The notes beneath the pieces are model-generated. The model did no database searches. It saw nothing but the letters and a program-made list of their open reading frames with translations, and had not been told where the DNA came from. The position numbers and the translations under genes are program-made. From Phorcus lineatus (taxonomy: Eukaryota > Mollusca > Gastropoda > Trochida > Trochidae): DNA of 64,000 nucleotides. Below are positions 1 to 64,000 of this stretch, one piece after another (within the stretch, counting starts at the first letter, position 1; each line of letters opens with the position of its first letter). Location of the stretch: positions 53,841,877 to 53,905,876 of the forward strand of contig OV121081.1 in NCBI GenBank assembly GCA_921293015.1, given 5' to 3'.

Positions 1-1863
1 AATTATTATAAGAGTTCGTATTTATATCTAAGAAGAATAATGGGACCGGTAAATCGTGTTGGATTTATGGAAATATTGATTTCATTGAAAGTACAACTAA
101 TCTCCAAAACTAAGTTTAATTCAAGAAAAACGTTCAAAAGTTCGAGGTTAGGGGAATCCGTTCATTAATTACTGACTAAAAATGAATAAAAATACTGTAT
201 CGCATCAAATGCGATGTAACATACATTGTGAATTACTTTGGGTATTTCAATGATTATAGCAAGATAAAGCATCGAGGATAAGTAATGTGTATCATGTACA
301 TGAAGCTCACATTGATCGTCCAGTCTCTTGGCAATGTTTCTTTAGTTTGCAAGGAAATAACGTCATGCAAAAATAATTGTCACTGGCTCGAATCGCAAAC
401 TGATTAAGTTGTACATTATTACAATAGGGAATATTAAGCACGACCATTATATACTGCAATTAATTATTCATGCAACTGGTATATCGGGTACAGCGCTATA
501 AGCACATTCGATAAATAGTGCAATTTGATTATTCTGATGATTAAGGTTACACAATGTATCTCGATGCACTCTTTACGATGAATACGCCACCAATGTGTGT
601 CGCCGGTCTATCATAATAGACGAAACTAAGCTTATCACGACACATCTCCACAATAAATGGCTTTGGTAAAATGGCCTTCGAGAGTTATCAAACATCACCG
701 ACATAAAAGCTTGCCATTTACTCTAAAGAAAACACATTATCATTTTTCCTCTGGTATAAATACTGTTCCACTGGAATGGTATGTTAAAGAAGAGTAAATA
801 CTGTATAATTGAGAAGGATAAGCAGCAGTCGGCGGATTGTCTACTCACGACAACGTCATGTTTTATTCACGTCTCAAATCAGCTCAAAGATACAGCCTTA
901 TTTCAACAAGCAGGTGCTTTGACCGTTTTTTTCACAGTAACTTTATATTTTTGGTGATATTAAGCCATTATCTTTATTCTGCTGGGCGTCACTAGGGCGC
1001 TGTCGTATTGTAATGAAAACATCTACAACAGGTTATATCACTTCAACAGTGATTTGTCCTTAGTTAACCTTAAGAGCAAATAATTTTGTTAAATCTACTT
1101 GAGGAAATACATGTAGTTTCACTGCAAGATGTCGATGTAATTCATCTGTTTTCAGACGATGAAAGTATTACGATATTTCTTTCATGGAAGCACATATCAA
1201 TCTGACATTACGGAAAGAAACATTAACATTTAAGTCTACGTGATTAATCTTTAACGATTTTTAAAGACATCTCAAAAAAAATTGAAACAAGACAGAAATA
1301 AGAATAAAAACAATGTCCCGTTATACCACGGCTCTCAGAATGGTCTCCAGATTAAAAAAGGTCTGGTGGACAGACCGGTATCTCTTACATGTATCTTGCC
1401 CAGCAGGCTGCAATGCTACCACGCGTTGGAGGGCTTCCAAACATAATGAGTTGTAGTACACAAGAAGCGCTGTCAAATATAAGTCGCACGGTGCTTTCTA
1501 ACTATATCTTTGGGTACAGGTGGACTAAGTTACCTCAATGTAAACGTTGTGTTCTTCGATATGTTAGGTGTGTTTTAGTGTGTTTCTACTGACATTACCT
1601 AACATTAATACCTAAATTTAAAAAGTTCTTGTAGTAAAGTTTATTCTTAAAGAGTACTTGCATTTGAAATGCTTGATAGTTAATAATACATTTTTATAAG
1701 TCTAGACTGAAGAAGTTCAGATTGAAGATGGATATCAAATGAAAGAAACATAAGGTGCATCTGAAAAGCAAGGCCAAAAACGCTATAAGATAAGATGATT
1801 GTAGGGAATGATCTAGGAATTTGTTACTGTTTAAGTATTTAGGAATTAGCTCAATTCGCCTAC
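1..1863. other. Intron 6 (partial) of the transmembrane collagen gene
   Basis: This is AT-rich sequence downstream of exon 6 on the minus strand. I found no further Gly-X-Y exon on the minus strand, no tandem array and no recognisable mobile element. The open frame at 1389-1592 (plus) has no recognisable content. Confidence 0.5.
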
Positions 1864-1944
1864 CAAGAGGTCCCTTTTTCCCTGGAAATCCAAGTAATCC
1901 TCTTGCACCCTTCATTCCCTTGATTCCTTTAGGACCAGGTACAC
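1864..1944 (-). CDS. Exon 6 of the transmembrane collagen: basic Gly-X-Y exon; gene continues past the left edge
   Basis: This 81-nt exon (phase 1 to phase 1) follows a long pyrimidine tract ending TTTTTTTCAG and ends at a GTAGGC donor, a weaker site than the others. It encodes nine triplets without a break, lysine-rich (GPKGIKGMKGARG..GKKGPLG). Basic collagen stretches of this kind can bind heparan sulfate, but that is inference. No stop, olfactomedin domain or polyadenylation signal for this gene was found between here and position 1, so the 3' part must lie further left. Confidence 0.85.
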
Positions 1945-4900
1945 CTGAAAAAAACCAAATATTTCCTTGAAAGAAAACTCTAATATTTGGAAACATATTT
2001 TGATTACTATCAGAAAAAAGTAATTTTTCGAAATGTCAAAATTCCAAGAATTATAAGACATCGAATATCAAAAAAGAAATTTAAAGGGTCACTGGTTATG
2101 CCACAATAAATGCGTTGGGAAATGTGAATGAGCCACGGAATATCTTTTCGCGATAAGAATACTTTGAAACCCAGAGTTTTCTAATAAAGGATTGAATTGT
2201 GCATGGAAACTAGAATCATTTTAGGATGAAACGGTTTTCCGGATAAAACCATATGCGAGTTATAAATAATGATTGATTTTGGAAAACAAAGAAAACGAGT
2301 AACATCCTGTCTCTGACAGATAGTCAGGAAAACATGCAAATGTGACAAGCAAAAGGCGAAGGTTTTTTTAACGTTACAGTGTCAACTTCGTAAAAACCTT
2401 TGAAAATGCGAAGTCATATTTACAGCTATGCCCCTCTGCATAATATACATGAAACCTAAAATATATTCTAAGGGCATGTGAATACTGTTTGATAACAGTC
2501 CCCTAATCTTTGTTTTAGCTATGTCAATCCAAGAGAAGATCAATTGAAATATGTCTCTGACAAAGGTTTAAAAAGAACATCATGACATTACATTTTTTAA
2601 TTGTGGAACAGTGCCAAAATTTCTGTGGTCAAAAACAATTAGCGTTAAACGTATATCTTTTTGCCTGAAAGTACGATGCATTTAAAGACAATTAGAATAG
2701 CATGGAAAACATCCCTCTGGTCGTCAACTATTTTTAATGTACGGTATTGTGTTGCTGAATATCAAACCAGCCAACATGTATTTAGTACCTTCTGGAAGAG
2801 TTTAAGGAGCAATGAAATCTTTAATATTGATCTTTCTGTGGATTTCGTTAATGAGTGAACCAGACACTTATGCTTGATGCACACCTCTCTTAAGATGTGC
2901 AAGTCTGCAAGCTAACTGAATACACAAGGTTCACCTGCTCTGATGCCGCACCAGAATAAAAATCCACCTGGGGAGAAAAGACGAATTTACATAGCGCTTT
3001 CTGCATTATTGTGTGCTCAAGCTGAACATTTGCGCCCAGTAGCAGAAAACTGTTGTAAAGGCTGAAGACAAGGCCTGATATTGACATCCCTGAAGACGTC
3101 AAACAGTTTTTGCATTTCCCTTCTAACTGACTTCCGGTATCTCGAAGGACGCGTTTCTTCTGCGTTCCAGTAATCACGTATTCAACATTAATGTTCTCTA
3201 TCGTCGATAAATACTCGATCACAGGAGCATGACTTTATAAAGTACGATAAATGTATTTTGGTCTGGCTTTAAGTAGCGTTGGAAAAATATGATCCACTAG
3301 CGCGGAAAATGATATTACATTATGTTATGGCAGGCCTGCTGTGATGCAATACATGCCCGCATGGATGAATTGGTGCTAGAAATCTGTACCGTGATTTGGC
3401 TCATGGGAAATATTCAAAGTTTAACGTTACGAATATGAATACAAAAGTCATAAATAATGTTTTAAACCAGACGCATTTTAGAATTGTTTATCGACCAAAC
3501 ATATTGTTTTTAGTCAAGGAAATATAACTGTGAGGACGGATGAAAAGAAACACTGAAGATAATCAATACTTGAATCTAACGACAACACAGATCGAGTCAA
3601 CTTCATGATTATATGTACATCAGAAACGTACCATTAAATTTTCATTCCAATCCGTTTTGACATTTCAGAATAAAAAGAACAGATACTCGAAACATATGTA
3701 CAGATTGAAAAAAATGATTTAAAAGATTTTAAAAGAACATTAATAAACTATATAAAGAAATGTCATTATTCTAAATGAGCAGTTTTGGAAATACTATAAC
3801 CATAAATGAAATTTTTTAAATACCAAGTGTTTAATCTACGAGATAAAGCATGATGACATGTAACAAGTATGTAGAACTAAATAGTCACCTAACATCATGT
3901 ACACCATTTTATGAGGACAGGCAAGGATAACAAACATGCAAATGTAACGTTAAGGAATGTTTTAAAGACTTATTTATCAAAAGTTGCACCCCACAAGCTC
4001 GTTCAACAACTTATCTTATTCAACTCAATTATTCCGATAAAAGAAAGTATAAGTTTTCATTGTAGGACGAGTATTCCCAATTCGCTTAATAATATCACCA
4101 TGTGTTACATTATTAGCAAATCTAGTGTTGATATATCTTATATCATCGAATAAGTATACAATGAACTATGTACATTAAATCAGCCTGCTGTTACGTCAAA
4201 CATTGTTTATCGTAATTGGTCTACGGCAAGACCACCTTGCTATCAGAATAAGACAAATGCAGATATCAAATGAATTTGAAAAAATAAGATTATGACCCGT
4301 GTTTTAATATAAGAAGGCTTACAAGTAAACAATATTTGAAGTTTTGATAGTCCTTCCTTAAGCGAAATGAATTTTAAGGTAATATGTTGTGTAAAAAGTT
4401 ATATCATGCACAACAAAATCAATGAATTAGACAATGTTGTACCCTTGGAACTCAACTCAACTCAGGAAAAAATCCACCTTCTCTAAAAAGGCAACAGAGA
4501 ACATCTGTCACTTCAGATGAACATCAATGTGACACTGATTTTTAATGATTTTATTTCAGAGGCGGGAATATTTGAAACTGTTAACCTTGTTGAGATTATG
4601 TGCATCACTAATGTATACCCAAGGGCTTATCCAACTTTTATAGAGCTTGATAAAAGTAGCTACCCCTTTTCGGGAGGAACGGACGAACGGTTTCACGACA
4701 TGGTCGCGACTGCGGGGGGATGAAAACGAGTCGGCACAAAATGTCTTTGCTTGGACTCGTGAGAGGATTCTAATTAAAATGAGGTTAAAATTATGGAATA
4801 CTAAGATCATTAGCTTGTCAGACTTTTTGGATGCAGCGTTACGCGTTGTTGTAAAGCAAGATGTACTGTTGCGTGATCTATTTAATCTACGGCAACACAG

Positions 4901-5784
4901 GCTCACGATAGATGATTCCTTACATGAAGTTTCATGTTACATTTCTGACAGTGATAGATCAATAGAAATTCAATAGTTATTCTTTTTTTAAATACAAATT
5001 GAATTTTACAAGAATTTAATGCGTCGAAAAACACGCATTGTTCTTGAATGTTAAACATTATTTTGAAATATCAAATAATCAGCATTCTTTGCTTCAAAAT
5101 TGAAATGATAAATCAGACAATTTCGGCATTATATGTATTTCAGGGAGATTAGAGTATGTAAATTTAAAAAACAAACTGTCTGGTTGACATGAATTTTATT
5201 CTCAATAAATGGATATCTGAAAACAGATATGCTGTTTTCTCGGGTTATAAAAACACATTCTACAACCTAAGAAAACAGAATGATAAAGTTTACTTTGGAT
5301 TGATGCGTAGCAAATACATTTGGTGTCTAGTTACTGCTGCTAATTGAAACCGTTCGAGTGACATCAGCTCAGAGTGACATGACATTCCATGACATAACTT
5401 ACTTCTACGGGCAGATCGCTATTACTATTCTATGTGTATACATCTAATGTTCGTCTAATTTAATTTTTTTTTATTACATGAAAAAGTTACCAAACCCTAG
5501 CCTCTTAGAATTAAAAAATCACATTTAGTTTTGTTTTTAATTTTCCCCCCACCAATTCCACATAAATAAGGAATCCAAGAATACTTATCTACTTAATGAG
5601 AAGATCTATTATTATATAAATGCGGAAGTTACATGTATGTAGACAAGCGTCTGGGTAAAACACGTAGCTAAACCATTATGAGCCCTCAAAGAGACTCAAC
5701 GTTTTCGTTAGTTTAATGATTTGCAAAAGTAGATTATAAAATCTAGAAGAAATCCTTAAACATAAAAAATAGGACATCAATTAC
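1945..5784. other. Intron 5 of the transmembrane collagen gene
   Basis: This is 3.8 kb of AT-rich intron. Open frames at 2890-3222 (minus), 3911-4153 (plus), 4556-4906 (minus) and 4647-4976 (plus) are unrecognised; the last two overlap antisense. I saw no collagen exon, SINE or long repeat. Confidence 0.5.
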
Positions 5785-5901
5785 CTGGGACTCCATCGAT
5801 ACCAGGCAGACCATTTAACCCGGGGGGTCCAGGAGGTCCTGGTGGGCCCGGCTCACACTTTGGGCCCATGGGTCCCCTTGGGCCAACATCGCCCCTGTCA
5901 C
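5785..5901 (-). CDS. Exon 5 of the transmembrane collagen: 13 triplets with one Gly-to-Cys break
   Basis: This 117-nt exon, phase 1 to phase 1, lies between a CCCCAG acceptor and a GTAATT donor. It encodes triplets [39 protein letters not shown], then the split glycine. The sixth triplet starts with Cys (codon TGT, residue 224) where the register demands Gly, one base from GGT. RGD is not present; the sequence is GDRGDV. Locally GC-rich sequence and strong proline content fit a helical core. The Cys could be a natural imperfection used for cross-linking, a variant of the sequenced individual, or an assembly error. Confidence 0.9.
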
Positions 5902-6179
5902 CTGGGGTTGCATAAGAGTAATGTATTACTGATTATTGATAGCTTATTAATGTGGATTATATTTGCATGCAGACTCTGACACAGATAAAACGACTGAACT
6001 CACCCGATAGTATGCACCTTGACAAAAGTTAAGCGACGCATAATTTCCATTTATTTCTTAGTTTTAAAATTTTTCTCATAAAGGTGTGATTTTTGCATTA
6101 GCGGTATTTCATACATTTCTTATCATCAGATAGAGATGTTCAAACGTTGAATGCGTGCATTTGTAGAATATTCTTCACT

Positions 6180-6965
6180 GACACCGTGATAAAACTTTAA
6201 AATCGAAATCTTTTCAATCAGTGATGTCGATTGTTATGAGACATAGCAAGACGTGGTCTGTCTGCTGCCGTAAAATGGCAGATAAATGTTTTTTAGGGAA
6301 AGCGGGAAAGTCTTTGAGAGCTATTGGTAGAAGGATTGTTTCGTGTCCATTCGGTAATAAGCCGTTTAGTAGCCAAATTAATGATGTAAACGACCGCCCT
6401 ATTTCTGGTAGACCACGATAAACTACTGTGAGAAGATAGGCGGCTTTTAAGAATCGAAAGACGAAACACTTTTGCAAGTTCCACGTAATTGAGATTGGTT
6501 CTTATATCAGAGGCTGTCTTCAGAGACTGTTAGACGGCGTCTCACAGCATCAGCTTTTATTGCAAGAAGACCAAAAAAACGCTCTCAAGTAAATCGTCGC
6601 CCTTTGCGACGGATCCAACTGGAATTTGGTAAACTGGCGAAGGATCAATTAGTTTGATGAATGCAGGGTTCTTTTGCAGACTGTAGACGGTACAAGTCGT
6701 GGCGTGAGACAACAAAACAGGAGATATGCCAGCTAATAACATCAAACCAACTGTAGCTGGTGGAGGAGGATCAGTAATAACCTGGGGTTGTGTGTCCTAA
6801 GAATGCACACTGCATTTAGTAACAATAAGTAAAATAAGGATCCTTAATCCATGAATACAGAATCTCATTCAGCTGGCAGCAGAATTTCAAGAAGACTGGA
6901 ACAGGTTGCCTCAGAGACGCATTCAAAGAATTGTGCAGAATATGAGACCAGATAGGAGTCCAAGT
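6180..6965 (+). pseudogene. Tc1/mariner-type transposase relic
   Basis: Read on the plus strand through several frames, this stretch follows the order of a Tc1-like transposase. A helix-turn-helix-like stretch ending in RPISGRPR (6390-6418) comes first. A TAA follows, then TTVREDRRLLR and an ARRPKK motif near 6560. Next come an LEF-like piece (6610-6630), a VLFA/DGTSRGVRQQNRRY-like stretch (6660-6730) and GGGGSVITWGCVS (6755-6797). The tail near 6900-6960 resembles the usual C-terminal region. The catalytic block normally found after WGC appears deleted, and stops and frameshifts are frequent, so this is a dead copy. It lies in intron 4, antisense to the host gene. I could not define terminal inverted repeats. 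Confidence 0.7.
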
Positions 6966-7124
6966 CTTCAATGTCCGGGTATCCTAAATACTTTTTCAGG
7001 TTTTCTTTGTTTGGAAAATGAACCTTTCTAACGCCCAAAAAGGCCAATTTTTTCTTTACTTTCCCGAACATTGTGATAGTTCACAGTGTTCATTTTTATG
7101 TTTAAATATCCCATTCACACAGTG

Positions 7125-7156
7125 TTATTTTCAACAGTGTTCACACTTGAAAATAA
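7125..7156. repeat. Short perfect palindrome in AT-rich DNA
   Basis: Arms TTATTTTCAA and TTGAAAATAA (10 bp each) flank a 12-bp loop, amid repeated CACAGTGTT motifs. It lies just downstream of the Tc1 relic and could be a remnant of a transposon end; this is a guess. Confidence 0.4.
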
Positions 7157-7925
7157 AAAAATTCGTTTTTCAGAAGTTGCTTATTGTCATTTGCTATGAA
7201 ACATACGGTTCTTTATTGTTAATAACGTTACTGAAAACATGAGAAAACCTCAATTATCGTTGCACAGAAAAGTAAAGAATGTTGCCTAACTTATGTCCGA
7301 GTGTATATATTGACTGGCTATAGATTGCAAATATGAAATTTTACAATGTTAACGGATATCACTGATTGTTCCGTTGTCATTTTCACAGTTGCTGTCTAGA
7401 TGTGACTAGGTGGCCAGTTTTTAATCAATTACTCAACTTAAGATCATCGAATTGATTAAAAAAAAACTTGGTGTTAAAAGCAATACAATAAATGAATAAA
7501 TTTTCAAGGATTGGAGCCATATGTAGGACTTATTCTGGTATAAAGTTATGAATCCGATATATTGTCTCACTTAAGACTTTTAACTTCGAATCGCCAGTTA
7601 ATAATGATTACATGTTGGCACGATACATTTGGAAAAAGTGAAGAACATTATTTTTTCTTATCCTTCCACTCATATATCTATCTGAAAAGGGTTTTGGCCT
7701 TTTATTTGAATGACAAAGCACTAGTGAGTACCTATTGTTTGATCCAGGCGTTATGTAAACATGCAGAGTACTAAATTACTAACCGTTCACTATTTTTTTA
7801 ATCTTAATTATATTTCTTAATAACGATCGAAAGTCAGTGTAAAAACAGTTTTGAGTTTTGATTAGTATCAGCAATAGTCATAACACTATAATCGTCTCTT
7901 AACCAATGAACTCCAATAGGGCTAA

Positions 7926-8798
7926 ATCAGAGTATATATATATACACATCAGTATCTGGACTTTGGTTCATGCCACCCCCATCATACCAAACGCAACATT
8001 CCCTATTGTTTAGCAAGAAGAGTTTGTACAATTGTTTCTGATGGTGATGTTAAAAGCAATCGCCTTGATGAACTGAAAAGCTTTTTACTTAAACAAAACT
8101 ATCCAGAAATGTTGATAAGTGATAGTATATCAAAAGCTTTAAATACGGACCAGCAACACATGAGATCTAAAGTGGAAAAGAATATCGATACTCAAAATAA
8201 TCTTAATCTTGTATCCACTTTTAACCCTAATCATGATAATGCTATGTCTATCGTGAAACGTTATCTTCCTATTTTAAGTCCTAGTCAAAAAATGAAAAAG
8301 ATTGTCGATAAATGCAATTTCATAAACAGCCGTAAGCAACCCAAAAACTTACGCAAAATTTTGACTACTTCTAGATTTGACTCAGTTGAGGTTATCCCGA
8401 AAGTATCAAAGTGTGGAGATTCACGTTGCTTCACGTGTGAAAGTATTATTGAAGGATGTTCCATAAATAGTTCACCAAAGGATACATTTGTTGTTAAACA
8501 AAACATGAATTGTGACACCAAAAATGTTATTTATGTAATCATATGTGCTGGATGTAATGAGAAATATATCGGGGAAACAGAGCAAAAATTAAAGAGGAGA
8601 ATGAACCTTCATCGATCCCACATTAACCAGCCCCGAAATCGAACTATCCCTCTCAGTGAACATTTAGAAAAATGTGGTAATGGCAAGTTCAAGGTTTTCC
8701 CGATATATAAACTCAATTATAACAATGATAATGATTTACTTTTGAAAGAATCATATTTCATTCGTAAATATGCGCCAAAATTAAATGGCAAAACATAA
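7926..8798 (+). CDS. Penelope-like retroelement, C-terminal polyprotein fragment with GIY-YIG endonuclease
   Basis: The frame is open from 7926 to the stop at 8796-8798. The first ATG is at 8109, but upstream codons from 7959 already read as element protein (DFGSCHPHHTKRNIPYCLAR, then RVCTIVSD), a conserved stretch between the reverse transcriptase and the endonuclease of Penelope-like elements. Then come a Cys-rich linker (KCGDSRCFTC) and the GIY-YIG nuclease (VIYVIICAGCNEKYIGETE, then KLKRRMNLHRSHI), with a late conserved Glu in KESYFIRKYAP. Family members also carry a reverse transcriptase before this part; it is missing, so the copy is 5'-truncated and not autonomous. The ~290 remaining codons have no stop or frameshift, which suggests a fairly recent insertion. 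It lies in intron 4, antisense to the collagen gene. Confidence 0.9.
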   Translation: MRVYIYTHQYLDFGSCHPHHTKRNIPYCLARRVCTIVSDGDVKSNRLDELKSFLLKQNYPEMLISDSISKALNTDQQHMRSKVEKNIDTQNNLNLVSTFNPNHDNAMSIVKRYLPILSPSQKMKKIVDKCNFINSRKQPKNLRKILTTSRFDSVEVIPKVSKCGDSRCFTCESIIEGCSINSSPKDTFVVKQNMNCDTKNVIYVIICAGCNEKYIGETEQKLKRRMNLHRSHINQPRNRTIPLSEHLEKCGNGKFKVFPIYKLNYNNDNDLLLKESYFIRKYAPKLNGKT

Positions 8799-8945
8799 TG
8801 TTGCTTACAATACAATTTATTGTTGTCAAGTTCATTATGACGTCATTAGTTCCTGTGTGACGTCATAGTATTATGTATTTAGTGTCAGTTACTGCATTAA
8901 ACGGCCTGATGATCTTAATATATATATATATAAATATATATATAT
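7931..8945 (+). mobile_element. 5'-truncated Penelope-like element inserted in TA repeats
   Basis: The element runs from a TATATA tract (7933-7943) to a longer TA tract (8918-8945). Its 3' part after the stop codon carries two TGACGTCA motifs (near 8838 and 8861) and then CCTGATGATC (8905-8914). The same order of TGTGACGTCATAG and TGATGATC occurs in the inverted repeat at 39.2-39.7 kb, so I regard both as tails of one family. The TA tracts may be target DNA or the element's own end; exact boundaries are uncertain. Confidence 0.7.
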
Positions 8946-9103
8946 GGCTGCCACATTGCCGCCACGTTTGTTACAATTTGAAGAAATAAAAAGTGACAGT
9001 TCTACAATATGTACCAGTATGACTCGATATTAAAAAAATGCTGACCTGAATTTATTTAGATTGGTAACAAATACTAATGGAAGTTTTTAGTGGAATTATT
9101 AAC

Positions 9104-9217
9104 CTTTAGGTCCTACAGGTCCTCTGAAGCTGTTGGTGTTGTGCAGATTTTCTGCAGGAAGTCCCGAGTAGAGAGACAGAGCGGCAACACCAGACTCGCC
9201 CTTCTGACCAGGTAGAC
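9104..9217 (-). CDS. Exon 4 of the transmembrane collagen: short collagen runs around a 20-residue interruption
   Basis: This 114-nt exon, phase 1 to phase 1, runs from a CTTGCAG acceptor to a GTTAAT donor. It starts GLPGQKGESGVA and ends GPVGPKG. Between them about 20 residues (183-202 of the protein; ALSLYSGLPAENLHNTNSFR) break the Gly-X-Y register. Such non-collagenous interruptions give flexibility or recognition sites in membrane and basement-membrane collagens. Gliomedin's collagen region is also split in two. No N-glycosylation sequon is present in the interruption. Confidence 0.88.
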
Positions 9218-12200
9218 CTGCAAGAGTATTTGTCAAATTTGAATAGTTTGATGCTGTGAAAATGAAAATATGATATAACGATAATGATATATGATGAAAG
9301 TTATAACACAATACAGTTCGTACTTTAGCCCCATTTTAATCAATTTTATGTACAAACCGGACTTTTTCTTTAAACGACAACTAATGGAAGGATATTGATA
9401 GTGAATTTTTTGTCGTACCGTTTGTTTAGTCATTCTTTTACAAGATAAAGAATATTTTTTACTTGGAAGTCCAATTTAGCAATATTAAATAGTACTATTC
9501 GTTTCACTGTGACAGTAAAATATGCATTGTAATGTACCTATATTTTATGCTTCATAGTATATTCTTAACGTATTACACATAATTGAACTTTGCAGACACG
9601 AAATAAATATTTGTTGTAAATGATGGAAAATAGACTGTTACATGATATTCCTGCTGGAAATTTGTTGTTAGTATGTGTTGGTTCTTTGATGTACCGGTAC
9701 ATATACAAAACAAATTAATCAGTTAGACAGCAATAATCCGGTTCTAAAATTTGATGATGCATTAAATATAATTTTATTATTCGTTTACGTGACTATTTGT
9801 TTATTTAGTTCACGAGTAATTTAATGCACGTTGTAATTTTGTGATGAGAAATAAAATTTATAGTTCAGAGAAAACATAAAACACGATCTCACGATTTGCA
9901 TATTACTTAAACAAAACACCAGACACATTTGAGAAAACAATGATGTTTATGATTTCGATTAACCGCTTTCATTCAAGAACGCAAAACAATAAAGGATTTG
10001 TAAATGTCACTTGGACTTACTTTATTACTGCAAGACAAATGTATATATCTTAATGTCCCACATTGTGATAATCCAAACTAGCTGTTAAACATATATTATT
10101 TATCCTATCATGGCCACCTATGTCGTGATGGACAGATAGCATCTCGGCACAATTTACATATATCTCATAACGACAATCATGCTATATTCATTAGTTCATT
10201 TATATGTGAACTAAAGAGATAATAAAGTAAATTTAGATACCCGCCACATTAATTTGAAGGAGGTTTCGTTCACTTAATGAACAGGCCATCTCATTCGGGG
10301 AAATAACCACGGCACGCTACAACCGGATATAGCATTTAAAGCACAGAATAGAGAAAACATATTTCACCCAGACTGTAAGAACAACTGTACAAGTAATCTT
10401 GGCAAATTCAATATTATCGATTGACATCAGGAAATTAGACTGCAGAGGTAATGTGGTTTCAATTAGAATAATACGTTCCCAGTTCAAAGAGGGTCAGTGT
10501 TGTGTTACAGCTTCTGGGTTCGGAGTCGAGGGACTGTAGTTACAGAAGGTCAACGAGGAGCAGTTTGCAGACATTTACAACTCTTTCCTGTCACTGTAGA
10601 CATCTACGATGACATTTCTATGAAGGCAGTCAGAACAATCCGTTCTTTCATTTAATTGGCATCAATTGGTGAACTTTATTTCAGTTGTCATTGTGCCAAG
10701 TTGCTCATGATCAACGCTTTCTACCAGAAGCACGTATCTGGGCTTTTTTATGAATTCAAGGTAAATAATGAAAATACAACTGAACATTCGTCAAGATTCC
10801 CATTGAATTAAATAGATAAGAGGGAAAATGTATTAGTATTACCTTGTAGTCGACCAGCATATGTACATGTATGGGCATATTGTGCTTTACTGCCTAATAA
10901 GGATAACACTCTTCCTGACGCTTTCTTCATGTGGTGTTGAATACCGTTGCATATCCAGGAATCGTGAAGGAAGGGGTGGGGGAGGTTCGCCTATTGCAGA
11001 GGTATTTCATCTAGTTAATGGTTTATTTTTATTTACTGAGTTGAAATTTCGACTTCTTTCAGCTTATACTTTCCTGCTACTGCTCACTACTTTACTAACA
11101 CAACTTAAAGTCCCCCTCCACTTCCTTAAACAACAAATGACATATACATGTATAATGTAACATGACTGACGATTTTGTATCACGGCAACAAGGTATGGAG
11201 TGTTTTCATATTGTGTGCTGAGTGCTGAATTATATCGACAAAAATTAAGGAAATTGCTGACAGCACCAATATGGCCTCAATGAAATCACTGCCACGACTT
11301 AAATCATTTGTAAAAAATCTGAGAACAGTTATGTTCTAATTTCTTCCCAAAACTATTTTACAATGTTTTGGACGAAAAAACCCAGCTGACCCTCAATTCA
11401 ATTATATCAACAAGCCTGGTACAAGCCTTCATATTGATTAATCAAAAGAAACTATTTTTCTAAATTTGTTATCAGATATATAATATAAGATAAATGTAAG
11501 ATAAAGTACGGGCTGTAATTGTATTACAGTGACACAAGCTTCACTCGGTCCGTGTATATATAACATGCATTAAGAAATTAAATTACATACTGAAACATTA
11601 CCATCGGAAACAACTCGGTTGTTTATGAAGTAATAAACATTGATTTCAGATGCCGTGATTAGTTTTGAATTCAGAATTACGATTGAAAAACACGATATTA
11701 GCGGGCTTACGGTAGAACTTCAATACGCACAATAGACAATTCACGTTTATATAAACCAAGTCAACAAAGAGAAGCCTAATAAACTCTAATCAGAATTAAG
11801 CCTTCGGGTAGTTTGATATTATTTCGTTTATTTTCATCTAATGTCATACAATACCCAACATGAAAAATGTGAATTATCATTGCAATATTTTGCCGCGGGT
11901 AAATTGATTTAATTTTGAAAGCAATTGAATAAAAAAAACATTTAAAAAATAAAATCAACCGAGTTTGAAACGACCGGATATTTTGTCATAGCTGTAATTT
12001 GTTTTATATCTCGATCAATATGATTTCCATACAATTTTTGTATTGCATTTTAAACTTTACATTCAAACTGTTTGGCATAAACTTTTTAAAAATCAAAACC
12101 ATTTTCAAATTGTTTGAAATAGGGTAAAAGTCAGGCGGTTTTCTGCTACACGCTGTACACAGTGAAATCTGTCGGAAGATTATATTAATCAAATAGTCTA

Positions 12201-14911
12201 CATTTACGGTAAAACAGAATTTCGTTCCACCTCTCGTTGTATTTTAGTTGGCAAAACATTTTCCATCGTGTCTTGGTCTGGTAAAACTTAAGGAAATCAA
12301 ATGCATTGTTTTTATCAATATGGTCCTGTTGCATTTAAAAAGGAATCAAACTGTTTCAAATAATTTAATCCGTCAACCACAAATTGAGTGTTGCATGTTA
12401 CCTCTTAATACCGATATTTCCGTACTTTTGAGTTATTAGATGTTTGAAATTATATTTTGTGCAGAGTGCAAAGTTCAAAGATGCATAAATGGGCAATATT
12501 TGTGAAAACTGAAAATTATTTTTCTGCATTAAAGTATAACATTAGATGATTACCAAGAAATATAAGGCTAAGAGTCACTGCTGCAAGGTTTCAATTCAAG
12601 GTATGATGAACTGCAACAAGAATACAACACAAACAAAATCTATGGGAGGTCATCAAAGGTAGGGTAGACCAATGAGCTGCCAAGTGCAAAAATGGCATAT
12701 AGAGAAATGAAAGAAAATTCAAATATTTGAATAGAAATCAACTTCTGATCACATTTGACAACAAATGGTGATTCAGCGGGAAAATCGAATACGGAATTGT
12801 TGGTTTGGTGTGGTCTTTGTTAGAATGAATCGCAGATGTTCTAAAAAAGATTTAATAAAAAAACTAAATCATTCTGAAGGAAGCAGGTAATGATGATAAT
12901 AACGAAAATACTGTTATTGCGCTGGACTCCACACCATAGTGCTCAAAGCGCCACTAACACATTTCTCTCCTAGGCCAATTGTAAAGTATGCACCACAGAC
13001 TTTAGTTTTTTGGAATAATAACAATTAATGACCTAGAATTCGAAAATGATAATTTGGGCTCTCAATATTCATATAGATCTCATAATAGATCAAGGGAATG
13101 TGATCATTAGCATGTAGAAATGTGGATGTTTCATAAATTTCTAGGAAGCGAATTATAATATTATTCCCTCAATACACGGTTAACTTGTTTTAAGATTCTT
13201 TATGTAATTGACATAAACTTCCTTATTTGGTGTAGAAATTCAAATGATTTCAATCAATTCAATCAGGAGGAATGCTTGCAAAATACAATTGGTATTACAT
13301 TGTATATATTTCAATTATATTATAATTGCAGAAGCTGTGAAAAAAATCAGGAACATTGTCCGAAGATCATGTAGAGATTAGAAAAATATACCCTCCTTTC
13401 TGTATCAAAATGATATTGTATTTCACAACTGTAATGCAAAAACAAATCCGCAGTGGTCATGAACCTTTTTGGCTCTATTTTGGCAACTGGGAGTAATATT
13501 TTTGCAATAAAATGATTGGAGACATGAACTATTATTAACATAAGAGTTTTTCATCGAATTAAACAAATTTTTCTTCATTTCAACTGACTTTGATATCCAT
13601 CTTATGCAAGCGAGATTTTGAAGGGAAGAATTTGATTGGGCAAAAATTACTCACAATCGAGCATTATGCGTACACCAATCGTGATTGCATCGTGAAAGCA
13701 TCGTTTCAATTTTGTGTTGACCATGTTACAATCGTGATCTTTCGTGCAATGATTGTACACGCACCGTGAACCTCGCGCACAGAAACCATGTTGCTGTAGA
13801 GGATCGTAAAAACCTTAGTACGATACCAGTACGATCGAATCGTAATGTTATCGTAGTACAATCGTGCCCAGTGTGAGTTTGATTATAAACAGGTTTTGAA
13901 AAAGATATTCATAACAAATGAATATACTTTATTATACCTAAATCTCTCCCGACTGAGATTATACGAGCCATTTTATCCCTCATCAAACCTCTGGTCAAAG
14001 AGGAGCACTTTTTGATGAATGATAAAACTTACCTTCTGTTCAAAATCTGAACATGTCTCCTTCATTTACATCCGCTAGAGACCTTTTCTGAGGTATACAT
14101 TTGTTGGAAAGATAGCAGAAAAACTACCAAACTATTAAACTCAATTTTATGATTATACCAAGACAAATGCCTTCAATACAGATGTGAGGAAGTAAAAAAA
14201 TTCCAAATGACGTTTTTTCAAAATCATTTTAACTTCAATGGAGATCTGGACAATCGTGGGAGTATACAGAAATAACCTGATGAATTAAACAAAATATTTC
14301 AATTTGGTTATGATTGATATAAACTCAAAGCCAGATATGATTTAAATCGATAAAATTAAACTTATGAGACAAGCAGGGTCGGTCTTATTTGACAACAATG
14401 CTCACGCATGTTGAAGTCGAACTTGTATTAGCAGCTTCCTAAAGTCATTTAGGACTAATTTCACGTTATATTTACCTGTATACAGCTGCCACTTGCTCGA
14501 CGCGGCCAGCGGTCACACTTAATATGTTCATAGCGGAAACAAATCTTATCAGAAGCTGCTATTTTTGTATAAGAACTTGTGACATTTATCTTAACCTTAC
14601 TCAGATTGATAATTCGTATTTGTAATTGGAGCGCTGTGATATAAATCCTTTCAATAAAAGTAAGTCAGCTAAATTTGATACACAATAACTCTCGTTCAAG
14701 AAGTCGATGTAATTAAGAAAACCTAAAAGAGAAAGCAGTGCATGAAAGATGATGCTATCAAAATTGTGTTTGTCGTCTTTGAGTATTACTCGGACCTCTT
14801 GAAAGGCCACCTGTATATAAAGGCTTCTTTTAAAGACACTTTTGGCAATTATACAAACTTAAATATGATTTTAGAACACGATTTCTGCGATTTGTCAACA
14901 CGTTGTCTCAC
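9218..14911. other. Intron 3 of the transmembrane collagen gene
   Basis: This is 5.7 kb of AT-rich sequence. The only structured piece I noticed is 13640-13880, dense in ATCGT/ACGAT motifs and listed separately. Open frames such as 10861-11160 (plus) and 13347-13541 (minus) are short and unrecognised. Confidence 0.5.
13640..13880. repeat. ATCGT/ACGAT-rich patch, possible transposon remnant
   Basis: About ten copies of ATCGT or ACGAT lie in 240 bp (for example CAATCGTGATTGCATCGTG and GTACGATCGAATCGTAATG). The patch starts near GGGCA and ends near TGCCC. The density is unlike the surroundings. It may be a small DNA transposon remnant, but I could not find clean terminal repeats. Confidence 0.3.
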
Positions 14912-14965
14912 CTGCAGGTCCGATGCGCCCCAAATCACCTTTTGGTCCGGGAGGTCCGGGAGGTC
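14912..14965 (-). CDS. Exon 3 of the transmembrane collagen: 54-nt Gly-X-Y exon
   Basis: The exon runs from a TTCTAG acceptor to a GTGAGA donor and is 54 nt long, phase 1 to phase 1, with split glycine codons at both ends. It reads [19 protein letters not shown], an unbroken run of six triplets. A 54-nt Gly-X-Y exon is the classic unit of collagen genes. The proline-rich GPPGPP start continues the GQPG end of exon 2 and should form a stable triple-helix nucleus next to the Cys-x6-Cys pair. Confidence 0.9.
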
Positions 14966-15058
14966 CTAGAAAATGATGAATTGAAATTTATCGTTCAATT
15001 ATTTTTTGATAACAATCACTAATTTCCTTATTTATTCATCCATCCACAAAACATAGAG

Positions 15059-15200
15059 AATACTAAACGACGTTCAGTTTAATAACATATTTATGAAACG
15101 AGTGGATGGTATTCGTATTTAACGAACGAAAGCGAGTTAAATACCAATACTATCCACGAGTTTCATAAATATGTTATAAAACTGGACGAAGTTTAGTATT
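15059..15200. repeat. Imperfect foldback hairpin with ~64-bp arms
   Basis: The left arm (15059-15123) and right arm (15136-15200) are near inverted copies, starting AATACTAAACGACGTTCAGT and ending GGACGAAGTTTAGTATT. The loop is about 12 nt and reads GAACGAAAGCGA. A hairpin of this length is typical of foldback or MITE-type elements. It directly abuts the possible inverted-repeat element to its right. Confidence 0.75.
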
Positions 15201-16080
15201 TTATTTATTACACTCTTTAAATTAAGTATATGAAATGAAAATCATGTTTACTCAATTCTCGTAGTTGTGCGTAGGAATACAATTCTTACAATCGACGCAT
15301 AACGTCATTAGACTTCACTAGAGAAATAGGTCAAGAGTAAGTCCGTTTATAACAGCTTTAATTTTGAACAATACAAATGGAAGGCACTCATTCGTGTTTT
15401 GGTCACTACGAACACAAATTGGCGAGTTAACAAAACATAACATCAGTCACTGAATTACTTGAATGAACGTCACTGAGTTGTGTGAATGATTGTCACGTGA
15501 TCATGACGTCATTTGAATGTGAGTTCTGAAGCGCGAATCATTTAGTTCGAGTTCGAGTGGGAGGAACACTGCCCTTGTTGTTGCCGATGAAGTTAACACT
15601 GATGACACAATTGCTAACGAAACCACCGAAGATTGAGTTGATTGATAGAAATTCGGAAGCACTGACGCTGACATTTCTTGAGTCGACCGAAATCGGCAGG
15701 GATGGCCTTGCCCGATCTACCGACGAAAGCCCGCTTGACCCGGACTCGGAGGTCATGTTTACATTTAAGAAGATGGACGTTGATTAATAATTGTGCTGAT
15801 ATCTCTGAGCTGTTTCTCGGACAACTGGGAATAATTATTGAGCTAAACATGTTTGTTTAAAAAAGAAATGTACTTTTATCTCGTATTCTATCAAAGTTTA
15901 GGGAACAATATTTTTAACAGTCGCCATTTTGATTTACATCATCACGTGATAACTTGTCATGTGACTACAGGAAAATAGTTCCGGATGCGATCGCTTTCAC
16001 GTGCAATGTTTCACAACAGTGTTGAATAACATGTCATTGTTTCACAACTGTAGTGTCTCCAACGAAAGTGTAATAAAAAA
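15201..16080. mobile_element. Possible small non-autonomous element with short terminal inverted repeats
   Basis: The left end TATTTATTACACTCTT (15202-15217) is largely the inverse of the right end GAAAGTGTAATAAAAAA (16064-16080). Inside, 15540-15790 is more GC-rich than its surroundings and open on several frames (the longest are 76-78 residues, for example 15557-15787 plus and 15614-15850 minus), but I recognise no protein family. It is flanked on each side by a long hairpin. The ends are short and imperfect, so this call is tentative. Confidence 0.35.
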
Positions 16081-16111
16081 TGTTGTACTACATCAGATGT
16101 ATCTTCTAATT

Positions 16112-16285
16112 AAGAAATAGAGTAGCCTCAACCATCATGTGTTTTGCAATAAAGTATAGTTTTGCCCTGAACTATTATAGTTAAAGTACGAGGCCGAAGG
16201 CCGAGTAGTTTGACGTTGATAATAGTTCAGGGCAAAACTATACTTTATTGCAAAACACATGATGGTTGAGGCTACTCTATTTCTT
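16112..16285. repeat. Apparently perfect 67-bp inverted repeat (foldback) with 40-bp spacer
   Basis: The left arm 16112-16178 is the reverse complement of the right arm 16219-16285 with no mismatch that I could find by eye. The spacer contains GAGGCCGAAGGCCGAG, itself palindromic. Near-identity of the arms implies recent origin or gene conversion between arms. The motif ACTATACTTTATTGC of the right arm recurs at about 16448-16462, so the element may extend beyond the hairpin. Confidence 0.85.
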
Positions 16286-16385
16286 TTCTAGCAACTCGTG
16301 TAAATTACATTTCAGCCAAAATAAACTTAAATGAAATTAATCGAATTTGGCAGTGACTTGAGCATGCTCGACTGGGGCCGTAACT

Positions 16386-16443
16386 AGTGACGTCATAACG
16401 TCATTGTTGTTGACGTCATAGATCATTGTTTCGTGACGTCATT
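16386..16443. promoter_or_regulatory. Cluster of CRE-like TGACGTCA motifs
   Basis: Three full TGACGTCA sites and one AACGTCAT half-type site lie in under 60 bp. TGACGTCA is the binding site of CREB/ATF factors. The same motif occurs in the repeats at 8.8 kb, 15.5 kb and 39.3-39.6 kb, so it may be a repeat-borne sequence rather than an enhancer of the host gene. Confidence 0.4.
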
Positions 16444-18904
16444 TAAAAACTATACTTTATTGCCGAATAAAGGATAGGCGGCACCTTTGATCTTTACCGA
16501 AACAATGCTAGAATGGTCGATAACGATAACATTGTATTTGGTTTACTGGCACGTGTGTCATAACCTTACATGTAACTCAGATACAAACAAGTGGAGATAA
16601 TATCACTACTTGTGTCCTCGAACATTGGTAAACTAAAACTTAATCCATGAACAGCAAACTTGTAAACTAAGTCTTTTGAAGCAAATAAAAAACAAGCTTC
16701 AGCGGTAGGACGATTGATTGAATAAAGTTCTAGTGAAAACAGCGCGTATTGAAATATAAAGAGTGTATGCGCATAAGTAATGAAACTCGATCAACTTGAT
16801 TGCAACTAAAGAAATGTTTCTGAATGATATGAAGAAATGACAGCATAAGAACAATACAATACTAAATGCGTAAGATTTGACTCTTCATGTATATATGAAT
16901 AAAAAGGAATTTATATATGGTGTTATTAGTTATTTAAACATGTTATTTTAACCAATGAAATAACACTAAGTTAAGTTCGTCAGTTAGGATGAAATGACAG
17001 TTAAAGGGAAAACGTGTGTAGAATAGATTGTAGACATTCTTTTAAATTTTCTTTAGAAATTTAAAAATTGTTATGTTACTCAAAATACATAGAGATGTAT
17101 CAGTACCAGCATGATTTCAAGACACTTAACACAATAAACCATCCTTTTAGATGTGAAATCTCATGAATTCGATACTTAAGTGAACACAAGACTCACTTAT
17201 TTCTTTCAAATAGTTTTAAAATTGTCATGAAATTCTCTTTAAAAACGATATCGTGGACATCTTTATAGGTGATTTTTTTCTTCCTCATCAGAACATAACA
17301 CCACGTCTAGAGGAATAACTACACTCACACATATATTGTACACTGAAGAGTGTCATTTAATAATCTTTTTTTTGTGGTCAAAACTTATAGCCAATAGCAC
17401 CGCTCGGTAATGTTAAAACAACCCACTTAGAGTCGACATTACTTTATTAAAAACCTATGAAATGTTAGATGTTGAGAAAACCAATATAAAATCTATAAGT
17501 ATTAGCCTTAGCTTATTAGGATGCGTTTGATTCTAAATTGAGTCTGTGCTGCTCGGTTACCTTATACTTATTTACGATCAAAGTAAAGTGAACACCCTTT
17601 GTAGTTTAATAATTATGCTCGCGTTGTTTTTTCCATTGCTTACCGATAGTAAAAGGAAGCAGTTAGTTCATACAAGCTCACAATGTTGTGTCTTCTTAAA
17701 TCCTTACTTAGATATGGACCTATTGGTAATTGATAGTCATTGGTACAAAAAGCAATTAGTAAATTACAGTAAAATCATTTCACTTAAATCAAGAGCTCGA
17801 GGCTACATAATAATTGACAATGTAATATCAGATCAGGTATAATAAAACATTTCGCATAATGTGAAACGTCGACCGTCAATAATTTGAAAATCATATATTA
17901 TTACTAATGTTATTTATGTATCCTGTATAATCCTATATTATTCATCAGATTATATATATATATATATAGTTATGTTTTTCTTATAAGACTTCTTATTTGA
18001 ACATCAAATGTAATAATTGATCCTTTATATTGAATTTTTAAAAAGAATTCTTTTATAAGTACATAAGTAATTTGATACTAAATGAAATAGTGACGCGCTA
18101 AGAATTTTCTAACGTTCAGTTGTATTTCAAATATGATATCTTGTAAGACAGGCTGTCTTACTTTTTTCTTCAATATCTTGTGATATGTTTCTTCAATAAC
18201 TAAAAATGTTTTAGGAAAAAGTGTTCTGTCCAATAGCAAACTGGTTAATAAAGTGCATTATACGTATGAGGACGCTCTTACACCTCTGAAATATGATAAT
18301 ATCAACTTACATTATCTTGAAATTGCAACTATTTGACTGACGTCTGAACATATTTGTTATGATAATGAGTAAAATTACGACAAGGGCTACTCAGAAAATC
18401 GAAAATGCTTGTCACTTTCAAGAATATATATAGATTGCCTTCAGTGATCACAAGTGTGTAATTCACGTGCGTATTAATGAGATTACGACATGATATTTGA
18501 TAGATATCGTAGATGTTCCACCGTGAGTGGATTCGGTTGCATTTTTGTTGTTTAACTACACAAGTATATATGTTCTATTTCGCTTTATATAACGCTTTAA
18601 AAATAAAGGTAATTGCATCCCCCAGAAAACGATATAGTAGTGAAACTGTAGAACTTATTGAAAGTACAGAAATAACTGTGCGTCGCGTATTTTGTATGTT
18701 GGATGAAACACTGGTAAACAAACGTATAGGATTACACTTGAAACCAGTACATAATAACTTCTTCAGGTATTACAGCGTTGTTGAATATACAAGGTAAGCT
18801 TCAATATCAAATGGATTACGTTAAAATAAATAGAGTCAGAAAAATAATGAAAAATGCAGTTGACATATACCGAGCAAAAAAAAAAAATGTTTCCTGAAAG
18901 TTTC

Positions 18905-19125
18905 TAAGAGATTTCTAACGGATAAAACGTATTAAAACGTGGAAACGTTTTCTCCACAACGTTTTAAAACGTATCAAAAAAACGTCTTAAAAGCTAATTA
19001 AACAATTCTACTATCAGCAAATGTTTTTCATAACGTTTCTCTTAAAAAAAAAAGAAAATCCACAAACAAAAGTTTTTGAAACGTTTATGAAACTTTACTG
19101 AAACGTTTATACAGAAAAAATGTTA
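18905..19125. repeat. AACGT/ACGTTT-rich patch
   Basis: Ten or so copies of AACGT, ACGTTT or GTTTTAAAACGT-like palindromes lie in about 220 bp. I see no clear unit length. It may be the remnant of a small palindromic repeat. Confidence 0.35.
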
Positions 19126-22100
19126 AACATAGCTGAACATGTAAAAATATACAACATGAAAAAAGTTGCCACCCTGGAAGTCGTTTCAAAAATCTTATTT
19201 TAGGTTGTTCTGATCAAATTAAACACCAATTTCAGACATTTTGGGTGTTTTGTAACTTATTTATTTTAAAATATTTAAGCGATTTGGATATTTTAGAAAA
19301 AGATACAATAGCATCATGACGGAATTGTACAAAACATAACATCTCTTCTTATGTCGTAACTACCTGTTAAATTTAAGGCTTCGTATAAAAACTTTCATTA
19401 GCTTACCATGAACAATGAAATGTTTTATCAAGTTTACTGTGACTCATCAAAACACTTTACCCATGCAAAATAAAAGAGTAAGTTATTGGAAGTTAAAGGT
19501 TAAACCTTTCAGCAAATCATTACAAACAGACTATAATCATAAGATTTTCGAATACAATGAATTTTTAAAAAATTCTTAAAACAGTTTTATTGCTAAAGGA
19601 AGGTCATTACAGCTAACACCGACCGGAGTTCGTCATTAGGTAAAATAATAATTGTCATTTTCAACGAAAGATTTCCCTTGAATGCGGATATTCATAGGTT
19701 CACTTGAAGATTTGCATTACAAACTCATATGTCATCACAAATAAATGACTTTTATTTCTTATATAATTTAACATGCTCTTGGTAAAAAAAATAGAAGCGA
19801 ACAAAACTAGAGAAATAATAGGATCGAAACTTGCTTCGCAAAAATCTTTGATAATGATTTACATGATACAATTTCCTTTTCTGACCCATTGTTTTCACTA
19901 TTATCTGATAACTCCCTGTTTACAAAACGAAACATTCTTTTACTGTTTATAAATCATGGTTTAAATGTATATAATATGTAAATAGAATTCAGCAGCATTA
20001 TTACATACAGAATTTGATAAAGGTTACATCTACAGTTCTTCTATTAGACACGAAGGTAACCCGACTGTTGCCTGCAGAGGAGAAGGCGTGAAGTTAACGA
20101 CATATATCATTCCAAACTAACAGGATAGAATAGCTCATCTCGAAACAAGCGCCTCAGGTTCTTAATATTTCAGATAAGGATAAGGTCGGCGTAACGCGGA
20201 ACTATCAGATCCGCTGTAATAGGCTCCTGAAAAAAAATCATTTTTAGGATGAAAAACAATCGAAAAGTCGCGAATCTAATCATTTTTATTTTTTTAAGGT
20301 TAGCAGTATCACGTGATGTATGTCATGTTGCGTTTTGGAACTATATATCATAACAGTATTTTTGCTTCCCTTGAGAATCTACGACAAAACTAAAAGAATA
20401 TAGCTTTCCTTTCCACTGGCATCTTTCCTGCAAGCTTAATTCTAAGCCTCACGGGATTTCACAGCTTTCATTAGAGACGTCACTGAGATATAAGCCCGAG
20501 AAATACTTCTGACACTTAGTACCACTCAAACTCGAAGCATTTTATGGGAAATGGCGTGACCGTATTGTCAAGCAGTTGATACGAACTGCAAGTAAGCCTG
20601 TTACCATCTCCTTTGTGATTTGGAAATTTGTGCCGTGTGGAAAATTATAACCGGTCCTGGTGGACTTTGCTTTGGAGCTTGACACTTCATTTGTCATCTA
20701 ATGGACTGGTCTCTCTTGTCAACAACTCTCATGGTTGTTTCACGTACACAACACTCACAGCCAGATAATCATGCACTAATGTATAGTCAGTTTTAATTCA
20801 ACACATTCTGGAGAAGGTCTCCATTGCAAACACATCAAGTTTATGTTATTTCAATGAGTGTTGTTTTCAGTTACCACGATACGAACTTTCAATTGACGAT
20901 TTTACATAACCAAACCTTTGTTTCCATTATTTTGGTTTACACTTACCATCAAATCCCAAAAGCGACCTCAATAATCGTATAAGGATTTCAGCTGAAATCG
21001 GCTTCATTGAACATTATTCGTGATTAATGACACTTTCGTTGTATCTTACACATTCATTTCCCTACGCATTATATCCCTTGTTCAAATATTTGACCCAATG
21101 ACTTAGTGCCTATACTTCCATACGGAGAACTATCTGTTCACAGAGCTGTATTTAAGGTATCTAATAGAGAAATCTGGCAGTGTTTGTACAAGGACATTGT
21201 GATAGAGTATGATAGAGTATTATAGAAAAGACATATGTACAGAACAATTCCCCCTAGCCCTGCGTGACAGCACGGCCATTACAGATCAATATGCACACGT
21301 AAATCACAACTGCAAATACCGCCGCTGGTCTTCATTGTATAGTCTCTTACGAATAGCTTCCACCTCAGGACTCCACACACTGCGACAAGAGACAATCACG
21401 CTTCAATATCCTGCCGGGCTCATAAAAACCAATATTCACTAAGCGCTTTAGAATTTTGAAGAGCATATGACATTGTCTTTTGGAAATATGCCAACTGTAC
21501 ACGTTGAGTAAGAAGAAAGAAGAACTGTTTCGGAATTTGGAATCACATAGCGACTGGTATTAGTTACAGGGTTATGAAGACTAAATATGACATTTCATAT
21601 TAGACTACCTGCCTGTATATAGACTTTTCAAATATTAGTGACTTGCGGAATCCGAGAAAACACGCCAAAACCCCTGCACCATCATTTATGGATAACATCG
21701 CAACGCAACCACCTTATATTTAACCAAAGATTAAAATTATGTCAACATAGTATGTTAACTAACGTTTCATTTTATTATCTGACGTTAACACGATATTTCA
21801 ATTTATATTTCAGTCATTCTTGATAACAGATGATTTTATGATCCAACAAGATTGGATCACAATCAGATCGCAGCGCATCACAATGCTCTCGTTTCGGATG
21901 ATAAATACCAGAAACAGCGCGAACCTAAATTAACATATCGTCTTTGGATGAAATAACTTAAATCAATATCAAATGTCATGGCAAGGAGCCGTGACAATAC
22001 TCACTTTCTAAAACCGGTTCATTTTCATCTTATATCTAATCTCAGCTCAAGGGTCTTGAGAATTGACAAAGAATAGGATTTTGAAAGCTCTCTTAGTTTT

Positions 22101-24100
22101 GAAATAGTCATGAGACAATTGTAATGCATGGTGATCACAATCATTTGTTCATTAAGAGCGCTGGAAAAGCTAGACCCAGGTATTTGTCCGGTCCAACTAC
22201 CAAAGTTCATAGTACGTAATGGAATTCCTTTTACAAGGCTTATAGATGATAATCAAACGTAAATGTCCCAAATGCATAGATAGTTTTCATCCAAATGCTT
22301 ATTTGTAGAAAGGTTTAACAAGTGTAATATGACAACTAAGACAGTTACATAATTCATGAAAATAGATTATTACGAAAATAAAGATAACATAGATAACGAT
22401 TACTGGATGGCAATAATGTTGTTCCACCATCATCTGGGTGAAGAAAATAAATATAGATTGGCTGTATGGATGACTGTAGATTTTGTCTTTATTCTTAAAT
22501 AATAAAGATATGGAATTTTTTCGAAGAAACTAATGATCAGAAGTCGCCCACACACTTTTGAAATTTAAATGCTAATGGGGTTTATTTCAGCTCTAGTAAA
22601 TTATATAGTAGGATGTATCGTTTCTACATTTACACAAGTGAATAATGTGGGGATGAAACTCAATTCCTGAACTACAAGAACAGCACATGCGGGCTACGTT
22701 TGGTGTAAGACAAGTATAGGTTCACTGATGGATAAGATGCAAAGGAAATATTTGCCAAATGCCAAGACACCAATTCTTGGGTCTTGTTGAAGTCAAATGA
22801 ATGAAGGTTATTAAGCTCATTGTCCTCAACACAATGATGTTGAGACTTACCATTCTTGAAAACCACTCTTACAACTAAAGCTATTTCACGAGATGCCAAT
22901 GGAAATTCTGATAACAACAGCTCGTGACATTCAGCAAATTTCGTGTTTCCGGCTGTGGACACTTGATAAAGATAAATGAATGTATTACAAAACAAAATCT
23001 ATATCTACCAATGACGTCTATCGTGTCTACAAATTGTGATAGTGTTGGTCATGTATAACCATCATTTATTCACCTTATGGTTTTTCTTGCCACGATTGTA
23101 ATAAAAATCATGAATTATTTTATAACCAATTAGTCGCAGTGGAAGCACAGAACTGTTAAGTTACTGTCAATCATATGTAAAATGTCTATTTTCAGTTTGA
23201 ATCCGAATTCTGCCATGTTAATGTGTTTCAAAAAGACTTGCTGGTTTCACTGGGGTTTTATCTTTGAAATTCAGATTCGTTATAGATAATTGGAGAGCTA
23301 AACCCATGATCAAATTTACTTCAATGACAAGTAAGGATAAAAGCCATGATGTTTCATCTCTTTCGCTTTGAGATCAATATAAAGTTTTAATCTATAATGA
23401 ACAATTACTTTTCAGAGTAGAGGTCATTATTTCCTTCATTTCAAATTAAGCAGCTTTCTAATGACATTCCGTTCGTTATGAAGATTAATGAAAAAAGGTA
23501 GTTTACAATCTCTTCACTGAGAAAATATCATGTAATCCATTCAATGTGTAAACTAACACGTTACCATTCGTACATCTAGACTGTTACAATGCACATGATG
23601 CTTATCACCTTTTATTACCTTTAAGATAAACTTGTCGACTTCTGATTGGTCAATAGCCAATGCATACGAAACCGTGTTGTCAGATTTGCAAGGGTGTACG
23701 AACCGTACAACCCGTCACTCAGATCATTTGACCATCTAAATGGGTCACAAGGATGACCTTGAACTTGATGGAATGCGAAAGTAAAACGGCTTTCTGACTC
23801 GTAATTTCAAAGTAATAGTTTACAGTAACCAACATCTGCAGGGAGATTCCAATCTTAGTATCTTGTTCGTTCCCGTGTTAAAATGCATTCAAGAAGAACG
23901 CATTTCTTTGCACCAATAATTTCTTATCAACATCCTAATTTCAGATGTTTAGTCGCAAAATTGTCTCCCTTGAAAACTGGCATAAATTCCATACCGCGAT
24001 TGTTAAGTTTCATAATTTGTTGAGTTTGTATTGTTGGCTGAGCCTTAACTCAATTAATCATGCAGAAATATAAGATCTTAAAGGGTACTAAATCAGTCAA

Positions 24101-24194
24101 ATGGACTTTTGAAAGGGTATAGGGACTGTAAGACCCTCAGGAAATACGAAATTTACAAGGGTCTTACGGCCCCGTACATCCTTTCAAAAACCAT
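24101..24194. repeat. Imperfect hairpin, ~37-bp arms
   Basis: The left arm (24101-24137) starts ATGGACTTTTGAAAGG and ends TGTAAGACCCT. The right arm (24157-24194) starts AAGGGTCTTACGG and ends CCTTTCAAAAACCAT. The arms pair with a few mismatches around a 19-nt loop. It is probably a foldback repeat remnant. Confidence 0.5.
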
Positions 24195-24921
24195 CTATTT
24201 CGCACTATTGGAATTTGTACTTCTACCCAGAAAAACGATCTGAGTGTTAATCCGAAAAGCAACGCAAACTTCTGGAGATAACATTTCAATTTAAAACATT
24301 TTTTAATTCAAGCTTTAACATCGTACGTTGGCGTAATTAAGTTTACAACACTTCCAGTTCAAAAAGTTTCATCAAGTATTTTTAAATACATGACAGCACA
24401 TATTGAAAGTTATAATTATACTAACACCATCTTGTGGGTGTCTTTTAAAGATTTTGAATGTAATAAGGTTAAATTTTAGTGTCAATTGTATAATGTTGCA
24501 CATCTTGGACCCCACACTTTACACCTGTTGATGTGAACCTTGAAGCTAAATGCGTCATGTAAAATGTCACTTTAAACTTGTCCTGGTAAGGTATTGCATG
24601 TTCATCTTTGATTGGCACTCTTGCAGTTCAGATGATGAAGAATAAGAAGATTTTATTGATAGATAACGTAACTTTTTTTTATTCATAAAAATTATTCGCT
24701 TGCGTACAATTCAATTCCCACAGTTTTCAAGTTTGGTTGTCAAATTCTAAATGAAATCAAAATAGTTTTGCAGAAATTTACATACAAAGAAACAGACGGT
24801 TTTAAGACTCGAAAGAAATCTACAAGTTAATTAGCTTCCCGGGGACTGGTAATTTGATTTGAATAAAGTCTATTAAACTAGGCTGTAATGAACCTCAATG
24901 AAATATTAAGCAGCTACTCAC

Positions 24922-24985
24922 CGGGTTGTCCCTCCGCTGCGCAGTACAGTTGTGTATGTCTACAGTAAGCGTGGAGAAAGGATTC
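24922..24985 (-). CDS. Exon 2 of the transmembrane collagen: Cys-x6-Cys pair and start of collagen repeats
   Basis: This 64-nt exon runs from a TTTGCAG acceptor to a GTGAGT donor. It enters in phase 0 and leaves in phase 1, giving ESFLHAYCRHTQLYCAAEGQ followed by PG. The two cysteines (139 and 146) are six residues apart and sit just before the first Gly-X-Y triplets. Gliomedin has a similar Cys-x6-Cys pair directly before its collagen domain, and this is my main reason for preferring the collagen-olfactomedin group over membrane collagens XIII/XXIII/XXV. The pair could form a loop or interchain disulfides that lock the trimer. The exon lies about 36 kb from exon 1. A 29-bp tandem array starts about 50 nt upstream of its acceptor. 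The phase fits both neighbours exactly. Confidence 0.85.
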
Positions 24986-25034
24986 CTGCAAAGAGAATAC
25001 ACAATGATTTAACAGAATAAAACCCTGCGATTAG

Positions 25035-26880
25035 TTTTCACAAGCATAGAACCCAGCAGAGAGATACAACGAGCATAGAACCCCACAGAGAGATACAACA
25101 AGCATATAACCCTGCAGAGAGATACAATAAGCATAGAACCTTGTTAAGAGATACAACAAGCATAGAACCCTGCAGAGAGATACAACAAGCATAGGACCCT
25201 GTAAAGATATACAACAAGCATAGGACATAGGACGCCGTAAAGGTATACAATAAGCATAGAACCTTGTAAAGAGATACAATAAGCATAGAATCCTGTAAAG
25301 ATATACAACAAGCATAGAACCCTGTAAAGATATACAATAAGCATAGGACCCTGTAAAGAGATACAACAAGCATAGGACCCTGTAAAGATATACGACAAGC
25401 ATAGAACCCTGTAAAGATATACAACAAGCATAGAACCCTGTCAAGATATACAATAAGCATAGAACCCTGCATAGAGATACAACAAGCGTAGAACCTTATA
25501 AAGAGATACAATAAGCATAGAACCTTGTAAAGAGATACAATAAGCATAGAACCTTGTAAAGAGATACAATAAGCATAGAACCTTGTAAAGAGATACAATA
25601 AGCACAGGACCCTACAGAGAGATACAATAAGCAAAGAACCTTGTAAAGATATACAACAAGCATAGGACCCTGCAGAGAGATACAACAAGCATAGAACCCT
25701 GCAGAGAGATACAACAAGCATAGAACCCTACAGAGAGATACAATAAGCAAAGAACCTTGTAAAGAGATACAACAAGCATAGAACCCTGCAGAGAGATACA
25801 ACAAGCATAGAACCCTACAGAGAGATACAATAAGCAAAGAACCTTGTAAAGAGATACAACAAGCATAGAACCCTGCAGAGAGATACAACAAGCATAGAAC
25901 CCTACAGAGAGATACAATAAGCAAAGAACCTTGTAAAGAGATACAACAAGCATAGAACCCTGCAGAGAGATACAACAAGCATAGAACCCTGCAGAGAGAT
26001 ACAACAAGCATAGAACCCTACAGAAAGATACAATAAGCAAAGAACCTTGTAAAGATATGCAACAAGCATAGGACCCTGTAAAGATATACCAACCATAGAA
26101 TCCCGCAGAGAGACACAACAAGCATAGAACCTTGTAAAGAGATATAACAAGCATAGAACCCTGCAGAGAGATAGAACAAGCATAGGACCCTGCAGAGAGA
26201 TACAACAAGCATAGAACCCTACAGAAAGATACAATAAGCAAAGAACCTTGTAAAGATATGCAACAAGCATAGGACCCTGTAAAGATATACCAACCATAGA
26301 ATCCCGCAGAGAGAAACAACAAGCATAGAACCTTGTAAAGAGATATAACAAGCATAGAACCCTGCAGAGAGATAGAACAAGCATAGGACCCTGCAGAGAG
26401 ATACAACAAGCATAGAACCCTACAGAGAGATACAATAAGCAAAGAACCTTGTAAAGATATACAACAAGCATAGGACCCTGTAAAGATATACCAACCATAG
26501 ATTTCCGCAGAGAGACACAAGCATAGAACCTTGTAAAGAGATATAACAAGCATAGAAGCCCGCAGAGAGATACAATAAGCATAGAACCTTGTAAAGGGAT
26601 ACAACAAGCATAGAACCCTGCAAAGAGATACAACAAGCATAGAGCCCTGCAGAGAGATTCAACAAGCATAGATTCCCGCAGAGAGATACAACAAGCATAG
26701 GACGCTGTAAAGATATACAACAAGCATAGAATCATGCAGAAGAATATAACAAACATGGAACCCTGCAGTTACGTAACAACCATAGAACTCTGCAGAGAGA
26801 TACAATGATCGAACCCTGCAGAGAGATATAACAAGCATAAAACCCTGCAGAGAGATATAATAAGTATAGAACCTTTCAGA
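25035..26880. repeat. 29-bp minisatellite, about 63 copies, with higher-order structure
   Basis: The plus-strand unit is close to AACAAGCATAGAACCCTGCA plus GAGAGATAC (29 bp). Units vary mainly at ACCCTGCAGAGAG versus ACCTTGTAAAGAG versus ACCCTGTAAAGAT. In 25.7-26.0 kb the variants alternate as an 87-bp (three-unit) higher-order repeat; in 26.0-26.6 kb a ~201-bp (seven-unit) repeat recurs about three times. No unit has a stop in any minus-strand frame, so long but meaningless minus-strand frames appear (up to 342 codons). It lies in intron 1, about 50 nt upstream of the exon 2 acceptor. On the gene's sense strand each CTGCAGAGAGATAC unit reads GTATCTCTCTGCAG/GG, a good 3' splice site look-alike. 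Confidence 0.97.
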
Positions 26881-28164
26881 AAGAAAATGAAAGGTGGTGC
26901 AAATATTACTTACAATAAAAAAATGCATGTTTTTGAACGCATAATAAACCAATCATTAACAACGTATATGTTTATGTTTAGTTATGTGAAAAGTATTAAA
27001 TAAAGAAAATTTTTTAGCTGCAGAGATCAAGATTAGAAAATTATTCTATTTATAAATTAAGTTAAGTAATTAATGTGGTGGAGCTGACTGATAAACAAAA
27101 TCCCATTTTTTAATATGCCTACAAACAGAGGTATGCTTCAATTTATATCGGTTGCAGGGACATCTCAACTCTTCATCATCAACTGCATAAGCTCAAGCGA
27201 GTACATAATCCTAAAAAGGACCAAACCGTTGTCTACAGGTCAGTAAATGTACCATTAAATTCATGAGGCAAGAACAACTTTTAAGCGGTAATAGTAGTTT
27301 AGATTAATGCAATGAACAGGCAATTCCTGTCAGAAATATAGTAATCCCCTACTGGATTTCACAACATGCGTGTAAGAGTTGAAGGATATGATTGTTAATC
27401 GGACAAAATCATTAAATATAATTTCTTCAGGATCAGAGCATTATCAAAATGAATTATCTGTCAGAAGAGCGAGGTAAAAAGCAGTGCAGATATTGACAAA
27501 ATGCGCTCGCGCCAAGCAGTGCAATCTCACAGTCTATGCGGGACGAAGGCTGTAATCTCAGAACATCTGACAGACTTTGTGGAGCGAGAAAAGATAGGCA
27601 GTTTGACAAATCTTTAAATTTTTGCAAGGTTATTTTTAATTTCAAGAGGACGGAAAGGACATCGGGCAGTTATTATTGAGAATCAAATACAACGCCTTTG
27701 GCTTCATTGGATAATGTGTTATAGAAATGATGTGACATATTGGTCGTTGGTCAAATTATAACTATACATTCTTTATTATATATCTGTAAACCAGATTTTG
27801 AAACACGATAGTCGGATATAATCTATTCATGTATTTTTAAAATTCATAATCTATTCAATCTAGGCACTTCTTATTGTCTTATTACATCCCAGTATATCTA
27901 CAAAAGTCCTTGATGGGAATGGCTATCCTGTAATTATGGAAATTGAAGTGAATTTTGTCGTTGAAAAAACCCAACAAGCCCTTAGGCCATTTTCATTCAA
28001 TTCGATAACTACGTTTGGACATTATTCTTTTGTACAGTCATTTATGATTAAAACATACCAGGAAATCTAAACGCCTTATGCTAAATACGAATAAAATCAC
28101 CTCATCAATGTAACTAGTAATATTACACCATCCAGATAACTCTATGTATCACGCCACACCAAGT

Positions 28165-28480
28165 GTCTCAAAGGTGAGTAGATTTGATTTGTGGTTTAAC
28201 GCCGCTTTCAAGAGTATTTCACTTATATCACGGCTATTACTATTATTGCAGGGAAAAGGCCAACAACAACATTGTGATTATGCAATGCGGTGAAACCCGC
28301 GAGCATCGGCTGGAACCAGCAAACCATGGGTGATACTGAGCTCAGTGTAGCATTGCACCCAAACCTTACTGTGTCTAAAACTGTTCTCTATTGCAGACAA
28401 AGTTGCGGAGCGCCTGGTGCGATTCGAACCACGGACCTCATGATCCGAAGCAAACCCACTAACCACTGCGTTATCCCCGT
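28165..28480 (-). mobile_element. tRNA-derived SINE, near full-length copy
   Basis: On the minus strand the head reads GGGGATAACGCAGTGGTTAG (A box about 28463-28473), with a B box GGTTCGAATCG at 28420-28430, as in tRNA genes. The body extends left to about 28165 and contains TTTAACGCCGCTTTCA. Copies at 58.9 and 41.4 kb share head and body. The pol III promoter boxes are recognisable but the B box departs from consensus. It lies in the same orientation as the host gene. Confidence 0.8.
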
Positions 28481-28505
28481 CTCAGATAGACTATATATAT
28501 TATCT

Positions 28506-28596
28506 GAATGAGCTTGCTTTGTGTCATCATGCCAGGTTGATGATGCTGAATAAGCTTGCTTTGTGTAATCATGCTCGGTTGATAATGGCATTAACA
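28506..28596. repeat. Two-copy direct repeat of ~45 bp
   Basis: The motif GCTTGCTTTGTGT..ATCATGC..GGTTGATGATG occurs twice in tandem next to the SINE head, with several differences. Confidence 0.6.
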
Positions 28597-31500
28597 TTGA
28601 AGAGCTCTCAAATTTATCCATTTGGAATAACATCATAAAGGTTCATTTAACAAAATACATGGTTGAAACAAAAGGGAGGGTAAACGCTATATATGAAGCA
28701 CAATATTAAGGACGAATCCGATGATTACAATATTTTCGAATACTATCACTTAGGTAGCAAAATGTAAATAAAAATGAAATCGTTTAAAATTGATAACTGT
28801 TCACATATGAAAGTAGACCTCACTTATACCTACAATGCATTGACCATGATGTGTCAAGGTGGGATAATTCATACCATTTGTCTACCCATTTATTCAAATA
28901 CAGATTTTTCAATGTTTTAAAAAATTGTCGTAAATTTCAATACTCCTGATCACACAGAAGAATACAGCCAGAACGCGATAGACATATTTCCTCCTACGTT
29001 TAAGTAACACTGGATCCTCTGACTTCATTCAAGTCCTTGTTATTCTTCCCACTTGTACTACCATCACCCCATATCTATTCACATACATGTACTCATTTCT
29101 TCAGATACATCACCTTACGGTAGATCATATTAAAATCGATCAGGATTGAGGAGCTCTAAACTCCGCACGGTCTAATATGGGATAGATCTCTAGCCGCGGG
29201 TTATCGGTGTAATCAGGATTCTACCGACACCGTAGAGAGTTGGAACCATCAGCCGAGAAACGCTGCATCTCTGTCTGTCATAGTTATGTTCTGGTATCGC
29301 CTAATATATATTGTTCCATTAGATGTACCTTATCCACTGTCATGAAACATATGACAGCGAGTGTTTTCACAATTCAATATATGTTAACGCCGTAGCTTAC
29401 ATGGGTAGCAATCTAGAAACGAACATGATCCCGTAGACAAAAATATCATAATCAAACTGTTTGGCAACTGAAGACAGCGATATTAGCTAAATTAAATTCA
29501 CAGAAAAGTATTGTACTCATTTAAATTTCTCCCCGAACGATGGCGCTTGCCATTCACAGAGGTTCAAATACAAAACGAGCAGTCCGTTCATATTCTTTTT
29601 TGTTCCTACACAGTCAAAGTTAGGTAACAAATGCCTGGACTGAACGTAATAACAGATTTCATTCTCGATAACAGGCCAAGATAAGGTAAAACAAGGCAAG
29701 ACAATGTAAAGTCGGACATAAATGACAATCATACCCGTACGTTTGATTGGGTAAGATGAATAAACAATATGACCCGCTAGTAACACGCTTGTAATCATTT
29801 GTTTTGAGGGTATCTTCACACGTGTACGATGGGATTAGCATATGCTTGTCGAATCAGGAAACGCTCGAACATCCCTGAAAATGTATAAATGGTATGACCA
29901 TTGCAAATGGTCTTCACAATGTATACAGTCAAGAACATGAAAATGTTAAAGTATATATATCAAATAGACATGTTCAGAAGCTGGTAACTGTAATGCAGTA
30001 TAACGTCTTTAAAGCATTAAATCGTGATACACTGCCGTCCCTTAAAACACCACAAGACGTCACGACGCTAAATTCTTGGCTAAAACGCTATTCATCGTTT
30101 GATAAAATTGATTAATACTAATACTACTACTCATTATACGAAAATTATTGTTATGATCCATACATACTAAACAGCAAATGGATAATTAGAACAGAACCTC
30201 TTTGCAATTAATAATACTTGTGTAACACACATTACAGGAATTCCGAATTAAAAACTACCATGTTAAAGGAGAGTGTGTAGTTTCATGGTGTACACATTGA
30301 CTTTTTATGATGCAAACAAACCATTTTGCCCAGCCGCCTCATATTACCTATTTTGTTACGTAGCAACGCTTTGGATTTTTCTAGTTATATGATTTCCCAA
30401 AGGCGACAATATAATGATTACTTTCTACTCTGTAAAAGGAAGATATCGAAAAACGATAAGGAAACACTATCATAACTCGTATTCAATAAAACACAAATTT
30501 AACTTAACTTTATTATTAAATTTGATTTACGTTTATTAAGATTGGGTTTAAAGAGCACTTGACTACATCTAATTAAAACGATTCCATTGTATGTTCTAAA
30601 CATATAAAGCTACATGTTTTGGATCATAATATCTGCAATAGTAAATTCTGTTGTACTTTTTAAGGACGAATTCCTTGTTGCATTCGTACCCACATACTCA
30701 CTGCCAAAGCAACAATCGTCAGTACTGATTGATTGATGATGGGAAAATAAACTGTCGGTACAGATGCAGGATAAAGTGGTATGAACAAAACAATAAGTCA
30801 GACATACACATCATCTTGGCTTAACCTTCCAAGCATTCAATAATGAGTCAAACAAATGAAACAATAACATTACTTAATTCATAAAGATAACCGCAAACAT
30901 TTACAAATCTGACTTTACCGAAGGTTGAACCTGAACATGTTCACATCTACGATCGTTTAAACAAAAGTAAAAAAGAAGAGTTTTCTTACATGAGTTTCTG
31001 CAAATAAAAAAAATTCTAATTCTTATCCATTTTACATACATGTATATATCAGTCCTTCAAGAACTAAGTAGACATACGATTCCCCCGTTGGAACAAACCA
31101 TTCTAATATCATTATAGTGTCAGTCTCTTAACTGATGTCTAGTCGGTTTTGAATGTCATTAATGTCAGATGACATTTCAATAGGGGAAGATTTGATAATA
31201 CATATACTCTTGCTACAAATAAAATATAGACCTAGTCGACTGTCACCTGCAGTTTACGAGACATTATGTGATTACATTCTTTATCAGACACGCTGTCCAG
31301 CTCACTTGTGTGAATGGCTGATTATCAAATAATAATCAGAGGTATGTCTCATCGGAAACGATCTCATTTGAAAGAGCTTATGGTAATCCGGGGACTTTTT
31401 ATGGATGTTAACAATTAATTGTTCTCAAGAACAAAAGAAAGTTAAAGAGCATAAGGTAATTCCAAGATCGTTATGGCTGTAAAAGACTAGATATCATATA

Positions 31501-34500
31501 TATGTCTCTGGGCGAAAGGAATAATTTATTTCTCAAGTTCGCAAGGACGGCAGAGTACATTTAATAGATTGAGTCAACGGATGAAATTAATAACTGTTCT
31601 TAAGCACAAGCCTTCTTTACCCCCGAAAGCTTATTCAAGACTATAAGCCTACTCAGCTCTAGTTCACACATGCTTAGAAAACAGTCGTTATAATATAAGA
31701 TATAATTTTGATAGGAAGAACCTAAAAATAGATGAGATACCTACGGAGCATCTGTTTCAATCACGTACGTTCAGCAAAAGACGACCGTAATCATTTGATT
31801 TACAAGAGCGTAGTTGAGGCCTTGGCAGAAACATAAAACTCATCTCCGACTGAAAACTGCATTACAAGACAGTATCAGTTACCACGTTTTATGAGACCTG
31901 TCCTGCCTGACGTGATCGCTTGGTGTAAAGGCTCCCAACGAATTATAACAATTCGCTGCCAAGATTGTCAAACACTGATTTAACATCGTCTCGTGTATCA
32001 AACTATTCTTTTTTCGCAGACATGCGTGCGTGAACCCTATCAATAAGTTCGTTACATACTTTCACCTTCGCCGACCTTCAAAAGACAGGCAATTATGTTG
32101 TCAAATTTACATCATCCCAATCGTAGAGAGTCTGACGCTCATGAACAGCCTGCACGTTCAGAGAATGTTTACTCGCAGGCAGTGTCAGAAAGCATAACGG
32201 TATCAGCGGCATGATCTATACCTCATCATTGCGGCTATTGATTCCCTATCAAGTCTCTATACTGGCTCATCAGGGCGTGTGAACATGTCTTTTTGTGACT
32301 GGAGTATGGCACATTCTGATACAGACGCGTACAATGAATATAAACCACTGTCTCTAATATGATAACGGTGAGACACGGTCTGTCAGCACCGTTAGCACCA
32401 CCATATTACGCCGTCCATCCCATCTCACAACTCATTCATTCCCTTCAGATTAACAGTCTGGCTGTCAGACTTAAAAGACAGCAACTTCCGTGCCCAACCG
32501 CGAAGAACACGCCAATAGGCCATTGGTCACAACGTTGTTTGTATACTGAGTATATGTTTTAGCTACATGAATGATTAGATATATGGTGTGATGAATTTAT
32601 TTCATGCAGAATCATATCGCAGTTTACACACCATTCGTGTCGCAAGAAATTACCGACCCGACCGTGTCCTTATAGGAACAACGCCACTTTTTTCAAAATC
32701 AAAAGAATTAATCGGAAAGCATCCTGTTTGTTATATGGCTACACTTTTAATTTGTTTCAGTGGCTGTTGGCACAATCTCAGTTCAAAGAGTACTCTCAGA
32801 GAAGTTCTGCAACATGAGCCTGTACCAAGTACTTGACGTGGAAGTAATCCTTTATTGCTTTGACATTCAAAGTTGTCCATGTGATGTGTGAAATAAATAC
32901 CCTGCACTCAAAGGCACAGCAAAATATTAATCAATCCTACTCCTAATGATTAAACATCCTGCCTAGATTTCAATGTTATGTGATTTCCTTACAACACTGA
33001 CATTTGCACTTGATCACAACAAACAAAAAAAGAAAATGTTTTTTTAAAAAAAATCGAACATGGCTTCGTTTCAGATCGGTAATCTGAATAGCAATCTTGA
33101 TGAACAAAGTGATATTAATGCCTATCCAATCAACAAAACATGAAAGGAAGTTCTTCATCCGAGCACAGGTAAACATGTCTAAAAGGCATTGTTAACTAAT
33201 TCCAGCCAGCACAGAGACACTGTAACGGATATCCCCAGTGGGAAAGAAAGGTCTTGGTTTGCACAATGCCCTTTTGTTGCCACACCCGGCATTAACAGCG
33301 GTGCTCGATCAGTCGTCATCCATTGAGACGTGAGCTGAATGGAAAATCGACTTGAAGGAAGGATTCCTGCGTTTGGATGTGGATCTTTCGTTATCCAGTT
33401 AAAGGCTATGTTTACTCATCTTTAAATACAAACTAAGGGAGCGGATCAGTCGCCTTGTTCCATCAATATCTTCTAAATGAAATTTCCATTACGACTCCCT
33501 AACAGTTCCTTGCTTTATAAGACAGATCAACTGCCAATATTGTGACTGTGTCTCCAGCATTCATTGTGGGATGGCCAGGTAGTAGGCTTGGTATACAATG
33601 CTACTTCTAGAGAGACTAACATGTAACGTACTCAAGCAAGACAAAATTGGAACATACATACTTCTTTACAATTGTAAAATATTCTGTCTGAATACAAGTG
33701 TTTAACTTTCGTCTGAAAAGTAATCTGGTTAAAAAGACAAACACCAACTGTAAACTTTAGGCTGCAGTGAGTCACTTAAGCTGAATGAATTCGATTTTAG
33801 ACTGCTCTTAATCAAGTCTTTCTGTTCAGATGTTCTGTTGTCTCCCACACACAACACAGGATTTCATTATTTGAACACCAAATGGTAAGATACAAAACAA
33901 CCTTTGATCCTTCAAAACAATTACTCTAACTTTTAATAACCACAATGTTAAACTGTTTTCTTCGCCTTCATAGGAAATTAAGACCCGTGTTTATCTCGGC
34001 AGCAATGTGTCCAAGTCCTTAGAAAACCATGGGCATGTTTTGATGGAATGAGTGTTTCATTCATGTTCCTTATTATTGTGTTGTCTCCATTACACCCACG
34101 CAACTCGGAGTGACGGATATTATAACTCTGATATGTTTTAACCTCGGTGTCTCGATCGAGTATGCTTTGTCTGTCCACTGTCCTTATTCTTGTACTTTTA
34201 GTGAATGTGGACACAAATTTTGTCATAATTCAATATATTTGAAAACCTATTTAACAACTAAAAGATACAAAATACTAAGTTGAGAAAGTATGTTATATAG
34301 ATATATAATTAATTTGAAAATGATACACATATTCCAACACATGTACTGCCCAGATAATTTACTATTTCAGTCAAAGTTTAAAAAACGATCTTAAACGATA
34401 TTGAACATGCAGAAAACATCTACGTCACCTCTACCAAGGGAATTTATTCGAGTTTTCCCCCCACACACGTCTCCTTCAGCAATATTGGCAGCAGCAAAAT

Positions 34501-36168
34501 AGATAAACAGTTCTGGCAAGTAACACTTTTAAAATTATACTAAACTTGACTGGATTGAAAATAAATTGTTATAGTCACAACCGTATCATTTTAATCAAGG
34601 AAGCTATGTGAGACAATGACTATATATTCAACAGTTACTGGTATTCATTTTGAAGATTAGTTATATTAATCGGAGATAACACAAAGGATGTGGTACTTCC
34701 TCTTCCAACCTCATCTATGACTAGGAGCTATTAATGAGTATTTAGCAATATTGGACACTTAATGTGAACGCAGAGACCAGCTGATCGATAAACAACCATT
34801 ACCAAGATGGAAACACATTGCAACCCAACCACACCAACTACACATGATTCTCGGGCAGACTGTTATTACCGGCTGAAATACGTTTACGAGGCTAGAATAA
34901 CCATTGTTTTCATGTATCGGGGAAAGAGAATTATATCATTATTTGTTAACAATTATTTTAGAAGATAATACAGACAAAATAATAAAGTCTTAACAGCCCT
35001 CGACCTAAGCAGCAGCATAAAGAACACATATTAGCGATACAATCGCATTATCTGGCACCCGAGCCGTTGCTTGTATCGACCCCAGATGCAGTTCAGACAA
35101 TTGCTGTTTGGATTTTATAGCGGGGGCAGCGAGAACCGGGGCTTACGTCAACTACTGTAAACCCTCAATCGTGTAAATTCTTAATTTAGGGAGAAGGCAA
35201 TGTGCTTGAGAATTGAATTTAGTGCATTTTGATAACTTCAGTGTTGGCAATTCGGAAAAATAAACATATCGCCTGAAATTTATATTGACATTTAAAGGCT
35301 GCTCTGTAGATCTAAGGAAACGTGGAACCTTACGCTTTTGTCAAAGGCAATCATCATCTTACCGCTGCAAAAGTTGGTATAGTGAAGTAGTAAATTGGGT
35401 CCTCCAGAAGCCAGAAACTATTATTTTTCAAAGGACATTCTTCTTTTAACCTTATTGTTGAGAATTGAATCAGAGGTATTGATTGAACCGGAAAAACATG
35501 AAAGTACTCTGGTGCATAATTCAACTAAATTGCTTTAATGTTGTTAAATACTTAAATGTGTTATGTGCATTAGCGTGAAAACCTGTTCGACGGAGGAAAA
35601 TAAAGAATTATGAAATTATAGGTTGCTGATTCTTAAGAGAATTATTTCTTGTCAATAAACGTTGTTTAAAGCTAAAATCCTAATTACGAAATGGTTTGTC
35701 CAATTTTTAAAACTAACATCACAGAATTATTCCTTAACGAGATCAAAGGTAATTTGGAAAGCAAGTAAAGATTAATTTTTAATCTAGCTTGGAAGTTCTC
35801 CCAATGAAAACAGATTATGGCCAATGTAAAGAATCAGTTCTGTTGTTATCATTTGTCATATCCTTATGCACGTACATGAACAAAGTCAACAAAACGTATA
35901 CTTCAATCGTATTCCCGCCCGAACTTACACTTCCGGGTATCTAGATCACATGCTGATGGGCAAGGATGGATCAAATGACATTTCTGATGTAGACATTTTA
36001 TAAGAATGTTTACATGTATCGTCAAATATTAAGGTGTGTCTTGGGCATCTAATTTAAAAAAAAAAAATTGTTTTTTTGGATACTCTTCCATCAGAAAATA
36101 ATGATAATCCTGGTAAATAGATAAATATTGCATTTAAGCTTTATGGTAAGCTACATAAATAAATTGTT

Positions 36169-36171
<3 letters not shown>

Positions 36172-36220
<49 letters not shown>
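36172..36220. repeat. (AGT)n microsatellite
   Basis: An uninterrupted GTA/TAG trinucleotide run of about 16 units. Confidence 0.95.
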
Positions 36221-37860
36221 CAACTTGTGCTATTTGTTATCAAACTTACAAAGTACAAATTATTAATTGGTAATAGTAAATCTTTTGTACAAATGTTTAT
36301 TTGCTGATTTTGTTACTGACATATTACTTCCTATGTGCCTATTTGACAGAAATATGCTATGTACCTATATGGTCAATGTCAAAGTGGAATTACGTAACTT
36401 GCCAGATTCAAATGTTCATATTTCATTTCTATCCATGCCCCCAATGCAATCAGGTTCTTTACTGTCAAACCATACAGACGGCCACGTCTGTCCATCTACA
36501 AGGAAACAATTGCAATCACAGGAAACATCTGCTTAAATCAACAAACAATTGAAAAATTAACATTTGAAATATATAACCCAAGATGTGTTCCCAGCAATCT
36601 AAATGAGAACTCGCTATCTTTTGTGAAAAAAATTGCAATTTATTTTTTCTTTAGTTTTGTAATCACATTTCTTCAGAGAGCAGGTGCTAGTTGTGATCAA
36701 TACATGGTCGTCTCTGTCAAGGAAAGCAATCCCAAGCCTCACTCTAAATTTCGGGGTTCACTGATAAATCATAAACCAATTAAACCAAGATTCGCGGATT
36801 TGTGGAAATCCTAGAATTGTCAGTGATGGTGGCACTAAGACTGTCAAGTCATGCTGTTATCGTATTTTATTGACTCGTAGGCGTATTTATAAGGTTCAGT
36901 AATATGTATAACAGCTAAACCGCCCTAAAGGAAAGATAGCGTGTTATTCTTTAAGAATTCCTTACATTAAAGAGGATTTTGCAGCTATTTACTATGTCCT
37001 GTATGGTAATTCTATATACATTTAAGTCACAAATTCATGAAAAGGATACCATTATATAACTTATAATGATACTCCTCTATATGTATTTTCCTAGTCCCCT
37101 CGATCAAAAGTAAATCGAAAGTTTTTGCCTATTCGCATGTACATGGAAAGCTGCATTCATATGAACATTGTAATTGTCTTTCTTGTATTGACACACATGC
37201 ACTGATATCAAAACTAACAACCCTGACGAAGCTTATACTAATAGATTCATTAAATAAAGATGAACTTAACGTCTAAATGCTCCTGAGTGTAATGCTGCAA
37301 TGACATAGTTAGTTCTATATAAACGTTGACATGAAAACAGATGTTTTCATTTGTTGATAACGAAGGGTTGATATTGCTTAATGTTTCAATTACGGCTCCA
37401 GGTGATTGCACTCCCAGAGGTGTCTCGACAGAGTCTTGAATCTTGATTAGAAACAAACGCTAGCTTACCACGTACGCTTCGTTAGACTAGCCCTCTGAGG
37501 AAATTAATTGCTTGTCAAGTCCCTTTCCGTGTAATGGTCTAGCCCTCCAACATATCACACCATTTTTCTGAAGTCAATTCCTCGCGTGGCACCACAATAG
37601 CTTTCATCACTGTCAATGAAGGCACATCTAAGAGTGCTTCAAAACATGTATGGTTAGAGTGATTGTTGTTCCAACAATAAATACAAATATATAAACATGC
37701 GTGAATGAAAATTGTCTTTATATTATAGGTTTATATGGCAATGTTTATTGTTTTGGTTTTATATAAGGATATGTATGTATTAAATGCAGCACTTTACAAA
37801 TGAAACTATATTCCTTAATATTCTGGTTTTCAAGTTGACTTATAAAAATACATGTTAATA

Positions 37861-38063
37861 TGATGGTATAGTCATAGTATAGATGTTCTTGTATTTGGGC
37901 ATCCTCGTTCATTGTGGCTTAGTCATAATATAGTTGTTGTTGTATTAAATCGCCCGTTTACATGATGGCATAGTCATAATATAGTTGTTGTTGTATTTAA
38001 TCGTCCGTTCACATGATGGTATAGTCATCATATAGTTGTGTTTGTATTAAGTCGTTCTTTATA
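37861..38063. repeat. ~51-bp tandem repeat, four copies
   Basis: Units start TGATGG(T/C)ATAGTCAT at 37861, 37913, 37963 and 38014. They share ATAGTTGTTGTTGTATT and an ATCGTCCGTT-like end. The first and last copies are more diverged. Confidence 0.85.
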
Positions 38064-38357
38064 ACCGAACGGATGAAAAAAATACAGAACATATAAACAA
38101 ATTGAGAACATATGTTCATACTACCGCTCTTGACTTTTATGTTTGAAATTACCAATTCATTGTCATATTCCTTACAATATACAGACCAATGAATCGAAAC
38201 AGGTTACAACTCTCCAGAACATCTTTATACGCCAGTACTTGCAAATGATGACGATCATAGTAAAAGGTAAAGGTTCGCACACAATGCAAAAACAAAGTTC
38301 GGTAGAATAGTTTTCTGCTCAAACAATTAATTCTGTACCTAGCGACCTCGTTTAAAA

Positions 38358-39012
38358 ATGATGAGAGAAACAAAACAGTATTTTGTTGCTGCAATAGAAA
38401 AGTCAATCAACAATATATTCGGATATTATATAAAGGGCTGTCGAATTTATTACGATATACTACAAGAATCAGTTCATAGTATGACTTTACACAAATATAA
38501 GGAAAAGTGGGAAAGAGACCTCGAAGTAAGTAAAGTGAATGGAATCAAATAAATAAAGTACCTTTTATTTCAAATCTAAATTCAAAATCAAGATAATTCA
38601 AAACTCGATTCTACATAGAAATTTCCCGACAAATAATCTTTTATTTAAGATGAAAATTAAAGATGAAAATAAATGCAGCTTTTGCGAGGAAGAAAAAGAG
38701 TCCATAGGTCCTCTCTTCTTTGATTGTCATATTATAAAAATATATGGAACAAAGTTAAAGAATGGATAGAGACCAGAACATTTGCCTTGGATACCCTGAA
38801 TACAGACATAGAGTACTCAACATGATAATCATTACTGTCAAGTACAACATCTTTAAAACAAAGCAAAATGGAATGAAACCAAATTTTACATACATGTACA
38901 TTAAGAATGACTTAAAAAAACATATCATGGTGACAAATTTAACCTGCAAATATTCGACATTTATGACGTTTTGGTCAACCTGCCACTTACTTTTAAAGAC
39001 TGACCAAGATTA
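38358..39012 (+). pseudogene. LINE 3' fragment: C-terminal part of an ORF2-type protein
   Basis: The stretch begins open with YYDILQESVHSMTLHKYKEK and WERDL. After stops it continues in other frames with KTRFYIEISRQI, then a Cys-rich part (CSFCEEEKES in the frame covering 38676-38705), then a tail with KYNIFKTKQNGMKPNF. This order (a KWE-DL block, a hydrophobic helix, a CxFC knuckle and a final K-IF-K block) is that of the region after the reverse transcriptase in L1-like LINEs. Frame breaks show it is dead. It is immediately followed by a long TA tract. Confidence 0.6.
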
Positions 39013-39105
39013 ATGTTGTAGTGCTATAGCTTTGTATAAGTGTATTTCGAAAACTCTTAAATTGAAACTAAAACCGACGCCTTTAATTGGGTAAACTATA
39101 TATGT

Positions 39106-39180
<75 letters not shown>
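39106..39180. repeat. (TA)n tract
   Basis: About 75 bp of TA repeat with one break near its start. It lies just left of the inverted-repeat element and may be its insertion target. Confidence 0.95.
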
Positions 39181-39184
<4 letters not shown>

Positions 39185-39253
39185 CACAAAAAAACTTCTT
39201 CATAGTTCAAGTAATAAATAGATAAAAAACAAAAGTCTGGAAATGATTTAAAT

Positions 39254-39292
39254 CCCCGACCGGTTTCACACTATTCAGTGATCATCATGGGG
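39254..39292 (-). ncRNA. Hammerhead-ribozyme-like core (left arm)
   Basis: Mirror copy of the 39586-39624 structure, identical in sequence on the minus strand, which is the strand transcribed with the collagen gene. It has the same C-to-A departure in the core. Confidence 0.45.
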
Positions 39293-39585
39293 TCTTTATG
39301 ACGTTGCCATGCTATGACGTCACAGAACAAGGGGCGCATAACTCTTGACAATCGATGCGTACCCACAGATTGGTGACGTCATTACTTTACATCAATCACA
39401 TATAATAATACTAACAGCAGTTTTTAGATATGGACAAAGTTAGGTGACATTAATTGCATTTAATTGTGGCTTGAAAAGTTTAATGAAATAATGTTCTTTC
39501 ATCTTTCTCTTTTCATCACTGTTCGACATGACTTTGTAGAAGGGGAATATTTCTGTGACGTCATAGCATGGCAACGTCATAAAGA

Positions 39586-39624
39586 CCCCATGATGATCAC
39601 TGAATAGTGTGAAACCGGTCGGGG
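39586..39624 (+). ncRNA. Hammerhead-ribozyme-like core (right arm)
   Basis: CCCC (39586-39589) can pair with GGGG (39621-39624) as stem I. TGATGA (39591-39596) and GAAA (39611-39614) are the two conserved core strands. CACT/AGTG around GAAT (39598-39609) is stem II. ACC/GGT (39614-39619) is a loopless stem III, as in minimal hammerheads that act as dimers, and cleavage would fall after C39620. The base before TGATGA is A (39590), where the canonical core has C, so this copy may be inactive. The folding is my reading by eye. Confidence 0.45.
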
Positions 39625-41430
39625 ATTTAAATCATTTCCAGACTTTTGTTTTTTATCTATATATATATATATTGTATTGCATGATGTTATCAATTTCTGC
39701 CAATTGTGTTTAGTGTTTCTTGTATACGATGTGTTTCATATGTGTAATTGCAATGAACATGTACCACAAAAAGAAATTAAAAAACCCCCAAAAACGAATT
39801 TATTCGGACCATGTTAGATATTTTTCCTGAACTAATGTTGACATCAGAGGATGTTAATGTACATCATTCTGCACTAAATAGTTGGTACCCTGTTTGCTGT
39901 AATTTTAGGTTTCATAGAACCGGTGAGTCACTTCATTCACGTAATGCCTACTGTTATAAGATGGCTTCATTTTGATCGATCGTGTTCTCTGGATGGTATG
40001 GTCATCTCTACTATGACAGAAAACAAATCCGTCGCAAAATGCATACACTTCTTTCTCTTATTTCCATTCTTTGTATATGGATCTAAATGACAATAGATCA
40101 AACACTAACATCAAAACGTCATAATTTGATCGTCGGTTTATGTATAAATGGTAAGAAATTTACCTGTCACAACAATGATTTGCACATATATACACAAGAA
40201 CATGGTAGGTAAGCGAGTTATATTGAACACAAAATGTGCCCTTTTCATAACAAATGATTTAACAGACTATACTCGTTGTTTTTTCTTTGCGTTTTAAAGC
40301 AAATGGTGGCTTTGAAAAATATTATCACATTAACTATGAAAATAATCAAAAGCAGTACTCAGGTAAACATAAACCATTTAACGAGCTTCCACGTAATAAC
40401 ATTTATGTTAAATTAAATGAGTTAACGATTTTGCATCAAACGAGCAGAGGTCGGAATCTTATTATATCACGAGTTTAATAAAATGGTGTTCCCCGGGCAA
40501 GACTTTAATTAAGGATACGGCTGTAAAGGGCAAAGTCCTTATTGTTATTGGTGTGTTTTATTATCATCATTTCACAGATCTTCAGATCGAGATTCAGCAA
40601 CAGTCACTGAAGCAAACGCAAATAAACTTTATATTCAAACAACGTTTACTATACAAGTCCTCGAGCATTTTGGTTACAAAGGAAAAGTACTAAATTGCCC
40701 GGAGAAGCCGAATGATCGTATTTTTAACATAATTTTCGAAAACTGAAATTCAACCAAACTCTATCAATGGAAAAGTTTTATTGGCGTGTTTATTATTATT
40801 CCTCTTTCGAGACTTTTTTGAACAAAATTCAGCCAAAACAACATGATATTTTACAGCCAAATTTCATATACTAATAGTCCTCATTATGGACTCACGGTGC
40901 GAAGCTTTTGTGCCAAATCAAATGATTAAATGAAGGCCAAGCTCGACCCAAATTTCGGAAAATTAACATGGGACAATATTCAAAATGCACCTAGAGACTT
41001 GCACCTTTTTTATATGATACGCAATTTTCATAAAACTTTCAGGGAGGATTTTTAACCATTTTGTCGAAGTGGCGACTATATTCTTGACTATATTCTTTAC
41101 GTATCTTTTCTGTCCTTATAGTCCTTTATCAAAAAAAGCATTCCCGAAGATACGCTATCAATGAGCTTATATTTGCACATCATGAAGCTGGAACGTTGGC
41201 TGTTACTGATTTATTGTAGGACCCACAAATGTGCTATACTGGTTTCGCTTGCCTATTACATATCTTATATTATATATATGTATATATGTATGTATGTATA
41301 TACATAAAATGAATTTTACAACCATGGCGTCAACATTGCTTATTCGAGCAGTTTGCAAATAAGAACAACACACTTGCATGCACTTATCCACGTTTTTAGA
41401 GTAATGAAACTGGTTTATTTCTTTGAGTTT

Positions 41431-41555
41431 GCACCAAATCCTTACTGAACAGTTCTATATTGCAGACACATTTGCCGAGTCCCTTGCGGGATTCGAACCC
41501 CGGACCTCATGAACCGAAGCCAAATGGGTTAGCAACTACGCTGTCCCGCCTCCAA
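41431..41555 (-). mobile_element. tRNA-derived SINE, truncated copy
   Basis: On the minus strand the copy has an A-box-like GACAGCGTAGTTGC (41535-41547) and B box GGGTTCGAATC (41490-41500). It shares the TATTGCAGACA and CCTTACTG body motifs with the copies at 28 and 59 kb but ends early. A poly-C tract lies on its right. Confidence 0.7.
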
Positions 41556-41569
41556 ATCAAGGCAATAAC

Positions 41570-41571
<2 letters not shown>

Positions 41572-41602
<31 letters not shown>
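41572..41602. repeat. Poly-C run of 31
   Basis: An unbroken run of C (G on the gene's sense strand). Such runs can form i-motif or G-quadruplex structures, and their length in an assembly is unreliable. Confidence 0.95.
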
Positions 41603-42769
41603 TTCCCGCACCTCATTCCCTCGTTCGTTATAATATTAGGTACTTAAATCATGTCAGTGTGACTTACAATACACAAAGATGAGCTCTCAAGCTTTAACAC
41701 TATTCTTTGGATTATTTGAACAATCTCTACCATAATGAGTAAGAATTTTCTCAGACAACAACGCTCTACTAAACGTCATCTTTTTTCGCCATTTCAATGT
41801 AAATTTTTAGACAGCAAATCCATTTTCAGGAACCCCCTCTGCAGTAGAGAGACGCTGTCTTTGAACAGCAAAGCACTCTTCCAGTGTTGCGGAAGTGTCT
41901 TGTTTTTTCCTATCGATTTTTCAAAGAGACTGTCTTTTAAGCAGCCACTCCTATATTTATGGTTCTCTGTCTCCAATTTACAATCTGTTGTCCATTTAAA
42001 AAATATTTTATTCGCATAGAGATTGAATTATCGCTTTGCCTAAATCACAAAAGCTTTAATTTATTCCAAAATGGAGGATACAGTCCCACGATTCAATCCT
42101 TGTTTTGTGTGTTACAAGAGCGCATTTTCGTTGAATGGTGTATAACTGGACGTAAATGGAAAGAGCTTTGGAGCTTTGTCGGCGATAATCTTAAATCACG
42201 CACAAATGACACTTGTAAGATACCCAAAGTCAAAACAGTATGTCTTTCGTTAACCCAGTATATTCATTGCTTTCGCTTTTGAAATTCAACATGCATGCAT
42301 GGAAACTCAAATAGGATCTTGGATCTTCTATCTTTGGATGGAATTAAGAAGCTACAAAGACAAATTATTATGATTATTTGTATCATTAATAATGGTATTA
42401 TAGATATAATGAACTATACAACAATAAACCTTCCAATACTGTTGCCCCACTGTATCATCAATCATCAAATAGAATAATACTGTGTCAAAAGTATGAATAA
42501 AAACAGCAACAGATTGACAATACTTTTTCAAGTAGTAAACCTATCCTTTCTATAAGAAATGGTCACCTATAAATCACCATCATTCTTTATCACTTCTTCA
42601 ATTAAATCCAAAACCACTTATTCCGCAACTTATTCACCTGCCTTTATAAAACCCCATTATTCTACTTTTCTACCCACTCTTGTACCGACACCATCTAATC
42701 TACCACTACCCCTTCAAAACCTTATGGAAACTATAACATCTTACCTCGACCACAACTTCTACTTTAAGG

Positions 42770-44300
42770 TCACCATTTTAACTTTCCCACAACTTCTGCT
42801 AAACGCTAGCATCTGACCTCTCCCACAACTTCTACTAACTATTTTAACTGTCCCAAAACTTGTACTAAACCATCTTACCTCTCCCACAACTTGTACTAAA
42901 CTTTAAAACCTCTCCCGCAACTTCTACTAAACCACTTTACCTCTCCCACAACTTTTACTAAACCATTCTACCTTTCCTACGACTTCTTCTAAAACGTCAT
43001 CATCTCACCTCTAATACGACTTTTACTAAACCATTTTCCTCTCCCACAACTTCTACTAAACCATTTTACCTCTCCAACAACTTCTACTAAACCATTTTAC
43101 CACTCCCACAACTTCTACTAAACGATTTTCCTCCCCCACAACTTCTACTAAACCATTTTCCTCTCCCACAACTTCTACTAAACCATTTACCTCTCCCACA
43201 ACTTTTACTAAACCATTTTACCACTCCCACAACTTCTACTAAACCATTTACCTCTCCCACAACCTCTACCAAAACATTTTACCTCTCCAACAACTTTTAC
43301 TAAACCATTTTACCTCTCCCACAACTTCTACTAAACCATTTTCCTCTTCCACAACTTCTACTAAACCATTTTCCTCTCCCATAACTTCTACTAAACCATT
43401 TTCCTCTCCCACAACTTCTACTAAACCATTTTCCTCCCCCACAACTTCTACTTAACCATTTTACCTCTCCAACATCTTCTACTTAACCATTTTCCTCTCC
43501 CTAAACTTCTACTAAACCATTTTACCTCTCCCACGACTTCTTCTAAAACGTCACCATCTCACCTCTCCTAAGGCTTTTACTTAGACTTTACCATCTTATC
43601 TCTCCTACTACGTCTACTTAAATTACCATCTCACCTCTCCTACTGCTTCTACTCAAACTTTACCATCTCACCTCTTTTACGACCTCTACTAAAAGCTACC
43701 ATCTTACCTCTCCTTGCTTCTACTTAAACATCAATATCTTATATCTCCTACTACTTCTTATAAACTTTACTATCTCAGCTCACCTACTTCTTCTACTAAG
43801 ACTTCACCCTACCTCTACCCCTGCTTCTACCAAATTGTCAACATCCCACTTTCCCTACTTTCTACTTAAACGCCAATGTCTGACCTCTCCTACTAATACA
43901 CCCCTAATGGTTGAAATATTTCCAAGCGGAGCTAAACAATAACTCTTCCACTTACTACATGTACTTATACTAAAATGTCACTCTCTTACCTTTCCTAATA
44001 CTTCTTTTAAATCGTCATTATCTTACCTTTCCTAATACTTATACTAAAATGTCACTATCTTACCATTCCTAATACTTCTATTTCAATCTCGCCATCAATC
44101 CTCTCTTTCTAGTTCCACTTAAACGTCACCATCTTACTTTTGCTCTTCCTTCTACTAAAACGTCAACCTCTTACCTTTCCTTCCACCCATACTAATATGT
44201 CATTATTGGCTGAAATATTGACCAAGAGGCGCTTAACAACGACTTACTCACTCACTTTTTCTACTAAAATGTCATTATCTTACATCTAATGTAAGTTGAT
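42770..44300. repeat. Pyrimidine-rich ~30-bp minisatellite, decaying to the right
   Basis: The unit is close to CTTCTACTAAACCATTTTCC followed by TCTCCCACAA (30-31 bp; many units have TTACC in place of TTCC). It is regular from about 42.82 to 43.56 kb, then drifts into related units (AAACGTCACCATCTCACCTC) up to about 44.3 kb. A longer repeat of about 300 bp is visible: GGTTGAAATATTTCCAAG near 43910 and GGCTGAAATATTGACCAAG near 44209. The plus strand is strongly pyrimidine-biased. On the gene's sense strand units with TTACC read GAG/GTAAAAT, a donor-like motif. Confidence 0.92.
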
Positions 44301-46404
44301 TTACTGGAAGTACCTGTCTATATTCTCCTTTAACCTCTATTAGAAACACGGTCCTATCTAGATAGCACATTGGGATTTTGATATAAGTAAAATAGCTTGA
44401 ATCTTGAATTTTACAAACACAAGAAAAATCCTTTTGAAACTACAGTCACAGTCACAGTCGGCATGTTTTTAAGGTTTTGAGGTCTTTAGGATTTTATCAC
44501 AAGGATGTTACTTTCACCCTTGTTTTCAATTATTCAATCATGACATCAAGAGTTCAAACAAATCACTGCTCAGCTCCTAATGTTGTAAACCTGTTTGAAT
44601 GTTTCGGAAAACACTTTTTGCAAAATAAAAACGGTCATGTATTTCAAAACAAGCAAGGTAAAATTTCTCACAATCTAATACTTTGTTATGGCGGTAGGTC
44701 TGGGCATACTTAACTAAATGTAATTTTTTAGAGATATTTTGAAGGTATCCAATCAGTCAAGAGTATTTACCTTGGGGAAAGATCGTATTTCACTTTCTGT
44801 AAAATTTGAAAACATCATACGTCAGTCGGTGAACATGACAACATCTAATATATCACAGAGCACATTAACCAAATGTGTGAAATTTTGGTTATGTAAATCT
44901 TCAAATGATATGAAGCTTTTTTAAAAATTTGACATTCGAAACATATTTTTGTACTAAGATGCCCATTTAAGAAACACAACCAAAACCTATTTACCAAATT
45001 ACATCAATTGGCACAGCTACTGCAGTTGAATCCCGTTTCTGCATCAAAGAAATAAAACCTTTAAATTTGACAGTTAATTCAAATTATACTTAAACCTTTC
45101 CAGAATCCACACAGCACATGTTGCTTGAACGATTACGTTTAGTTTTTCTAACCAAAGTCGTAAAAATCGTCCCATGTGTTTGAGGCAACGTGTAATAGAA
45201 ATGACCTTGGCTAACCTGATTTGCAATGGAGCGAACGATTCAAACACACCACAACAACCTAATTAGTTCAGGTAATGGATTTTTAGCCTTGCCCAAGCCC
45301 AATTACCCTGAGCCATAATGGGCCTGTGTCTTAAAGTTCCCCTATTTTCACATTGAGTAATCAAATACAAGAAGCTAAACACGCCCTTTGTCTGAATGGT
45401 CACTATCATAGACGTCAGGTTCTAAGAGAACGCCACGAATAAGAGGATCATCTGGTAGGACACCTTTGTAGGTGGCCAGATTCCCCAACATTTGTTTCCA
45501 TTAGATCAAGTTCCCTTAATCCCTACAGAGCGAATACGCTTTAGTTTAGACCACCCTCAGCGATTCTGTTAAGATAATTTCATGATGAAATGGTTCAATT
45601 CCCAAGGTTCAGGAAAAGATTGTAGCAAATGAGTTCTAGAAGGCATCACCAAAGGGCAAGTTGTTACTTAAGCTAATGACAATGTATACCCCGTCTGTCA
45701 TTGCATTGTTTTACAATCCCCGTCCTAAAGATTCACATAGCATATTCACTTTTACAACGGTATGTAGTCGCAGTATTGTTCTCACTAATCTATATATTTC
45801 GTTATGTATTGAAAATAAATTGTTTTTCACTCATATCCCTAAATATTTTCTTAAAAATGAAATGCAGTCAGGGAAAAAAAAGATAGGTTAATAATTTGAA
45901 CGAACAAGAAAGGGACACATGTCTAAATCAAAGTAAAGGCTTTCAGTAAGGTATCTTGTTCCTTATGAATTAACTTAAAATGGCGTTCCTGGTCGAACGT
46001 AGCAAAACTTGAAAGTGCTATCAAAATCTTATCTTTCTATAAACTTCTAAGAACTCGTTGCATTTATTATCTTCCTTTTTCGTAATACCATGTCAGACCT
46101 TATAATCAAAAAACAACGAAGAAAAAAAGAAGATAAACATACAATTGTTTTTAAAATTCACGTTTCAATTAAATGGACATGTGTTTTTGTTCAACCGAAG
46201 AATAAACAGAAGCAGCAAGAAATACCAAAGATGAAAAAAAAGTTTTTAAAAAGTTATAACGAGAAATCACGTCAATTCCATAGAATGGCCCAGAAACACT
46301 TTGCCACGAGACATATTGCAACTGAAGTAAAGCGAATAAAAAAAATAAGCATGACCGCAAAATAAAAACCATTAAACGGCTTATTCTAAAATAGATTCGC
46401 CAAG

Positions 46405-46495
46405 GACTCTTGGTCGAGTGGATAACATTGAGATACATTCGGTTCGGCGATTGTTGACTGACTCGGTGGGCGTGGACTCGAATCTCGACGGGTGC
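46405..46495 (+). mobile_element. tRNA-like sequence, probable SINE head or tRNA relic
   Basis: TTGGTCGAGTGGATAAC (about 46410-46426) resembles an A box and GGACTCGAATCTC (46474-46486) a B box. The spacing of about 60 nt would fit a class II (Leu/Ser) tRNA or a derived SINE. I could not fold a clean acceptor stem, and it differs from the SINE family at 28, 41 and 59 kb. Confidence 0.35.
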
Positions 46496-49400
46496 AATAT
46501 ACCAACAGTACAACAATTTGATCAATGACTAATAATTTTATCCATATTGTATCAATGTTTCATTTTTTTAGTGTCCAAATGATATGTTTTTGTAAATATG
46601 TCATAATTATTTTAAGGTTCACAAAGCAGATAACGCTAATGGTTGTTTATTATTGACTTTATACACATAAGACAGCATGTGTGCAGTTGGAATAAGATTC
46701 CATGTCTGATGCCATTAACGTTGGGTAACACGATCACATCATCAATAAGATATGACGATACGCCTGCTACACAGAATCAAAGATGACTTAGCTCACCTTC
46801 TCCCCCCTTTCACTATCTTGTACGCCTGCTTATTCAATTTCAACTGATAAAAAGAGAAGTTCATGATCACATGGAATGTTTTAGCTCATTCGTCGTTGAG
46901 AGCGATGAAGGGTAACTCTTAGATGATTAATGATACGTATTTAATTTAAGCAGTTCATTGCATCACGCACTTCACTTAAGCGGCTGTGAGAGCCCTTGGA
47001 GTAGCGTTTCCAGCGAATATCTCAGATAGTCTGTGATTAGGGACATACCGAGCTGCTCCTTGTCGTTGCAAATAAACTAATTTTTCCATTGTTAGCATTG
47101 CTACTTGCAACATATTTCGTCTAGTTTAATACCAGGACTGGATTGAAGAAGACGCCAGTGTCGAAACAAAAACTGAAATCGTCGTTCATTTAACAATATC
47201 GGAACATCCATCCAATATCAAATAACCTTCAATGACTTGGGTTTCGCTCGTCGTACAAAAAATGATCTCCTCAGAAGTTTTAATGAGCTAAAGACATAGC
47301 ATCAAACTGTTGGAAAATTATTCCCAGGAAGGCTGTAGCAGCCAATTTAAGCGCCAATTTGTCACGAAAAACGATTTAAATACAACTGGCCAAGATCAAA
47401 CCTATCACGTGGCGTTTCTTTCATTTGTTCAAGTCAAGAACACAATAAGTTGATAAAAACAACAAATAGCTTTCCGAGTTAGCCTGCAATTATTTACACA
47501 GTCATGCGACCTTTCGACGCCTGACTATTGGGAAGAAAGGCATCCCTCTAGGGAGGAAAGTTGAGATGGTGGCGATAATGCTGACTTCAACATGAGAGAT
47601 CAATAGTTTTAAGGAGAGTAGTTCCAGGAGAGTGTTCAACCTTCATTACTCGCCCGCAAACAGTCTACACATCAACATATTTCCATAACCAAGTCATATG
47701 GAAATAACCTATTGATTGAACTGCCATCATTTGGGGTTAATAACTGTCTTGTTTAACGGCATCGCGCCTTTATTCGCAAACACAAGGCGTCATTGGCCCC
47801 CTGCTACCACCAGTAGTACCTGAAAGTGTTGGATCTATAATTGGCTGAAGTTTCAAGAGCATCAGCCTCAGTACGCCTCAAACGTTAATAAAAGTACAGC
47901 GAAGTTCACAATGTCACTCTTTGGAAGCTTTGGAAGTCTCATAAAGTAACGACTGAGCCCTGCTTCATTTTCGACATTGTTAATGAATAATTTATGGAAC
48001 TTATTATGCACTGACCAGATTATGATCACATTCCACATAAACCTTAGTTACCTCTGTTTCATGTTGAACACTTTCTTGGCTAGATATACAGAAACTGTTT
48101 GGTTGCAACAAAATGTTAATCTGTGCAATCAGCCACGATGTTACAAACTGAACATGCGGTCTTTTACCGTTATCGTTGACAGGACTGGAGATCCTTCTCA
48201 TGTGCGAAGCGCACATACTTCTTCCATAACAGATATCTGTCGAAATCTTATCTGTGTAGATAAAATCGAATCTGTGTAACAAATTTTTAGTGCTGGAATT
48301 TGATAGCGCCGAGAAATATCGTCCCCTTGAAACAGAGGTCACGAGGGACGCTATAAGTTCAGTTAGTCTATGAAAATACAGCTGCATACCAAAAGTTTGC
48401 AAATCGAATGTAATTTGGCATGTCTTTGAGGCGTGAAAGAAACGTGAAAATCCGTTGCACCTTCACGCAATCGTATGCCATCGTATACAGTTAACCGTAA
48501 TAGTTTTTGGCAGGTCCCTGAAGTGAAAAGGGTCAAAATTTCGGAAACAGTCATTTTTCTTTTTCTCCACAAAATCCTTTATAAGTAATAAACAGCTTTA
48601 AACACAAGTTATATTTGTTCGTTTGCATTAAGTCAATTTGATTTTGCTGTGTTTTGTCTCAGAGAGTCGAAATGTAATATTTTAAGGAAATCAAAATTTC
48701 GAAAATGTGACCCCTCATGTTCATGCCAAAATTCAATTTTTTGCACGAGATTATTAACCAAGAGAGATGCTTAGGCGGTTCCGCTGAAGTAATTTTACTG
48801 AGGTTAATACCAAATTACATGATATTTGCACTATGATACAGTAGTAAGTGAACAAACCTATGTAATTATTTGCATTTGCAATGAAGGTCTCAATAAGAAG
48901 TTTGTTCCTTAAAAAAATCTGCTTTAAGTGGCTTTATAATTGTATTCTGTGACATATCCGGTGGGTGTGTTTTCGCATGAGAGTTAACAATTGACTGCTC
49001 TGTCATATGAGGTTCCCAAAAAATTATTCCTAACGAAACGTTTAGCACTATCGTGAGATGGAAATCAATACCCTGAACGAGAGGTGTAAATACACTGTTC
49101 ACACGCGCTGACAACTTTTATCTTTTCAATTTCATTGTTTTTCAAGGATCAGCCGGTTTTGTAGGAAATGTTGACAGGAGGGAATATCGCTTTAGCTATC
49201 TGCTGTCGCTTCATGTTTCATTCCAAGTCCTGAATCCAACAGTTATTACCAACTTTGATCGATGTTTGCTCTTCTTAATGTGACTTGTTCATTTCAAGTA
49301 GTCAAAACTATCTCGTGTGTAATAAACGACCTCAAACTTTATTTCAAAGAATTGCATTTAAATCAGGCGGGCTCTTCCAGATTACTCTGCTTGAGCAAGA

Positions 49401-51387
49401 ACCTGTACAGATTTTACTTTCAAAACGTTCAATTATTTCAATAATTCGGTTTTAAAGCTTTTCACCTATGTTTAGTGATAGTCTTATCATTAAATGCGCT
49501 GACGCACAGCAAATTTCGTATGAATAACTAACGCACAGATAATGCATATCTCCTATGACCAACTGTCATATCAGTTGTCTAAAAAATATGTACTTATTCA
49601 GATCAGAGTTCGTTCTTAAAGTTCGGAAGAATTATTGCAACGTTTGTAACAAAGCCTCGTGAAATGCAATTTCAACGAAATATAATTTCTTGTCTACCAT
49701 CTTAAGACCAAAAAACAGCAGCCATTATAGTAAATGCAACAGCATTCTTAAACTGATTTAAGTAATAGGTAAAGTTACAGATAAACTTTGTTTTTTTCAA
49801 AGCTGCCCCCATGCCCAGTTCGGCCGTTTTAAAAATCAATATTACTCATTTTGTGCACAACCTTCGGCCACCTTCCAGAGGTCATAGGATAGGCTTAATG
49901 AGAAACGTCTTAAAGTATATCAGTATTTTCATGTTCACTTCTGTACTCAACCGTGACACAGATAAACTTGCATTGAAATATATATGAAGCACGTTGATTA
50001 ATGCAAATACGTCAATGTAATTTGATGTCACGTTAACGTTTAAGCGCCACGGAAATGGGCCAGTTATGGTTTTAATTACCTTACAAGTGACGAATACTTA
50101 ACTTGACAGGTACAGTAATTTTTTTTCCGACAGCACTTACTCAACTGACGTCTCCCAGCGTAACCTCTGTTACTACGGGCCATATTCCTTGGTTTTGCAA
50201 CAGGAAAACCGTATTTCTTTCAATCCATTCACATAGAGTTATATCTCAAAAAAATTTATGCACTGAATGAAATATGTATATATAAGAAGGAACTCAAGTT
50301 TCAAGTCAGGAACACTTCAAACGTTTAGTTTAACACAACTTTGATAACTTTGATTGTAGCAAGTCAGTATTTTACATTCGAAGTATTCTACAGTTAACCG
50401 AAAAACACTATAGGGAAGGAATAATTCAAGTAACATCATTTTGGCAGTGAATGAGTACCTGTAGAAAAATCGTGTATCCTCCTGTATAATGACACTTCTC
50501 GAGTTGTTACGAAAATGAGACCTAACGTGTCAGATGGATATTGCCTGTTTTAAAGTATTTTTAGGAGTCAACTGTTAGAATCTTCACTTCGATTGTTTTG
50601 TTCATTGGTCTCTCGTTTCAATGTTTTCCGTTTTGCCTCACTTGCCTGTATGATCAATAGACGCGCACTGTCATCCCAGCTTCACAGGTGTTTGTGAATG
50701 GCAGTCTGGCCAAGAAGATGTTCATTCGAACGTAATGTACTTAGTGTCCATCGCAGAGCAACACTTGACTCTTTTTCAAAGAGGCATTAGACCTTTGCTG
50801 TTTCAGAACAGATTATGAAGAGGACGAATTTCCCTTTTCTCATGCATATCCAGTGTCAAATATATACGTGTTAAGGATTTCAAAAACATACCTTTCTAGA
50901 TTAATAAAGGGATTAGGATCAACTACCTTCAACATTGTAATCATTTCAAACTCTGTTAGATAGAATTCCTTTTAACCAAATGTGACTCTGTAACTTACTT
51001 TTAAAGTTGATTTTGTACGTGTACCAAGACCTTTCTACTGTTGAACGATTGTTTGATTGAATTTTTTAAATTATAGCAGTTTCGTTATTTTTACTATTAG
51101 TTTATCATCTGAATGAATGTGCCCTTAAGATATCATAATAACAAGAATATCGTGTAACATTTATTTTTTTCACTCATGTTATAATTTTAGGGCCACAGTA
51201 AGAAAAGTGTTAATGTAAATAGTTTGGTCTTTCGACCCAAGGAGCTATCCAGGATAAATAGACTATGCAACACTATGGAGGTGTAACGTGGAATGAGTGC
51301 TATACAAACACAAGCAAGTTTAGGCCCTGTACATATATAACACATGGTGCCGTCTTACATCAATCTATTATTAGTTTGCACGCCAGA

Positions 51388-51718
51388 GTGCCAACCTCTA
51401 GCTTTTTTCTTGCATTATGCTATGGGTAACAATCAAACAAAAGTGCCAACCCCTAGCTTTTTTCTTGCATTATTCTATGGGTAACAATCAAACAAAAGTG
51501 CCAACCTCTAGCTTTTTTCTTGCATTATTCTATGGGTAACAATCAAGCAAGAGTGCCAACCTCTAGCTTTTTTCTTGCATTATTCTATGGGTAACAATCA
51601 AACAAAAGTGCCAACCTCTAGCTTTTTTTCTTGCATTATTCTATGGGTAACAATCAAGCTAGAGTGCCAACCTCTAGGTTCTTTTCTTGCATTATTCTAT
51701 GGGTAACATTCAAACCAG
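51388..51718. repeat. 55-bp minisatellite, six nearly identical copies
   Basis: Units start GTGCCAACCTCTAGC at 51388, 51443, 51498, 51553, 51608 and 51664 and end TATGGGTAACAATCAAAC. The differences are a few substitutions plus one T insertion. Weak echoes (CATTCTATGGATAAT) lie at 52205-52280. Confidence 0.95.
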
Positions 51719-51962
51719 ATAATACAATACAGATTCCTGCACAGAATTATTTATACGAAAAGAGAATTGTTGAAAATTAATCTTGTCGACGATGATTTAT
51801 GTAATTTCTGCAATGATGTTTCTTAGAGTATTGATCATGTATATTGGTATTGCTGTGAAACCACTAAATTCTGGACTGAACTTTGACTTTGGATAAATAC
51901 ATTATTAGAACATAAAATAACAATCTCAAAATACTTGATCTGGTCTGTTACACTATATAACA
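51718..51962 (+). pseudogene. LINE 3' fragment: CxFC-knuckle region
   Basis: The plus-strand frame around 51720-51960 reads NTIQIPAQNYLYEKRIVE, then LVDDDLCNFCNDVS, a stop, SIDHVYWYCCETTKFW, then WINTLLEHKIT. The CNFC..H..W.C pattern with the following helix is the C-terminal knuckle of L1-like LINE proteins. It has at least one stop and is cut at both ends. It directly follows the 55-bp array. Confidence 0.6.
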
Positions 51963-52099
51963 ATGTTCTGATAAATTAAATAATAATTTCTGCACAGAAA
52001 TACATAAATATATGTAATATTAAAAAATGATACCAAAATTGAACAACTACCAAAACATCTTGAATGAAATCTAACTCTGCAACCTATGGAACAAATAAC

Positions 52100-52114
52100 T
52101 CCCCCCCCCCCCCC
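52100..52114. repeat. Short poly-C run
   Basis: About 14 C followed by A-rich sequence. Low complexity only. Confidence 0.8.
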
Positions 52115-54173
52115 AAAAAGAAAAACAAAAACAAAAACGAAACAAAGACAAATATATATTCTAACAAAATACAAGCAAAGGGAAAACTTACATCATGTTC
52201 TTACATCATTCTATGGATAATATTCAAGTCGCAATGTCAAATTTCAGTTTGCTTTACTACATCATTTTAAGGATAATATCCAAGCAGGAGGTATGGCATT
52301 AATTCATCAATAACAGTTCCTACAAATGCGTTCAGAAAACAATACATGGTTGAGTGTTATTTAAAGTTTGAATTGTATTATTGCTGTAGGCCAGGAGGTA
52401 GGAAACTGAGCAGACCGGCTTATCAAAAGAAACTCGAGGGGCTTTTTCATCAGTGACGCTATATTCGCAGACAGACCTCGTAAAACGTGAACAATCTCGA
52501 GGATACATGTACCTTTAAAAAGACCAATTTGCAAATACATTTATTAATAGACTTATAAAAAGTGTTTTCGATTCATATCAAAATAGGAATTTTATAAATG
52601 TTGCCATACAGTGTTGTATACATTTTCTACAAAAATGAATAAAATTGCTGAATTGTTTTAAAGTTTAAAGTGAAAATACAGAATTTTGGTGATAAAATAT
52701 TGCGACAATCGTAAAACAGTTGACTATCTTTCATCCCAAGGTAGTAACAGTATTCAATAATAACTCATAAAAATTCTTTTGCACTTATAGTATATTAAAG
52801 CAGATATACAATTCTAAGCTTTACAAACTTTTTAAGTTAAGATTACAATGTGGACTTTTAAGGTTTTTCGTTAGTAAATCAAGTATTTTGGAGGACAAAC
52901 GAAACTGTGAGCTTGAATAGTCCGTGTTAAATCATTGTTTTGATGACAATTCTGATATACGGGATCACTTCTCAAACCAGGAACTCCAATAAATCATCAT
53001 ACTAAAGGTCCTAAGCTAAACCTATCTTCATCTGCGTTAAATTTACCACCGTATTGAAATCTCTAAGTTTGCCAGATAAATTTGGTTATAACGAAACGTT
53101 TTTCGACGAACAGAGACAGACCCAAAACGATTTCGAACCTGTATTCAATTGACCATTAAAGAAAAATGGGATTGCTAACTATTTAAAGATTTGGCTAAGA
53201 ATCAAAGAAAGACTCAACACACGGCATGGCATCGATCGTTGTATTAGAGTAAACATAAAGCTTTTCTTGTGGCGATGTCCCTATCTTGCTTTATTAGTTC
53301 ACTGAAGACAGCTTGAGTTTTGATTGGTTAATCAATGACTGAGTTTCTCCTCAGCTCTTCACACCTCGTGCAAATACTCATAATATTTTCACCCAACTGT
53401 GTTGAAATAAGTGGCAGAGCTTCCATTCACCCACTCAAAGACAAATAAGAGGCCATTTAAACCGCGCAGTGTAAGAGGAAGATGGTAATTCAATGACCTG
53501 GAAATAGTTTTCCCAAGAAACCGGATTTGGGGGTCCGATATCATTACTGTGATTATTGTAATCATCTCCACACAGTTCATGTTCTAATCCAAGTTTGTCA
53601 ACACTGAATTTTTATTGTGTTTGACTGAATACAATATGATTACAGGGATTGGTAATGTCCAGGAAGCATTCGGAATCTAACCTTTGAAAAGGTTGTTATT
53701 CATTTCATCACTATATTTAATCAAGGCATTTAATGATTAGCCTCTATCGAACAGACTACGTTCACTTGATATGAGATCATTTCGAAAACTGCAGTTTATT
53801 TGTAAAGGTCTTTATCATTCAGTCATGTGATTAATTTGAGGAGATATAAAAAGTTCAAATATAAAATAATAACATCGACGACAAACTTTTGAGAATTGAG
53901 AAGTTACTGATTAATAATCCGTTATGCAAATGTAAAAGACTAATTTTATCTGATTTCATTTTGCAATTTAATATTAATATGATATCATTTTTAAAAGCTG
54001 AGCTGTACAGTGAAAAATGACAGTTTAAGTATTTTGTAAAATCCATTTTGATAGGCATTATGAATAATTTACGTTTGATGACGGACAGAAAAATCATTGA
54101 TTGAATATTTTGCGGAGAATTACAAGAATTACAAACTTATAGCAATAATCATGCTTTTGAATAGATACTTTAA

Positions 54174-54372
54174 GGGGCAGTAGCACGTTTTTTTAAAACG
54201 AAAAATACAGTGATCTCACGACAATGAAAATAAATGATAACTTTTTCAAGGCATTGCTTTTTAATCAAAAGAAGAAGTTTTAAAACGAACGTACCATGGT
54301 CGCTGAAGCTATGCTAATTAAAAGGTATTTACAGAAAAAGGTGATATTGCTAGATACTTGACTATTTTTTTA
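54174..54372. repeat. Diverged direct repeat, copy A
   Basis: Shares with 54697-54920, in order, GGGGCAGTAGCACG, TGATCTCACGA, AAAAGAAGAAGTTTT, AAACGAACGTA and TTAAAAGGT. It is probably one half of an old interspersed repeat with two related units, or a local duplication. No coding potential is apparent. Confidence 0.7.
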
Positions 54373-54696
54373 CGACTAAGGATGATCGGGTTGAGTAATA
54401 AGATGTTAGGACCCTCTGAAGACAATACATTTGACATTTACTAATGTCTAATGGGGACATTTTTAAGACAATATGTGTTTATAAAACGTTCTACAGCCTA
54501 TACAGTTTACGTATGACTTTGTAAAATGATGTCCAAGATCATTGATACGTATGATAAGTTCAATTTTTAATTTTAGTTACAGTAGTGACTTTTCAGAAAT
54601 ATCAAGGTGTACTCTATTAGCACTTATATGACAGTATTTACAGCAGTGCTCAGTTACGAGGGCGACTGAAGGACAAAAAACTAGGCAATTGAAAGG

Positions 54697-54920
54697 GACA
54701 GTATCACGCTGTTAAAGTACACAAAATGATCTCACGAAATCAAAAATGAATGTTTCAAATCATAAGGCAATCTGTTTTGATAAAAAGAAGAAGTTTTCAA
54801 ACGAACGTAACATGTTAGATTACGCCACGCGAATCGATTTCCCCGCCATAAAAATTATTAAAAGGTGTTCATCCTAAAATTGCCAGCAACAGTTCTCACT
54901 TGATACTTGATACTACAAAT
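54697..54920. repeat. Diverged direct repeat, copy B
   Basis: Same order of blocks as copy A (GGGACAGTATCACG, TGATCTCACGA, AAAAGAAGAAGTTTTC, AAACGAACGTA, TTAAAAGGTG), with a longer insertion before the last block. Confidence 0.7.
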
Positions 54921-57900
54921 ACTTGTGTTTCAATCGTAAGGTGTTTGACCATCTGAATATAATGCATTTGGCATAACATAAATCTGATGAGGGAATTTTG
55001 AAGAAATATGATTAAAAAAATTGGCAGAATCACAGTGTCAGCCCACGTTTAAAGTTATTCAAACCGACTATCCGTAGTTGTAGAAAGACATCATGTAACA
55101 AGCGACAACTGAGGCCATTTAAATGTGAACATATTTTAATCATTTGAAATAGAGAAACGGTTTCGCGTAAAGTAACTGCTAATCTTACGTTAATTACGTC
55201 ATTACGATTATAACAACATTGTCATGCAATTTGTAAGAAAAAATTTCGAGAGAGCTCTTTACTTGCCAACAAATTTTGCTACAATTGCTTTTACAAGATT
55301 TTCCAACTTCTTCCGTTTGAATCATAGAATGATGATGGTGATAACTTTGTCCTCAGGACAAATACATGTTGGAAATTCGGATTGTGACAATGCACCCTGC
55401 AGCCAGAATGCAGTGCCAGGTAAATCGTATTCTATCCTTATTATGCCGAATGTTAAGCAAGGAAGCAACAAATCCAATCTTTTAAAGGCTTTTAGTAAGC
55501 GCGACCAGAAATTAACTGGAAACTATTTCGTGTGGATAAAGAATGTCTTTATGCATTCTTATGTCGTCTTTGTCATGCGAGTGATGATTTCCATTCCAAT
55601 AGTATACGCTTACGTATGTACGTGTGAATGTACTAAGGTGGTCGTAGTTTTAAGGAAAGGGAGATGAAGTGAAGATTGTCTTCTGAAAGGAGGGCCAGGC
55701 CGTCGCAACAATAAACAATTACAAGACAGCTAATTAACTTTGTGCAGAGGAATGTTCATCTCAACAAACCTCTATCTCATGCTAATTCTATGAGCAGTTG
55801 AATGACAAGTCATCAAGACTTGAATTGCTAAGAAAATACTGAGACCGATGTTCGTGAACCCCAAGCATGTCCTAGTGAAAGTGTTGAAAAGTGTTGAAAT
55901 ACATTTTCATTTGGCTACACTTTCAGCAATATCATTGTCGATAATGATTCAATTCAGCCTCCCAAATTGGAACAGGGGGTTCCTTTCAGTTTGTGAAGCC
56001 GCTGCGTTCGAATGTTTACTACAAGCATGCTAGATTCTAGTAGCGAGACCTGAAAAAAGCTTGAGCTGCAAAAATTGATTGACGAATTGAGAAGGTCGGA
56101 AAATGAATTAAAAGCTGCTCGAAACTAATTATGGTGGATTTAGTGATAGTTTTACGTGACTTTTTATCCTCTCTCTTCAATTTCTTTCTCTACAGTGTCA
56201 CAAATGGAAGTCTCAGGGTGTGCATTTTAGCAGCTAAATCAATAGAGTTCCTTCAAAGAAGCAAGGTATAACAATGACCCAGTCTGTAGTGAGTGACTGA
56301 CATGGGCTTAAACATCATATTGTAGTTATGTCCAAGTCGGCTATTACGTCAATTACAAATTACAAGCAAGAATACTTTGTTATTACACTAGATTGCATTT
56401 ATTTTGTCCTGCGTGTGTTATTATACAGTTATTATTGTGGATTCTTATTAAACTGTATAAATTATTAAAGTACTAGTCTTATCATTATTGAATGCATATC
56501 ACAAAATCACGATTCTCCATTGATACACTAATGACGGCTATCTTATGATCATCTTAGAAATGATAACAATGCTATTTACATGAAAATTTACAATATCGTC
56601 ATTGAATATTATAATATCGCTCATTATTGTTCTCTATTTAAACAAGCCCAAAGACATAAATCGTTTGATCATGGATGCTTTCTTGTCTGGCTATGGGATT
56701 GTGGGTTCGCATTCCACAATGCAGTCCTCTTGATTTGGACTATTGCACATTGTGTGATACCAAATATAAAACAATATACGCAATGTTCCAAAACAAACAT
56801 ATCTATTTCATAGGTCGATAAGTATATGTGAAATGAGTAAAAGAAAGAAATCTTTAGCAAATGCTGACATCTAAATAAGTTTAAATTATACTTATGCCTA
56901 CGAATACGTGAATAGCTGAGTACATGAATTGTAACTCGTATATATATATATCGATATCTGTTTATCTCCGATGGTGAAATTGACACCGATAAATGTGAAA
57001 ATGAAACAAGAACCCAAGAACGGATTCGTATGAATATATGGCTTAGAGCCACGGGCTTTCTCATCTGGCAAGATGAGATATTTCATTAAAGGTTTTGAAA
57101 AGATGTACGAGAAAAGTTAACGTTACTCTTAAGATGATATTTTAAACAAAACATTATTGACATTTCTTATCTTACAGTTTCCTTAGGGGTGACATTTACA
57201 TTTATAGTATAGATTAAATGACATCTATCACGAAAAAAATAATTTCAAAAAGTGAAATACTAGGATAAAATTCATATTTCATTAGATTATCGGCATGACT
57301 TGGACTTGTCACCTCGTTTAACGCGAAAACAGTACTGATATGAATGATCATGGTGTAAAAACTAACAATTATTTCGACTCCGATGGATTCATCAATTTTT
57401 TCCCTTTGAAGCCACATCGTGTTCGTCACTTCATGCTCAAGTATTGATGAATATACACCTAACGCATATTGCCTTTTCTTAAATCGTACATATCAGCCTT
57501 TACCGTTGATAATGATGTTATGATATTGAAGCATAACATATGGGATATATCCACGTCAACACAAAACCATCGCTCGAGACGAAAGCTAATCTCTTAATTA
57601 CGAATCACTTAGAATTTTGATAGCACCAAAAGGTGAGGTGACGTCTGATCTATCAACGCCCTATTAGCGATAGTCAGAGTTCCCATCAATAACCAAGGGC
57701 TTAAAACTTACTTTGCGAATAGGAAACTTCATCTCTGAGGACATTGTCACATTTCCAGATATTTCATGGCGTCTCTACGTACTTTTGATATAACACCTTT
57801 CTCATAATAGTAAAAATTTCAACTGGAGACCCATTGTTAATGTCAATTCTATTAAAAGTCATTCATTGTTTTTGACAAATCGAAAAAACCTCACAAAATT

Positions 57901-58904
57901 ATATACAATAATGCTTGTTTTTATTTTTTAAACTCTTCTTATCGTGATAGAGTCTGCATATGATGAGTGGCATTACGCACTTTCATCGCCTATTACGCAC
58001 AACATCTTAAACACTATTGTTATTAAGAAACAGAAAATATCACCTGAGTGTCTATTGTTTATCAACAAACATGAGATTATATATTTCATTTTAAATACGT
58101 TTTTATAACGTTTTCACGAAATGTGTACATTTCTGTAATCTAAACTCGTAATGCGATGCGAAGAGGTCACAGTGAATACATTTAGACGTCGCCATGTCTA
58201 TGTTGTCACAGCATAGTAAAATCCTTACTTGATGAAGTAAAACAATTGTGAGGCAATGTTCTTGACGACATGTAGGGCACTGTTCCAAACTACTAGCAAA
58301 ACCTAAGTAATATCTTTTGATCTACTATAAAAGATTTCTCCCATGGAATTTTTTTTTTATCAATAATACAATCTTTGAAACAATTTGCTGCTTCAATAAA
58401 CAAAACACTAACCCAAACTTACAGAAGGTATAAGATATTTCGACGTTTAATTTCCTCTTTGAAAACCATTGATTATGACGTTTCGCGCGGATTAAAAACT
58501 AAAACCTTTTATCAATTAAAGTTGCTGGATTGATGTTACGAGGTCGCCAATTACTGTTTTGAGTTCTTTGTAAAACTGAACTCTACATATTTTTTCTGTT
58601 GGGTTTCGAGAACGCTGACAGAACGTCTCCTAGGGAGCTACAGTTTTATACCCTTACAGTCGTGACTTTGAAAGCAGACTAAAAACTAATTTATGACATT
58701 TGAAATATGAAACTGAAGTATTCTGACCTATAGCTGGCAAATGAATTATCAATGGAAATCAAACCAATTTATTGACATATTTTACAATCTTCATATGACA
58801 CATACTATCAACGTTAACAATTTTGTTTACATGTAAGGATTTCATGTAGGAAAACACAAGCATTATCGATTCTTTAATTATATTTCATATTATTAGATGT
58901 GACG

Positions 58905-59192
58905 TGATTTAGCGTTTAACACCGCTTTCAAGTGTAATTAACTTATGTCACAGCTTCTGGTATCATTGCAGATAAAAAGCCCACAACACTATCGTGGTGA
59001 AACCTGTGGGCATTGACTGGAACTAGCAAGCCATGGTTGGTTCCGCTCTGAAGGTTAGTGTAGCACTGTACTCACACCTTACTATATGTAGATGTTCTCA
59101 ATTGCATACAAAGTTGCCGAGCCCCTGGCGTTATTCGAATCCCGACCTCTTGATCTGAAGCCGAAAGCACTAACCACTGCGCTACCCCCCCA
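58905..59192 (-). mobile_element. tRNA-derived SINE, near full-length copy
   Basis: On the minus strand the head has a good A box (TAGCGCAGTGGTTAG) and a B box GATTCGAATAAC. The body runs left to about 58905 with TTTAACACCGCTTTCA. It aligns along its length with the copy at 28.2-28.5 kb but differs at many positions, so both are old. Confidence 0.8.
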
Positions 59193-60867
59193 TAATATTA
59201 GACTTTTAGAAATAATTATCCTTGTATTTGGGAATGAAAAGACACAAAGGATTGAACTTGTCTTAAACATTGAGCACAACGTCGATGTGCGGAGAGGGTT
59301 ATTGATAATGCATGCAGCCCACAGTAAGACATTGCTGCTCTGTACGTGTCTCGAACACTAATGAGAATATGCCACAATGCGAATGGACTGGCTCTAAGTT
59401 AGTCCCAACTTCAAACACATGCTCTGATTAAATTGTACACGGCAATTAGCAACATGTTTCTATTCGAGAAGATGGAAGAGGGTTCTTGGGGTTCTTACTT
59501 TTATCTCCAACAGACATCACTTCACTAATTTGGTATATATTCATTAATAATCAGCAATGTTCCAAGTCCAGGTACTCAGACACCGGATAAATCTTTCAAT
59601 CATTCATGATTAAGTTATCTTTTCTCCAATCTCTACGTTCATTTATTCAACATGAACGCTTCAAGGATTCAAGTATAACTCAGTGAGTAAAGCTAAAAAA
59701 GGATGTGACTTAACTATGATATTGATTTGTCACAAAGTATAATATCGATTGTGATAAAGAACAATATTTTGAATTTCATGACTTTCCTAAATATTCATAT
59801 GCTAAGTTTATTAAAAAATGGGAACAAATTGATCCCAATACAAAAAATTCTGACAAATGAAATTCCGTTCATTGAAAACGTGATTACATTATACAACTGC
59901 CTCCAGCAATATAGATGGAGTCAAATATCATTTTGTTTCTGTCGTGTTTTACAAGCATACCGCCTATCGTTAGCGAGTAATCATTTATTGATACATTAGC
60001 AACATCTGAGATTAGTCAGGGCAGATAGCATCAGTTATCACCTACCAGGGAGCTGTACTCGAGAAACACAGAGTAAACTCAGTCGAACACGCGATGCTTA
60101 TGTACCCAAGAAACCAAAGTCTATTAATATTGATCTGGCTTTGAAGATATCTGTTGATTGAAATATTTCCCATTCTATCTAAGTCAACTCATCCCGAACA
60201 ATATTTATATGAGAGCCTAAACAACCATTAAATATCGCTAGATAAGCATCGCTATGTTGACTGTCAGGACACGACGTACATTTACATTATTGGAATGTAA
60301 GAGGAATAAAATCAATACTGTAACAGAAACAGGGCTGCTCGATATGCCAACAGTCGCTGATGACAGTTTAAACACCATCAAGGAAGTGCGAAGCTGTGAA
60401 ACAATTGAATCCAATAAAGTTTCATTGTTGTTGGTCAATACCAATCTTTATTGCCCTTTTCGGTACACTGCTACAAGTGCCTGTCATGCATTTCATTTCC
60501 TAATGACATTTATGATTTTTTTTGGTCAGGAGCTGAAAGGCTACTTTAAGCAACATCCATTCATATGTTCAATCTCACCTTTTCCTCGTAAAGGGTTCCA
60601 TTAAGATGTTACATTTGAAACCGTTTCAAATGACAAGACACAGTAGAACATATCATTTTATGAATTTTAAAAAAGGTTTCAATGCCATCAAATCAATATC
60701 TTAATTCAATCTTTACCTCATTTCCGTTTATAAAGATAATCAAATATCATAGCATAACTGAAGAGGCTGTTACATGATTTGAGATAAATAATTCAAAGCT
60801 AAATTTTACAAAGTTAGCAGCAAACAAGATTAAATGTTTTAAAGCATCACAGAAGAGAAGTACTCAC

Positions 60868-61260
60868 CGAATTACGTGGCTTGTTCTTCCACCACTCAAA
60901 CGTGTCGTACTTGTAATCTCCTTGCAATGAAGAACGCTTTTCTCTCTTGCGTTTTGGACCCACTTTAGGGACCCGTTTGGACCGGGATTCCTGTAAGTTA
61001 ACAGCAGGAGGTTTAGGCTCAACGTACTGTGTCTCCTCTTTTATCTCCACACGTTTCTCACTGTCTCTGTATATCCTCCTCAACCCCCTCAAGTCCTCCT
61101 GTAACCGTGTAATCTCAGAGTATCCATACCACAGTGAAACTCCAAATAAAGCAGTCAAAATGAGGGTGAGGATATACAACAAACGAATATGAATCACAAT
61201 ATTTGCCGTCTCCTGTGGTGTTTTCTCTTGAGTAACTGTCTCAGTCTTTGAGTGTGACAT
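60868..61260 (-). CDS. Exon 1 of a type II transmembrane collagen (gliomedin/colmedin-like): cytoplasmic tail, TM helix, furin sites
   Basis: This first coding exon encodes 131 residues and ends in phase 0 at a GTGAGT donor. The ATG has A at -3, and an in-frame TAG lies nine codons upstream (61285-61287), which fixes the start. Residues 1-26 are polar and probably cytoplasmic. Residues 27-47 form one hydrophobic helix with no cleavable signal, so it should be a signal anchor (type II topology). Residues 49-70 are charged and heptad-like (LQEDLRGLRRIYR), a possible trimerising coiled coil. Two dibasic furin-type sites follow: RSKR at 93-96 and REKR at 106-109, the latter followed by SS. There are no cysteines. 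Furin sites between the membrane and the collagen domain are known in gliomedin, ectodysplasin and collagens XIII/XXIII/XXV, where they release the ectodomain. The gene assignment is inference; the exon itself is well supported by reading frame, splice site and domain order. Confidence 0.88.
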
Positions 61261-61419
61261 TGTGGACGAAGGATTGATTATGTCCTAGAATATCACTGAA
61301 ATCCGAGAACAGAGCGCTGGCGACGACTGTGTATCAGGAACGTGGTCCAGCTTACATACTGACAACCTTCTGGCTGTAGAACAATTTGACTTGTATTCGA
61401 GCCGACTTGGTTCTACATC

Positions 61420-61500
61420 TCTTCTAATCGACGAGGTGTCTTCTTCCTCTTTATAGCATGCTATCTTATCTCTACTGACGTGATATATACTATTACCAAT
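61420..61500 (-). promoter_or_regulatory. Candidate core promoter of the transmembrane collagen gene
   Basis: On the minus strand a TATAAA box occupies 61450-61455, about 190 bp upstream of the ATG. The start of transcription would then be near 61420-61425, with a 5' UTR of about 160 nt. Just upstream of the box on the same strand are GATAAGATAG, which contains a GATA-factor motif, and a TATATA run. The box and spacing are seen in the sequence; that it is used is inference. A small unspliced leader would agree with the in-frame stop at 61285-61287. Confidence 0.35.
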
Positions 61501-64000
61501 TTCTTACGGCCAGTTAATGTTTGCTAAAGGTAAAAGGACGGATGCCGTTTAGTTGGGTACAATCAAAGTGAACACGGCTATATAGTACCAGTAAAGTTCA
61601 ATAAACTGTAGGAGATTAATGTGAGTATGTAACGGCGGAACAGGAGAAGCCGGTATGAGAATCGTGCTATACACCTCCGCACTTCACACACATATCTTCT
61701 CGATATCTGCAGTAACTCCTCTCAAAATGATGAGTGCGAGTGGAAAGAAGCCAAAAAGAAAAAAAGATCCAGATGCAGATTAATGTCACGTAGGTTGCGC
61801 CCACTGATCGGTGTGAGAGGGTCTCTCTTTACATGTATTCACCTCCCCGTCTCATCACCGATTTGCTAAACGATTTCCTTTAATCCTGATGAGTTTCTTT
61901 AATAATGATTCTCAACACAAGACGGACTCTAACTGTCTGTCAACAGGCACTCAGGGATGACCGAAAGGATAAATTGGCTATCAATTATAGGCGCGGTAGT
62001 CAAGACGAAGCTTTTATCTGCAGGAGGTGTTGGCGAACGCTCTGTTATGACGGGTTTGGATCTTGCGCATTGATCTGCTGAGACGCAATTTCATTACGTT
62101 AGAACACTTAAGCTAGCAGTTCTCGTGTGTGTCTCTCGGACCAGTCCACCAAGAAACTCTTCTGTCTTGTGCATGGTCCATATAATCCCCTACATGCGGG
62201 TTCAGCAATGAAGGACAGCTTTAGTCTTTGTCAAGAATGGAGGTGGCTCTTCGACCCCCATCAATAATTTAATCCCCCACAATTTGTTGATAGAGTGAAT
62301 CAATACATCAGTTAACTACCGAAACGCTCCAACGTCTATTGTCAAGCTCCTTCCGTCCCAATCCGCAACACGTCGGCTCTCCTCCACTTAAACGTCGATT
62401 TGATGCCAAGTCGTCAGAATTAATATTTAATATCTTCAAATGTCAAAACGATGTCCCCGCATATGCAAAGTACGCATTTCCGTGGCAATGTCTTCTTTCA
62501 TGTTCTTTTAAATATTCAATTGAAATGTATCAAAATGATAAATGCAGGTTTCCGCCCCAATGGCATGTTGATCACGAGGGCTGTAAGAGAGTGGTGACAG
62601 ACGAGGAGGGACGACCTCAACTCATATGTATTTTCTTCTAGTCTTCACTTAGCCCCGTGTCTGAGCGCCTTCAGATGCAGTTACGGCGATGTATCAAAAT
62701 TCACATGAAGCCCCACGATTGATCTCAATGTCAACTTCGCTATTTAAAAGGTCTGAACTTGACCGCGATTGATACATATACTTATCAGCCTTGCTTCGTA
62801 TTAGGCACGTCTGACTTGACGTCTATCAAATACGTGTAGTGTCCGTTAGTTACACCAGAAGCATCTTAATTCTTTTCTCTACAGTATGATCACGCTGTCA
62901 AAGCTCAAATGCTGTGGGCAGCGTCTATATTATCTAATAAAAGCAAACACAGCGGGTGTCAATGTTCGGCGACACGGAATAACACACTGTTTGATTGAAG
63001 GCTTTGTGTCCCGGATCGAACTCCGCCTTTCACAGAGGGCAGGTCTGTATGTTCCCAGTGAAACAAGCAACCACGGTGCAAGGATTGGGAGCTGATTTAT
63101 TCCTCGTTCTAGGTTTCCGTTGTTGAGGCCATAAAGCTCGCAAAGATAATTGGTAACATGTCGACGACAAGCACTCCACCGAGAGCTAATGCGAGAGAAA
63201 AAATATCAACTGCAGAACATCTCTGTGGAAATGGTTCGTGAATAATCCTTTGGAACCTGGCGTAATCGTTCAATAATATTTTGATAAGAAGAGTTTGTTT
63301 AGGTTCATCACATTATCTGCTCTGGAGGTGGCTTTTCAATGTTAAATTGGATATTGGTACACACGGCAAACAAGAGATATTTGATAAGTTCTATGAGAAA
63401 TATTCGATGAAGATTAGGAATTTTTTCTCATGGGTGAATTTAACCTTTGCCAAGAATAACTAAGTGAATTTGAAATAATAGAAAATCTATGAGGAAAAAT
63501 AAATAACTCGGTCCGAAACATTAACGTTAAATTACAGATTCAATTTATACTTCTTTTTATGTCAAGTTAAGTCTAACAAGAATTGATTCAGAAGATGACC
63601 AATTATTTACGATATACAAATGTGGTCCTTTGCATACAGTACACCTAAGTAAATGTATGAAGTTAAGCAACAATTGGCTCGGCTCATCGGTTTCGTGTCC
63701 CAAGTCATGACTTGCTCTGACAGTTTGACGGGAAATTTACTACCCCTCATTGAGACATAAATGGAGACTTCAGGTTAGCCGTTAAGCAAAATACACTATT
63801 GAAAATAATGCTCATCCATGCACCTAGTCCCAAAAAGGGTTTCTGATGTAGCATTGGTTTTGTGACGTTAAAGCTCTACAATCGTTGGCTGTGTAAAGAA
63901 TAAGGTTAAAATGTAGAGTGCGTCTCAAGTCATGCACTATGAATATATATTCATTAATTTTCGAAGTATGTCATAGAAAAGTGCCATGAGAAGTAATTTT
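61421..64000. other. 5' flank of the transmembrane collagen gene, no gene recognised
   Basis: The flank has somewhat more GC than the introns. Short open frames at 62339-62641 and 62886-63095 (plus) match no family I know and lack splice or codon support. A lysine-rich 18-codon frame near 61727 (plus) is too short to call. I see no repeat array or clear transposon. Regulatory elements may lie here but I cannot define them. Confidence 0.4.

Follow-up and report, generated by a model that had tools for sequence, protein, structure and literature searches.

An insertion of about 480 bp at ~39181-39660 of the window, the whole 64-kb stretch of Phorcus lineatus DNA that was analysed, consists of two 5'-truncated copies of one family of Penelope-like elements (PLE), which are arranged head to head between TA repeats so that both outer ends are 3' ends of the element. 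One outer end lies at a distal point (long tail) and the other ~37 nt earlier (short tail). The locus is most probably the scar of a retrotransposition in which two reverse transcriptions proceeded from both sides, began at two start sites in the RNA, and were united by end joining. Its arrangement is another case of the head-to-head pLTRs with an optional tail that have already been published for PLE.

Over 114 positions the arms at 39214-39327 and 39551-39664 show a single mismatch, at 39217, and are otherwise complementary (113/114); the identity between 39218-39327 and 39551-39660 is 110/110 bp. Of the inverted repeats listed for the window, three reach 40 nt; this pair is the longest of them and had been annotated initially as a perfect 110-bp mirror pair. 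The identity is confirmed, and the type is an inverted repeat rather than a mirror repeat. Comparison with other copies further places the start of the left copy ~37 nt beyond that noted, at ~39181.

The insertion is bordered on the left side by a TA-rich target repeat (39103-39180); terminal ends of other copies likewise adjoin TA repeats. The left copy, on the minus strand, is the longer of the two. Its 3' end is the long-tail extension at 39181-39217, for which other copies show the same ~37 nt followed by TA repeats. The left arm (39218-39327), assigned as the 3' part of this copy from its identity to the right arm and from genome matches of 100%, carries a hammerhead-like core at 39254-39292 with A at position C3. 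The remaining 3'UTR occupies 39328-39439, with TGACGTCA at 39374, and was delimited by alignment to another locus (L075) and by colinearity with the 3' region of a second PLE in the window. The C-terminal end of a GIY-YIG endonuclease ORF with its stop codon follows at 39440-39550, and the same 36 aa are encoded by other copies. The two copies overlap by 2 nt at the head-to-head junction (39551-39552). The right copy, 39551-39660 on the plus strand, is 5'-truncated and has the short-tail end, as identified by arm identity and end type; its core, also with A at C3, lies at 39586-39624, and the TA repeat of the target on the right side at 39660-39672. Just upstream of the insertion, at 38557-38769, an ORF remnant resembling the C terminus of a non-LTR retrotransposon was seen by eye.

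The PLE identity was established from the 223-nt interior between the arms, which on the minus strand, from 39550 down to 39440, encodes IFPFYKVMSNSDEKRKMKEHYFIKLFKPQLNAINVT and a stop codon. The peptide shares 14/32 identities with the C terminus of the second PLE ORF of the window (tblastn E=4.8e-5), and the endonuclease match of the interior scores 81, a value that none of 500 shuffles of the interior attained (highest score 46); the 36-aa remnant alone matched no Pfam family. The two PLE ends are colinear, with the endonuclease end followed by a 3'UTR with TGACGTCA motifs and then a TGATGA core. The alignment scores 86 against 46 (sd 7.4) and is equalled by none of 1000 simple shuffles; the portion past the stop codon alone is weaker, its score being reached by 13 of 2000 shuffles. 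From the endonuclease remnant and the colinear 3' region, both copies are thus identified as 5'-truncated PLE, the left one on the minus strand and the shorter right one on the plus strand. Hence the Penelope origin proposed in the initial annotation is upheld, both by the endonuclease end in the interior and by its presence in other copies (see below). The locus displays the C-terminal GIY-YIG domain of endonuclease-type PLE, here as a remnant, together with pLTRs, which in PLE are direct or inverted with an optional 30-40 bp tail, and an AT-rich target. Under a strict pattern 49 of the 54 arm instances examined adjoin a TA run, three more adjoin 8 nt of one, and the remaining two are the internal arms of L075.

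The second PLE belongs to a different family and is also 5'-truncated (7926-8918, plus strand; endonuclease ORF 7926-8798, GIY-YIG E=9.4e-9). Its 3'UTR includes TGACGTCA at 8838 and 8858, and at CTGATGA (8906) its hammerhead is cut off by TA repeats. It is flanked on both sides by TATATATATATA. Its relatives include some with ~95% and others with ~60% identity, some of them in open frames of at least 800 aa; in viral contigs, its protein as query gave 15 pattern matches and no confirmed relative. Collagen-like Gly-X-Y coding on the minus strand at 5790-5910 and 9105-9220, seen by eye, likely represents exons around the second PLE. The TGACGTCA motif, which resembles a cAMP-response promoter motif, occurs at nine sites in the window (mean 0.86 and maximum 5 in 300 shuffles), five of them within the two PLE ends. 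Four further TGACGTCA palindromes (15504, 16388, 16411 and 16434) share a stretch with a perfect 67-bp inverted repeat with a 40-nt loop at 16112-16285, a region that is probably another repeat element.

A search of the genome (958 Mb, 74 contigs) with the left arm gave at least 42 matches, at least 30 of which, own locus included, are 100% identical over all 117 bases, counted among the best 40 of 600 candidates scored. Stretches were fetched around 33 other matches and, together with the own locus, comprise 34 loci with 54 arm instances. Of the 33 fetched loci 27 retain the endonuclease end, a few of them only partially; in the other six the truncation falls within the 3'UTR or at its edge. 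Genomic copies, the search for which had been suggested in the initial annotation, were therefore found, and in the majority they are linked to a Penelope-like protein. The full-length relative L075 has pLTR-ORF-pLTR plus one inverted pLTR and measures 3.9 kb from pLTR to tail. Its last ORF encodes a GIY-YIG domain at E=2.4e-5; no Pfam match to a reverse transcriptase was obtained for its three ORFs, among which the long ones upstream of the endonuclease may contain PLE-like reverse transcriptase motifs. The PLE family of the arms (arm family) is abundant and recently active.

The arms have two discrete ends. The short end is ...TTATCTAT followed by TA repeats, and the long end continues for ~37 nt more (TTATTACTTGAACTATGAAGAAGTTTTTTTGTGTTAA in most) before TA repeats begin. 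Among the 54 arm instances 32 are long, including two internal ones of L075, and 22 are short. Neighbouring arms in the 34 loci form 19 head-to-head (minus/plus) and no tail-to-tail (plus/minus) pairs. One long and one short end are combined in 18 of the 19 pairs, own locus included, and this pattern also fits L084, where the short partner is 38 nt. The 19th pair, in L075, is long/long, yet it is internal to a larger insertion: its arms were counted as internal because both run past the tail into ORFs. The outer ends of L075 are one long and one short, the latter read from a match of a second search. Rearranged endonuclease fragments separate the two internal head-to-head pLTRs (L075:3005-3750), each of which extends beyond the tail into ORFs. 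In 13 of the 34 loci a single terminal end lies within the fetched stretch; in L073 the partner leaves that stretch, L067 has an inverted internal fragment, and L077 by eye seemingly has a short one. Also by eye, in L066 an inverted stretch resembling the tail region of the L093 family adjoins an arm-family copy just upstream of 437, so that on sequence grounds this pair was possibly formed from two different families.

The query of the main search included four long-tail bases, which biases this sample towards long ends; in each search the best 40 of about 600 candidates were scored. The second search, which favours short ends, gave at least 46 matches (best 40 of 597 candidates scored) and revealed at least five further close opposite-strand pairs, on C29, C37, C16, C1 and C13. 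Each of these consists of a full short-end match and an opposite-strand match ending at query position 104, which is where the long tail diverges, so the match coordinates indicate that they too are long/short.

The distance between the two copies of a pair is -21 to +17 nt in 17 of 18 cases (negative values are overlaps, some of which shift with alignment scoring). L062 is the exception, with no simple join and other sequence inside. The two truncation points differ in all 18 pairs, and in L081 they lie far apart, at 346 and 2589. The 23-mer at the own junction was found in none of the 33 other fetched loci. The differing truncation points and the unshared junction indicate that each pair arose in an event of its own rather than by copying of a single unit. 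A foldback or MITE-like element propagating as a whole inverted pair, which would suit a short (~480 bp) element with long inverted repeats between TA repeats, is therefore an extremely unlikely source of the locus; this candidate was rejected, the same inverted unit not being repeated among the 34 loci.

Two independent adjacent insertions of the same family were also considered, since an abundant family that prefers TA repeats can produce neighbouring insertions. That origin is very unlikely, given that all but one of the pairs adjoin so closely, always head to head and always with one long and one short end. Moreover, the right flank of the own locus showed no remainder of the first copy (score 34, reached by 108/200 shuffles). 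An artefact of assembly or sequencing that created a false inverted repeat is extremely unlikely: inverted duplications can arise as chimeric reads, but the duplication does not extend into the flanking sequence, one tail is longer than the other, and pairs built in the same way, each with its own junction, are present at 17 other loci.

Self-priming, in which one cDNA folds back and is copied to its start to give an inverted pair, was favoured by Arkhipova and colleagues for inverted pLTRs, and rotifer head-to-head PLE copies with palindromic junctions have been read in this way (PMC3846280, available in part). Five of the 18 pairs here (L072, L074, L085, L086 and L087) have truncation points less than 50 nt apart and overlaps of 5-21 nt, and their near-palindromic junctions resemble those read by others as self-priming; their tails, however, differ too. 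Back-copying of a first cDNA should reproduce its own tail, hence the unequal tails in 18/18 terminal pairs disfavour such an origin, as do truncation points that lie far apart in most pairs, e.g. in L081. Self-priming is accordingly regarded as quite unlikely. Two-sided reverse transcription fits the data better than either fold-back copying or a propagating inverted unit.

In two-sided reverse transcription, the endonuclease of the element would cut both strands at a TA-rich site, and each free DNA 3' end would prime reverse transcription inside the element RNA, one at the distal and the other at the proximal start. Both cDNAs would stop early and then be joined by end joining. The anatomy, tails and junctions are observed directly, and it is the cutting, the priming and the order of events that we infer; a target-site duplication is not readable within the TA repeats. 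Purified PLE protein of Anolis cleaves both DNA strands, extends each of them, and begins reverse transcription internally at two neighbouring sites in the RNA, which enclose the PLE tail (PMC11167929). The in-vitro study reported no difference between the strands in the start site used (PMC11167929), and thus does not predict a strict long/short split.

The core has the sequence CCCC-A-TGATGA-TCACTGAATAGTGT-GAAA-CCGGT-C-GGGG in both arms (39254-39292, minus strand; 39586-39624, plus strand). The order of motifs is as described in the initial annotation, but the base between CCCC and TGATGA is A, where a hammerhead has C3. A descriptor consisting of a 4-bp stem I, NTGATGA, stem II, GAAA, a loopless stem III, H and stem I had two hits in the 64-kb window, both at the arms, and none in 300 dinucleotide shuffles; when core position 3 was restricted to C, the window gave no hit. 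The stem order is that of type I hammerheads, and the core departs from CUGANGA ... GAAA with C3 and G8 by the A at position 3, which is found in 54/54 copies. The first stem II pair in the arm family is U.U. No hammerhead was detected at the arms in Rfam, at gathering score or at E up to 10. The initial annotation had named two observations as speaking against its reading, of which the lack of a hammerhead model match was made in this Rfam search, and copies not linked to Penelope-like proteins were not (27/33 linked).

In the same genome, three sister PLE families that retain C3 carry the motif downstream of the endonuclease ORF (L061 at 2758; L094 at 187, minus strand; L093 at 182). In these families 24/24 cells of stems I and II pair and 5/8 pairs change on both sides, as compared with at most 37.5% pairing when the partner is slid by 1-3 columns. 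The counts refer to the three canonical sister families and leave out the arm family, because MAFFT misaligned the four-family set. Stem III is palindromic in all four families (ACCGGT, AGCGCT, AGCGCT and AGTACT). The L093 family matched Rfam Hammerhead_1 (RF00163) with 27.1 bits (E=2.9e-4), below the cut-off of 34. A covariance model built from the three sister families, weak with its three sequences, missed the arms when run on the window with E values up to 10, which speaks against their being easily recognised. Judged by its sequence, the core is a hammerhead relative descended from a PLE hammerhead, and the hammerhead ancestry assumed initially is thus supported by the same motif, in the same place and with covarying stems, in three sister families.

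When two arm-family cores are co-folded in silico, they pair as a double hammerhead whose stem III has 6 bp; the energy is -29.5 kcal/mol for the two and -11.7 for a single core, or -28.7 and -11.1 when a shorter piece is used. In the same prediction sister family B (L061) does not yield a double hammerhead as its dimer, and the dimers of families C and D form stems I and II and an extended stem III. Of the dimer-active minimal hammerhead proposed in the initial annotation, the loopless stem III and the in-silico dimer stand, and activity is doubtful because of A at C3 in 54/54 copies. Two cores in one transcript, as also proposed, are not available in the sense orientation: the right core reads in sense on the plus strand alone and the left core on the minus strand alone, a layout that precludes an intramolecular dimer. 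The alternative offered there, a long hairpin, agrees with the predicted plus-strand fold of the locus (a hairpin of ~110 bp, -251 kcal/mol), and a transcript spanning the locus would be expected to adopt it. A MIR2646 match in Rfam at the arms (E 0.011, far below cut-off) was dismissed as reflecting this long hairpin. A 9-bp stem around the distal start site appears in the centroid fold, but was set aside, its folding energy being ordinary (z -0.29).

Minimal type I hammerheads of PLE are reportedly the subject of Cervera and de la Pena 2014 and Lunse et al. 2017. They are known to sit in pLTRs and are expected to work as dimers (PMC7761336, accessible in part). Like the core, they show the type I order without the non-conserved nucleotides of helix III (PMC7761336, same part); the arm family differs by A at C3 and the U.U pair. 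Even with A at C3, the hammerhead might still work as an intermolecular dimer and shape the element RNA, which would be in keeping with the modelled double hammerhead and with possible self-cleavage of tandem PLE minimal hammerheads via dimeric motifs (PMC7761336, same part). Such activity is nonetheless unlikely: A occupies C3 in every copy, the first stem II pair is U.U, Rfam gave no match, and each sense core at the own locus faces its complement. Furthermore, C3G and G8C each abolish cleavage of the Anolis PLE, C3A not being among the mutants, and insertion of that element does not need cleavage (PMC11167929). The presence of A3 in both arms and all copies examined means that the source RNA very likely had A3, and, as far as sequences can tell, the arm family probably spread without efficient ribozyme cleavage.

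The core pattern had no match in viral contigs and was found at 51 loci in bacterial and archaeal genomes. None of the latter combines a C-run stem I with 4/5 paired positions in stem II: in L036 the core is preceded by CCCC but 3/5 pairs form, and L046 reaches 4/5 pairs but lacks a C-run. These loci were therefore read as chance matches and rejected as relatives.

The closest parallels are among PLE of other animals. Penelope of the rotifer Adineta vaga (e.g. Pen2/Pen2a) likewise has inverted pLTRs with some copies 5'-truncated, the head-to-head arrangement commonest, AT-rich targets, junction microhomology, and a 31-bp tail that is optional on one inverted pLTR (PMC3846280, in the portion available). 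Its junctions were read there as self-priming palindromes, whereas the tails are unequal in all 18 typed terminal pairs of the arm family and, in most of its pairs, the two truncation points are unrelated. Poseidon of Anolis carolinensis (PAc) shares with the arm family a C-terminal GIY-YIG endonuclease, AT-rich targets, a hammerhead situated near where reverse transcription begins, two start sites bounding a 30-40 nt tail, and cleavage and extension of both strands (PMC11167929). PAc differs in that C3 is kept, the ribozyme cleaves with protein present, and the ORF starts in the hammerhead (PMC11167929), whereas the ATG in the arm-family core by eye soon meets an in-frame stop. Metazoan type I retrozymes resemble the locus in being small repeated elements of animal genomes with a type I hammerhead, but they are short direct tandem repeats (PMC7229834, in the part available), whereas the locus is an inverted pair with a protein-coding remnant and has no direct tandem of the arm.

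The broader reading, that double-ended insertions of the arm family use two start sites and never the same one twice, and that the family spreads with its hammerhead off at C3, is offered tentatively, at slightly less than an even chance of holding as a whole. A strict long/short rule is not stated in the portions available of PMC11167929, PMC3846280, PMC6155905, PMC7229834 and PMC7761336; as most subscription papers lay outside the search, the rule is not claimed to be unpublished. If the reading is true, every double-ended scar of this family would combine a long with a short tail in head-to-head orientation, and perhaps two subunits of a dimeric complex hold the two start sites. The arm family further provides a natural case of a PLE family that multiplied while its core carried a change expected to impair cleavage. 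The insertion mode of PLE and their frequent inverted copies are still an open matter in the field, and a young family with ~600 search candidates in one genome, the ends of which can be typed by tail length, makes the question of insertion countable.
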